Shown here: one piece after another, positions 1 to 64,000 of the stretch
How positions within the stretch are numbered: position 1 is the stretch's first letter
Layout: every line of letters starts with the position of its first letter
NCBI RefSeq assembly: GCF_964355755.1
Contig: NC_092670.1
Location: 13,949,201-14,013,200, forward strand
Direction: 5' to 3'
Length of the DNA stretch: 64,000 bases
Source of the DNA: Antedon mediterranea
Lineage: Eukaryota > Echinodermata > Crinoidea > Comatulida > Antedonidae
Made by a program: the position numbers and the translations under genes
Notes under the pieces: model-generated
What the model was told of the DNA's origin: nothing
Database searches by the model: none
The model's input: only the letters and a program-made list of their open reading frames with translations

Positions 1-1633
1 CACAGCTGGGAAATCTTTTCTCGAGATACGTTTTCACGAATTGGACATTGATTTTACGTATCCAAATGCTGGATGTATGGAATGCAAAACTAGCCAAAAA
101 GATAATAATTCTGATGTGTACAAAATTCGAAACATTTAGTATCATGCACTTCAGTGAAAAGTAACCTTATGACTATGTAGCACTATAGTTCAGACGATAA
201 ATCTCATCGATATGTTTTTCCAATTTGGAAATTTCCAAATTACATTGTAATTTGTTTTATATTATTTATAAAGATAATTATGAAACTTGATATTGTTGTA
301 AGTATGCGAGTCATGCCGGCTAACGGTATATTATAACACCAGTAATAAATCATAATGTGACTACAAGTTCGGCTCTAACGTAGACCTACTGATTAAAGGG
401 GGTGATGATATCCCTGATGAGATCGAGGAGGATTAAAGAGATAGAAAATATATAAAATCTGAAATGTTCCGCTTTTTTTGGATGAGCATTTATACGACCA
501 ATTTATTGCGTTACAACATACTGACAGTGGTAATGGGCGTAGAGAATATGTGGATAATTATGTAGTATGACTGTGGCAGATTTCATAGCAAATAAGAAGG
601 CATAGAAATGACTCCGACAAAAATGTGTGCCTAAAAAGAGCATGTGTAAGGGCATGCTCCGGGTATTTTAACCCGGTACTTGCACAGGCGACTCAACGGT
701 TCCTGGACAACCACACTAATCATTCAAAGGGACCACGGACTATTGTTAGGCCTGTTGATCAATGTATAGGCCTACCTATGCCCAGTTGCTACCACGGTTG
801 GAACCATAATAAATGGATATAGGTCTAAAGCATAATAAACAGCGTTTGGCGTCGATGGTTCCGAGCAAGGGGACCCTCCACTTATTGCCTCAATATCATT
901 TTAACCTGGGCTTGCTAAAGCATACCAGGGAAGGGCTAACAATAAAAAACAGATGAGGAACGAGGAACAACTACGCAGTTCCAGTATACAGAACGTAGTA
1001 TTCAAAACACATTTCACATTCAGCTATTAGTAAAAGAAAATACATTAGAGGAACGAATATCATTAAAGTATTGATTTCTGATGTACATTACGAATTCCTT
1101 CTAAGTGTACATTGTGCTATGATATAGGCCTAGAGAATGACTTACCTGTCACCATAGTCTCATGTCGTTTGATACAATCAACAATATATTCTTTCATCCA
1201 TTCTTTATAAATAAAAATAAGTTGTTTCAGGCACGACCGATACAATATACAACACCAAAGCTTTTCTCTTAATAATTTTAAGAATTCCGCTCATACAATA
1301 TACTGCATGGAATTTAAATTATATTATCAATATCAGCTCTTCAAACTGTTAGCAGATAACGCCGCCTAGTAGTGAGAGAGAGATACATTGACCAGTCGAG
1401 TCGCCGCATTATCAGGACAGACTGTCTAATGGCTACTAAAAAATTTTCTTTTGCGTGATATTTCATATAACGCGAGCATTTGATTCAATGAAAGAAGTTA
1501 CGTATGAATATTTGATTTGAAGTAACAGACGGTTCATAAGGTTGTAACATTTTTAACCAACAAAATGTTTTGTCAGAAATTTACAGTAGGCTACATTAAA
1601 AGAAATAATTGTATTTATAATTGTATATATTAT
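1..1633. other. Non-coding stretch, nothing recognised
   Basis: I see no gene, transposon terminus or tandem array here. The sequence is AT-rich with scattered stops in all frames. The only longer open frame (625-822) starts at GTG, has no recognisable motif and looks like chance. TAGGCCTA occurs at about 766 and 1123. Confidence 0.5.
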
Positions 1634-1818
1634 TGTTGATATAAAGTTTGCGGTACACCACGTGTATTAGTTCTGAAAAGAACTGTTGAGTTTCTCGACG
1701 TTTCGATCAATATCCATTCTCACTCCTGAGGGACGATCAAAGCATATTGATCGAAACGTCGAGCAACTCAACAGATCTTTCAGAACTAATACACGTGGTG
1801 TACCGCAAACTTTATCAA
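1634..1818. repeat. Long inverted repeat (hairpin), Penelope-like terminus candidate
   Basis: Two arms of about 75 bp (about 1641-1716 and 1744-1815) are near-perfect reverse complements. Both carry the words GGTACACCACGTG and CGACGTTTCGATC, and a loop of under 30 bp separates them. The loop and right arm contain CTGAGGGA, a 6-bp stem GATCAA/TTGATC, then GAAAC. That order resembles the core of the hammerhead ribozymes known from Penelope-like retroelements (CUGANGA, stem II, GAAA), but here the first box has one extra G. The hairpin is seen directly; the ribozyme and Penelope link is inference. Confidence 0.6.
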
Positions 1819-1940
1819 CATTTGATTTCGCCATACAAACCTTCAAACAATGTATATATTATTATTATAAACATAATAAATTTAATTGAATAAATAAATC
1901 GTGAGATGATTTAATAATATCTGGAAAAGACAAAAAGGTT

Positions 1941-2387
1941 ATGTGTGTGAAGTATTGGATACTGATGAAATAAATATGTGACGAACCTATAAGATAAACA
2001 AAAAAAAAAGGGGAGAAAATAGTAATGGGTTCACAGAAAAACAAGACATACTACTTATCAAGTTTAGCAATTGAAAACAATTATCTGTCAAATCAATACT
2101 AATTCACTTTAAGCAATTAGTTAACGGAAGAAAATATCTTACTACAGTACTATACTCACGAAAGTACGAGTAGTACTTTAAAAATCGCACTTTTTACTCA
2201 ATAGTGTCCAGATGGAGGAGGAGGAGAAAATGAGTAAGTCCTAGACTCGGGTACCCCGAGTAAAAAGAGACAGTATACCAGAATCCATACGGTAAAATGA
2301 AATATTTCTCTAAATGATGTACTCACAAAATAGAACTTGTAGGCATATCCGCACAAAAAGATAAATAAATAATTAGGCTTATCCGTA
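1941..2387. repeat. Direct duplication, copy 1 (intact empty-site copy)
   Basis: This 447-bp unit is repeated immediately downstream. Its left part (1941-2172) recurs at 2388-2618 with a one-base difference in an A-run. Its right part (2173-2387) recurs at 9916-10130 with the same length. Inside this copy the sequence gagTAgtac is uninterrupted. In the second copy a 7.3-kb element sits at exactly that TA. No coding content is evident. Confidence 0.92.
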
Positions 2388-2639
2388 ATGTGTGTGAAGT
2401 ATTGGATACTGATGAAATAAATATGTGACGAACCTATAAGATAAACAAAAAAAAAGGGGAGAAAATAGTAATGGGTTCACAGAAAAACAAGACATACTAC
2501 TTATCAAGTTTAGCAATTGAAAACAATTATCTGTCAAATCAATACTAATTCACTTTAAGCAATTAGTTAACGGAAGAAAATATCTTACTACAGTACTATA
2601 CTCACGAAAGTACGAGTACACAGCAAAATTTGAAATTCT

Positions 2640-4480
2640 AAGCAAGAAAAAAAAATCTTGTTTTAAGAAAAAATTCTTAAAATAAGTATTTTTTTTCTTG
2701 TCAAGATTTAAAATTACTTAAAACAAGAAATAATTTTCTAGAAAAGACACATTTTCTTAAATTAAGTTTTGCAATATTCTTGAAAATGCTTATTACAAGA
2801 AATATTTTACTTAAAATAAGAAGTCAATATCATTCTCTTCTTATTAAGAATAGTTTTGCTTAAAACAAGATTTGAAAATACTTAATTTGAAAAGTATTTT
2901 ACTTAAAATAAGAAATCTATATTATATTTATCCCTATCAAGAATAATTTTTCTTAAATCAAGATTGATGAATTATAAAAATTACTTAAAACAATCAATAT
3001 TTTTCTAGGTAAGACAAAGTTTCTTAAATTAGGTTTCGCAATAGTCTTGAAAATACTTGTTTTGAGAAATATTTTACTTAAAATAAGAAGTCAATTTCAC
3101 ACTACCCTTATCAAGATTATTTTTACTTGAATCAAGATTCGCAATATTCTTGAAAATGCTTATTACAAGAAATATTTTACTTAAAATAAGAAGTCAATAT
3201 CATTCTCTTCTTATTAAGAATAGTTTTGCTTAAAACAAGATTTGAAAATACTTAATTTGAAAAGTATTTTACTTAAAATAAGAAATCAATATTATATTTA
3301 TCCCTATCAAGAATAATTTTTCTTAAATCAAGATTGATGAATTCTAAAAATTACTTAAAACAATAAATATTTTTCTAGGTAAGACAAAGTTTCTTAAATT
3401 AGGTTTCGCAATATTCTTAAAAATACTTATTTTGAGAAATGTTTTACTTAAAATAAGAAGTCAATATCATACTATCTTATCAAGACTATTTTTGCTTAAA
3501 TTGAGATTCGCAATATTTTAAAAAATACTTATTTTGAGAAATGTTTTACTTAAAATAAGAAGTCAATATCATACTATCTTATCAAGACTATTTTTACTTG
3601 AATCAAGATTCGCAATATTCTTAAAAATACTTATTTCGAGAAATGTTTTACTTAAAATAAGAAGTCAATATCATACTATCTTATCAAGACTATTTTTGCT
3701 TAAATTGAGATTCGCAATATTTAAAAAAATACTTATTTTGAAAAATGTTTTACTTAAAATAAGAAGTCAATATCATACTATCCTATCAAGACTATTTTTG
3801 CTTGAATTCAGATTCGCAATATTCTGATTTTGAGAAATGTTTTACTTAAAATAAGAAGTCAATATCATACTATCTTATCAAGACTATTTTTACTTGAATC
3901 AAGATTCGCAATATTCTTAAAAATACTTATTTCGAGAAATGTTTTACTTAAAATAAGAAGTCAATATCATACTATCTTATCAAGACTATTTTTGCTTAAA
4001 TTGAGATTCGCAATATTTAAAAAAATACTTATTTTGAAAAATGTTTTACTTAAAATAAGAAGTCAATATCATACTATCCTATCAAGACTATTTTTGCTTG
4101 AATTCAGATTCGCAATATTCTGATTTTGAGAAATGTTTTACTTAAAATAAGAAGTCAATATCATACTATCTTATCAAGACTATTTTTACTTGAATCAAGA
4201 TTCGCAATATTCTTTAAAATACTTATTTTGAGAAATGTTTTACTTACAATAAGAAGTCAATATCATACTATCTTATCAAGACTATTTTTGCTTAAATTGA
4301 GATTCGCAATATTTTTAAAAATACTTATTTTGAGAAATGTTTTACTTAAGATAAGAAGTCAATATCATACTACAGTATATCATATCAAGACTTTTTTGCT
4401 TGAATTGAAGTCAATTCTATTTTAATATTCTTAAAAATACTTATTTTGAGAAATGTTTTACTTAAAATAGATTGTCAATA
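2640..4480. repeat. Left subterminal tandem array of the 7.3-kb transposon
   Basis: Units of roughly 100 bp repeat a pattern containing TTACTTAAAATAAGAAG, a run of TCAATATCAT and a TTGCTTAAATTGAGATTCGCAATAT-like segment. From 3534 onward three units form a 296-bp higher-order repeat, with matching positions at 3534, 3830 and 4126. Open frames across this stretch come from repeat periodicity and lack a credible protein. The core word CTTAAAATAAG is the reverse complement of the CTTATTTTAAG seen in the right array. Confidence 0.88.
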
Positions 4481-5266
4481 TCCTTATATTCACACAACGG
4501 TAGAGCAGTTAGCACTTCAGTTTCAACTGATGAAAGAATCTGGGTAATCAAACTGTTTGTGCTTTGAATAATCGATTGCACTGCAACCTAAAGAAAATAA
4601 TATTGATTTAATATTTTTTATATTCAAGTTTTAATATATTTAAAAACTAAGTTGTGCTTTAGTTGGGGAGCTATGCAGCCTAACAAAAAAAATGTTATTT
4701 GTAACAATGAAATTGGTCACAAAAAAATGCAACATAAACTTAGAGTGTATAATGCCTAGGCCTAGGCCTAGTACCCAAGTCCTATAGTTACTATAGCTAA
4801 TAGTCCTGTATAATAACAGTACCAGCAAGGCCTAGGAAATAGACGTATTTCTCTAATAAAAAATAGTTTAAAATGCATAATTGTTGTAATTTTAAAGCAA
4901 AATGGCTTACCTGTGGAATCTTGTTTCTCTCCTTTAATTTTTGTAGAAAGAAATCAGCATTTTTTATACTATTATCTGCTTGTTCATCCTCTAGTTAGTA
5001 GGCCTTCTTGCTGAGCATCAACAAGATAATTAATATTAAACAATCATTAACAGTATAACAATACTAGAATTATCACTACTACTATCGTCAGTTGATAACT
5101 CATCCCCGTTATAATAGTTTTTTTCTTCATTAACTTCGTCAGTCTCCTAGTCTAGGCCTAGTTCTACTTCATCCTCAATTGGCATCCTAGTTTTCTCCAG
5201 GCATACTTATATACTGATGTTTCCATCGTCAACTGCAGGAGGTTGCCGATTGTTATACTCGTCCTT
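4462..5266 (-). pseudogene. Decayed minus-strand gene inside the transposon
   Basis: Two clean exon-like blocks are visible. 4911-4988 reads 26 codons beginning DEQADNSIKNADFFLQKL and ends at a GT donor. 4462-4587 reads VAVQSIIQSTNSLITQ onward to a TAA stop, after a pyrimidine-rich AG acceptor; both are phase 0. Upstream (about 5020-5266) acidic and serine-rich coding remnants such as ELSTDDSSSDN are broken by in-frame stops (for example TAG between GLD and ETDEV). The FLxKLKE...PQ pattern recalls uncharacterised mobile-element ORFs in invertebrate genomes, from memory only. I infer a transposon gene that is no longer intact; its function is unknown. Confidence 0.55.
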
Positions 5267-5269
5267 AAA

Positions 5270-5536
5270 ATGGCGTCTTATGACATGCTTGTAAAACGAA
5301 TTGTAAATTCCAAAGCTTGCCGGGCAGCGAACCACCAATTCCACATGTTACTCGAAAATTCGGAGTATTTCCATGAATTGAATTATAATGCCTTAGCAAA
5401 TAGGGTAGCAAATACTGTACCTACTTCAGTTTACTGGCACCAACTTATCGCTTTTTTTCGGACTGCAACAAACATGTGTCATTATTATTGTCTGTCGTAT
5501 TACTGTTGGTCCAGACGTTTTATAGATTTACTTTAA
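5270..5536 (+). CDS. Hypothetical 88-aa ORF in transposon interior
   Basis: It opens with ATG in a fair context (AAAATGG) and begins MASYDMLVKRIVNSKACR. The first 60 codons have a mixed, protein-like composition; the last 20 turn cysteine- and tyrosine-rich and may be read-through past a missed splice site. It starts four bases from the end of the minus-strand pseudogene, so the element may have carried two divergent genes. I do not recognise the family. It could be a first exon or chance. Confidence 0.35.
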   Translation: MASYDMLVKRIVNSKACRAANHQFHMLLENSEYFHELNYNALANRVANTVPTSVYWHQLIAFFRTATNMCHYYCLSYYCWSRRFIDLL

Positions 5537-5799
5537 TCACCATGGAGGTTTATACCTCCATGCTTTAACGTTGAGCAGTATAATGACCTTATACATTCTG
5601 GGTAAAAGGCCAGCGATAAATTTTTGGTTATAGTTGAAAAACAACACTGTGTGGTCGATGACCTAGCTCCCGGCGGGATCATGGCCAACGGTTTTTTAAA
5701 GTAATCATTCAAAATCTAGAGTTTGTAAGTAAAAGACACCTTTCATCGCAATTTATTTATTAAATGCTTCAATAGGCCTAGTAAGATTAGTCTAATATA

Positions 5800-7675
5800 A
5801 TGTCGAAGGAAGACGCTTTGTTGAAGATCCGAGAAATAGATGAAGAAGTGGCCAACATGTTACGCATTTTAACAGGTTCGTAGGCCTAATAATTATATTT
5901 TAATCTGCCAGCAGTCTAGGCTAGGCCTAGCTAGCCTAGGCTCCTTCCTAGTTAGTAATACTGTAGGCCTGGAACTAGTAGGTCTAGGCTAGCCTACTAT
6001 GCCTGTACTGACGGACAGGTGTATAGGTTTAGCTTAGCATTTTAGTTCAGACATTGACAGAGGGGACAAATATTGTCGGACCTATTTCAGCTAGGCTAGG
6101 CTAGGTATAAGGAAGGCCTAATAATAGATAATACAATTATAATGTAACAGTTATTTTGCAATGTAGCCATGAAATATCTACGAAGGATTATATTATATAC
6201 ACATATTTCAATGAAAAATATAATGACATTTAAAAACACTTCTTTATATTTAATTAATTGTACACACTAAGTAATTCCCGAAGTGATCACATCGATATTG
6301 AAACTTAATGTTTTTAACTCTAAATTTTTAAAAAAACATACTAAAAAAACAAACAAAAAACATACGTACTGCATAACTAAAATTGTTATATTAAATTTCT
6401 TTTTAAAAAACTGTGTTATTTACAATATCTTAAATTATTTGTTAGGTAATTGAAGAAGTTCGAAGGATACTAATTATTACTAGGCAAAGAGGAATGAAAT
6501 ACAAAAGAAAGCTTTTTAAAAAAGTGCTTAGCAAATTTTTCCAAAGAAGAGAATAATATAGTTTATTTTGGTATTTTAAAGAGAAACACCAGTCCTCCAT
6601 CTGGTAAGTACAGTGTATGTTTTTGTACTTTTATCTATTCATAAATATTTTTATAATGGACCAATGGTAGTGAGGAAAATACGTGTACATATTGTGTACG
6701 TATTTTTAACAGCTTGGTTCGACTCAAGCTAGTGTCATGCACTCCTCCCTTTGACAACTAAAATTAAATAAATGACTTATGAATATTAATTTTTGACATA
6801 TTAATGCTCTCCTGGCCAGCCCACCCTTTCCCCTTCCTTTTACATTGACCACCTACAAAACTGTAGGCTACATTATTAAAAATTTGAGCTACAGTATATC
6901 AAGTTTATGTCCATACATTATTCCACTCATTTAAATAAATTTATATAATATAATGTTTTCAATTTGTTATTTTTGGTTAGGTTCAAAGATAACCCATATG
7001 TTGTCAAATCTGTCAAACATATTTGTTGGGAAAAACTCATCAAAAAAAGTCTGCCGACCTTGAAGGTATTTAGTGTTTTTTTAAATTTAAAATACAAGTA
7101 ACATTATGTACATTAAAAAAAAATATCTTAAAGTGTTTTTTTAAAATCAAATTTATCTTAGCTTAAAATTCGAGGTATATACTATGTTTACAATAATTTA
7201 TTAAAATCAAACAATTAAACAAAATTTACATTTAATTGTATGATTGTTATTATAAACATTGATACAGAATAAAAACATCAATCAGGATTGAGCACCGTTT
7301 TGCGTATTGTCTTCCTAAATAGTAATATTAAAAATAAATTTAGACCCTAATAATTTAACTAAAAATAATAGATACAGCCAGGCCTGTCTTTGGGATCGGT
7401 ATAAACAGGGCAAAGTTTGTGATTAAAAAGTTCAAATGCATATTCCACCCACCCTTATGTCTTATAATGTAAAATTATTCTTACCACCGTTCTAATATTG
7501 CGTCATGTTTTTGTGTTTACCGCCCCAGATATAGGACTCTAAAACCACACCGTACCCAATTAGTTGATGATGTTACACATATTTTAAATACAGTAATAAC
7601 TAAAACTATATTAATCTCTTTTCATTTTTAGGAACATGAATAAAGATCCAGAATCCTGGTCTTCACGCCGATCAG
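5800..7675 (+). other. Exon-like blocks on the plus strand of the transposon
   Basis: Three blocks look like exons. 5800-5875 starts MSKEDALLKIREIDEEV and ends ACAG before GT. 6981-7065 follows a TTGGTTAG acceptor and ends GAAG before GT; one frame is fully open. 7632-7675 follows a TTTTTAG acceptor and ends before GTAATA. I could not link them into one frame without meeting stops, so the gene is either decayed or its exons are misread. The charged first block could form a coiled coil. Family unknown. Confidence 0.3.
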
Positions 7676-8359
7676 GTAATATGCCGGTATTGCTTTTGTA
7701 CACAGAAATGGCCTACATTAAAGTTTAGCAAACAATTCTAACTACAAAGAAAGCAAAATTAGATGAGGCTCTAGTTACTCTCCTCTCCACTTTTTACCTT
7801 CTGGATTTCGATTATCCAAAATGAAAAGAAGTAGGCCTCACTATCCTTTAACAGTTAGTGATTTGTGATGAAAACACACCTGTACACTTGACAAAGGCTG
7901 TTGAATCATCATTAGTATACCTTAATAAATTTAAAGACACCTAATAGTTTAAAGCCCAGGTGCGGGAGAAGAATTTTACGAAATTTGTATTTTACCATTT
8001 TAATGTTTTTAAGTTTTCTTTTGATGGCATTTTATTATTAATAAAAACAAGTTTGTTTTAAAGAAGTTGTATATATTATTGTACCTAATGTCATGTAAAT
8101 TGTAGTTCTTAATGAAAATAACAGTATTGTTAATATTATGTTTTATAAAATTCTTGAATTTATTTGTTTAAGTAAAATATTTCTTAAAATGAGTATTCAT
8201 TTATCGTTCTTAAAATAAATTTTTAATGATTTATATTTTATAGAATTCTTGTTTCAAGCAATTTTTTTCCCAATATAAGTAAGAATTTACGAATTTTAAT
8301 TTGATAGAATTCTTGTTTCAAGCAATACTTTTCTTAAAATAAGTAAACATTTACTGGTT

Positions 8360-9640
8360 TTTATTTGATAGACTTCTTGTTTACTTATTTTAAAAAAAGT
8401 TTTGCTTGAAACAAGAATTCTACAAATAAAAATCGGAATATTCTTACTTATTTTAAGAAATATATTGCTTGAAACAAGAAAACTAAAAATATAAATCGGA
8501 ATATTCTTACTTATTTTAAGAAAAATATTGCTTAAAACAAGAATTCTAAAAAATACAAACCGGAATATTCTTACTTATTTTAAGAAAAATATTGCTTGAA
8601 ACAAGAATTCTACAAATAAAAATCGGAATATTCTTACTTATTTTAAGAAATATATTGCTTGAAACAAGAATTCAAAAAATACAAATCGGAATATTCTTAC
8701 TTATTTTAAGAAAAATATTGCTTAAAACAAGAATTCAAAAAATACAAATCGGAATATTCTTACTTATTTTAAGAAAAATATTGCTTGAAACAAGAATTCA
8801 AAAAATACAAATCGGAATATTCTTACTTATTTTAAGAAAAATAATGCTTGAAACAAGAATTCAAAAAATACAAATCGGAATATTCTTACTTATTTTAAGA
8901 AATATATTCCTTGAAACAAGAATATTAAAATTAAAAATCGGAATATTCTTACTTATTTTAAGAAAAATATTGCTTAAAACAAGAATTCTAAAAAATACAA
9001 ATCGGAATATTCTTACTTATTTTAAGAAAAATATTGCTTGAAACAAGAATTCTACAAATAAAAATCGGAATATTCTTACTTATTTTAAGAAATATTTTGC
9101 TTGAAACAAGAATTCAAAAAAATACAAATCGGAATATTCTTACTTATTTTAAGAAATATTTTGCTTGAAACAAGAATTAAAAAAATACAAATCGGAATAT
9201 TCTTACTTATTTTAAGAAAACTATTGCTTGAAACAAGAATTCAAAAAATACAAATCGGAATATTCTTACTTATTTTAAGAAAAATATTGCTTGAAACAAG
9301 AATTCAAAAAATAAAAATCGGAATATTCTTACTTATTTTAAGAAATATCTTGCTTGAAACAAGAATTCAAAAAAATACAAATCGGAATATTCTTACTTAT
9401 TTTAAGAAAAATATTGCTTAAAACAAGAATTCTATAAAATACAAATCGGAATATTCTTACTTATTTTAAGAAATATATTGCTTGAAACAAGAATTCTATA
9501 AAATACAAATCGGAATATTCTTACTTATTTTAAGAAATATATTGCTTGAAACAAGAATTCAAAAAAATACAAATCGGAATATTCTTACTTATTTTAAGAA
9601 AAATATTGCTTGAAACAAGAATTCTATTTTAAAAAATCGA
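8360..9640. repeat. Right subterminal tandem array of the 7.3-kb transposon (63-bp units)
   Basis: About 20 units of 60-63 bp each contain CGGAATATTCTTACTTATTT, TAAGAAAAATATTGC and TTGAAACAAGAATTC. The 63-bp spacing keeps reading frames open (8592-9041, 9101-9421), giving a repetitive ETRIQKIQIGIFLLILR peptide that I regard as an artefact of period and AT bias. Downstream (9640-9913) diverged CTTGGTAAGAA-type half-repeats lead to the terminus. Confidence 0.88.
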
Positions 9641-10716
9641 TAAATTGTTACTTATTTTAAGGCAGATACTGCTTAAAACAAGAATGAAAAAAGCAATTAA
9701 ATTCTTGGTAAGAATATTGTTCTTAAAGTATTATTTCTTGGTAAGAATAATTTTCTTGATAAGAATTTGTGTGATTCTTGTTAAGAATTTTACGATTCTT
9801 GGTAAGCCAAAAAGTATTGAAATACGGACAAGTCAAAATTTACTTGTTTCAAGAAATATTTTGCTTGAAACAAGTTTTTTTTTTCTTAAAACAAGAATCA
9901 GAATTTTGCTGTGTAGTACTTTAAAAATCGCACTTTTTACTCAATAGTGTCCAGATGGAGGAGGAGGAGAAAATGAGTAAGTCCTAGACTCGGGTACCCC
10001 GAGTAAAAAGAGACAGTATACCAGAATCCATACGGTAAAATGAAATATTTCTCTAAATGATGTACTCACAAAATAGAACTTGTAGGCATATCCGCACAAA
10101 AAGATAAATAAATAATTAGGCTTATCCGTAAGGTAATCAATCTATTCATCAGTTACAGTTGCACCGTTCACTATCACGTTACATTTTCAGTATTTCGAGT
10201 GTTGCTTGGTTGTGCATTTCTTTCGTTTGCATTGGTACTATGAAGCAGACTATTAATATGGGCGTTAACTTTCTTGTCTGATGTTTAGAAATGTATATTG
10301 TACATAGTTTGCATTATGGCACCGTTGCGCAACTTAATGTTCTTAACATACCTTACTCCACGACGACGATTCTCTAATTGAAAACAAAACCGCCCATTCT
10401 GTATTGAATAGTGGGACTAGTTCATCGTCATTTTAATTTCACATATAGGCTAATTTTTTTTTATAAATTGTCATAGTATATCTTACAAAAAATAAAAAAA
10501 ACCGCTTTTGCTCAATTTTAAAAAATACGTATGGATATGAAAACGCAATAATTATGACGTATGGAAGGCAAACATGGTTTACCGTTTGAGATAGAAACTA
10601 TACACAAAAACGGATGAAGGAATGTTTTTAAATCCTCGGAGCACAACATTGTTGAGAGCCGAGCATTATCGTATCGTACCAAGTTCCCATCTATTAGTTA
10701 CAGTAAGTTGTTTATT

Positions 10717-10873
10717 AAGCTTGGTTCCCACTGGGACACAACGCATACGTATACTGCGCAACGTGTGAACTGACCAATCACAATCGACAGTTTTCATGAT
10801 CCATCGCGTCGTGATTGGTCAATGTAAGTTGTGAGCTTACGTCCTCTATTGCGTCCGAGTGGGAGTCAAGCTT
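10717..10873. mobile_element. CCAAT-containing palindromic MITE, copy 1
   Basis: The ends are AAGCTTGGTTCCCACT and its inverted form GTGGGAGTCAAGCTT. The centre has GACCAATCACAA and, inverted, GTGATTGGTCAA around ACAGTT. It is one of seven copies in the window and has no coding content. Confidence 0.85.
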
Positions 10874-11606
10874 TATAAGATAAATACAACACGACTGGGT
10901 GACTAGATCCAACAAAATAAATTAATTTGCTAAAGAAGAAAACAATAAAGGTAAACCGAAAAAAACAAATTAATCAATTCGAGAAAATTAATCAGTGACT
11001 GATTGCAACAAAAAATAAATGTGTCGGCACACAACTTAGTTGACATGCAGGCTACGAGTCAATGTAAGCGCCAATATAAGTACAATATTTTACGATAAAA
11101 CACTAAAGTAATTTGAGAAGATGAAATTTGTCTTGTCATGAATCATTTGTCTGTCGTGTAAAGTGCAATGATGATGAATCTCTCGGAGTCATAGACCTAA
11201 AATATGACGTGATACCGCGGGCCAGTGGGCGAATAGAAATGGGCGGCGAAAACACGTTCATAAAAAGCGACTGATATCTGGTATCTTTTAGTAGGCCTAT
11301 TCATAAGGTTATATGTAGGAGGCATACTATATTGCATTCCAGTGGGCATTTGAAAAGACTTAACAATGGTTATGAGCGAATTAGTAGTCACAATATGTTA
11401 CGCTGGATTCCCAATGTAATACCTTATCGCAAAAAGGGCGAACAAAAAGTATTGAAGTTAAACGGTGGCGATGAATTCACACACAAACCGTCTCGGTCAC
11501 AAGCTTCTTTCATTGGATTTCATTTAAACAACTGTAGCAATAACATCCTAACCGTACGATGTAAACAGAAAGTTTTATTCCGACAAGGTCCCAAACTGCG
11601 TCCCGT

Positions 11607-11774
11607 ATGTTTCCGAAAGTTGTACTAGATTTTAATCTAAACTTAAAAAATATGTCACAAAATGATAAGTTTATATTTATTATGGGTGCAAATGATCCCG
11701 ATATCATCAAACCAGTGATGAAGTATGTATGTTCGGCGTTTGAAAGGCGCTCGACTATTCAGGCCTCCACCTGA
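11607..11774 (+). CDS. Possible 55-aa ORF or exon fragment, unknown
   Basis: ATG opens a frame beginning MFPKVVLDFNLNLKNMSQ and containing FIFIMGANDPDIIKPVMKY, ending at TGA 11772-11774. The composition (a hydrophobic-strand-like FIFIMG run, then NDPD) is more protein-like than neighbouring frames. I see no homology I can name, and upstream frames are closed. It may be a fragment of a retroelement ORF or chance. Confidence 0.25.
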   Translation: MFPKVVLDFNLNLKNMSQNDKFIFIMGANDPDIIKPVMKYVCSAFERRSTIQAST

Positions 11775-11825
11775 TACTGAGCGACCTTTATGCAACATTG
11801 AATGCTTTTATGATTGCTTTTTCTT

Positions 11826-11861
<36 letters not shown>

Positions 11862-11992
11862 GTTATTGTTAACCATACCTTGATGTTAAGGTGAATGTTA
11901 ATAAAATTTTGAAATTTTTTTATACGGCGTGCAGCGACGCTATAACAAATGTTTTATTGAATTCAACAAAGAAATATTATAATTATACTTAT

Positions 11993-12024
11993 TAGGTGAT
12001 CATTTAGAATAAAATGATCACCTA
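11993..12024. repeat. Perfect 13-bp-stem palindrome
   Basis: TAGGTGATCATTT (11993-12005) and AAATGATCACCTA (12012-12024) pair around a 6-nt loop. It lies just downstream of a long T-run (about 11830-11858). It could be two abutting transposon termini or a cruciform-prone site; no function can be assigned. Confidence 0.7.
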
Positions 12025-12734
12025 TTGTTATTGTATGAAATCTTTATTATTATTTTTTTTTTCTTTTTATTGTTTCTGTACACTATTTTGTGTAACAATT
12101 ATCTCAAAAAGTTTAATGTCAATGATTACCAAAATTTCAGAATATCTTTCAAATAATATAACTTATTCCTAATGAGCTTTCCAGCGTGATCACTCATCCG
12201 TGACGTCATTTATACGCCATTTTGTGAAATCACATTATCAATCATATCTCCATAATTCATTATGACATATTAATGAAATTCACTACAGGTAAACTTCAGG
12301 TCAAGGGTAAAAATATTAGCAAATAAAAAGTTGCGCGTTTCAAGGTCATGCACGTGAAATCGCGCGTTAAAAATTTAAAACTCTAAAACTCTAGTTTTGT
12401 TAGTTGATGTTGTTCTACAAGTACCTGCGCCCTCTATTGAATCCGTTCTATACTTAATTCACTAGCGTTATCACAGTAGATTTTTTACTCCAACACTTGT
12501 TCAATTATAGAAATATATAATAAAAAGTAAAATAACTTTTAATAAATATTGATGGTTGTGAGCTCAGTAGTGTAGGCCTAAGTCACAAAAGTGCCCGATG
12601 CAATCAAGGTAATCTAAATTGTCTTGTTAGGCCTATAACTTGAAATGTGCAATGCACTACAGGCTATTTAATGAAGAGTAGGCCTACCAACCCTCAATTC
12701 AGGTGCTTGGTTCTGAGTGTTAGGCCTAAAAAAT

Positions 12735-13098
12735 TATTGGTCTGGAACTGCCTTCCATTACCGATGTGCACCTAGAACACCTCCAGAAAGATTTTGAACG
12801 CATTGAGTCGGATGCCTCTCATCCTCTCCACAATGTGATCATAGACCAACTTAATCCAAGTGGTAGATTGAGGCTCCTCAGTGTGAAAACAAATCGATAT
12901 GCCAAATCCTTTATTCCCTCCGGTATCATCCAGTACAACAGAAAGTCAAGAAGATAATTTTATCTTGTATTTTTTGATGTTTTTATATGAATGGTGTTAT
13001 GCCATATTTGTTTTTATTGTGTTTTCTTGTTATTATGACGAGCAATGAATTTCCTTTTTGAGGATCAATAAAAGTTATCTTATCTTATCTTATCTTAC
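12735..13098 (+). mobile_element. 5'-truncated non-LTR retrotransposon, 3' end
   Basis: The frame at about 12745-12954 ends NRYAKSFIPSGIIQYN and then a short basic tail before TAA. This matches the usual C-terminus of LINE reverse-transcriptase ORFs (VWN.LP...SF.PS.I..N). VWN and LPSITDV sit in different frames, so one indel has broken the reading frame. The 3' UTR ends in a (TTATC)n tail at about 13075-13096, typical of CR1/L2-like elements. The copy is dead: most of the protein is missing. Confidence 0.85.
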
Positions 13099-13421
13099 AT
13101 AATCAATAATAACAAAGGGCACAAAGAAGGAAAAGATATGCTGTTTATAATGTGTGATTAGTAACGTCACAATATATTCATTATTTAAATCACTAACACC
13201 TGATATCTTGCAATGAACCAAAATTGTTTTAGGCTTAAAAAAAGAATAACATTAATTTAAAAAGATACCGTAGACACATTATAACATAAAAATATCACAT
13301 GATATGAAATGAGAATAATAAGGACGATGCCACAACATGTTGCATATAATAGTCTTAATTTTAGAAAGCAGGACCGTCGCGGGGAAGCACCTATTTCCCG
13401 CCACATGTAATATTATTATTA

Positions 13422-14391
13422 TTACTGCCTTTCCGCTGAAAAGTCTGCCGACATTTCCGCTTGGGCTGCTCCGTAAATCTCTTTTACTAGTTTCTTCCAG
13501 TCTGATCTTTCATTGGCTAGTTCTTTAAAGCTCAGGTACAAGCATGAATTTTAAATATAATATTTGGTTAATTGTACATAAATAAAATATTTGTAACAGA
13601 AATCAACACGAAAAAACATGAATTTCCCTTAATATGGCCAAATACAAAATTTTGCAAAATTCTTCCATAAAAACCAGGAAGACCTTTTTTCAGTAGTTAG
13701 GTAGTTAACCTAATGTAATAACATGTCTTGTGACTCCCTAGAAGGTGAAAAAAGATGGTGGATATGCGGTGGATAATTTTTGCTATAGCATGAAAATAAA
13801 AAGTTGAAGTTGAATAAAAATTCCAGAAATGTAATATTCAAGTTATATTACCTATACTTAGTCATCTGATAACATTTTTTACCACACTGTTTATTTTTCG
13901 TAGCTTTTTAAAATGCCCCTCTATTTACAAAATTTGTGTACAAAAGAATAGAGATTTTACTGTGTAATTTGAACTATTTTCAACAAGCTCGTGTAACACA
14001 AATAAATCCCAAAAATTATGAAACATAGGGGAAACTATAGATCGATAATTATTGGAATGTATGATCAATAGAAATTTTTTGCCCGCACCTGGCCTTTAAG
14101 TTGTTTCATGTCTTTCTTGGTTTTCAATTGTCCGGGATACTTAATGTCTGTATTATGCTTATAAAGGGTGAGTAGGTCGTTGTTGAGAGTTATTGGTAGG
14201 ACGGTTCTCGGTCTTCCTCGAAATTTTATATTGGTAGTGTTGCTGAAATAATAGCTTATTGCTGTGTTGGCTGGTGTACATGGGTCTTGTCTAAGTATGT
14301 GACCAAATAGTCTCCATCTTACATGTAATATTATGTGGCGTAAAGACGTAATAACAATATCCCAAATAATTGGATAACCATGAGTGACCAA
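13422..14391 (-). mobile_element. Non-LTR retrotransposon fragment (RT C-terminus), interrupted
   Basis: Reading the minus strand, 14391 to 14096 encodes a fragment with RWRLFGHILRQDP and FRGRPRTVLPI, a pattern typical of the end of LINE reverse-transcriptase ORFs. The frame resumes at 13524 (ELANERSDWKKLVKEIYG) and stops at TAA 13422-13424. The 567-bp segment between has inverted ends and TTAA on both sides. Removing it and one TTAA restores an uninterrupted frame, so the LINE was intact here when the smaller element inserted. Everything upstream of the fragment is missing. Confidence 0.85.
13529..14095. mobile_element. 567-bp non-autonomous TTAA element nested in the LINE
   Basis: TTAA flanks both sides (13525-13528 and 14096-14099). 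The ends are imperfect inverted repeats: AGCTCAGGTACAAGC on the left, and AGGCCAGGTGCGGGC when the right end is reverse-complemented. TTAA duplications are characteristic of piggyBac and Kolobok transposons. No transposase frame is present. A related half-terminus, AGCCCAGGTGCGGG, follows TTTAA at about 7952 inside the large transposon. Confidence 0.82.
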
Positions 14392-14399
14392 TTAAATCA

Positions 14400-17300
14400 A
14401 AGAGGTAATTAAGAAACACTAATTAAGTAACTGAATGTTGAGCATGAAGAGTAATATCAATATATATATATTTTTAATATTAGGCCTAATATATTTATGG
14501 TCTATATGCTATTAACATCTCTTGCAATGTTACATTTAATTTAAGTCCACAGTAGCACCCATTATTTTAACGCGAATTCAATTATAATCACTATTTGTTG
14601 GCAGATGTATAAAAAAACAGGTCAAAAAATACTTTTTATCACTATATGCTGATTAACAACACCTTTGTTTTATTTAAGTTCTATATACTTGTTCTTATGT
14701 AAAAGGGTCCTACAAAAAAAACGAAGCTAGCTTTTTTATGCAGGATCTCTGTTTTCAGTTGTACTGTAATTATGATGTATTGTAATTGATGACTAAATAA
14801 ATGGGGAATAAATGAAAAAAATGAAAGATGTTTACTAAAGAAATTGCATAAAACGCACAATTTGAATTCATCCGAATAATATTAATTATGATATTAGCAT
14901 ATTTGATATCATTTGATGTAACTAAACCCCGCCGCCGGACGTAAATTAGTATAGGCTCCATTAATGATATTGTATCATTTTCAAGCGGGACCGGTCTACT
15001 AAGAATATTCAAATTGTGAACGCGAAGGGGTAAAAATCTACACCATTTAAACAATTTTTTTAAGTGGTTTTGTGTTATTCATTACACAAGCATTTTTATT
15101 TACGCGATCACAAATGATTACATTAAAAATAAACAACTTGTTTAAACCAGGAAGGAGCTACTCTTTAAATTACACATTTAATCAGGCTCTGTTGGTATGT
15201 TGTGTATTTTCAATGGCACTCCACTTACTTCAAACAACCCTTTTATCTGTTAAGCTATTAAAGCTTTTTAGTGAGCACGTTTGATATTTAACTCAATTAG
15301 TACGAACCCACATCGTAAAATCATAAGGCGTCTATACAGACAGCGACCCTTATCTCGTATGCATGCTATCTACTCTTACGCGATTCTTCTTAGACGTTAA
15401 ATAGCTAATCCACTTTTACTACGAGTGACATTTCACAATGTAAATCACCTATCGTGTATTGACTCAGCCTTTTACGGCGTTTGAAATGTATACAGAGAGA
15501 CGTAATCAAATCGTATCATTACGTGGACGTTTTATAAAACCGCCTGTTATCGTCTGACATTCAAGAAATAATAGTCATCACTTGTAAAAAAAAGCGAAAA
15601 GGTAATAACTATGAAGGTTAACTTCATTCATAAAACTTGAAATTAGGCCCAATGGTCCAAGTGGCACCGTGGAATAATAGCAAGCACTGAGCATGCGTGA
15701 TGCTGATTAGAACGGCTGCTTGTCATTTTCATGGAAGAACACGGACTGAGATTCAAGCTGGTTACTATCCGTTCTTTAGGTCTATCAGACTAGAGTGGAG
15801 TCCGTAAACTGAAAAGGTAACAGTGGGATCAAATTAGAGACGGCACAATCGGCATTTGTTGAAGAATAATATGAAAATGTCTTGACAAATATCAGGTAAG
15901 TTCTTTTCCATACATTTTCTGCGCAGTCTAACTAATTTATACACTACAGTGCAGTACACTGCAGTAATAAATCAAATGCCATCCAGTGACCAATTTATTT
16001 TACTCAACAACTAATAGTAATTAACGGATAACTATACCATAAAGCTCGCGTCTTCAAAACGCAGTCATAAAGGCTTTCAAACGGCACGGATTGAACTGGC
16101 ATCCATATAAACGTGTACCGCTATTTGCAGTAGTGTATAAAGCATCTTGATTGATGATACACGTTGTAAAGAAACGGGTACCGCTGTAAATGTAGTAGGG
16201 CAATATACATGTGTACAAATTAAATGTTATGCAATGGTTTTGAATAGTTATATATAGCAATACGTATAGGCCTAGTGGTATATACTATGGGCATTCCAAT
16301 CCGGAGCTATCACATACACCTTTGGTAGCCTCTACGATATTCGTTTCAGTGTTTCAAAAAAAATACTCGATGATGCAGATTACATTTACCAAAATGTCAT
16401 AATATTACGTCGAGTTGCAACTTTAATTACGATCTTCATCATATATTAATTGTTTCTGGAGCCGATACTACGTCATTAAGTGATAGGCAAGGCATCAAGT
16501 TAGTACTAATTATACCCTACCCGACAGTTGTACATTAAAACAGTATTTGATAGGGAAAATCTAAAGGCAAATTAATTAACGAAAATGTTTTTGGCAATCA
16601 TAGCTGGAATTTAATTGAGGAGGGAAAAAACGTAAGCAAGCAAATATAAAGTAACCAAAACAAAAAGCTAAGTTTTCGTAGGAAAAGACACAAATGACCA
16701 ACTGTTATAAGTAACAGATAAAGACGAAAAGCCAAGCTCTTTCGGGGAAAATACAAAATGTAAGCAAAATGTAAAAGATAAAAAAACAAACAATTTATCG
16801 CTGGAACATTGAGAACATAACAAAAGGAAGAGTATAATATTAATAAGCCATAGATCACAATAACACCGTACCATTCAGAGTGAAAGGTAACGCTTTCGTA
16901 AAAACATAGACAAGCAAATAAAAAAAGTAACAACCATGAGAGAAAAGTCTCAAAGATCTCAGTAAGTCTATCTTTTTAATCCATCGTCAGTTTTTGGTAA
17001 AATGATACTGAGCATCATGCCTCAGGGGTGGTGGCATTTATACATTATTCGTATGTTCTCTTTAAGATCCGGTAACGGAATATTCAGAGCACGTTCTTTG
17101 TAAGCTGCTCTATACTTAACATCAGGAGTCGACAATTTATGTATATCCTTCATTTGATAAGAACTCGAAGACCATTTTGACCACTATGAACATTACATTG
17201 GATTAGACTTCGTTTTCAGTAAATTCAAACAACTGAAATGTCTAAAACTAAAATGTTATTATAAAATGAATATATCTCGCTAAACAGATAACTATAGTTG

Positions 17301-18386
17301 CTATTGTCAGATTGTTAAATAAGAAACTTTATATAGGCCTATTGAAGCGGCATATAGGACTCGCTCTCTAATCTGCACAAAAAAACAACTAGAGAACAAA
17401 ATTGTACACTTTGATTGTTCTAATTGTTTGGCTATATCCAAATATATGTCATCCAATAGTGTTTAGCGCATGCGCACACACTTTTTTAACACAAAATAAA
17501 ATATCAAAAATTCACGAAAACTTGCTTGTGCCATTGTAGAATACTACAGGAAAATAATGGGTATTATATATAATTTAGCAGTTCTTTGGTAAAGGTTAGA
17601 AGTGAGAATCATTCTCTTATCGTGTATGACACGCTCACACTGCATCTTTAATACTGAATGTGAATATCATATTACTAAACAACATTAAGCGAGAAGACGT
17701 ATTCAATGCAACACTTGCATTATTTATACGTGAAACTTCAGTATCACCTACGTCTCATATAATATTTGATATTTTGTCGACATGTGGCAGGATTTAGTCA
17801 ATTATATTTAGAGAAAATATCATGATTATTTGAAATTGAATCCTACATGTAGCTTAAGAAATATTGAGAAAATCATTAAAAAAATTGTATTCAATGCGAA
17901 GTTATAAAGATTCATAATTATGCAGATATGCGAATTGATGGAATTATTGAGAAACTTTCTGAATGTATTCATTACAATTCTAACAATAGACGAGACACAA
18001 CAATTTGAACAACTATTTTTTATTTTATTCAATTAATTTTATTTTAACCATAATAACACATGAGTGAGAAAGAAAATTGGAGGTCTGGGTATGCATTAAC
18101 AGAGTGTAATATTGAACACTAACACTCATTAATTCAATTCCTTTATAAAAACTCATTTAACTCGGTTTGTTCTTTTCAAATGTTGACAGTAATATAATAT
18201 GTCGAAAGTTTGTACAATTTTCCTCAATATCACCATTGAATAAAATGTAAGTAATTTACACAGAAAGAGTGAGATATCCTTTTTACGCCGCGACCGGGGC
18301 CCCGACTGAGTATCGGTCATTTGTGCGCTCATATACGTGACTCTCTCTAAGCGTAACCTTTCGTAAGCGGTCACCGCCGACCCATA
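14400..18386. other. Non-coding stretch, no gene supported
   Basis: AT-rich with no recognisable protein. A segment at about 15690-15825 ends GAAAAG before GTAACA and could be a non-coding exon, but nothing confirms it. The 111-codon minus-strand frame at 16598-16933 is hydrophobic because the plus strand is A-rich with repeated AAGCAAATAAAAAGTAAC-like words; I do not call it. GCGCATGCGC near 17467 is an NRF1-like palindrome. Confidence 0.45.
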
Positions 18387-18531
18387 AAGTTTGGTTCCCA
18401 CTAGAGACGCAACGTAGACGCGAGTTGACCAATGAAAAGGGACAGTTTAAATATTTTATTGCTTGTGATTGTTCAAATCACTTAAAGTTGTGTTACGTCC
18501 TTTTGTTGCGTCTCTAGTGAGAATCAAGCTT
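18387..18531. mobile_element. CCAAT-containing palindromic MITE, copy 2
   Basis: Begins AAGTTTGGTTCCCACTAG and ends CTAGTGAGAATCAAGCTT, with TTGACCAATGAAAAG inside and a diverged inverted partner. It is followed after one base by copy 3. Confidence 0.82.
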
Positions 18532-18532
18532 C

Positions 18533-18657
18533 AAGCTTGGTTACCAACTAGGTGCAACGGGCACCGCGACCACAAAGCGATTCAAATGATCTATCGCGCA
18601 GTGACTATTCCGGTGCACTATACGTAATTTTGTTGCGTCCAAGTGGAACACGCTTTT
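18533..18657. mobile_element. CCAAT-family MITE, copy 3 (diverged)
   Basis: Starts AAGCTTGGTTACCAACTAG and ends near GCGTCCAAGTGGAACACGC. The inner CCAAT word is eroded. It lies head-to-tail with copy 2, suggesting insertion at or beside an existing end. Confidence 0.7.
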
Positions 18658-19006
18658 TTCCTGACACGATGGTATTCAAAATTAAATATTCTACTCATAA
18701 TGTTGGCATTATGACGATATTTCATCTCTTTTACTGATCCCCTTGTCAATGTCACCTGTAGGCCTATGATTGCGTCGTGTGACTCGGTGGTCCCTTACCA
18801 ATTTAAACTAAAATTACAATATTCCCTTGCCTCGTTCTAAATGTGAAATAGTATAATAGCTCACTGCGCCTAATATATTGTATAAATATGTTCGAAGTTA
18901 ATAATTTATCACCTTATTCTTTTCACCAAGTTGACGTTTCCATTGTATGTATTTTAATGATTACTTGGCAAAACATACTACAGTGAACTGCTTCCGAGGT
19001 CTTATT

Positions 19007-19163
19007 AAACTTTGTACCCACTGGAACGCAACACAATGACGTAGGTGCGCAATTGACCAATCACCAGTGACAGTTGGGTCATCTATCGTGTCGTGATTGG
19101 TCAAAATACTTGCGATGCGCTAACGTATGTGCACTGCGCCCAAATTAGAACAAAGCCTAACTT
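19007..19163. mobile_element. CCAAT-containing MITE, copy 4
   Basis: Starts AAACTTTGTACCCACTGG. The centre has TTGACCAATCACCAGTGAC, then GTGATTGGTCAA. The right end (GCGCCCAAATTAGAACAAAG) is diverged. Confidence 0.78.
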
Positions 19164-20244
19164 TGTGTATTTTTTTTTTCCATTTTTTTTTTTTTTGGCC
19201 GCTCAGTTTCAAAAAAATAAAAAAATATAATGACGATAGCCAATTATTTTAATTTGCAGTACCTAATGTCCTAAACAGTAATAATGCTACCGAAGAAAAA
19301 TAATCGGATCTTCTGATGTTTACTTGTTTTAATATGTTAATTAATACATTGAGTACGTAATGGAGGTTTTAATATCACTGTGATTAATTTGATTTATAAT
19401 TTAAAAATTGACAGTCACGAAAAACAATAGGCTTCTTCAAATAGTGGCCGTCCACCACTCGTAAGTTGTCCGGAAATACACGCGTGCTCTGATGGGCCTC
19501 GAAACAGATCCATACGCCAGACTGACGACGACGTATACTGTAGTTATAATGTCAGTTCGTACAACCTGTTTAAATATTTGAAATAATTTAATTGACATTT
19601 TTTAAGGCCCAGAATATGCAGAGAACACCTTCGTATCGTGTCAATACAAGGAATGAGTATAACAAACATGACTTTCTATATTGATTTTAGGCTGAGCTGC
19701 AGACAGACGGCACATGAATACCAAATCCACACGTAGAAGCAATGATCATTGACATAAACATATAGCACGTTGGTAATGTTCTGACCTGTGATATAAGTTT
19801 TATTGACGCAAATCACGTGATATCAATCAACCACATCGCAATATTCTAGCAGATTATAACGAAGGATGTAAATGAGGTATTTCAGATTAATAAAATATTT
19901 TTGACATAGGCCGACCACGGCAGTTTTAAGCCTACTGTTTACCACACCGGAACGATTCGTCGGTGGCGTCGAGATACGGCTAACCAAACGTGATTAAATG
20001 ACGTCTTCCTCGGACGTCACCCTACGGCAATTTTTTAACTGCTAGTGATGTTGCAAAGTTGTGATTGTTTTTAACAAACCTGGCGGTAAAAAGTGTGTAT
20101 AACGGCCATTGCCATAGAGTTATTGATTGCTGACTAACGGTACAATTAGATTGAATATAATAGCATGCAATTAACTATCTGGACGCTAGATTAATCGCCG
20201 ATTAGGAGCAGTTTACCATCTAGCTCTTGGAGATATATTTTACC

Positions 20245-20598
20245 ATGGATGCATTTCGATTAAGGATAAATATACTTGTTTATATATCGTTTTTACTGAT
20301 ACTCTTGGGCGTCTATCGGGCAAATGCTGTACCATATAGACGGGATGTACTCCCAGCTACAGACAGTATACGAACCGGTACGGATAACAATTATACAGTT
20401 ATTTTTAATTATTTATCAACAGAAGATTCTATTGATGTCAATACAACTGTTGCTTATGTAACTACTAATAATGGTAATGGTAATAATACATCTAGTTCTA
20501 TGTACGTTATTATAATCATGACAGTTCTTGTAATATCTGCTCTTGTGATGCTTGCTGGGTATTTATGCCATAAAGGAGAAGCTTATCGACAATGGTGA
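20245..20598 (+). CDS. Small predicted single-pass membrane glycoprotein, unknown family
   Basis: The chosen ATG has a perfect context (ACCATGG) and gives 117 aa. Residues 7-27 are a hydrophobic signal-peptide core (INILVYISFLLILLGVY), then ANAVPYRR, a plausible cleavage region with a basic RR site after it. The ectodomain (about 30-90) is Asn/Thr-rich with N-glycosylation sequons NYT, NTT and NTS. About residues 91-110 are a transmembrane helix (YVIIIMTVLVISALVMLAG), leaving a short tail, CHKGEAYRQW. The stop TGA (20596-20598) lies inside the first unit of the 39-bp minisatellite, so the tail is repeat-encoded. It could be a complete one-exon gene, or an exon ending at GCTGG before GTATTT (about 20558). 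I do not recognise the family. Confidence 0.6.
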   Translation: MDAFRLRINILVYISFLLILLGVYRANAVPYRRDVLPATDSIRTGTDNNYTVIFNYLSTEDSIDVNTTVAYVTTNNGNGNNTSSSMYVIIIMTVLVISALVMLAGYLCHKGEAYRQW

Positions 20599-21649
20599 TA
20601 TTTCTGCCATAAAGGAGAAGCTTATCGCCAATGGTAATATTTCTGCCATAAAGGAGAAGCTTATTGCCAATGGTGATGTTTCTGCCATAAAGGAGAAGCT
20701 TATCGCCAATGGTGATATTTCTGCCATAAAGGAGAAGCTTATCGACAATGGTGATATTTCTGCCATAAAGAAGAAGCTTATCGCCAATGGTAATACTTCT
20801 GCCATAAAGGAGAAGCTTATCGCCAATGGTGATATTTCTGCCATAAAGGAGAAGCTTATCGCCAATGATGATATTTCTGCCATAAAAGAGAACTTATCGC
20901 CAATGGTGCTATTTCTGCCATAAAGAAGAAGCTTATCGCAAATGGTGATATTTCTGCCATAAAGGAAAAGCTTATCGCCAATGGTGATATTTCTGCCATA
21001 AAGAAGAAGCTTATCGCCAATGGTAATACTTCTGCCATAAAAGAGAAGCTTATCGCCAATGGTGATATTTCTGCCATAAAGGAGAAGCTTATCGCCAATG
21101 ATGATATTTCTGCCATAAAGGAGAACTTATCGCCAATGGTGCTATTTCTGCCATAAAGAAGAAGCTTATCGCAAATGGTGATATTTCTGCCATAAAGGAA
21201 AAGCTTATCGCCAATGGTGATATTTCTGCCATAAAGAAGAAGCTTATCGCCAATGGTAATACTTCTGCCGTAAAGGAGAAGCTTATCTCAAATGGTGATA
21301 TTTCTGCCATAAAGAAGAAGCTTATCGCCAATGATGATATTTCTGCCATAAAGGAGAAGCGTATCGCCAATGGTGATATTTCTGCCATAAAGAGGAAGCT
21401 AATCGCCAATGATAATATTTCTGCCATAAAGAAGAAGCTTATCGCCAATGGTGATATTTCTGCCATAAAGAAGAAGCTTATCGCCAATGGTGATATTTCT
21501 GCCATAAAGGAGAAGCTTATCGCCAATGGTGATATTTCTGCCATAAAGGAGAAGCTTATCGCCAATGGTGATATTTCTGCCATAAGGAGGAAGCTAATCG
21601 CCAATGATGATATTTCTGCCATAAAGGAGAAGCTTATCGACAATGGTGA
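20558..21649. repeat. 39-bp minisatellite, about 28 units
   Basis: The unit is GATATTTCTGCCATAAAGGA followed by GAAGCTTATCGCCAATGGT, 39 bp or 13 codons. One plus frame reads ISAIKEKLIANGD repeatedly (20552-20923) and one minus frame reads MAEISPLAISFSF repeatedly. Units differ by point changes (AAGGAG/AAGAAG, GGT/GAT) and occasional 38-bp units that shift the frame. Six-unit blocks recur every 233 bp (AATACTTCTGCC at 20792, 21025 and 21258), a higher-order repeat. The array begins at the C-terminal codons of the membrane-protein ORF. Confidence 0.95.
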
Positions 21650-22686
21650 TATTTATTTATACATGTACTCTACACGGTCTATTTCCCATCGCTGCTGATG
21701 ATATCCATATCACACGGAACTTAACCGCTTGAATCTGAGATAATGTTGTAATAAATGAAAAGAATAATTAAGCCGGAACTGCACGACACATCTGGATTCC
21801 AATTAATCATTTCAGAACGAGAGTATAATGGAGACCAAAGCCGAGTCGTTAATGTTAACATTACAATATGCATAATAGATATCTATTTCTCGATGTGTTC
21901 ATACCGACCTTAAGAACTCGCCACCCGTTGCTTATCTTGTCATATCAGTAAAACGAGAGAATGCGGAGGCGAATAAAAAGTAGGCAACAGACGAAGATGT
22001 ATTGGTGATGACATGTAGGGCATACAACGATGTACAAAATAGACAGTGACAGATTGCATTTAAGCTGTAAGAACATAAGCATATTGGCAATATTTGTTTA
22101 TCGTGAAAATGTATTTTTGCTATGACGAATTAAATGGGATGTCTGATGATACTTTCTTATTATACACGGTGAAGTTCTTTTGATTGAAGCTGTTTTCACT
22201 CCTAAAGAGTGAGTTTTCACTCTTAAAGAGTGAGTTTTCACTCTTGTAAAGTGATCAAAATTGCATTCGCTCTTTTCTAAGGTTATACTCTTTTTTAAGA
22301 ATAACACTTAAGCACACTCCTAAAAAGAGTGAAAATTCACTCTAAACGATTTGATTTTTACTCTCTTCTGTTAGTTCAAAGTATGGGGATGTAATGCTAT
22401 GAAACGAACACATTAAACACACAGGAATGGTTGCGGTGGTGGTATAGGCCTATTTGACTTTATTTATTTATTTATATTATTTTGTGTACCGGTTATTCTG
22501 CTGGTTTGTTAGCTTATTTGTTTTTTTGAATAAATTATGATCTGATCTGTATCCATGTGGTATAATTTATGTTTTAATCAGCACATTTTTACATCAACGT
22601 CATCAGCGAATTACCTGTACCGTATCTTTACATAGTATAACTTGTCCAGTACTCATGTATTAGACCTACATTGGCGACGGTGTGTA
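21650..22686. other. Non-coding; cluster of ACTCTT/AAGAGT words
   Basis: At 22196-22370 the words TTCACTCTTAAAGAGTGA, CACTCCTAAAGAGTGA, AAGAGTGAAAATTCACTC and related forms recur in both orientations at short spacing, giving several small palindromes. Nothing else was recognised. Confidence 0.6.
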
Positions 22687-22867
22687 AAGCTTGATTCCCA
22701 CTAGAACGTAACGCAAGGACGTAAACGCAACGCAAGCGTTTTAACCAATGACAAGCGAAGATATAGACAGTTAGCAATCACAAGCGAATAAGCCATCGCT
22801 TGTGATTGGTCAATTCACTTGCGTTGCGTTACGTCCTTGCGTTGCGTCGCTAGTGGGAACCATGCTT
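22687..22867. mobile_element. CCAAT-containing palindromic MITE, copy 5 (best preserved)
   Basis: Ends are AAGCTTGATTCCCACTAG and CTAGTGGGAACCATGCTT. Inner words GACGTAAACGCAACGCAAGC and the inverted GCGTTGCGTTACGTCCTTGC flank ACCAATGACAAGCG and GCTTGTGATTGGTCAA. Nearly the whole 181 bp can fold into one hairpin. Confidence 0.88.
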
Positions 22868-25600
22868 TAATGTCAGATTAGGCGTATGGCCTCATACAGG
22901 GGTAACATGTGATGTGCATCTAATAGTGAATGTGCCTAACTGGACAAATTAAACGTTTTATTGACGATTATTTCGTATCATAGACAACTCAATAAAGTCC
23001 ACAGTGCTTCCTAAACAAGATTACATCAATTAATCAAACACTCGTCCATATACAAACGAATGTGAATGCCTTCTTTTAATGACTAGAACTAACATTAAGT
23101 TCAACTGATGACGACAACTGTAAAAAGAACATTTCGTGCACCAGCCTCCACGATGACTCGCGTTTGGTCTGTTGAATAAAAAAACGATGTTCTTTGTTAA
23201 TGTTCCTCAATAATTCGCCCTAAAAATGTGAGAATATTTTAACTTTATGCCGTAGAATGTTGATCGTATAAGAACACCCACACCAGCAGTGTGAAACTAG
23301 TCTATTATGCTCTAACCCTTCTTCCTAGGCCTACTGTTAAAAATTCAAACTGAAATGTTTATAATTTGGTCCGCACCTAAAATTCATCTATAGCAGATTT
23401 CTGTTGTATACTTTGGCAATAAGAATCAATGGAGCAGTAATGAGTTGACCGGCACACATTGCATTGTCTTAGTTTTATTATACTGTATTTCTTTTTTTAT
23501 GACAGTAATTCCTTTGCTTGATATCACGAATATGCATGGCACGCCATGTGTGCCAAAAAAGTGTTGGGAATCTCCCACTTTATTGTAATGTAATCTCCTT
23601 TTCATCCATAAAATGTGTTTTTTTATCTCAATTTTTATTAATTTTGTTTATTTATATTTTTTTGTAAATTAAAACATACAGGAAAGGGTGGTACAACTGG
23701 TTTTTAATGTAGGCCTACCTATAACACCTTTACTACAAAGGAGATGCTAAACTACAACCAATGATACTTTTTAAACCAAAGCATTATGTGTAAATGTATT
23801 TTTAAATGTTTTACAAATTTATCGTGTACTTCTAAATATACGTACATTGTTACATTGTCACTCTATTTAACATAAATATTTTTAAAAGGGATATATAATG
23901 TCCACGCACGTATTTCGTTGCGTTGGCGTAAATCAAATATTAATACACTGTTCCATTGAGATGTCAAGAACTTACGTTGAATATACTAAATGACAGCATT
24001 CGATTGTAATAAAGTAAAATAATATACTATAAAATTGAATGTATGTCGTATATGATGCCTGTCCAACTAAAAGAATCTCTTTGAATAGACTAATAAATAG
24101 TAGGCTTACACATTCGATTGTAATACATTGTTTTCTAATAATAATGACTCTTAAGTATGCCTATGTTTATAAAATGATTCCTGTCCAATTAAGTGATTTC
24201 TTAGAATAGACTAAAGGTTTACACATTCGATTGAAATAAACATTTGTTCCAAATATGACTATTAAAGTATGCCTATGTTTGTTTAAAAAATGATTTTTGT
24301 CCAATTAAAGGGATTTATTAGAATGGACTAATACATAGTAGGCTTACAAATTCGATTGTAATACATGGTTTTCTAAATTTGTCTTATGTTTAAAAAAAAT
24401 ATTCCTTCCGAAATATATTTCACAATATCATTTTACGCAAACGAGTTATGAACACATTCGATTGAATTAAACTGTTCAAAGTAGTGTCATTGAATGCATG
24501 CCTATATTTCAGTCAAAAATGATTTCGGTCGAATGAAAAGGATTACTTGAGTTCTTAAAGATTGTCTTCACTATCAAACTTGATGTGACAAAAACATGTG
24601 ATGTACATGATGATGATGTCATATCACTACCATATTTGGGCACATCACACTTTTTTTTGTCGAACTAGTTTTATAGTGTAGACAGAGCTTAATTCTGTAA
24701 ACAAAATGACTATAAAATTGATGTTAAACTGTTTATTTTAAAAACATGATTATTTTCTTTATAAAATTGGTCTAAGTAAATAAATGAATCCTGCCGTATT
24801 AAAGAATTCTGATTTCTTTGTCAAAACGAAATTAATAACATAATTTGCCATCTTAAAACTATAAGTACGGTGTTTATCTTACACTTTGATGGTAATATTA
24901 TAATAACACGCGCTATATCACTTTAATTAAACGATTTAATGGACACAATACAATTGATCGATTGTCCACGTGCCAATTGCATAAATAACACAGAGCTTAG
25001 AGATTTAGTGATATATCGGTAATTTATGTTGATACGTTATTAAATAATTTATTATAATATCGCGGTCATAATGCGATGTTTATTCACAAGTGTAGTATTA
25101 AAATCATGGTTTTAAAAGCCCTTTGTATTTCATAATTCCCAAGATGACAAAATAATATGATGAAAATAACATGTTTAAGTTAAATGAGACCGCAAAAACA
25201 CATAGATAATTATGTACGCTTTAACCACCACAAATGCTTATTAATATACTGTAAAAAAATCTCGACAAAAAAGTCCATGGGCTTCCTCTTTTTGGGGACT
25301 CTTTGGGTGGACTTATTTTCGAGATGGGATTATTTTCGAGATTACTCAAGAGTGGGGGAGAGAATGAGGGGGGGGGGGGATTCTTTTCGAATGCTGTGAA
25401 TTTTGTGAACTGCTACTAAAATAATATGATTGTTTAGACAGTCCCTGCCAAAAACTGTACACTTTTGCCAAAGAAGCAGGAAGGAAGAAGATACAATAGG
25501 CCATCAAAGCACCATTTGGAAAACAATAAATTATAAAATAAATATCGGAGGATTTAATTTTAAAAGAGCGAAATGGCTAACGAGGCAAAACAAGATGAAG
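22868..25600. other. Non-coding; degenerate about 115-bp tandem repeat at about 23990-24560
   Basis: CATTCGATTGTAATA or a close variant recurs near 23998, 24113, 24222, 24350 and 24457, each followed by ATGCCTATGTTT, CCTGTCCAA and AATAGACTAA words. These mark four to five diverged units of 105-130 bp. A G11-like homopolymer run occurs near 25370. No gene is supported. Confidence 0.6.
24562..24684. mobile_element. Short MITE with TGTCTACACTAT ends, copy 1
   Basis: Starts TGTCTTCACTATCAAACTT and ends AGTTTTATAGTGTAGACA, an inverted pair. Inside are ATGTGACAAAAACATGTGATG and CCATATTTGGGCACATCAC words that recur at 27841-27930, 30744-30820 and 43331-43443. Confidence 0.75.
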
Positions 25601-25636
25601 AAGACAATTATTTCTCTGTTATATACAATAAATACT

Positions 25637-25661
25637 TTTATTTCTAGTTAGTATTTTTATT
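25637..25661 (-). terminator. Candidate poly(A) signals for ELP6
   Basis: On the minus strand AATAAA occurs at 25656-25661 and again at 25637-25642, 52 and 71 bases past the ELP6 stop codon. Either could direct cleavage near 25610-25640. This is inferred from the hexamers only. Confidence 0.5.
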
Positions 25662-25712
25662 AATTATTTCAATGATTTAGACACGTAGTACACAAAATAA
25701 AAACTGTAAACG

Positions 25713-28700
25713 TCATAGCACAGCAGAAGACGTTCCAACAGCAAATAAACGCATTGTTTTGTCTGTTATTTTATAATGAAACTGACGTGATGCGTTCCTG
25801 TTTGGCCTCCCGTCGTCTAGCTCTCTTCTCATGATGTTTATCTGGAATAGAATAAAAACGAATAAATTTCGATCGAAGTCTATCATCTGTGTCATAACTT
25901 TCTTTGTGAATTAAAGCATAGAAAATAATAAAAAGGATTGCCATTCAGCACAACATTTCAGGGAAAAAGTATAAGTAACTGAAAAAGTTGTAAACGTCCC
26001 ATAGTGTCTCTGAAAACGGCTATATTTATTTTCATAAAATACATATCAAAGCAGATAAATATAAAGGGACCGAATTGTCTCAGGGCCGAATAGTCCTGGT
26101 TTGAATTAACCCAGGGCCGAAACGGTCCCGGGCCGAATCGTCTCAGGGCCGAATAGTCCTGGTTTGAATTAACCCAGGGCCGAAACGATCCTGGGCCGAA
26201 TCGTCTTAGGGCCTAATCGTACCACTACCATAACAATGAATTCATGGGGTATGAATAGAGGCTTTTCTATAGATGGCTACAATTGTACATACCTGACCAT
26301 GTACATCCTTTGAGTATCCAGTAGGCAGTGGGTGGCACTCAATGCTATGTGTGCTTCTGTGTAACATGAGTGTATGCAGTTGTTGGTTTGATTCATCTAG
26401 TGTATCTTTGTCATCATGCACCAGTAATACAACACACCCATTCTGATAAAAAAAACCGGTTTAGCAAGTTTAAAAGGAGTAAATTATATAAAAACAGGGA
26501 GGATCTAGGATGCCTGAGGGAATATAAGATGATTTGAAAATCTTTACTATTACATGGTTGTGTTTCATAATTCATTTAATCCTAGTGCAACATCTAAGAC
26601 AAATTAAGTGGTCAAGTGGTTAAAGCAGGGCACTGTAAATAATAGCCATTATATCAGAATGGGTTATAATTCTAGTGGTAGAACAAGTCTTCCCGGACAA
26701 AGACTTAAAACTGGAAGTCTTGTGTACACATCTGTTGTGTGCACTTTAAAGAACCCAGTAGAATATTCCAGAAGTGTGGGGATGTATCAAGGTGTACTGG
26801 TACATCTCAGCCCCTATGCTTCATGATAGGTTCTGCACTGTGGCTTTGGGTCTGTAAAGGACACTAACTGATAATATAGCTGCATCCATTCTTATGTTTA
26901 CTTTATTTACCTTCCCACAAAACCAGACTTGACAATATTGAATAAAGTCCAGAACTGTGTTGACACTCAAGCCCAGACTGATCAAAACGCTGACATCATC
27001 AATAATAAGAGTAACAGGAGAATTGTCACATCCAGACTTAGACAAACGTGTTGTTATATGCACTAACAAAGACTGCAGATCAAGTTTACTATTCCTGGAA
27101 AAGCAATAAAAGAAGATAATTACTATACATCAGGTAAGATTGTATCTTATTCTGCTTACACCACAGCTGATTATCTGTTGATTTCTTTTAAATAAGCCTA
27201 CATAACTGGCAATTTCTAGCTAGTCCCTAATACAGGAGGATAACTCCTTAGCTACATCCCTATTAAGAGCGATACTGTCTAATAAAATGCAATAAGCAGT
27301 AATAGGCAATAAACCCCTTTACATGGATTCGGATACCCTTATTTTAATACGGGTATCCATGAAAAGAGGCAAATTCATCAAAATGTAGATACTTTACCTA
27401 CTCTACTACAGTATTTACTAGATGCTGTATGCTGAGCCTACATCAAACTAATACACAACCCATATTTGTGCCCTAATGGCTAATTGTAAAGTTCTGTCTT
27501 ACCTTATACAGGCCAGTGGAGATGTTTCCGAGTTTTGATTGGCTGGTTGTATTGTTTCTTGAGATAATTGAAGGCCATCAATCACTGTCACCTGACCATC
27601 ATCCCTAGCTTTCATTAAATTTATACCCTGTGATAATGTTCAAATTAATTTAAAATGCGAATCCTATATTGAAACCATGCAATACAGTTGGACATTAGGT
27701 ATGTGAAAATGTCAAATCATAGAGATATTATATAGAACTATAATATCTCTATGGTCAAATTAATCCTCTTACATGTATATATATATACATATATCTAAAA
27801 ATTTAATTATTTTAATAGTTTAAAAACTTTAAGATTAAATTAAACTTTATGTGTCAAAAAAAATGTCATGTGCCCAAATATGGATACTTTGACGTTTACT
27901 ACCATATTTGGGCACATCAAAAACAGTTTAGACCATGGAGGTATAAAATGAAATAAGTCTATGTGAGACCGAATGAATTGTTACTAGGAACATTCAACGA
28001 AACGTATCGACAACTTACAAGCTTGTGTGCAACTGAACAATAGTGACTAAATGTTTGTGACAAACACAGCAGGCACACCTTACTTCTTCCTATGAGACAG
28101 AAAAAAAAGGATTTACTTCAAAGAAGTAAGAATGGGAATTTGTTGTTGTGCCTCATAATTACTAATAAAAATATTCAAGAATGCTGAAGTTCTGTGAACT
28201 ATTTTATATTAATAGTACAGGAAACAAATTTTATAAAACGTATTATAATTGTTTTGAAATAATACTGTACCTTTAACATAAAGACTAATGAAATGATGAA
28301 TTAGAAAATTTGCATCAATGTTTGAATCAGCGATAGTAATAACTTCACCCTTAAAATATAAAATACAAATAAACTGAGTATAGAATAGTATAGGCCGATC
28401 CCCTATTATAGTAGTCTTATTTTAATAATTCATGTCGCCTTGAGCTATAGTTAATCTAGGCCTTGCATTTATTATTTATGCATAATACTAATTTAATTAT
28501 TACTAGGCCTAGGCCTATTTAGTTGAAGTTGAGCAATAAATTATACATAAAAGTTAAGGTTCTAATCAAAGTTGGGGCTGAAACTTAATCATAATTATGC
28601 TAGGCCAATTTGATCACTTCCTGTAAAACACTAATACCCTATGTCTCGTTCACATCCCGCTACAACTCGATATGTCATGTAGTCGTGTGCCATGCTGTGT

Positions 28701-28858
28701 GCATTTGATAGCCTAGCCTACTAGGTCTTCTAACAAAAGGAAAGTCAAGGAAAACTAGCAATTGACCCTTAACGTAGTATATAATATAATACAAATATAA
28801 TTACCTGTGGTAGATTATTCACATCAAATTGCAGGACTTCATTCAAATCATTAAACAT
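25713..28858 (-). CDS. ELP6: Elongator complex protein 6
   Basis: Seven exons: 28805-28858, 28271-28349, 28019-28089, 27503-27627, 26911-27094, 26293-26442 and 25713-25841. They join in phase to 263 aa, close to the human length of about 266. Elongator modifies the wobble uridine of cytoplasmic tRNAs; ELP6 forms the ELP4-5-6 ring with a RecA-like fold. Supporting motifs in order are FLIHHFISLY in exon 2, LSQTFSHY in exon 3, LIIDDVSVLISLG in exon 5 (Walker-B-like strand), VVLLVHDD in exon 6, and the ending KTMRLFAVGTSSAVL, all matching the remembered human pattern. As in known ELP6, no classical Walker A (GxxxxGKS/T) is visible. Start: the ATG lies next to the promoter and gives MFNDLNEVLQF, like the family's MFPELNNLL. 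All introns are GT-AG. A SINE lies in intron 5 and a 63-bp tandem repeat lies in intron 6. Confidence 0.95.
26056..26222. repeat. 63-bp tandem repeat of GGGCCGAA words in ELP6 intron 6
   Basis: Two and a half units contain CAGGGCCGAATAGTCCTGG, TTTGAATTAACCCAGGGCC and GAAACGGTCCCGGGCC. It is distinctly GC-rich against an AT-rich background. It lies between ELP6 exons 6 and 7. Confidence 0.85.
26600..26875 (+). mobile_element. tRNA-derived SINE, copy 1 (in ELP6 intron 5)
   Basis: The head GTCAAGTGGTTAAAGCAGGG resembles the A-box half of a tRNA. The body shares TGTGTACACATCT and GTGCACTTTAAAGAACCC with the two minus-strand copies at 37497-37818 and 48815-49124. It is diverged from those copies, so it is older or a different subfamily. 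Confidence 0.72.
27841..27930. mobile_element. TGTCTACACTAT-family MITE, fragment
   Basis: Contains ATGTGTCAAAAAAAATGTCA, GTGCCCAAATATGG and CCATATTTGGGCACATC, the inner inverted words of this family. It lies in ELP6 intron 3; the outer ends are eroded. Confidence 0.6.
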
Positions 28859-29048
28859 TTTTGATAAAATTTCCGTCAAAAAAAGATCGAAAAAAGTAAA
28901 TACTTAGACAGCGCCCGCTATAAACAAGACATTTTTTTAGTATATAAAAAATAAGATCTTTGAATTTTATCGATCAAAGATATGATATCTTTATTCCATT
29001 TTGGTTGAGGGCAGCATTAATAAAAACAGTCTGTTAAAAATAAGCAAA
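28859..29048. promoter_or_regulatory. Bidirectional promoter between ELP6 and FAF2
   Basis: Only 190 bp separate the two divergent start codons, and this interval must hold both 5' UTRs. It contains the GC-rich patch AGCGCCCGC (about 28911-28919), a TATA-like TAGTATATAAAA (about 28938-28949), and TTTTATCGATC, which resembles the DRE/DREF element. Which of these works is inference. Confidence 0.6.
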
Positions 29049-32000
29049 ATGGCGGAAGGTAGTGAAATAACGCCTGAACAAACCGAGCAATTAATTCAGT
29101 TCCAGGTAAGTTTTGGTATTTTTTTTACTTTAAAGTTGCTTTTGTTATGTATATTTATCTATTGGTATATCATTTGCGGTAGTTGTTAGTGATTTTCAGG
29201 TATTTTGAAGACCATATCTTAGGCCTAGTTTGGAGAGTATTATAATCCTCAACCAGCAGAAGAAAGCAACAAACAACCGGGATTACTCAACTGCAACCAA
29301 ACACGTCAGACCAGGATACTAGGCCTAAGCGATTATGAAACACCGCCGATGACTGTCATAGGTTACGTACGAGATACAGACAATTAAATAAATAACACTA
29401 AACTTGGTTATATTGTACTTTTGCAAAAGCCCACCACTACAAGACAGACGAAAAGATGCATTTTAATAACATTTAAAAACAATTAGACTTTTTATCATTC
29501 ATTTACTATTTTAGGACTTGACTGGAATAGAAGACATGGACAAGTGCAGGCAAATTCTGGAACGTCATAATTGGAATATAGAGGTTTGTATTGTAATTTA
29601 ACAACATACAAATAGTATCAAAATCAAATAAAAATAAATAGATCCTAAATAACACTACACATGCATAAGGAACTAAGTAATCAATTTAACCTCTGGAGGC
29701 TTAAAATGTTTAGAAAATATAAGGGCTGATTAGGTGTAACTTATTTGTCATTTTCACTCTTTAAAAACCTTTCATTTTAAACAGATTGCTGTGCAAGACA
29801 CTTTTAATGAATCAGAGGGAAGACCATCAGTATTCGAGGACCAAGTTAGGGAACGTAGACGAGAGGTAGAACCTGTAGTCAATGTAAATCCTGTAGATCA
29901 AAGGTGCAGATAATTTCTTTCTTAGCAAAAAATAAACAACAAGACCAACCTCCGCCTAGAGGAGTAAAAAGAGAAAATGGATCAAGAATTGTGATAAAGA
30001 TCCGTCTTTTAATTTTGATAAAAATACAATAATAGGGCTCATATAAGTTGACACGTTTGGGACCTAACTATTATTCTTAATAGGGGTGTCCCAAGCAAAG
30101 GGAAATACTACTGTACTATACATGGAAAAAGTAGATTCTGTAGTACAAAAATATAACCAAAACATTTATTCTTTTATTCACAGAGTTTTTACAATAATTA
30201 GACCTCAACCTGTAACCACATGGTCTCAGTGGTTCACCATGCTTGTGATATCACCCTTTCGTTTCACATTCTCCACATTCTATGGCATATTTAATTGGGT
30301 ACGACGTCTCATATGGCCAGATCCGCGCCGCATAGTCGTCGACCCAGTGGCGGATGTCATGTCTTTTATTCATAATTACGAAGAAACATATGGTGCTATT
30401 CATCCCACGTTTTATCAAGGAACTTATAGCCAGGTAAAGTGTTCAATTGACATTTGATGGTCAGTTTGGGGCAGCCCAATCTACTTGTTTAGTTTAACGA
30501 CTTATGTTTGTGTTCTTATGAAAAATATGATATACTATTAATAATGCTACCAGTCTAATTTCACTTATTTCTATACCTAGTGTTATGACTTACATCTTGG
30601 TTAATATTTATTCGGTAACCGTAATTATTATGTATTTAATTTCAGGCAGTCAATGATGCAAAGAAAGAACTCAAATTTCTGTTAGTGTATTTGCACAGTG
30701 GAGAGCATCAAGATACACCTTCATTTTGTAGGCAAGTTTGTTCTGTCTACACTACCAAACCTTATGTGACAACAAATATAATGTGCCAATATATGGATAT
30801 GATGATTATGCATTATAAATTTTGATTTCTGTTTTAGAGAGACTTTAGGCAACACAGATGTATGTGAATTTATCAATACACGCATGTTATTTTGGGCAGC
30901 ATCTATAGACACCCCTGAGGGATATAGAGGTAAGCTCACTTTCTTTGTATTTTTTGACAAATTTACTGGAATTTGGGTACAAGGGAATTCTGAGAGAAAA
31001 AGTAGCCCAGTAATATAAACCATATCAAAATGTTGTTTCTTTATTTCAGTATCATTAACACTAAGAGAAAACACCTACCCATTCCTAGCAATTATTGTAC
31101 AAAGAGATAGTAGAATGACAGTTGTTGCTCGTATAGAGGGAGCAATTAAGCCGCAAGATTTGATACAGCGGTTAACACGCGTTATGAACGATATGGAAGG
31201 TTACCTGGTAGCTGCACGCCATGACCGTGAAGCGCGCCAATTCACGCAGACGCTACGTCAACAGCAAGATCAGGCCTACGAAGAATCTCTAAAAGCTGAT
31301 CAGGAAAAAGTAGGTCTAAATTATGTACAGTAGTACAGTAAAACCTCTATTATTAGAGACCAATAAAGTGTCCCTTTATTAGGGTTTACATTTTGTAACT
31401 GCCCTAAAAATAATGCGAGTGATATTCGTTATTCAAGTCCAACACCCAAGGTGCTCCTTTATTCCTGTTTCTTGAATGTGAACCAGATTACTAAAACAAA
31501 ACATAACAATGACCTATAAATGCATGTCTAGCAATATATGTGGCTCCTTAAGCGTCAAACTGAAAAGTTTTGTGTTTAAGTTAAAACAAACAATATAAAA
31601 GACGATCCCTTAAAATGGACCTGAAATGGATTTTCGATTTTTTTCATTTTAGAATGATGTTTTGGAGGCTATTAGGTGTTGCTAGAATGTATATTGTTAC
31701 AAAATATAAATTGGCCCTTTTGGGGAAAGCCCCATTTGAAAATCAAAAAAATTCGCGGGTGACGTCACTTTGCAGTTTTTTGGCTATAACTCTTGAAATC
31801 TATGAATGAATTTTATTCATATTTTACTTTGGCTTGACAATGAGCGCAGCAAGTTGTTGATATCGCTTTGGTCTTGGATGCACATGAAACGGAGCCTCGC
31901 CGCATGATGTGGGTGGTGGATCGACTCCGCGCACTGGATTGGGGGCCTAGGCCTAGTAAAGGTTTGGGAGGTAGGCCTTCTAAATTCGGGTTTTAGAACA

Positions 32001-34532
32001 AACGAAGTACATTTTAGGGACCTATATTTCAACAACATTAGATATTGAATAAATTAGTATTAGTGTCAACGCTTCGCGTATCTTTCCAGGCCGTCGATCA
32101 TTCACTGACTATCGGGGCGGCATACACGCTCTCGATATCATCGTGTGTATATGTGACGTCGTGAATATAGAGGCTTCCGACGGCCGTTGAAATAGAATAT
32201 TGCAATGGCGTGAGTAATTTTCGCTAATTTACCATGGTATCTTAAAATTTCGTTTTTACTCAAAATACTATACATTTTGTTTTTATTTGTATGGGTTTGT
32301 GTTAATTTGATGCATTTAAATAACATGTGTGAATTTCTTGAAAATCGAAATTCCATTTCAGGTCCATTTTAAACTAATTAAAAATGCAAAACCGTGTCGT
32401 CATAGCAACGGATAACAAAATCCTTGCGGTTAACTCCTCCTACAACGACGCGACACCTACATGCCATTGACATTGTATACGTAAATCAATTAAAATGATC
32501 ACATGAACTATAAAGTTTTGCGAAGATTATCATAACTATAGTATCCAGGTGCATAATGCAATGCAGTAACTTTAACAATGAATTATTAATACTAATACTT
32601 AGTAAATGATTAAATTAAGGTACAACAGGTCCAAGCTATATCTCATCAATATAATAGGCCTAGCTAGGTAACATAACCGAAATTAATGGCGTCTCAATAG
32701 AACTTGGTCTAATAACATTAAATCTATATGAGTTATTGATCAATAAATGTAGCGGAATGCAGCTTACCGAAAATAGCAAAGTCACCCGCTATCTGCAGTA
32801 CATAAACAATTCAGGTAAATATCAAAAATTAAACAATATATGTCAATATCCTATAATAAAAGTCACTAGCTGTGATCATACATCCTCTCCTCTCTAATGC
32901 AAGATACTGTACCTCTCCTCACATGGTCCTAAAATGACATCATTTTCTTAATAATGCGCCCTCTCTAAATATAAACTAGTTTGGGACCAAACACATTTGT
33001 TTATCAGAAAATTGTCCAATTAATAACCTGGTTTGATCATTCTATTTTACATAGACTGATTTTAAAATAAACATTACTGATATAAAACATTTTATTTTTC
33101 CCAGGCACGGAAAAGAAAAGAAGAAGATGATAAAAAGAAAATGGAAGAGATTAATGCTCAAAAATTAGCTGATGAAGAAGAACGAAAAATACAGGTGCTG
33201 CAATATACAATCCTAATATTAAAACAAGATGTTATAAAAAAAAAAACAGAAAATATATTTCTAAACGTAAAATACTATACAAAATAACAAATTCCTGTTC
33301 AAAATCTAGGTTATTAATAATATTAATTAATAAACTACTACGGTACTTTCCAGTGGCATGCATTTTCCGCTCACTTTGTGGTGACAAACCCCCAAAATTA
33401 AACCGACTTTTTGCTAATGTCCAGTCCACCCCCAAACATTCGAAGTGGATCAACACCATAATAATGATGGTGCTTCAGTATGGTTGTTAGGCCTGATTAC
33501 GTTTTTACCATCCATTAATAATAAATTAATGGGTTAGTTTGGTTTTAAAATTGTCCAAAGAGGTAAAGAGTTTATAATAATAGTTCATTCCTACGTAGCA
33601 TAAACAGTCCATGTGCTTATAATGTTTATGAATAATATCGTAATGATGTCTCATAATTCATGGATACTTTTTAATAATTTTTTTTAGGAGAGAGACGAAC
33701 TCAAACGTCAGAAACTTGAAAGTTTACCAGTAGAAGCAGATGCAAATGATGCAGATTCCATCAAAGTAGTGTTTAAGATGCCAAACGGCATGAGGCTGGA
33801 AAGGTGCTTTCTCAACTCACAATCATTACAAGTAAGGATTTTCTCTTATTTATCTCAACAATTGTAAACACTTTATACAATTCTTCCTAAAGAGTTTGAA
33901 CAGGCAAAGATGTTTTAACCAAAATGATAACTGTTCCCCTAATTTTGCCAACCCTAAAAAGTTTGAACCTTACAGGGGAAGATGTTCTAACCAAAACATA
34001 TTATTTTCAATAATTGTTTTCCTAATTTTACCAACTTATGCTTATACAATTTGCCCTAAAGAGTTTGAACCTTACAGGGGAAGATGTTCTAACCAAAACG
34101 TGTTATTTTCGATAATTGTTCTCCTAATTTTGATGACCTATTTTATAGCATGCTTACAATGAACATATTAGCTATATTCATTTGTTCATTCACTTCACCA
34201 TGTTTTTCCTTTAATAATAAAATAAAATAAATTGGTATGAATAGTGAATGTTTTTCCTTTCAACTCATAAACATTCATTATTTGTACATTATACACAAAT
34301 TTCATTGATAATTAAACCCAGTTACAGTATTATTTTTTCTCTTGTTTTTAAGGTGGTATACGATTATATATTCGTACAAGATGATGTCCCTAATGAATTC
34401 CAAATTGTAACAAATTACCCTCGTCGCGTTTTACAATGTCAATCAACGGACGACGTACCGACAGTTCAGACGTTATCAGAAGCAGGCCTACAAAAGAGAG
34501 AGATGCTGTATGTACAAGACATTAGCGACTGA
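29049..34532 (+). CDS. FAF2: FAS-associated factor 2 (UBXD8), UBA-UAS-UBX protein
   Basis: Ten exons: 29049-29105, 29515-29583, 29785-29903, 30184-30433, 30646-30731, 30838-30929, 31050-31309, 33105-33194, 33688-33831 and 34353-34532. They encode 448 aa (human about 445). FAF2 sits as a hairpin in the ER and lipid-droplet membrane and recruits p97/VCP for ERAD and lipid-droplet protein turnover. Visible order: UBA (about 8-50, LTGIEDMDKCRQILERHNWN), membrane hairpin (about 96-120, SPFRFTFSTFYGIFNWV), UAS thioredoxin-like domain (about 145-275, GTYSQ, NTRMLFW, ENTYPFLAII), basic/acidic coiled coil (about 285-350), UBX (about 370-448, VVFKMPNGMRLER). The p97-binding loop reads NYPRR where FPR is usual. 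Exon 4 starts at the AG of CACAG 30183; an upstream AG would put stops in frame. Intron 5 uses a GC donor (AG|GCAAGT). Confidence 0.97.
30744..30820. mobile_element. TGTCTACACTA-family MITE, copy in FAF2 intron 5
   Basis: Starts TGTCTACACTACCAAACC and contains TATGTGACAACAAATATAATG and GTGCCAATATATGGA. It begins 13 bases after the end of FAF2 exon 5, next to that intron's non-canonical GC donor. The right terminus is eroded. Confidence 0.65.
31614..32368. mobile_element. 755-bp non-autonomous TTAA transposon in FAF2 intron 7
   Basis: The termini are near-perfect inverted repeats of about 30 bp. The left reads AATGGACCTGAAATGGATTT and the right, reverse-complemented, reads AATGGACCTGAAATGGAATT. 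TTAA flanks each side (31610-31613, 32369-32372). The interior has no long conserved frame. The duplication suits piggyBac or Kolobok; the ends differ from the other TTAA element at 13529-14095. Confidence 0.9.
33885..34135. repeat. Degenerate tandem repeat in FAF2 intron 9
   Basis: CCTAAAGAGTTTGAAC, GGGGAAGATGTTCTAACC and ATAATTGTTTTCCTAATTTT recur about three times, with the last two units nearly identical. The resulting plus-strand open frame (33896-34162) is a repeat artefact inside an intron. Confidence 0.8.
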
Positions 34533-37500
34533 ACAATAACAGTGTTGACCTTTAACCTTATTGAGCAATACCTATTGGCTTATTAGTGTTACAGTATATG
34601 CGATAAACATCTGAACAAAATGTGTTCGACAGAAGATGTAGGAGATTGATGAAAAGTTATGTTGAGAGAAAAAAAAACATGTAATTGTAAACATTTTTTA
34701 GAAAAGTAGGTTCCAGATGACATATCGTGATTGATCATAAAACATATGCAACCAAAATGTGTTAACACGATAGCATCTAAATGTATTTTGCAAACATTTT
34801 AAACTGTAGCTGAAAAAAGGCGATAAATTTTGTTTGATATTAGTAATTTTTTTTGTTTTAGTTTGTGATGATAGTGATTAATATTTATATTTTTTACAAT
34901 TATTAATATTATGTAGCAATTCATAAAGGCAGCAGTGGTACCATGCAATAATATAAAAATATTATTTTAATATCTCTTGAGTTTTTTCAGAAAAGATGAT
35001 GACTCAATTACTATTGATAGATACTTTTTCGCGGTTAGGTCTAAAAATTTAACTAAAAAATACTGCACTTTACTAATTGTTTTTTCATTTTTGGAAATTT
35101 CGCATGTTAAAATGTGTTTTTTAGTACGGTTTAAAATGTAAAATATGAAAAAAGATACATTTTTCATCAAATCTATTGTCTTATTTAGCATGCATTTATA
35201 ATATAAAAAAGATAAACAAAATTGGTGCTTTTTTGCTGACACTTTTGAATAAAACTCGATTTACTTATATTTATAATGATAGTTATAGTAGTTGAGGATT
35301 TAGACATATACAATTCCTACCTTTAAATTAAAGTATAAAACTGCTTATTTTTTATCTAGTATGTCAAAATGATTCTACTGCAGTAACTATATTTTGTTTG
35401 TACTCCTTAACCTATTTATATAATTAGTTAGAAAGTTTATCCCAGTGACTGCCTCATAAACATCTACATTGTACATACTAAAGCACTGTCTATTCTAAGT
35501 GTTTTTGTATTAGCAGCTTAGGTTAGTTTTGTTGTCAAATATCACATTAATGTTATATAAGTGCTACAGAATTACCAATGGTACATTGAATACCGCGGAA
35601 AAAGCGTCGCTGTTGCCCGGTATTTATGTAGCCCCAATTCCGACTTGTAGCCATCCACTGTCTCAATTCAGTTTTTGTTTTAGGTGTTTTTTTTTAATAC
35701 GGGTAAGCATGAAAACACAAATTCAGATCAATTACTGTCAAATCACAGCCACAATGAAAATACAGTACGACCCCCCTCCCATGTTCGGGACACCCCCGTT
35801 AAGGGGGTACTTTCCCGCGAAACGAATCCGGGAAATATTTTAACAATCAATCCCGTTTCAATTGACACTGCACACTGTATATGCGTTTTCAATTATTTAC
35901 GATAGTAAGAAATATTTTATCTCAACAAATTGTTTATGATAGGTTATACCTTGACACTCCAACTCGTTCTATCGATGTTAATAAATTTAAGAGTTTACCT
36001 GAGAAATCGTTTTTTGTCTGTGTTGTTTTTTTTTAATGCCAAAACGTTATGCTTTAATTTGTGTTGCAGTTGTGTCTTGCATAATCATACCCCATCCCCA
36101 CTTTTGACGTCTGGTTTAACAGCTTTTGTGGGCACAAAGGGTTTGAGAAAACCATATCAGGATCTTTGATTTACTTTATTCAATTTTCGGCATGTTGCTT
36201 CCCTGCGTGATTTTCTGAACAACAATGGCACAAATCATAATGACAATGCGCGCTACAAAACATAAATTTAAATGGTGTTCATTAACAATGTATTTTAATA
36301 TTACTACTGCTATTGGTATTATGATTATAATAAACAGTGGTAAAGTATAAAATATGAATTTCCCACGGGTTATCCTCACAAAGGGGGTTGTACTCTAGCA
36401 GTATATATCATCATAGGTTATCCATATTAAGTGTATTGTTCGAATTAATAAATATTAAGTATTTAATTTTAAATTCTGCTTTTGGAAGATGCTTTAATCT
36501 TAATGTGCAGGTTGTGCATGTCACTTTGTTTCTGTATTTTTATTTTAAATTCTGCTTTTTGAAAAATGCTTTAATCTGAATGTGCAAGTCGTACACGTCA
36601 CTTTCTGTATTCTTAAGCGTTTTCCCCCTGAAAAAATAATTCTTAAAATGTTGTTGTTGAATATTCCATTTTAATGTAACATAATAGTTATCCACTTTGA
36701 CCAAAAATTGGATAGAAAAAAATGTATTTACCTGAAAAAAAATGCAATTTAAAGCAAAAAATTGTCAAATTGGCTGCCAGCCAATGGATTTTTGGTTGAA
36801 TTTAACCATTTATCATATAAGTGAAAACATTATTTTTTCCCGTTTTTTTTCTACGGAAGTGATTCACTTTATTAAAACTACAAAATAACATATTCAAAGT
36901 CTGATTTAATTAATCTTCATTTTTCATGTTTTTGGGGGACAATACATCTTTAAAGTACGTTTACCAAGTGCGTCGAGTCTATTTCGTTACACGGCAGAAA
37001 CATGTTTTGTGTGACGATAGAGAGGGCGCACTTTACAATTAGGTTCACCGCTGAACAATCTCCTTCAATATTGTATTATCGTCAAAAATGTCTTGTTTCT
37101 TACAAATCGCTTCGTATGTACAAACAAAGGGGTCGTTGTTTCAACCAATACCCAAATGTACTAGCCCTACGGTATATTATCATAAAACAAATTCTAATTT
37201 AAAACGTAGTAGGCCTAACAGCTCTCAAATAGACGTGTCGTTCTATATCAACTTCACAATGTAGAGATCTGAATTGCTAAAATAAAAAGATTCAAAATAT
37301 AGGCCTACTTACCATTTATTTAAATCGAATCTTTCGCCTGTAAACATATGTCAGCACTGCTATCTGCCTACTGAATGTATGTATGCATCTGTTTATCGCT
37401 AATGTAAAGTTAAACATTCCAGATACGATTGTCCAGGTGGTTTAATGCACTCAAGTGACTACAATCCGTAAAACGTGTTTAGTTAACCTGAATAATTGTT

Positions 37501-39172
37501 TGTTTGTTTGTTTTATCTTTATACTGGGTGACCTCTTCAGTCAAAGACTGGTCTCCCAGAGGGCCCAGTTGGTGATCAGTGGCTGTGATGTACTAATACA
37601 CCGGGGTAACCCCCTACTCGTCTCGAAAGATGTACTAGGTTCTTTAAAGTGCACACGAGCTAGATGTGTACACTGGACCTACGGTTTATAGTCCTTATCC
37701 GAGAAGACTCGTTCTACCACCAGAACCATGGAGTGAGTGAGCCTCGAACCCCTGCCGATGTTATGGCTACGTGATTACGGTTTCACTGTCTTAACCGCTC
37801 GGCCACTCACTCAATCTTATCTGAGGTCGACGAAAGTTATACACTACATGGTGGTCTCAGCATGGATTACCTCTCCCACCAGTGGTCTCAAGATTAAGTG
37901 TTCGATTGCTGTCCGCTGAGATCTAGGCTTAACCCATGGAGGGTCAGAAAACCTTTTTGTTAAACACATAAGACAATATTCATGCCTTACATTTGATTAA
38001 AGCCGAGCAATTTATTTAAAATATAAAATAAAGAGAATAGAAAATAATTAATATTTTGATATTAAAAAAAGTATAACACAAATAAATAAATGAGATAAAA
38101 ACAAAATTATAGTCTCAAAAAAAGTTTAATAAAACATTTTAAAACGACCACAACACTCCGTTTGCAAAATCAGTGTAATAATAGTAAATATTTATCGTAC
38201 CCTTATGTATTAATTTATGCCATAACCGTAGTGTTCCATAAATACGTGTTCAAAGGTAATCTGAATGTAATATTTATTTCCCGACATGCATTGTATAAGC
38301 TTCGTCCATTTTACTTCCGTTTCTCCTCGTAAAGTTCGTGATAAGTTTATTTATTTTCAAAATATATACGAACACCTAAAAAGTCAACATTGTCGAAAAT
38401 ATATAATAAATAAATAACAACTCTCCGACATATCAGAAAAAACACTAGTCTATAGGTTCTAGCTATGTTTCGAATTGATATTATTAAAGATAAATGTTTT
38501 TTGCGTTTCATATGTATAATAACACAACAAATTAAAGCAGGCACCTCTCAAAATTGGATGTATGGTGCATATTATTATGCGGTGCAGCTTTCGTTAAAAA
38601 TAGGAACATTTAAAATAATAAATATCTTTTAAACTAGGCAATTAATTATTCACCACAATTATTATTCACACTTTTTCTTATGAACATTATTTTAAAAAGG
38701 AAGATTCATATTTTCAAGAATAATACTGTACTATATTATTAATTTACAGTTAAAACGATTATGCATAGCTATTATAATAAATAAGTTAATTATGTAGTAA
38801 CTAATAATGTATTGTAACCTTGTTCTTATTAATACAGAAATCAAGCTTCCTGGCGTCCGAATGATGATCTGACATGATGATACGCGTAGTCTATCACGTG
38901 CTTAAACGTCACAGCAAAATTAATGTAGAGGTTTATCAAGGATTTGTTTACTACCGATTATATATGTAATAAAATATCAATAATAGAATAGAAATTTTAA
39001 GTATAATGTCTGTTATAGGATGTGATCTGATGAACAGAAGAGGTCATCAGCCAGATTCATTAAATTGCTTCACAAAAAAAAATGTAAAAAAAAAAAAAAA
39101 CACAATATGATGTGTCGTTTGCGCACCCCTCCCCTCTACCCGTAGTAATACGGGGCGCAACAAATACAAATA
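34533..39172. other. FAF2 3' UTR, intergenic DNA and TRPC-A 3' UTR
   Basis: No exon is recognisable. An AATAAA at about 35250 could end the FAF2 transcript. A dispersed repeat at about 36690-36900 (TTTGACCAAAAATTGGATAG, TTTTTGGTTGAATTTAACC, ACGGAAGTGATTCACTTTA) has relatives at about 49990-50240 and 61960-62010. A SINE lies at 37497-37818. On the minus strand AATAAA near 38346-38355 is a candidate poly(A) signal for TRPC-A. Confidence 0.5.
37497..37818 (-). mobile_element. tRNA-derived SINE, copy 2
   Basis: On the minus strand it begins GAGTGAGTGGCCGAGCGGTT, a tRNA Leu/Ser-like A-box region. A B-box-like GGGGTTCGAGGCTC follows about 60 bases later. The body contains GTGTACACATCTAGCTCG, GTGCACTTTAAAGAACCTAG and TTACCCCGGTGTATTAGTAC, and the 3' tail is (CAAA)n. 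It matches the 48815-49124 copy at roughly nine bases in ten. Confidence 0.88.
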
Positions 39173-45722
<6,550 letters not shown>

Positions 45723-45771
45723 CTTTACGTAATTGCAGCTATAACAATACTAACAGTGCAAAGGCGTTTAT
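45723..45771 (-). other. 5' UTR part of TRPC-A exon with upstream 3' splice site
   Basis: Directly upstream of the TRPC-A start codon the minus strand reads a T-rich tract ending TTTTTTCAG at 45772-45780. This is a strong acceptor. It implies a separate non-coding first exon farther right and places the promoter away from the coding exon. Confidence 0.6.
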
Positions 45772-46433
45772 CTGAAAAAAAAAACAAGATAGATTTAATA
45801 TTTAAACTTAAATATCGTAAATCGTAAAGGTAAAATCTTAAAATAAATGTACATATTAAAGCTGTTTAATCGAAAGTAGGAAAATGGCCTAACAAAAAAT
45901 GATTGCATCTAACTGATAGTCTTTTTCATTCATTCATTAATTTATTCAATCATTTATTTGTTCACAATCAATTTCATTAATAATAAAGAAGAAAAGGTAC
46001 AATTAATTTGGCCCTTTATTAAATTATACCGAACCATTTATTATTTTGAGAGATTTGCATTTCTTTGAACTTATAGAATACCTTGATGAACATGTGTAAT
46101 CAAATATTACTGGTATGTCTACCTCATATCTTGCTATATAATCTGATACGGATTTAGAAGGGGTTTGAAGTGGCTTCCCCGGGAAGGACAACCCCTTACA
46201 CCATTACCCTCCCATTTCCAGACATAATTATTTTCCCTCACTTGGCACGACAATTTAACACGACTTAATAATATCGTTAATATTCATTCCATAATAATAA
46301 TTTATATTAAACATATTCGTTAAAGTGGTCATTATTAATTTCATATTTACCAAACGAGAAAATCAAACAAGTTCCGTGCATTTGTGATACTACATGATGA
46401 ATTAAAAATACATGCGGACCCGTGTTATGGCCT

Positions 46434-47164
46434 AATTAGTCAAGTTACAATGGAAACGCGGGCGATATAATTATTACATCACCAGGGGAAATTTATTTTG
46501 GGTACCGACTATTATTAATAAAATTATATCTACATCTATGATTAATTAAATTTAGATACTATTTTGTAATGGATGTTGTAACGAAGATGATTCCTAATGA
46601 AAATTACATTAATTGGCGATGACCTCAATAAATTATTAGTGAATAACTACAATATTATTACTGCAAAATGACCAAGGCCTAGTGTATGTCGTCACTGAGA
46701 TGATACAATGCAATTATGGCAACGACGTAGACGCCGGCCATAACATTTTATTATAAATTAATGTACAAATTATTATTACTTATAATATAACTAAGGTATA
46801 ATTAAACCTAAAAGTGTCGTTTGGGAAAAATGTTTTAGATATATTTTAGATAATTAGTCAAGTTACAATGGAAACGCGGACGATATAATTATTATTTCTT
46901 TATTCCAAATTTCTTTTGGGTACCGACTATTATTAATAAAATTATATCTACATCTATGATTAATTAAATTTAGATACTATTTTGTAATGGATGTTGTAAC
47001 GAAGATGATTCCTAATGAAAATTACATTGACGATGACCTCAATAAATTATTAGTGAATAACTACAATATTATTGAGATGAGATGATGCACAAATTATTAT
47101 GACTTATAATATAACTAAAGTATAATTAAACCTAAAAGTGTCGTTTGGGAAAAATGTTTTAGAT
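46434..47164. repeat. Two-copy tandem duplication of about 418 bp
   Basis: Copy 1 is 46434-46851 and copy 2 is 46852-47164. Both begin AATTAGTCAAGTTACAATGG and end TCGTTTGGGAAAAATGTTTT. Copy 2 lacks about 100 bp from the middle (the GTCGTCACTGAGATGATACA to ACATTTTATTATAAATTAAT region). No coding content. Confidence 0.88.
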
Positions 47165-47776
47165 ACATACCTAATGTATTATCAACAGTCCTACCACACT
47201 GTAATACGAGCAATTATAATGAGAGCTAAAATGTTTTTGTATGTTCGTATACTAACACAGTGATGCTCGTATGTTTTAAATTTACCATCAATTTCAATAA
47301 TACCAGCAAAACACGGGTTACTTTCAATAAAAGTATCACTGACCTTGCAGAGATCGATAACAATAATATTAATTGAATGTCCATATGCTGCTTATACATT
47401 GAAGCTCGTTAAATAATTGGTTTTAATAAGTGCATGACATTTTTATTTGTAAGTAAATCCTTTTATAGATCACGTGAGGCACAGTACATTTCATTACGCG
47501 TAATTCTAGTATCATTTAAATGGCAGACCAAATTATACACAGGTAGCGAACATATTTCTAGCCTTCCGACTTAGTACAGTAATAAAAAAAAGCGCGCAGC
47601 GCAATCAATACGTCATCAGCAGCATAGAAATGCGTATGAGTGATACATCAAGCAACGTATTGCATTCAGGTGGTAACAAAGAGAGTTTAGACCCACCTCA
47701 TACAAAATTACAAAAGCAATACAATGGCGCGCTATATTAACTGGCAAATAATAAAACAAGCAGCCTGCATTAAACC

Positions 47777-48210
47777 AAGTAGAAACGAATTTAGTGTTAA
47801 ACAACCGTAAAGCAGTAATGAAAATGAGCGCTAAACAAAATAATTGCATACATCACAATTGTAGCAAAGCGTTTAGTACCACCCCACCAGGATACTGCAG
47901 CGATAGAAGCATGAAGCAACAAGCAGCATATCCATACACTAGAAGTAGTAAAGATGAGAACCTACTAACAGCATACAACAATAAAGGCGAGGATTGACAT
48001 GACAAATGAGTTTTGTGATACCTTTTAATAACAGAAGTAGGCATACAATATGCATCAAACAACCTCCTATCCATAGCCTACACCAGAAGTAGCAAACCGT
48101 TTAGTTACCGACCTAAGAATCATTAACAGCATGAGAAAGGCCAGCTACGTTGACTTAAAAGTGACACAACAAGCAGATCTGCATACACGAAAGTAGCAAA
48201 AGGCGTTTAG
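47777..48210. repeat. Degenerate GTAGCAAA-CGTTTAGT repeat
   Basis: GTAGAAACGAATTTAGT, GTAGCAAAGCGTTTAGT, GTAGCAAACCGTTTAGT and GTAGCAAAAGGCGTTTAGT occur at about 47780, 47862, 48088 and 48193. Between them lie CATACAC, AACAAGCAG and ACAGCAT words. This looks like an old tandem repeat of about 100 bp. Open frames on both strands here are not convincing. Confidence 0.5.
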
Positions 48211-48814
48211 TGCTTGCCTATCTTTAAAAAAGGTAATAGAAAAAGATGCAGATAACTGATGCATCAACCATACATACATCGCAGCAGCAAATATGTGTAA
48301 ACTTACCTACAACTGTATAAGCAGCAACGGAAAACGGTGGGCTACTGTTTGATGCAACAAGACCCGTATTAAGCGCCTATACTTCTGGTGGTGATGATGT
48401 TCAGTATCAACGAAAATATTAATTTCAAAAGAAAAACAATTCCATTATATACTGCTGTAAACATTGGATTAATTATATTAATACGACCTACTAGCCTTAT
48501 TTTCACTCATGCACAACACATTTGATTTTTAATTGATGTAAATCATATCGTCATTACAAATACTTCAAAGGCCACCTATCTGTCATCAACATAAACGCCA
48601 TTAATATAATAATTGTAACATATGTTTTGGAACATGAAAATTATCCTATTTACGATTTCATCCTCAAACAGCTGTTGCTTGCAACCCATATTTTCAAATA
48701 AACAACTCGTATTTTATGTATTGTATAACGACTGATTTAATTAGGGAACTAATAGGCCTACTACTACACACATTTCTATATAATACAGAAATCAAGGAAT
48801 TGTATGTGATTGAT

Positions 48815-49124
48815 TGATTGAAATTTATATCTATACTGGGTAACCTCTTCAGTCAAAGACTGGTCTCCCAGAGGGTCCAGTTGGTGATCAGTGGCTGTGA
48901 TGTACTAATACACCGGGGTAACCCCCTACTCGTCTTGAAAGATGTACTAGGTTCTTTAAAGTGCACACGAGCTATAGATCTGTACACTTGACCTACGATT
49001 TAAGACTCGTTCTACCACCAGAACCATGGAGTGAGTGAGCCTCGAACCCCTACCGATGTTATGGCTAGGTAATTACGGTTCCACTGTCTTAACCGCTAGG
49101 CCACTCACTCACTCACTCACTCAC
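48815..49124 (-). mobile_element. tRNA-derived SINE, copy 3
   Basis: Same family and orientation as 37497-37818, sharing CAGTCAAAGACTGGTCTCCC and GTGATGTACTAATACACC (plus-strand reading). The tRNA-head side runs into an expanded (ACTC)n stretch at about 49095-49122. The 3' tail is a GATT-type repeat near 48812. Confidence 0.88.
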
Positions 49125-51899
49125 TATAACCTTTAATATTCTGCGGCATTTGTGACCAATGGTTCCAGAAGACTATTAACAGTGACAAGGTGGCTTAGTG
49201 TCAAAATATATGTTTCCTCTAGTTTTTATCTTCTTAATCGAGATGTCCTAATAGGGGTATCTCTCAAAATGTGTGTGCCTTATGATGTGCCTTGACAGGG
49301 GTAGTCCCTTGAAGGGTGTCTCTTAAAAAGTGTGTGCCTTATAATGGTGTCCTTTGGGAATACCTTACTAGTGGTGTCCCCCAAATAGAGGGATTTATAC
49401 AGTTAGTGTATGTGTAAAAACATAAAGAATGTTTTCGATTTTTTTTTTGAAAATATTGATTTAAGTGTAAACTTGTACAATCCCTGAAGTGACTACGTCT
49501 GTCGCAAATAAAGGAATTTGTTACTCGTCCTCCAGTTTTGCTCGAGTTTTGAAATTAACAACAAAAATCAGCGTTGTTTTGAAAACTTAGTGTTATTGTG
49601 AAACAACTTGGAAGTTTGTGTCAAGAAACTGCTATTAATAACGACTTAGCCGGTTAATTTATTGCGTAAACACCAATCCTTCTGTTAATTCGGTCATCAT
49701 ATCATGTCGATGATTTACATGACCCAATTAAAATAATTTGCGAGTTAACTTTGCAAATACCTGAAAAACCCTTATAACTGTAAACATGAAGGCATGTTAA
49801 TTTCAGTATCACACTGCAATTCAATCTACTAACTCGTGTATTTTATTTATAACGATAAACATGTCCTTTTTCTTGATCTTCTCTACCTGAACAAGAGTAA
49901 CGGTTCTTACCTGTAATCACCTTTTAATATAATGTATTGCCATTTTATCTTTATTAATGTTACAAATAATAAATAAAAATTAAAAATAATATTAATAAAA
50001 ACTGAAATCTAATGCAAAAAATGGTCAAATTTAATGGAAGTCCATGGGCTCTTGGTTGAATTTAACCCTTTATTTGTCTTTTTATAAGTGGAAGCTTGGA
50101 ATGCAAACAAATGTTCAAATTGAATGGAAGTCAATGTGCTTTTGGTTGAATTTAGGCCTAACCCTTTATTTATCTTTTTATAAGTGGAAAACGTTTTTAT
50201 TTAACGGAAGTGATTTACTTATATTAAAACTGTTTGGTTAGAAATAAATATAATGGTGGTTTACCACACAAGCGAAAAAGGTGTGTTTTTTTCTGGAATA
50301 TACCAGGAAAGAGAAAAAAATCAAATAATTACATTTAGGAAAAACTTGCTGAATATTTGTACTTTACCAAAGTATATTACAAACAAATAGGCCTAGAAAT
50401 AATATAAAACACAAACGAAAAAGTAAAGGCACAATCTACAGTTAGGCCTATCTAGAATGATTAATTGAAGCGGCTCCTCTGTTAACACCACCCCTCCACC
50501 ACCGCCACTCCTCCACCCTTTTTACCACCCGTATACGACACTGATGTACAGTACGAGCATGAATACTTACTTCAATACCATAGTCTTGACTATTTAACTT
50601 ACGATTGTCATCAAACATAATTTATAAATTCACGTAAGTTATCAAAAGATCGTGAATTAAAATATCAACTGAGAATATCTGCCATAAATATAACAAACTA
50701 AGACAAACAGACCGATTGACAAACTGACAGAAGAAGTATTAAATCATGTAACTCAACATACATTGTGTTCAACATTATATCATTGTAAATCTTCTTTATA
50801 AAATTATCTTATTTGATTGACATTGTAACAGATGAGTAAAATAATAAAAGTATATAGCCGTACAACAACCAGGAGAAACGTCTAATTAGCGTACGTCTCA
50901 AGGTCCTTACAGTATAAGATGTGTGTAGCATATTAATATGGCCTAAAATCATTATCTTTGGGTGAGACTTGCTATGTCCTTATATGTGCCTCGCAGATGT
51001 TTCCTATATAATTTTATTATTCTATCTGGGATGTTCAGAATCCAGTAAAGAGTTGATTTGCAATCAACATGAATACCTTAATGTATTAAATAATATAATT
51101 ATTGTTATTCCTTTACTAGAATTTGTATTGGTATTTCGGTAAAAACATAATTAAAATGGATTAAAGTTTTACGTTATTATGGGCCACAATTATTGTTAGC
51201 TATCTTCAACCATGAATTAAGGCCACTCCAAGTTAAATCCATTAAATATGTATTGTTCCCCACATGAAAAATGAAGATTAATACATTTTTTTAAATCCTT
51301 GAATGTGCCATTTCGCAGTTTTAATAAAGTTAATTTTTTTTTTCACTTATAAAACCCAAAAACTGTTAAATTAAACTCAAATCCATTGACAAATTCAAAA
51401 TATTCAACAACAAAAATTGTCTTGGTTTTTCCCATTCTGGTATTCAAATTAGGATACACTAATTGACTAGATAGGAACCTAATGACAGCGATATCGTGTA
51501 TTAAAAGTACTTAATACAGTCAGATAGGTCTCTGGTAGACTGTCAACAGTCTTCCACATTGAGTGTACTAACAGCTACAGAATCGGGTGTATTTAAAGTA
51601 GTATTACTATAACAGGTGCGCATAAAATCAAATAACATAATAATATACTTTTATGTCATAATTTTCAATTTTCATAGAACAGCATTGTTAAGCAATCATA
51701 TTTTATTTAATCGGCAGTTCTGCTAACCATTTTCATATATAAACATATAACTTATATTGGTGGTGGGGGGGGGGGGAATCATTGACACTGCCCCTTTAAA
51801 AAGACACCTTAATTAAGTTAGGCCTATGTATCTATAATATCTACAAAACCAAAACAATTATGATGACCAACCGAGAGGCGTAGATCAACGTGTTTAAGG

Positions 51900-52069
51900 C
51901 CAATTTACACAGATGAGCGGTATAAGCGGAAAACGGCGTAGCTTGTTCCACATCTATCCCTAGCGGAAACCGCCCGTCTGCTCCGCGTTGTGTTTAAATG
52001 GTCATCATAAGGAATAACATAGATTATATATTTTTTATTATTGTTACCACACGTCTGTGTGTAAATGGG
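51900..52069. mobile_element. Paired fold-back MITE, first copy
   Basis: Starts CAATTTACACAGATGAGCGG and ends CACGTCTGTGTGTAAATGG, which are inverted relative to each other. Inner words are GGCGTAGCTTGT, TAGCGGAAACCGCCCG (itself a hairpin) and TGTTTAAATGGTCATCATAA. Confidence 0.82.
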
Positions 52070-52092
52070 TCTCTATGTTGGCCAAGATACAT

Positions 52093-52273
52093 TGGTCAAT
52101 TTACACAGATGAGCGGTATAAGCGAAAAACGGCGTAGCTTGTCCCACGTAGAATCTATCTATCCTTAGCGGAAACCGCCCGACTGCTCCGCATTGTGTTT
52201 AAATGGTCATCATAAGGAATATAGATTCTATATTTGTAGTATTGTTACCACTCGTCTGTGTGTAAATTGGCCT
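52093..52273. mobile_element. Paired fold-back MITE, second copy
   Basis: Same element and orientation as 51900-52069, separated by only 23 bp. It starts CAATTTACACAGATGAGCGG and ends CTCGTCTGTGTGTAAATTGG. It differs by several substitutions and a short insertion near TAGAATCTATC. Confidence 0.82.
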
Positions 52274-53589
52274 ATATGTGTAAAACAACATAGAACTAGT
52301 CCATGGGTTATACAAAAGTAGCTATGTAGGCCTATTTTATGAACAGGTTTATTTTGTTCGCATCTTAGCTTATGGTTAGTGTAAGTGCACATAAGATGTT
52401 ATAGGTATCGCTTCAAACGTGTATCACACACATGCGTTAATTCATCTTTCGCCACAGAGCTTAAGTCCGGGTGATGCTTCGGGTGTTTATTAAGGAGGAC
52501 ATTTTGCCGGTGTGGTTAAAACAATAACAGAACTTGAACATTACTTTATTCGTCTCTTTCCACAATCATGTTCAGTTAAACAATGATTGATTGTTGAATT
52601 ATGTTACTTTTCTTAGATCATAAATGCAACTTTATATAATTTCTTTTTTCGGATCAAATGAATTTGAACAGTAAATAAAATCATTGATTCTTTATAAAAA
52701 GTTATTGTTTTCAATACATTTCTATGTCGGTTCTATTGATAGATAATAAAGATAACATTTCAACAATACATAATAATTTACGTGCCGAATAAAAGTTGGA
52801 TTTTTGGGATCTTCTCTCTATAATGTAAAAAAAGAATTTGTTAAATATTGTTTGATAGCCTGTGGCTGTTACTAATGCTTGCACTAGATTATTGTGGTGC
52901 AGCACCAAGAATAATAGTAGAAAAAGGCCATATACATGGCTGCACCCGCCTGCTGAAATTAGTGTTTAACGGACCAACCGAACGACCGAACAACCGACCG
53001 GCATAGTGAGCTGTAGAGTCGAGTTGCACGCGACTAAAAACTGGCGACGTTTTATCGACAGTGCCATTTTTTTTATTTTGTCTAATTTTTAGGGTTCCTA
53101 TAATTAAGTAATTCAGACAAACTATAATTTAAAATGAAAACTGATTTTCTGCGTTTTATATTATTCTCCCAACGACATCATTAATCAATTGTTTGAGCAT
53201 GCGCAATGTTGTTAAATACAGTACTTATGACTACGTGACTTTTTTTTCATCACTTTGAAACATGAAAGTTTGTCGAAGGCCTATTATGATTGATAGTTTG
53301 TGAACATAACAGAATAAAATTGCGGGTACATTATTAGTATTGACTGTACTTATTTGTCAAGTAATTAAATGATTCAAGATTCACGTCACATCCCCAATTG
53401 TGAGGTGCTTATTTTAAAATAAATGTTATGAAATTTAGCGTTAAAATTGTGTTCTGGGATCTTGTTTTAAAGTTTTAGGCCTATCATCATTTTCAAATGT
53501 TTAAATTATACACATAGTATTGAGCTATAATATTTGCATTATTAAAATGAAGAAGGAGAGCATTCATTCAGTTTATGGAAATGCTATTA

Positions 53590-53740
53590 ACACTAACAGT
53601 AATCCTAACACTAACACTAATTTAACACTAATCCTAAAACTAACACTAATCCTAACACTAATATAACACTAATCCTACCACTAATAACACTAATCCTAAC
53701 ACTAAAACTAATCCTAACACTTACCCTAATTCAATAACAG
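53590..53740. repeat. CTAACACTAATC minisatellite, telomere-like composition
   Basis: About a dozen irregular units of AATCCTAACACTA with variants (TTAACACTA, AAAACTA). It ends ACTTACCCTAA. It shares CCTAA with the metazoan telomere repeat CCCTAA but is not a canonical telomeric array. Confidence 0.8.
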
Positions 53741-55331
53741 CCATTAGCATGTATTCATTCAAATAGATCGAAACGTCAAATTCTGAATGATCTGTCTTTT
53801 TTTGTATTCACTTCACTCTAAACAATAATATGCTAATTAGTTACAATAGAACATGGCATTGTTCTTACAGTGTTGTAATGGAATAACCTTCATTTTCAAA
53901 CGCCTGTAACTGAACATGCCATAACTATCATTAAACAATATAAAATGTATTGCTTATATTGGGTATAAAACATAACACAATACATTCAAGTTTTTTAAAT
54001 AAAAAGTACAAATTCATACAAAATATTACTTACAGTGCTTCGAAAATGGTTACTAAAACATAGACTAGGCTTAATAAATCATCGTCGTCCGTGGAGTGAA
54101 CAGATACGAATCTGATTCTTATTGCGCATGTCTGTTACAATTTTCAAAATATGAATAGGCCTAAGGTGATCAGGATTGTTAGCTGCTACATTTTGTCAGG
54201 ACAATAATATTAGACTACATCTACATTCTAAGGAGCTGAAGACTACCTTCCTATTGACACGTCTCAGTTATTATGTATGGTGTAAATAAGTAGGCCTACT
54301 AACAATTTACGAGGGAATATAATAAGCTGATATATAAGAAATATTGGTCAAAGGTCAAGATAAAACATATAAAATTAAGGGAAATATGTTTGTCGTTATA
54401 TTATATTTAATAATAGTCAGATAAAAAATAAAAGGATATAATGGTAGAGGTCTATGTATAGGTATATAGGCCTAAATTCATAATAAACTGTCAAGGGCGC
54501 TATTTTCCTATGTTTATTCACGTGGCGTTCTTAATAATGTTAACAATCCTTAGATTCTTTAAGATCATTTTAAACGCAAGTTAAATATGTGAAATTTTAC
54601 TCAACTTGATAATGCAATGAGTAAAGAAAACAACGAAAAATTCACGAATCAGGATGTCATTGCTATTTCTTTTTTTGTAGGCTGGTGAGAGTAATTCCAA
54701 AAAAGGTTAGGCTTGATGATGATGATGATGATTATGATGATGATGCCGATACAACAACAATAAAAATAATAATTCCATGTTCTGCAATGTTTTTCCTTTT
54801 GGCTAAAACATATAGCACATTAAACGCTTTAATGTCTAAAACATATTCGCAAATAATTATACTTAATTCATTTGCATAATTTTCATATAAAAATAATATT
54901 GACAGAATCATGCATAAATAACTATTAATCATTAGAACCACTCTATCGATAGAAATTGTAGTCGTCATTAATATACATTTTAATTTGTACATATCAAAGA
55001 GCATTAATAATTTAATTTTAAACATCCTGATATTGTAAAGAGAACATACTTAAATATACATAATACTTAATATAAACATCAAATAGAAATTTGGAAATGA
55101 TAAATAAAATTGTGCTTTTTTCATTTTTTCCTCTAACATCTGTACCACATGTGTTGCATCTGGAAATAGAGGTCAAATACACCCTTCTTCTCTACAGCCG
55201 AATAAGCTATTTAATGGCACTATAGAACGAGTGTAAAAATTATTCTTTCTAGTTTCTGACCATGCGCAGACTGTTCCTAACGCATATTTAGGCTCGATAT
55301 ATATCTACCTTTTCATGTTCTCCATAGTCTA

Positions 55332-55612
55332 CGCTTGGTTTCCACTGGGACGCTAGGCAACGGCATACGTAACATTTCCCACCAAGTCTGCAGTTTTGTC
55401 TTTTTTATATGTTAGTTTTCAATTTTTGTCTGAAAATTACAAATTTTGAGCTCAAGTGTTATACGTATGAAACGCCATATGTGCCAAAATATTTATATAT
55501 TTTTACTAATTTCGGTCTAGAACCAAGGCTACGACATACGTAGTGAGTTCACTCACAGGCGACAGTTTGGATGATCATCACGTGGTGATTGGTCGTTGCG
55601 GCGTACAAGTGG
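55332..55612. mobile_element. CCAAT-family MITE, copy 7 (diverged, probably interrupted)
   Basis: The left end CGCTTGGTTTCCACTGGGACG is at 55332. A related block at about 55520-55612 carries AGAACCAAGGCTACG, GGCGACAGTTTGG and GTGATTGGTCG. The 140 bp between do not match the family, suggesting a later insertion or two separate fragments. Confidence 0.5.
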
Positions 55613-56018
55613 ACAATAATTAATTAGGAACGTAAAAGAACGATTTAAAATTGTTGTTAAAATGCTACGAAACTAATCATTTTGATTCAAAGAAATAATA
55701 AAAGATAGTATTAACAATTTGCATATTTTGCGTATTATAGTTGTAACTTAGTCAATGTTACATTAATGTTGAATAACATACAAAGCAAGTAAAAAAAGTC
55801 TGAAACAGACATGTCTACATTAATTTGGTCAATAATCTTATTAAATATGATAAATACATGTAAAACAAAGTTCAGTAAAAAAAGATATCAGACAATCATA
55901 GTTGAATCAGTATTCTATCTGAAATTCATATTCCGCGCTAAATGCAAATAATGTCAGATGTAATCGTCAAGTTCAGTCAGGCGTAATTAACGTTCAATCA
56001 GACGTAATCGCAGTTCTG

Positions 56019-59000
56019 TCAAACGTAATCAGGGTTTTCTAATTCAGACGCATGTTCTAAGTATGCCGAATTCACATGCCCTCCGTTCATTTGTGTAGGT
56101 GTATAAGTAATTTCTATATCCCTTGAATCGTTAGATGACGTTCGTGAAATTGCCATATCATCACGAAGTTCTTCTATTCGGTTGCTCAAGTTTCCCATTG
56201 TCTGGACAATCAAAGCTAGCTTATTCTCAATACCCTGTACGTCATCATTTGGTAAATCTGGTTGTTTTGCAGACAATGTTTTTGGTTGGCGGGAAAGTTG
56301 TTCCATTAACTCGAAGCGAAGACTTGAAATGTCTTTCTTTATCTCGTCAAGTTCACCTACAAAATAATAGCTGATAATTAATTTCAATTAAAATAGAAGC
56401 TAAGTCTAAAGCTAGTAAGATAAGTAGAACAGTGCAGGCCTACGTGTCATTTCGTATGCGAGGACAGAATAACCAACATGCGCCACCAACCTTCGTTTAC
56501 TTCATCGTTTGCCTTATCCTGTTGCAGCTTAAACAGATAACGTTTGACAACCGATTTCATTATTGCCTGAAAATAGAGGGGACAATTAGCAGAAAAATCT
56601 TACAGACTGTTAGTACTATATTAATTATCATAATCTGCGAGATAGGCATATTATATTAGAGTTAAATATGAGTATCTAAGTAAAACATATTGCCTCTCTT
56701 TTGCAAGAGTCTCTTCCGAATAATGGGTTTCCCAAGAGGGGTTGTACTGTGTAAATAATGCATTATAAGTAAATGCTCCTTAGTTAAATGTAAATATTAG
56801 TTTGTAGAAACCACACACAAAATAATTAGGACAATGGATATTGTCAATAAAGATTTGAAATCTTAATTACGTTCAACTAACTTTTATGGAAACAACAATT
56901 GTGAAAAAACAATAGTATTGCTAATATGCTAAAAATAGAATGTACTGTTCAGGAAAAAAAAGAATGAATTGTGTTAAGTACTGTATTGTAATTGAGTGGC
57001 CTATTTCAAATGAAAAATAGAGAAGTGCCAACATTTTCCTAATAATAATAACAATCAAAATTGATATAGCGCCAATTCCAAAAGCATTATCACAAAGGCG
57101 CATTGTATTCTGCAATTTGCTAAATAAATGAGTTACAGTAATCTGACATTAGTAAGAAATGGCGCGAACGAGATGTGATGGAAATCTTGTACAGACCATC
57201 CCATCATTAGAATTAAAGATAGAGAGGGGATCAGGGTCTATTTTAGATATGTTTTTATGTTATAAATAAAAATATAAAAAACCTGATGATCGTCTTCTAC
57301 ATTAGGACGAAATCTTGAACCCATGACATTAAAAACTCCGTTTCTCTAAAAATAGAAAAATCGAGGAAACATTATTTTTCGTAATAAACTAGTCCTGATA
57401 GTCATATTTCCACTCTAATAAGATGCTGTAGGCATTTCGTGTTAAAAGCGAAAAAATATGTGTTTTATGGTAATTTTGGGGTGCTGAATTCAAATCTGCT
57501 GTTTACCCGGCTCAATTTTTAGATCTTCACCCTTAAAATGTGAAAACAAAATGGCCGCCATTTCAGACTTATTTTGGCTTATAACTTGACTTTTAAGTGA
57601 CGTAGCAAGTTAAAAATGGTGTCTGTGCCCATGTTTGTGATACTGAGGATTCCAAATATATTGTTATTAAAGTTGTAAATATTCTATTTCAGCCGCCATG
57701 TTGAAATCCAAGATGGCCGCCATTTTAAACGTATTTTGGCTTATAACTTGACTTTTAAGTGACGTAGCAAGTTAAAAATGGTGTCTATACCTATGTTTGT
57801 GATAGTGAAGATTCCAAATATATTGTTATTAAAGTTGTAAATGTTCTATTTCAGCCGCCATGTTGAAATCCAAGATGGCTGCCATTTTAAACGTATTTTG
57901 GCTTATAACTTGAGTTTTAAGTGACGTAGCAAGTTAAAGATGGTTTCTATACCTATGTTTGTGATACTGAGGATTCCAAATATATTGTTATGAAAGTTGT
58001 AAATATTCTTTTTCGGCCGCCATGTTGAAATCCAAGATGGCCGCCATCGTTTTAAACGTATTTTGGCTTATAACTTGACTTTTAATTAACATAGCAAGTT
58101 AAAAATGGTTTTTATACCATAAAAGTATGGTTGCACCTAGAACAAATTGCAACAGAATTTCTTTTTGTTTTGTCTAGTTGATATGGTCCAAATTAACATC
58201 ATATCCAATGTTTACCAAAATCGGACATCGGGAAGAAGTGGGTTCATTAGCATAAATTAAAAAGGCCATTTACCATTTTGAAGCCTTGTATATTATCTCC
58301 TTAACGGTTTAACTTATAGACCACCTACTGTAAGTGCATTACGAGTAGTTATAAATGTATAGGATATTTTAATTATCATACGTACCTATATATTATGTTA
58401 TAACTGCTTAAATGACATTATCCTATGCTAAAAAATGTAGAAACATTCTGTTGAAATGAACATCATATCCAAAATTTACCAAAATCGGACATCAAGAAGG
58501 GGGTTAATTAGCATAAATTCAAAATGGCTGCTATTTACTGTACCATTTTGAAGCTCCGCATCTCCTTAACAGTACATCCAAAGTACATATAGATAAAAAT
58601 TGTAATTGTTGGCGCCGTCAAAATACTTATGGAAACCTTCAAAGCTAAAATGTCTTTCTTTTGCCAGGAATCAAAGCTATCCAAAAGTTTCACCTTATAG
58701 GCACAGCAAATCTACTGGCTTTTCTGATGTCTTGTTAATTTTTGGACTGAACAGAAGATGTATGTTTTGAATTCATAAGGGATAGGTGTAATTGATTAAA
58801 ACTTAAACGACGCGACCAGTTGATACAGTTGGCCGGCTGCCGAGACTAAACACGCAGGTTGCGTAGTTGATATGTGACGTAACAACTCGCGGAACATGGC
58901 TGCTGAGACGTCAATATACTATTATTTTTTGCCCTTGTTTAGTGTTTATTCTTAAAATTCATGAAAGTGATATAGCCTATCGTGTGCGGCCCATCAAGAA

Positions 59001-59345
59001 ACATTAGTGTGCCAAATGTGAGCACATACCATTCAGTGGTTTCGGAGGAGATACGTAAAATTACTCGACAAATTTAGTAGCAGCAATATATATATATCCA
59101 CCAGTATACAGTAGGCACAGCTATGTACAGATACATTCAGCCATACCCCGCCGAGAGTCTGTCCAATGGAATTGGAACAATACAATGAAGGCCCCAGTGG
59201 TCTAATGGTTTAGAACATCTGCATATCAAGCAGAAGGTTCCGGGTTCGAATCTTAGTTAGGGCTTTCTCTCATTCTCAATAACATTCTCATTCATTATAT
59301 CACCGGGCGGATTAGAATTTATTCTGTGCCTGTGATGTTTATATA

Positions 59346-59383
<38 letters not shown>

Positions 59384-62300
59384 TATATAAATCCAAAGGT
59401 AAATTACTGAAAAAATGTCAATGCTGTGGGTATCATGTGGCTGGATCTCAATGGAGATACAAAAAAAACCGAAAAACTAAAGCAAAACGATAAAGTAAAA
59501 CAGCCAGAAAAGTTAGCAGAGCTTTCGGGCAACACTAGCCCTTCATCTGTAAGGCCTATATATATATGTGTGTGTGTGTGTGTTTAAAATAGGCGTCATA
59601 TTGGATTTCAACATGGCGGCTGTTTACAACTTTAATAACAATATATTTGGAATCCTCAGTCTCACAAACATAGGTATAGACATCGTTTTTAACTTTCTAT
59701 GTTACTTATAAGTCAAGTTATAAGCCAAAATACGTTTTAAATGGCGGCCATCTTGGATTTCAACATGGCGGCTGAAATAGAATATTTACAACTTTTTAGT
59801 AACAATATATTTAGAATCTTCAGTATCACAAACATAGGTAAAGACATCATTTTTAACCTACTATGTTACTTAAAAGTCAAGTTAATAAGGCAAAATACGT
59901 TTTAAATGGCGGCCATCTTGGATTTCAACATGGCGGCTGAAATAGAACATTTACAACTTTCATAACAATATATTTGGAATCCTCAGTATCACAAACATAG
60001 GTATAGAAACCATCTTTAACTTGCTACGTCACTTAAAACTCAAGTTATAAGTCAAAATACGTTTTAAATGGCGGCCATCTTGGATTTTAACATGGCGGCT
60101 GAAATAGAACATTTACAACTTTAATAACAATATATTTGGAATCTTCACTATCACAAACATAGGTATAGACACCATTTTTAACTTGCTACGTCACTTAGAA
60201 GTCAAGTTATAAGCCAAAATAAGTCTGAAATGGCGGCCATTTTGTTTTTCACATTTTAAGGGTGAAGATCTAAAAATTGAGCCGGGTAAACAGCAGATTT
60301 GAATTCAGCACCCCGAAATTACCCTAAAACACATGTTTTTTTTTTGCTTTTAACACGAAATGCCTACAGCATTTCATTTTTCTCAAATCTGGACTAGTCT
60401 ATAAAACGTGTTTCCGCGTAAAATAATACTTAAGCTCTTGCAGCAGCCCAAATAATAATACTCGTAATGATTATGATACCCGCGACAACAATTCAATTGA
60501 ATTGGTATCTTAGTCGCTACTGTATTATGCGATACCATGGTGATTTCACTTAGGCTCAAGCTTACCCATGGCATTGTTAATGTTTCCAAAATCCATGTGA
60601 AGTTAAGCGTCAAGCAAGCGTATCTTATACTTCTACATCTTACATTTTTCACAATTTCGTAATTTTAAGGCACCACTGCTGCTCTGTAGTATATAGCCCT
60701 GTTACTTTCCAACCTACTTTATGTCTATACTTTGAATGAATTGAAATAAAATAAATATCAATCGTAACAAAAAGGTAGCTCTCAACTTACTCTGTCAGAA
60801 ATTGACGATCGGGCTCGTGTTCTCATTGGTATACCATGTGTCGAATCTTTCCTTTTGATTTGATTTGCAAACCACTTGTAGATGTATAAAAACGATTTCG
60901 GACTTGGAATTAAATTAAACGGAATTGGTAAAGTAGCGTTATGGTCGAAGAAAGAAATCCATAATTGTGCTCGAGCAAACTTCCACTCCACATCCTCATC
61001 GTTCTGTCAAAGGAGATAAATAGTAATAATAAAGTTACATAATTATACCGAAGCATTCTTTAGTGTTATTCATTTAAAAATATATTGTTCCTCAAATTTA
61101 AATCTTTAGCGGTACGGTAAAAAATACTACATTTTCAACTAATAACCAACAATTACTAATTTAGGTATCCCTCCAATTAAAGACCGCTTTATTGCCGCCC
61201 TGAATGATCGCCTATCTTATCTTATACCATTACCAATATTTCTGTTCTTTAGTATCATAGCTCATGTCGTTTTATGGGTGGTCCAATTTTAAAGCTTGTA
61301 GCTTATTTTGATGTCCCTCCACACTTCTTTGCATTCTATAATTATACTCTGTATTCAATGAACAGACAAATAAATAAACAGACAAACAAACCAGTTCCCT
61401 TCCAATTAGAGACTCCTTCCAATTAGAGACCAAGGTTTTGGTGGAACTAACTAAACATTTTCATTTAAATGGATAGGACAGGAAAGCAAGATAACCATTC
61501 TGACATTTAATTTGCCTCTAAATATAGTGCACTTTTTTATTTTTAAAAGGAGGGTAACTTAAGACCACTTCTGTTGCCAGTCTAGAAGGAACTAAGCCAA
61601 ATAAAAGTGGTATTTAATTTTGGAGGGAGACCTGTAACTGATGGTTTGTGCTGTAAACTTGCCTCGATCTCCTGATATGAGTTAGACATCATAGCAATTA
61701 GCATATTCAGCATTACCAGAACCATCACGACATGATAAACAGCGAATAGGATTGTACCGACTACATTTGTTATGTTGTAATTATCATCATCAGCAGACGG
61801 TTGCACTATGGGATCATCTTTACCAACTAACCCGAATAAAGCCCAGAACAATGTTAAAAACGTACTGCTAATTCTGAAGACAAGAAAAGCACAAATGATA
61901 CTGATTATAAAAATTCCCAGAAAAAAATTTTTTTCTAAAACTGTTAGCGTCTGACGTGTTATTCACTTCGACCAAAATTGGATAAAAAACAATTATTTAC
62001 CTGAAAAACATTTAAAATTCTCAGACAATTGGGGTTTGCTTCAAATTAAATTTACTACCAAATCAGGGATGTCAGTCTATTCTTCAAAGCTCTAATTATG
62101 AGTTATATTACCAAGTACATCATCTGTTTATTACGGACAAAATTTCTACTTACGAACCAAATGCCTTTTCAACGCCGTCACTCTTCCCGCTGTCTAACGG
62201 ATAATACCAATACAAGTTATACATTGCACAGAGAAACGCTACTAAAACAAGACCAAACACAATTCCGAAGCGTAGAATGTCACCAAGCATACGACCTAGA

Positions 62301-63664
62301 GAGATCTGCAAAGGGCCTAAGAATTCGCTAGCTGCTAGAACTTCGGTTACTCTCGTGAAACTTAGCACATTCGCTAGAGCGTAAAGACCTTCTGCTAAAA
62401 ACACTGGATCACATGGGTTCCAGCAATTACGGTCTGGAAAGAATGAATGAAAGAAATAAAGTAAGTTATGTTAAATATTCACATTTTTTTTGCAGCGTCA
62501 TTAGCAATGACTGTTGGAATTGAACGATTGACTGATTGATTATAATATATACCAACGATGTCACTTCTTTCTATGAATGCTATACATTAGAAAGACTTCA
62601 TATAGTCTTATTTATAGATTTGACAAAAGCATAACTTAGACTTCATGCCCTCCCAACATCAACAACTTTGGTTTACCTGGAGTAAATTGATTTTAGTTTG
62701 TTAGTATTTATTTGTTAGTATTCCAGGTACACCTTAAACCTAGCCAGTGCATAATGGATAACATCTTACCTACAGACAGATAATACATATGATTCGTAGC
62801 TGTGCCTCCTGTGGTGTTTTCTAATGTTAAGTTTGCGCATGCAAACGGATCATCCTTGTAAAAATCGATTGCCTGTCTCGCTGCGCGATACGAGATGAAT
62901 TTGAGAATAAAGCTGGTGAAATAGAGGTTTAACATGGCGATATCTAACCAGTTCCAGAACGATGATAAGTATATACGACTACCTTCTAGCCACACTTGTT
63001 TCAATTCGTTCCAAAACATTCCTATAACAAATTAATAAAGAGTTATTTTTTAATATATTATATAGTTTGGTATCTTTATTTCACTTTCAAAAAAACATGC
63101 CCCGGCAGAGATATGGAGGAAAAACGTATACTAGGCCGCCACACTCTCCATGATGGGAAGAATCATATAATAAGGTACCCACACAAACAAGAAAAGAATC
63201 ATTGTAGTTTTTTACTTGAGAAAATCTGAATCTATAATAATTTTGTTAAGTAGAATTGAAATTGTAATTCTCCTCACCGGCCATATCCTGAATTTAAGCA
63301 TTTGCTCAATTGGTGGTAAGATAAATTAGCGTGTGTTTTGTTAACTTATGTTAGACATTTCTCCAGAGAACGGGAGACACTCACCTACTAAAAATATCAT
63401 TATAATAATGTCAAAGATATTTGGTCCAGTGTCACGCAGCAATCTATTGTTACTATCACACACTTCATAAAGATTAATAGCGTCGTCGAGGGCGCTACAA
63501 CTTTTGTTCATCATTACGTCACAAAAGATTTCGGTTGTGCTAAGTGTTTCTGAAAACTGTGTTTCTGCGAACGTTGATTGAAAGAATAGAAGTGATAGGT
63601 AGATTAAGTAAGTCCCAGAATGCATTATAAACTTGACTAATGGAGTTCGAACAAATTTTCCAAT
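56019..63664 (-). CDS. TRPC: TRPC-type cation channel, paralogue B (3' part; 5' exons off the right edge)
   Basis: Eight exons: 63385-63664, 62770-63021, 62154-62433, 61663-61873, 60791-61003, 57283-57345, 56491-56566 and 56019-56356. They give 570 aa from just before S1 to the stop. Visible: pre-S1/S1 ([19 protein letters not shown]), S2-S3 ([20 protein letters not shown]), [15 protein letters not shown], an intact pore-helix LFW (279-281 of the partial protein), S6 [14 protein letters not shown] box [16 protein letters not shown], a calmodulin/IP3R-binding-like segment around the 21-codon exon and [13 protein letters not shown], and a C-terminal coiled coil ([16 protein letters not shown]) with a longer tail ending ELENPDYV. 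Intron phases match paralogue A, with the 57283-57345 exon extra. The intron after exon 61663-61873 has a GC donor (GAG|GCAAGT). The ankyrin and linker exons should lie beyond 64000. Confidence 0.95.
58200..58580. repeat. Two-copy repeat in the fold-back loop
   Basis: ACCAAAATCGGACATC, TTAGCATAAATT and CCATTTTGAAGC followed by CTCCTTAACGG/CAG occur at about 58215-58305 and again at 58478-58572. Confidence 0.7.
59190..59262 (+). tRNA. tRNA-like sequence or SINE head, anticodon-like ATC
   Basis: The A-box TGGTCTAATGG and B-box GGTTCGAATC are correctly spaced. The stem TCTGC/GCAGA closes the 7-nt loop ATATCAA, placing T at 33 and ATC at 34-36. The acceptor pairing GCCCCAG with TTAGGGC has one mismatch plus a wobble; the T stem is weak (one mismatch, two wobbles). 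An ATC anticodon is not the normal Asp decoder (GTC). I favour a tRNA-derived SINE head or pseudogene over a working tRNA. It sits in the loop of the fold-back element. Confidence 0.45.
59342..59394. repeat. (TA)n palindrome
   Basis: TATATACTGTATATA, a run of about 12 TA dinucleotides, then TATACAGTATATA. The whole is a single perfect palindrome that could extrude as a cruciform. Confidence 0.9.
59514..59550 (-). other. Hammerhead-like motif
   Basis: The minus strand reads ACAGATGAA, then GGGC-loop-GCCC, then GAAAGCTCTGC. This matches the order box 1, stem II, GAAA, stem III of hammerhead ribozymes in retroelements, except that box 1 is CAGATGA instead of CUGAUGA. The other half of stem III and a cleavage site are not seen nearby. 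Confidence 0.35.
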
Positions 63665-64000
63665 CTGTCAAAAAAAGTAGAAAATAGTTAGATTAATATT
63701 TGGCAAGTTGAAAGGCGACAGAGGGCGGGCTAAAAAGTGATAGAGGGCGTGATTATTCAGTAAATATCAGAACCATATATAAAAGATAATAGAAAAAAAA
63801 CTCGAGATTAAGCTTTTTTGACCTTTTGACTTTATGTCAACAATATGTGGTCTGTTTCATAGCTATATTTATCACAAAAAAAATCAGGACGATAATTATC
63901 GTGCAAGCAAACACATTTGTATTTTTGCAAGTAATGAGAGTATGTCAGCGAACCGTGAGTAATTTGATTGTCGCTTGTGGTAAACTATTGCATTATACTA
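63665..64000. other. Intron of TRPC-B running off the window
   Basis: A strong acceptor (TTTTTTTGACAG, minus strand) ends this intron at 63665. The next upstream exon, homologous to TRPC-A exon 3, is not in the remaining 336 bp. Confidence 0.8.

Follow-up and report, generated by a model that had tools for sequence, protein, structure and literature searches.

The Spm/dSpm elements have CAC ends, subterminal repeats and two genes, and their defective derivatives are moved in trans. A C(2)C/H(3)H signature has been given for EnSpm/CACTA, Mirage, Chapaev, and Transib transposons, which mostly have CA..TG ends and duplications of 2-5 bp (PMC12730594). Plant CACTA elements generate a 3-bp duplication (PMC4158355), and the CACTA-related TRC elements of animals generate 2-bp duplications (PMC1636069; PMC4298943). 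The window analyzed here, a whole stretch of 64,000 nucleotides (C1:13949201-14013200, forward strand) in a 354-Mb genome, seemingly that of an animal, with 11 large contigs, contains an element that most probably arose by deletion from a CACTA/EnSpm-related cut-and-paste transposon (CMC clade); it is non-autonomous and has spread recently. We place it among the CACTA/EnSpm-related elements of animals because of its CAC..GTG ends, 2-bp duplication, subterminal arrays, and a transposase N terminus common to CMC-type transposases of the genome; since the element lacks the catalytic domain, its assignment to the clade rests on the N terminus, the ends and the duplication size.

Like plant CACTA/EnSpm elements, the family represented in the window has CAC ends, subterminal repeats, a two-gene organization and defective derivatives, but its duplications are 2 bp rather than 3 bp, its termini read CACAG rather than CACTA, and a direct sequence match to the plant elements is absent. 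With the TRC elements (SmTRC1; Spongebob/EnSpm-4N1_HM of Hydra) it shares the 2-bp duplication, a Transposase_21-related transposase clade, and the occurrence of non-autonomous derivatives. It differs from them in that TRC terminal inverted repeats (TIRs) start with CCC instead of CAC, the TIR is 12 bp long as opposed to 54 bp in SmTRC1, the transposase remnant belongs to a different, zinc-finger lineage, and the palindrome arrays are very large. The EnSpm-like ESTA elements of fungi (PMC12730594) are also of CMC type with 2-bp duplications, and TA is the most frequent duplication here. ESTA elements, however, are described with TA duplications and carry TET/JBP, whereas 20 of 53 copies of the window family have non-TA duplications; this comparison with ESTA is by description only.

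The locus and its empty unit

A 447-bp unit (1941-2387) recurs in the window split into two parts, 2388-2618 and 9916-10130 (Table 1). All 446 aligned bases are identical, and the sole difference between the two copies is one 1-bp gap in a poly-A run. No occurrence of the unit beyond this locus was found in DNA searches of the genome, the reach of which was limited. The insert between the two halves is 7,295 bp long (2619-9913) and is preceded by the target TA (2617-2618), a second copy of which follows it at 9914-9915. The simplest order of events is that the 447-bp unit was duplicated in tandem and the element then entered the second copy, which would have left the first as an empty site. 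In the initial annotation, the neighboring empty unit had served to fix both ends of the transposon, and the exact ends and the match between units uphold this description; copies extending beyond 2619 or 9913, which it had named as grounds for doubt, were not seen among 53 paired copies.

The identity of the units, which differ only by a homopolymer gap, could also mean that the empty unit at this one locus is a duplication created falsely when the assembly joined an empty allele to a filled one. Assemblies would not usually err by joining two alleles head to tail over as little as 447 bp, however, and the ends and duplications are independently confirmed at 52 other loci, so we regard a false duplication as rather unlikely; an artefact of this kind would not affect the family-level result. 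Cut-and-paste transposons excise, and the first unit might accordingly be an excision footprint instead of a copy that was never filled, but it contains one TA and zero leftover bases and is identical to the joined flanks, which makes a footprint very improbable. With the empty unit preserved beside the filled one, insertion is neatly demonstrated without recourse to an outgroup.

Several other features were noted in the window. At 1641-1815 a perfect 38-bp inverted repeat encloses a second one of 42 bp (90%); this compact hairpin is possibly a small MITE. Positions 20560-21654 hold a 39-bp minisatellite of 28 copies that is open in several frames, and part of a TRP-type ion channel, with TRP_2 and ankyrin repeats, is encoded by an exon at 44910-45749 on the minus strand.

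Table 1. Features of the element and of the duplicated unit that surrounds it, in window coordinates.
Feature	Position	Strand	Basis
First copy of 447-bp tandem unit, uninterrupted (empty site)	1941..2387	.	Identity to 2388-2618 + 9916-10130
Second unit copy, left part, ends in TA target (2617-2618)	2388..2618	.	
Whole element, 7,295 bp	2619..9913	+	Ends exactly common to other copies
Left TIR, CACAGCAAAATT	2619..2630	+	
Left subterminal array of ~102-bp units with 18 exact sites of the 11-bp palindrome	2650..4482	.	
Transposase exon remnant VAVQSIIQSTNSLITQILSSVETEV.. (VAVQSIIQST..), TTTCTTTAG splice acceptor before	4486..4587	-	
Transposase exon remnant ..ADFFLQKLKERNKIPQ (..FFLQKLKERNKIPQ), then GTAAGC splice donor	4911..4994	-	
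Transposase exon remnant, C2H2 zinc finger, PNFRVTCGIGG / CPASFGIYNSFYKHVIRRH, broken by 4-bp insertion	5210..5399	-	
Second-gene remnants, divergent; exon-like pieces 5800-5877, 6498-6605, 6982-7065, 7756-7940	5800..7940	+	C-terminal match
Right subterminal array of 63-bp units with 47 exact sites of the palindrome	8230..9895	.	
Right TIR (AATTTTGCTGTG on +)	9902..9913	-	
Target-site duplication TA, second copy	9914..9915	.	
Second unit copy, right part	9916..10130	.	Alignment to first unit

Ends and target sites across the family

The termini of the element are CACAGCAAAATT and its reverse complement AATTTTGCTGTG, and six further full copies start and stop at the same bases as 2619 and 9913. 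A genome-wide pattern search in which the flanking bases were printed returned 61 left ends and 59 right ends. These ends pair up into 53 copies, which are 3.5-11.7 kb long with a median of 7.04 kb; the letters of most family copies were read at the ends only. Every one of these 53 has an exact 2-bp duplication, none has a 3-bp duplication, and the 28 copies that were also read directly in letters all have matching 2-bp duplications. This is an unusually clean record of target choice: TA occurs 33 times, CA 11 times, TG 5 times, TT twice, and CG and AG once each.

Pyrimidine-purine (YR) steps, which deform more readily than any other step in DNA, make up 50 of the 53 target sites. An early impression that every duplication was YR came from a partial sample and was set aside once the full table was available. 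A C or G directly precedes the duplication in 30/53 copies (p 5e-4 versus 33.5% G+C). Because the duplication is CA, TG, TT, CG or AG in 20 of the 53, the element is not TA-specific. The TA duplication reported initially is thus correct for the window copy, where it is exactly 2 bp, but does not describe the family.

Arrays, gene remnants and intact homologues

The large subterminal arrays, also recognized in the initial annotation, consist of ~102-bp units on the left and 63-bp units on the right, and one type of 11-bp palindrome, CTTRAAAYAAG or CTTRTTTYAAG, is common to both. The element carries 65 exact palindrome sites, 18 on the left and 47 on the right; its core and the other 56.7 kb of the window are both free of them, and a first-order Markov simulation of the arrays gave 0.08 sites on average. 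Spacing in the regular 63-bp right array is 21 and 42 bp, and the palindromes would therefore sit on one face of the helix. We infer that they are transposase-binding sites. Two further arrays in the window (57547-58118 and 59623-60251), seemingly of one 162-bp unit, lie in opposite orientation ~1.5 kb apart and are possibly the subterminal arrays of another element.

Outside the arrays the element has no long ORF, and no Pfam domain over the cut-off was found in the core. The initial annotation had reported no recognizable transposase, and no intact one is present, but three collinear, frameshifted exon-like remnants of a zinc-finger transposase can be recognized on the minus strand of the core. 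An old copy on C8 is without the 4 extra bases that break the zinc finger, which is intact there and reads CGIGGCPASF; as an autonomous source this copy was rejected, being still deleted, with its left end missing. The transposase gene stops where the left array begins, and its catalytic part has therefore been lost. The remnants of the second gene end in LDEALVTLLSTFYLLDFDYPK.. and match the second gene beside the intact C2 transposase, with a C-terminal match of E 5e-7 in a single comparison and only 0.014 in an unbiased scan. Given the transposase and second-gene matches, capture of a host gene (Pack-type) is unnecessary as an explanation of the core.

Intact transposases were found in the same genome using a hand-written transposase consensus as query, the hits themselves being genomic. 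They comprise an 843-aa ORF on C2 (L093) and an 828-aa ORF on C3 (L094). The spliced three-exon remnant is collinear with the N termini of both (E 5e-9 and 6e-7, respectively), and its alignment to the 843-aa ORF is gapless across the predicted intron; it gave no alignment (E 6.3) with a Transposase_21 control transposase of another lineage. When 1,595 ORFs were scanned, without bias, with the N terminus of the C2 protein, the C8 zinc-finger exon ranked first (E 1e-4), followed by a hit at 0.37. The N-terminal zinc finger and the LLKL..IPQ region of both intact proteins align with the remnants in the window, as does the C terminus of the second gene of L093. In contrast, arrays and termini are not in common within the stretches read, in which the ends of the C2 and C3 elements were not reached, and the second gene of the intact homologues lies downstream on the same strand, whereas the two genes of the window element are divergent. 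In the alignment of the two intact ORFs, a candidate for the second catalytic D is followed by C-x2-C, H-x3-H, and a candidate for the last E; in the 843-aa ORF these are D383, C404/C407, H621/H625, and E645. The 843-aa ORF also aligns collinearly with the genome's Transposase_21-type protein, but this match does not reach significance (E 0.35 by BLASTP; E 0.029 with a probability of 1.7% by hhalign).

Searches by end patterns, zinc-finger pattern, and protein, with copies partly read through, found no autonomous copy with CACAGCAAAATT ends and an intact transposase. Extra DNA in the longer copies L027, L028, and L033/L034 (11.7 kb) consists of insertions of other sequence and not of a transposase. 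The stretches of ~4 kb upstream of nine further related transposases are without the element's ends or palindrome arrays, and a more distant C3 match is a decayed, interrupted fragment. A PF02992 search led to another CACTA-like family (intact 684-aa ORF, CCCAGCTAAC end, AACGTTT arrays) that does not share the ends and palindrome arrays of the window element. This CACTA-related element of at least 13.7 kb is present in two copies that are 99.6% identical (L077/L079, C4:23784643 onward, and L078/L080 on C8); its ORF is of Transposase_21 type, and it resembles TRC elements, with the Hydra terminus CCCAGCCAAC resembling its own.

Classification, mechanism and spread

CMC elements have CA..TG (typically CAC..GTG) termini with short TIRs, duplicate 2-5 bp of target (2 bp in the case of animal TRC), and carry subterminal repeats of a common short motif at both ends. 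Here the TIR is 12 bp in all copies, the duplication is exactly 2 bp in 53/53, and the palindrome occurs 18 times on the left and 47 times on the right. Between the second D and the last E, the DDE transposases of the clade have C(2)C and H(3-4)H motifs; these are found in the homologues L093/L094, this region being deleted from the element itself. The 2-bp duplication in all copies led us to reject PIF/Harbinger, hAT, and piggyBac elements (with 3-bp, 8-bp, and TTAA duplications, respectively), and Helitrons, which have neither a target-site duplication nor a TIR, were rejected since the element has both.

The presence of the window copy and 33/53 family copies in TA would fit a TA-inserting transposon of the Tc1/mariner type that had lost its transposase, but the exact non-TA duplications violate the strict TA rule and therefore exclude Tc1/mariner, strictly defined. 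As the exon remnants match a zinc-finger CMC-type transposase, the ends start with CAC, and the arrays are typical of CACTA elements, this assignment is extremely improbable. A new group at superfamily level, choosing its dinucleotide targets in its own way, could account for the core without Pfam domains over the cut-off, for matching transposases that Pfam barely recognizes (DUF4218 E 0.16), and for the pronounced YR preference with enrichment of C/G before the duplication. Such a group is nevertheless quite unlikely given the C(2)C and H(3)H signature, the weak collinearity with a Transposase_21 protein, and CAC..GTG ends and a 2-bp duplication that fall within the clade's known range. The non-TA duplications, the ends, the arrays, and the CMC-type N terminus likewise speak against the possible new, non-canonical TA-inserting group of the initial annotation.

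For a CMC-type element of this kind, a related element would supply the transposase in trans. The transposase would bind the 11-bp palindromes through its zinc fingers and pair the ends, cut at CAC/GTG, and insert the element with a 2-bp stagger in a cut-and-paste reaction. The element itself is of an ordinary kind. We raise, tentatively and with considerable doubt, the idea that it belongs to a distinct and undescribed lineage of animal transposons of CMC type in which a zinc-finger transposase recognizes long arrays of 11-bp palindromes at 21-bp multiples and selects nearly any pyrimidine-purine step (TA>CA/TG>CG) in place of a fixed dinucleotide.

Dozens of copies with 95-100% identity turned up when the genome was searched with the ends and the core, and the window element is one of ~60 recent, near-identical copies. 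Within a 1.85-kb stretch of the core, divergence is 0.3-0.8% among young copies and about 2% for the older C8 copy, and the spread is therefore recent. The family shows how a large defective element in which probable transposase-binding arrays predominate can proliferate in the absence of a transposase of its own. Its copies are clustered, with 34 pairs within 500 kb versus 4.8 expected and a maximum of 13 in 2,000 simulations, perhaps through local hopping or retention in particular regions. Strong clusters lie at C5:12.87-14.44 Mb, C9:12.5-17.8 Mb, and C11:12.7-16.0 Mb. The C6 copy (L028) carries a nested insertion of ~0.8 kb with CCGGCGGCTCAACTTG-type inverted ends and apparently an 8-bp duplication.
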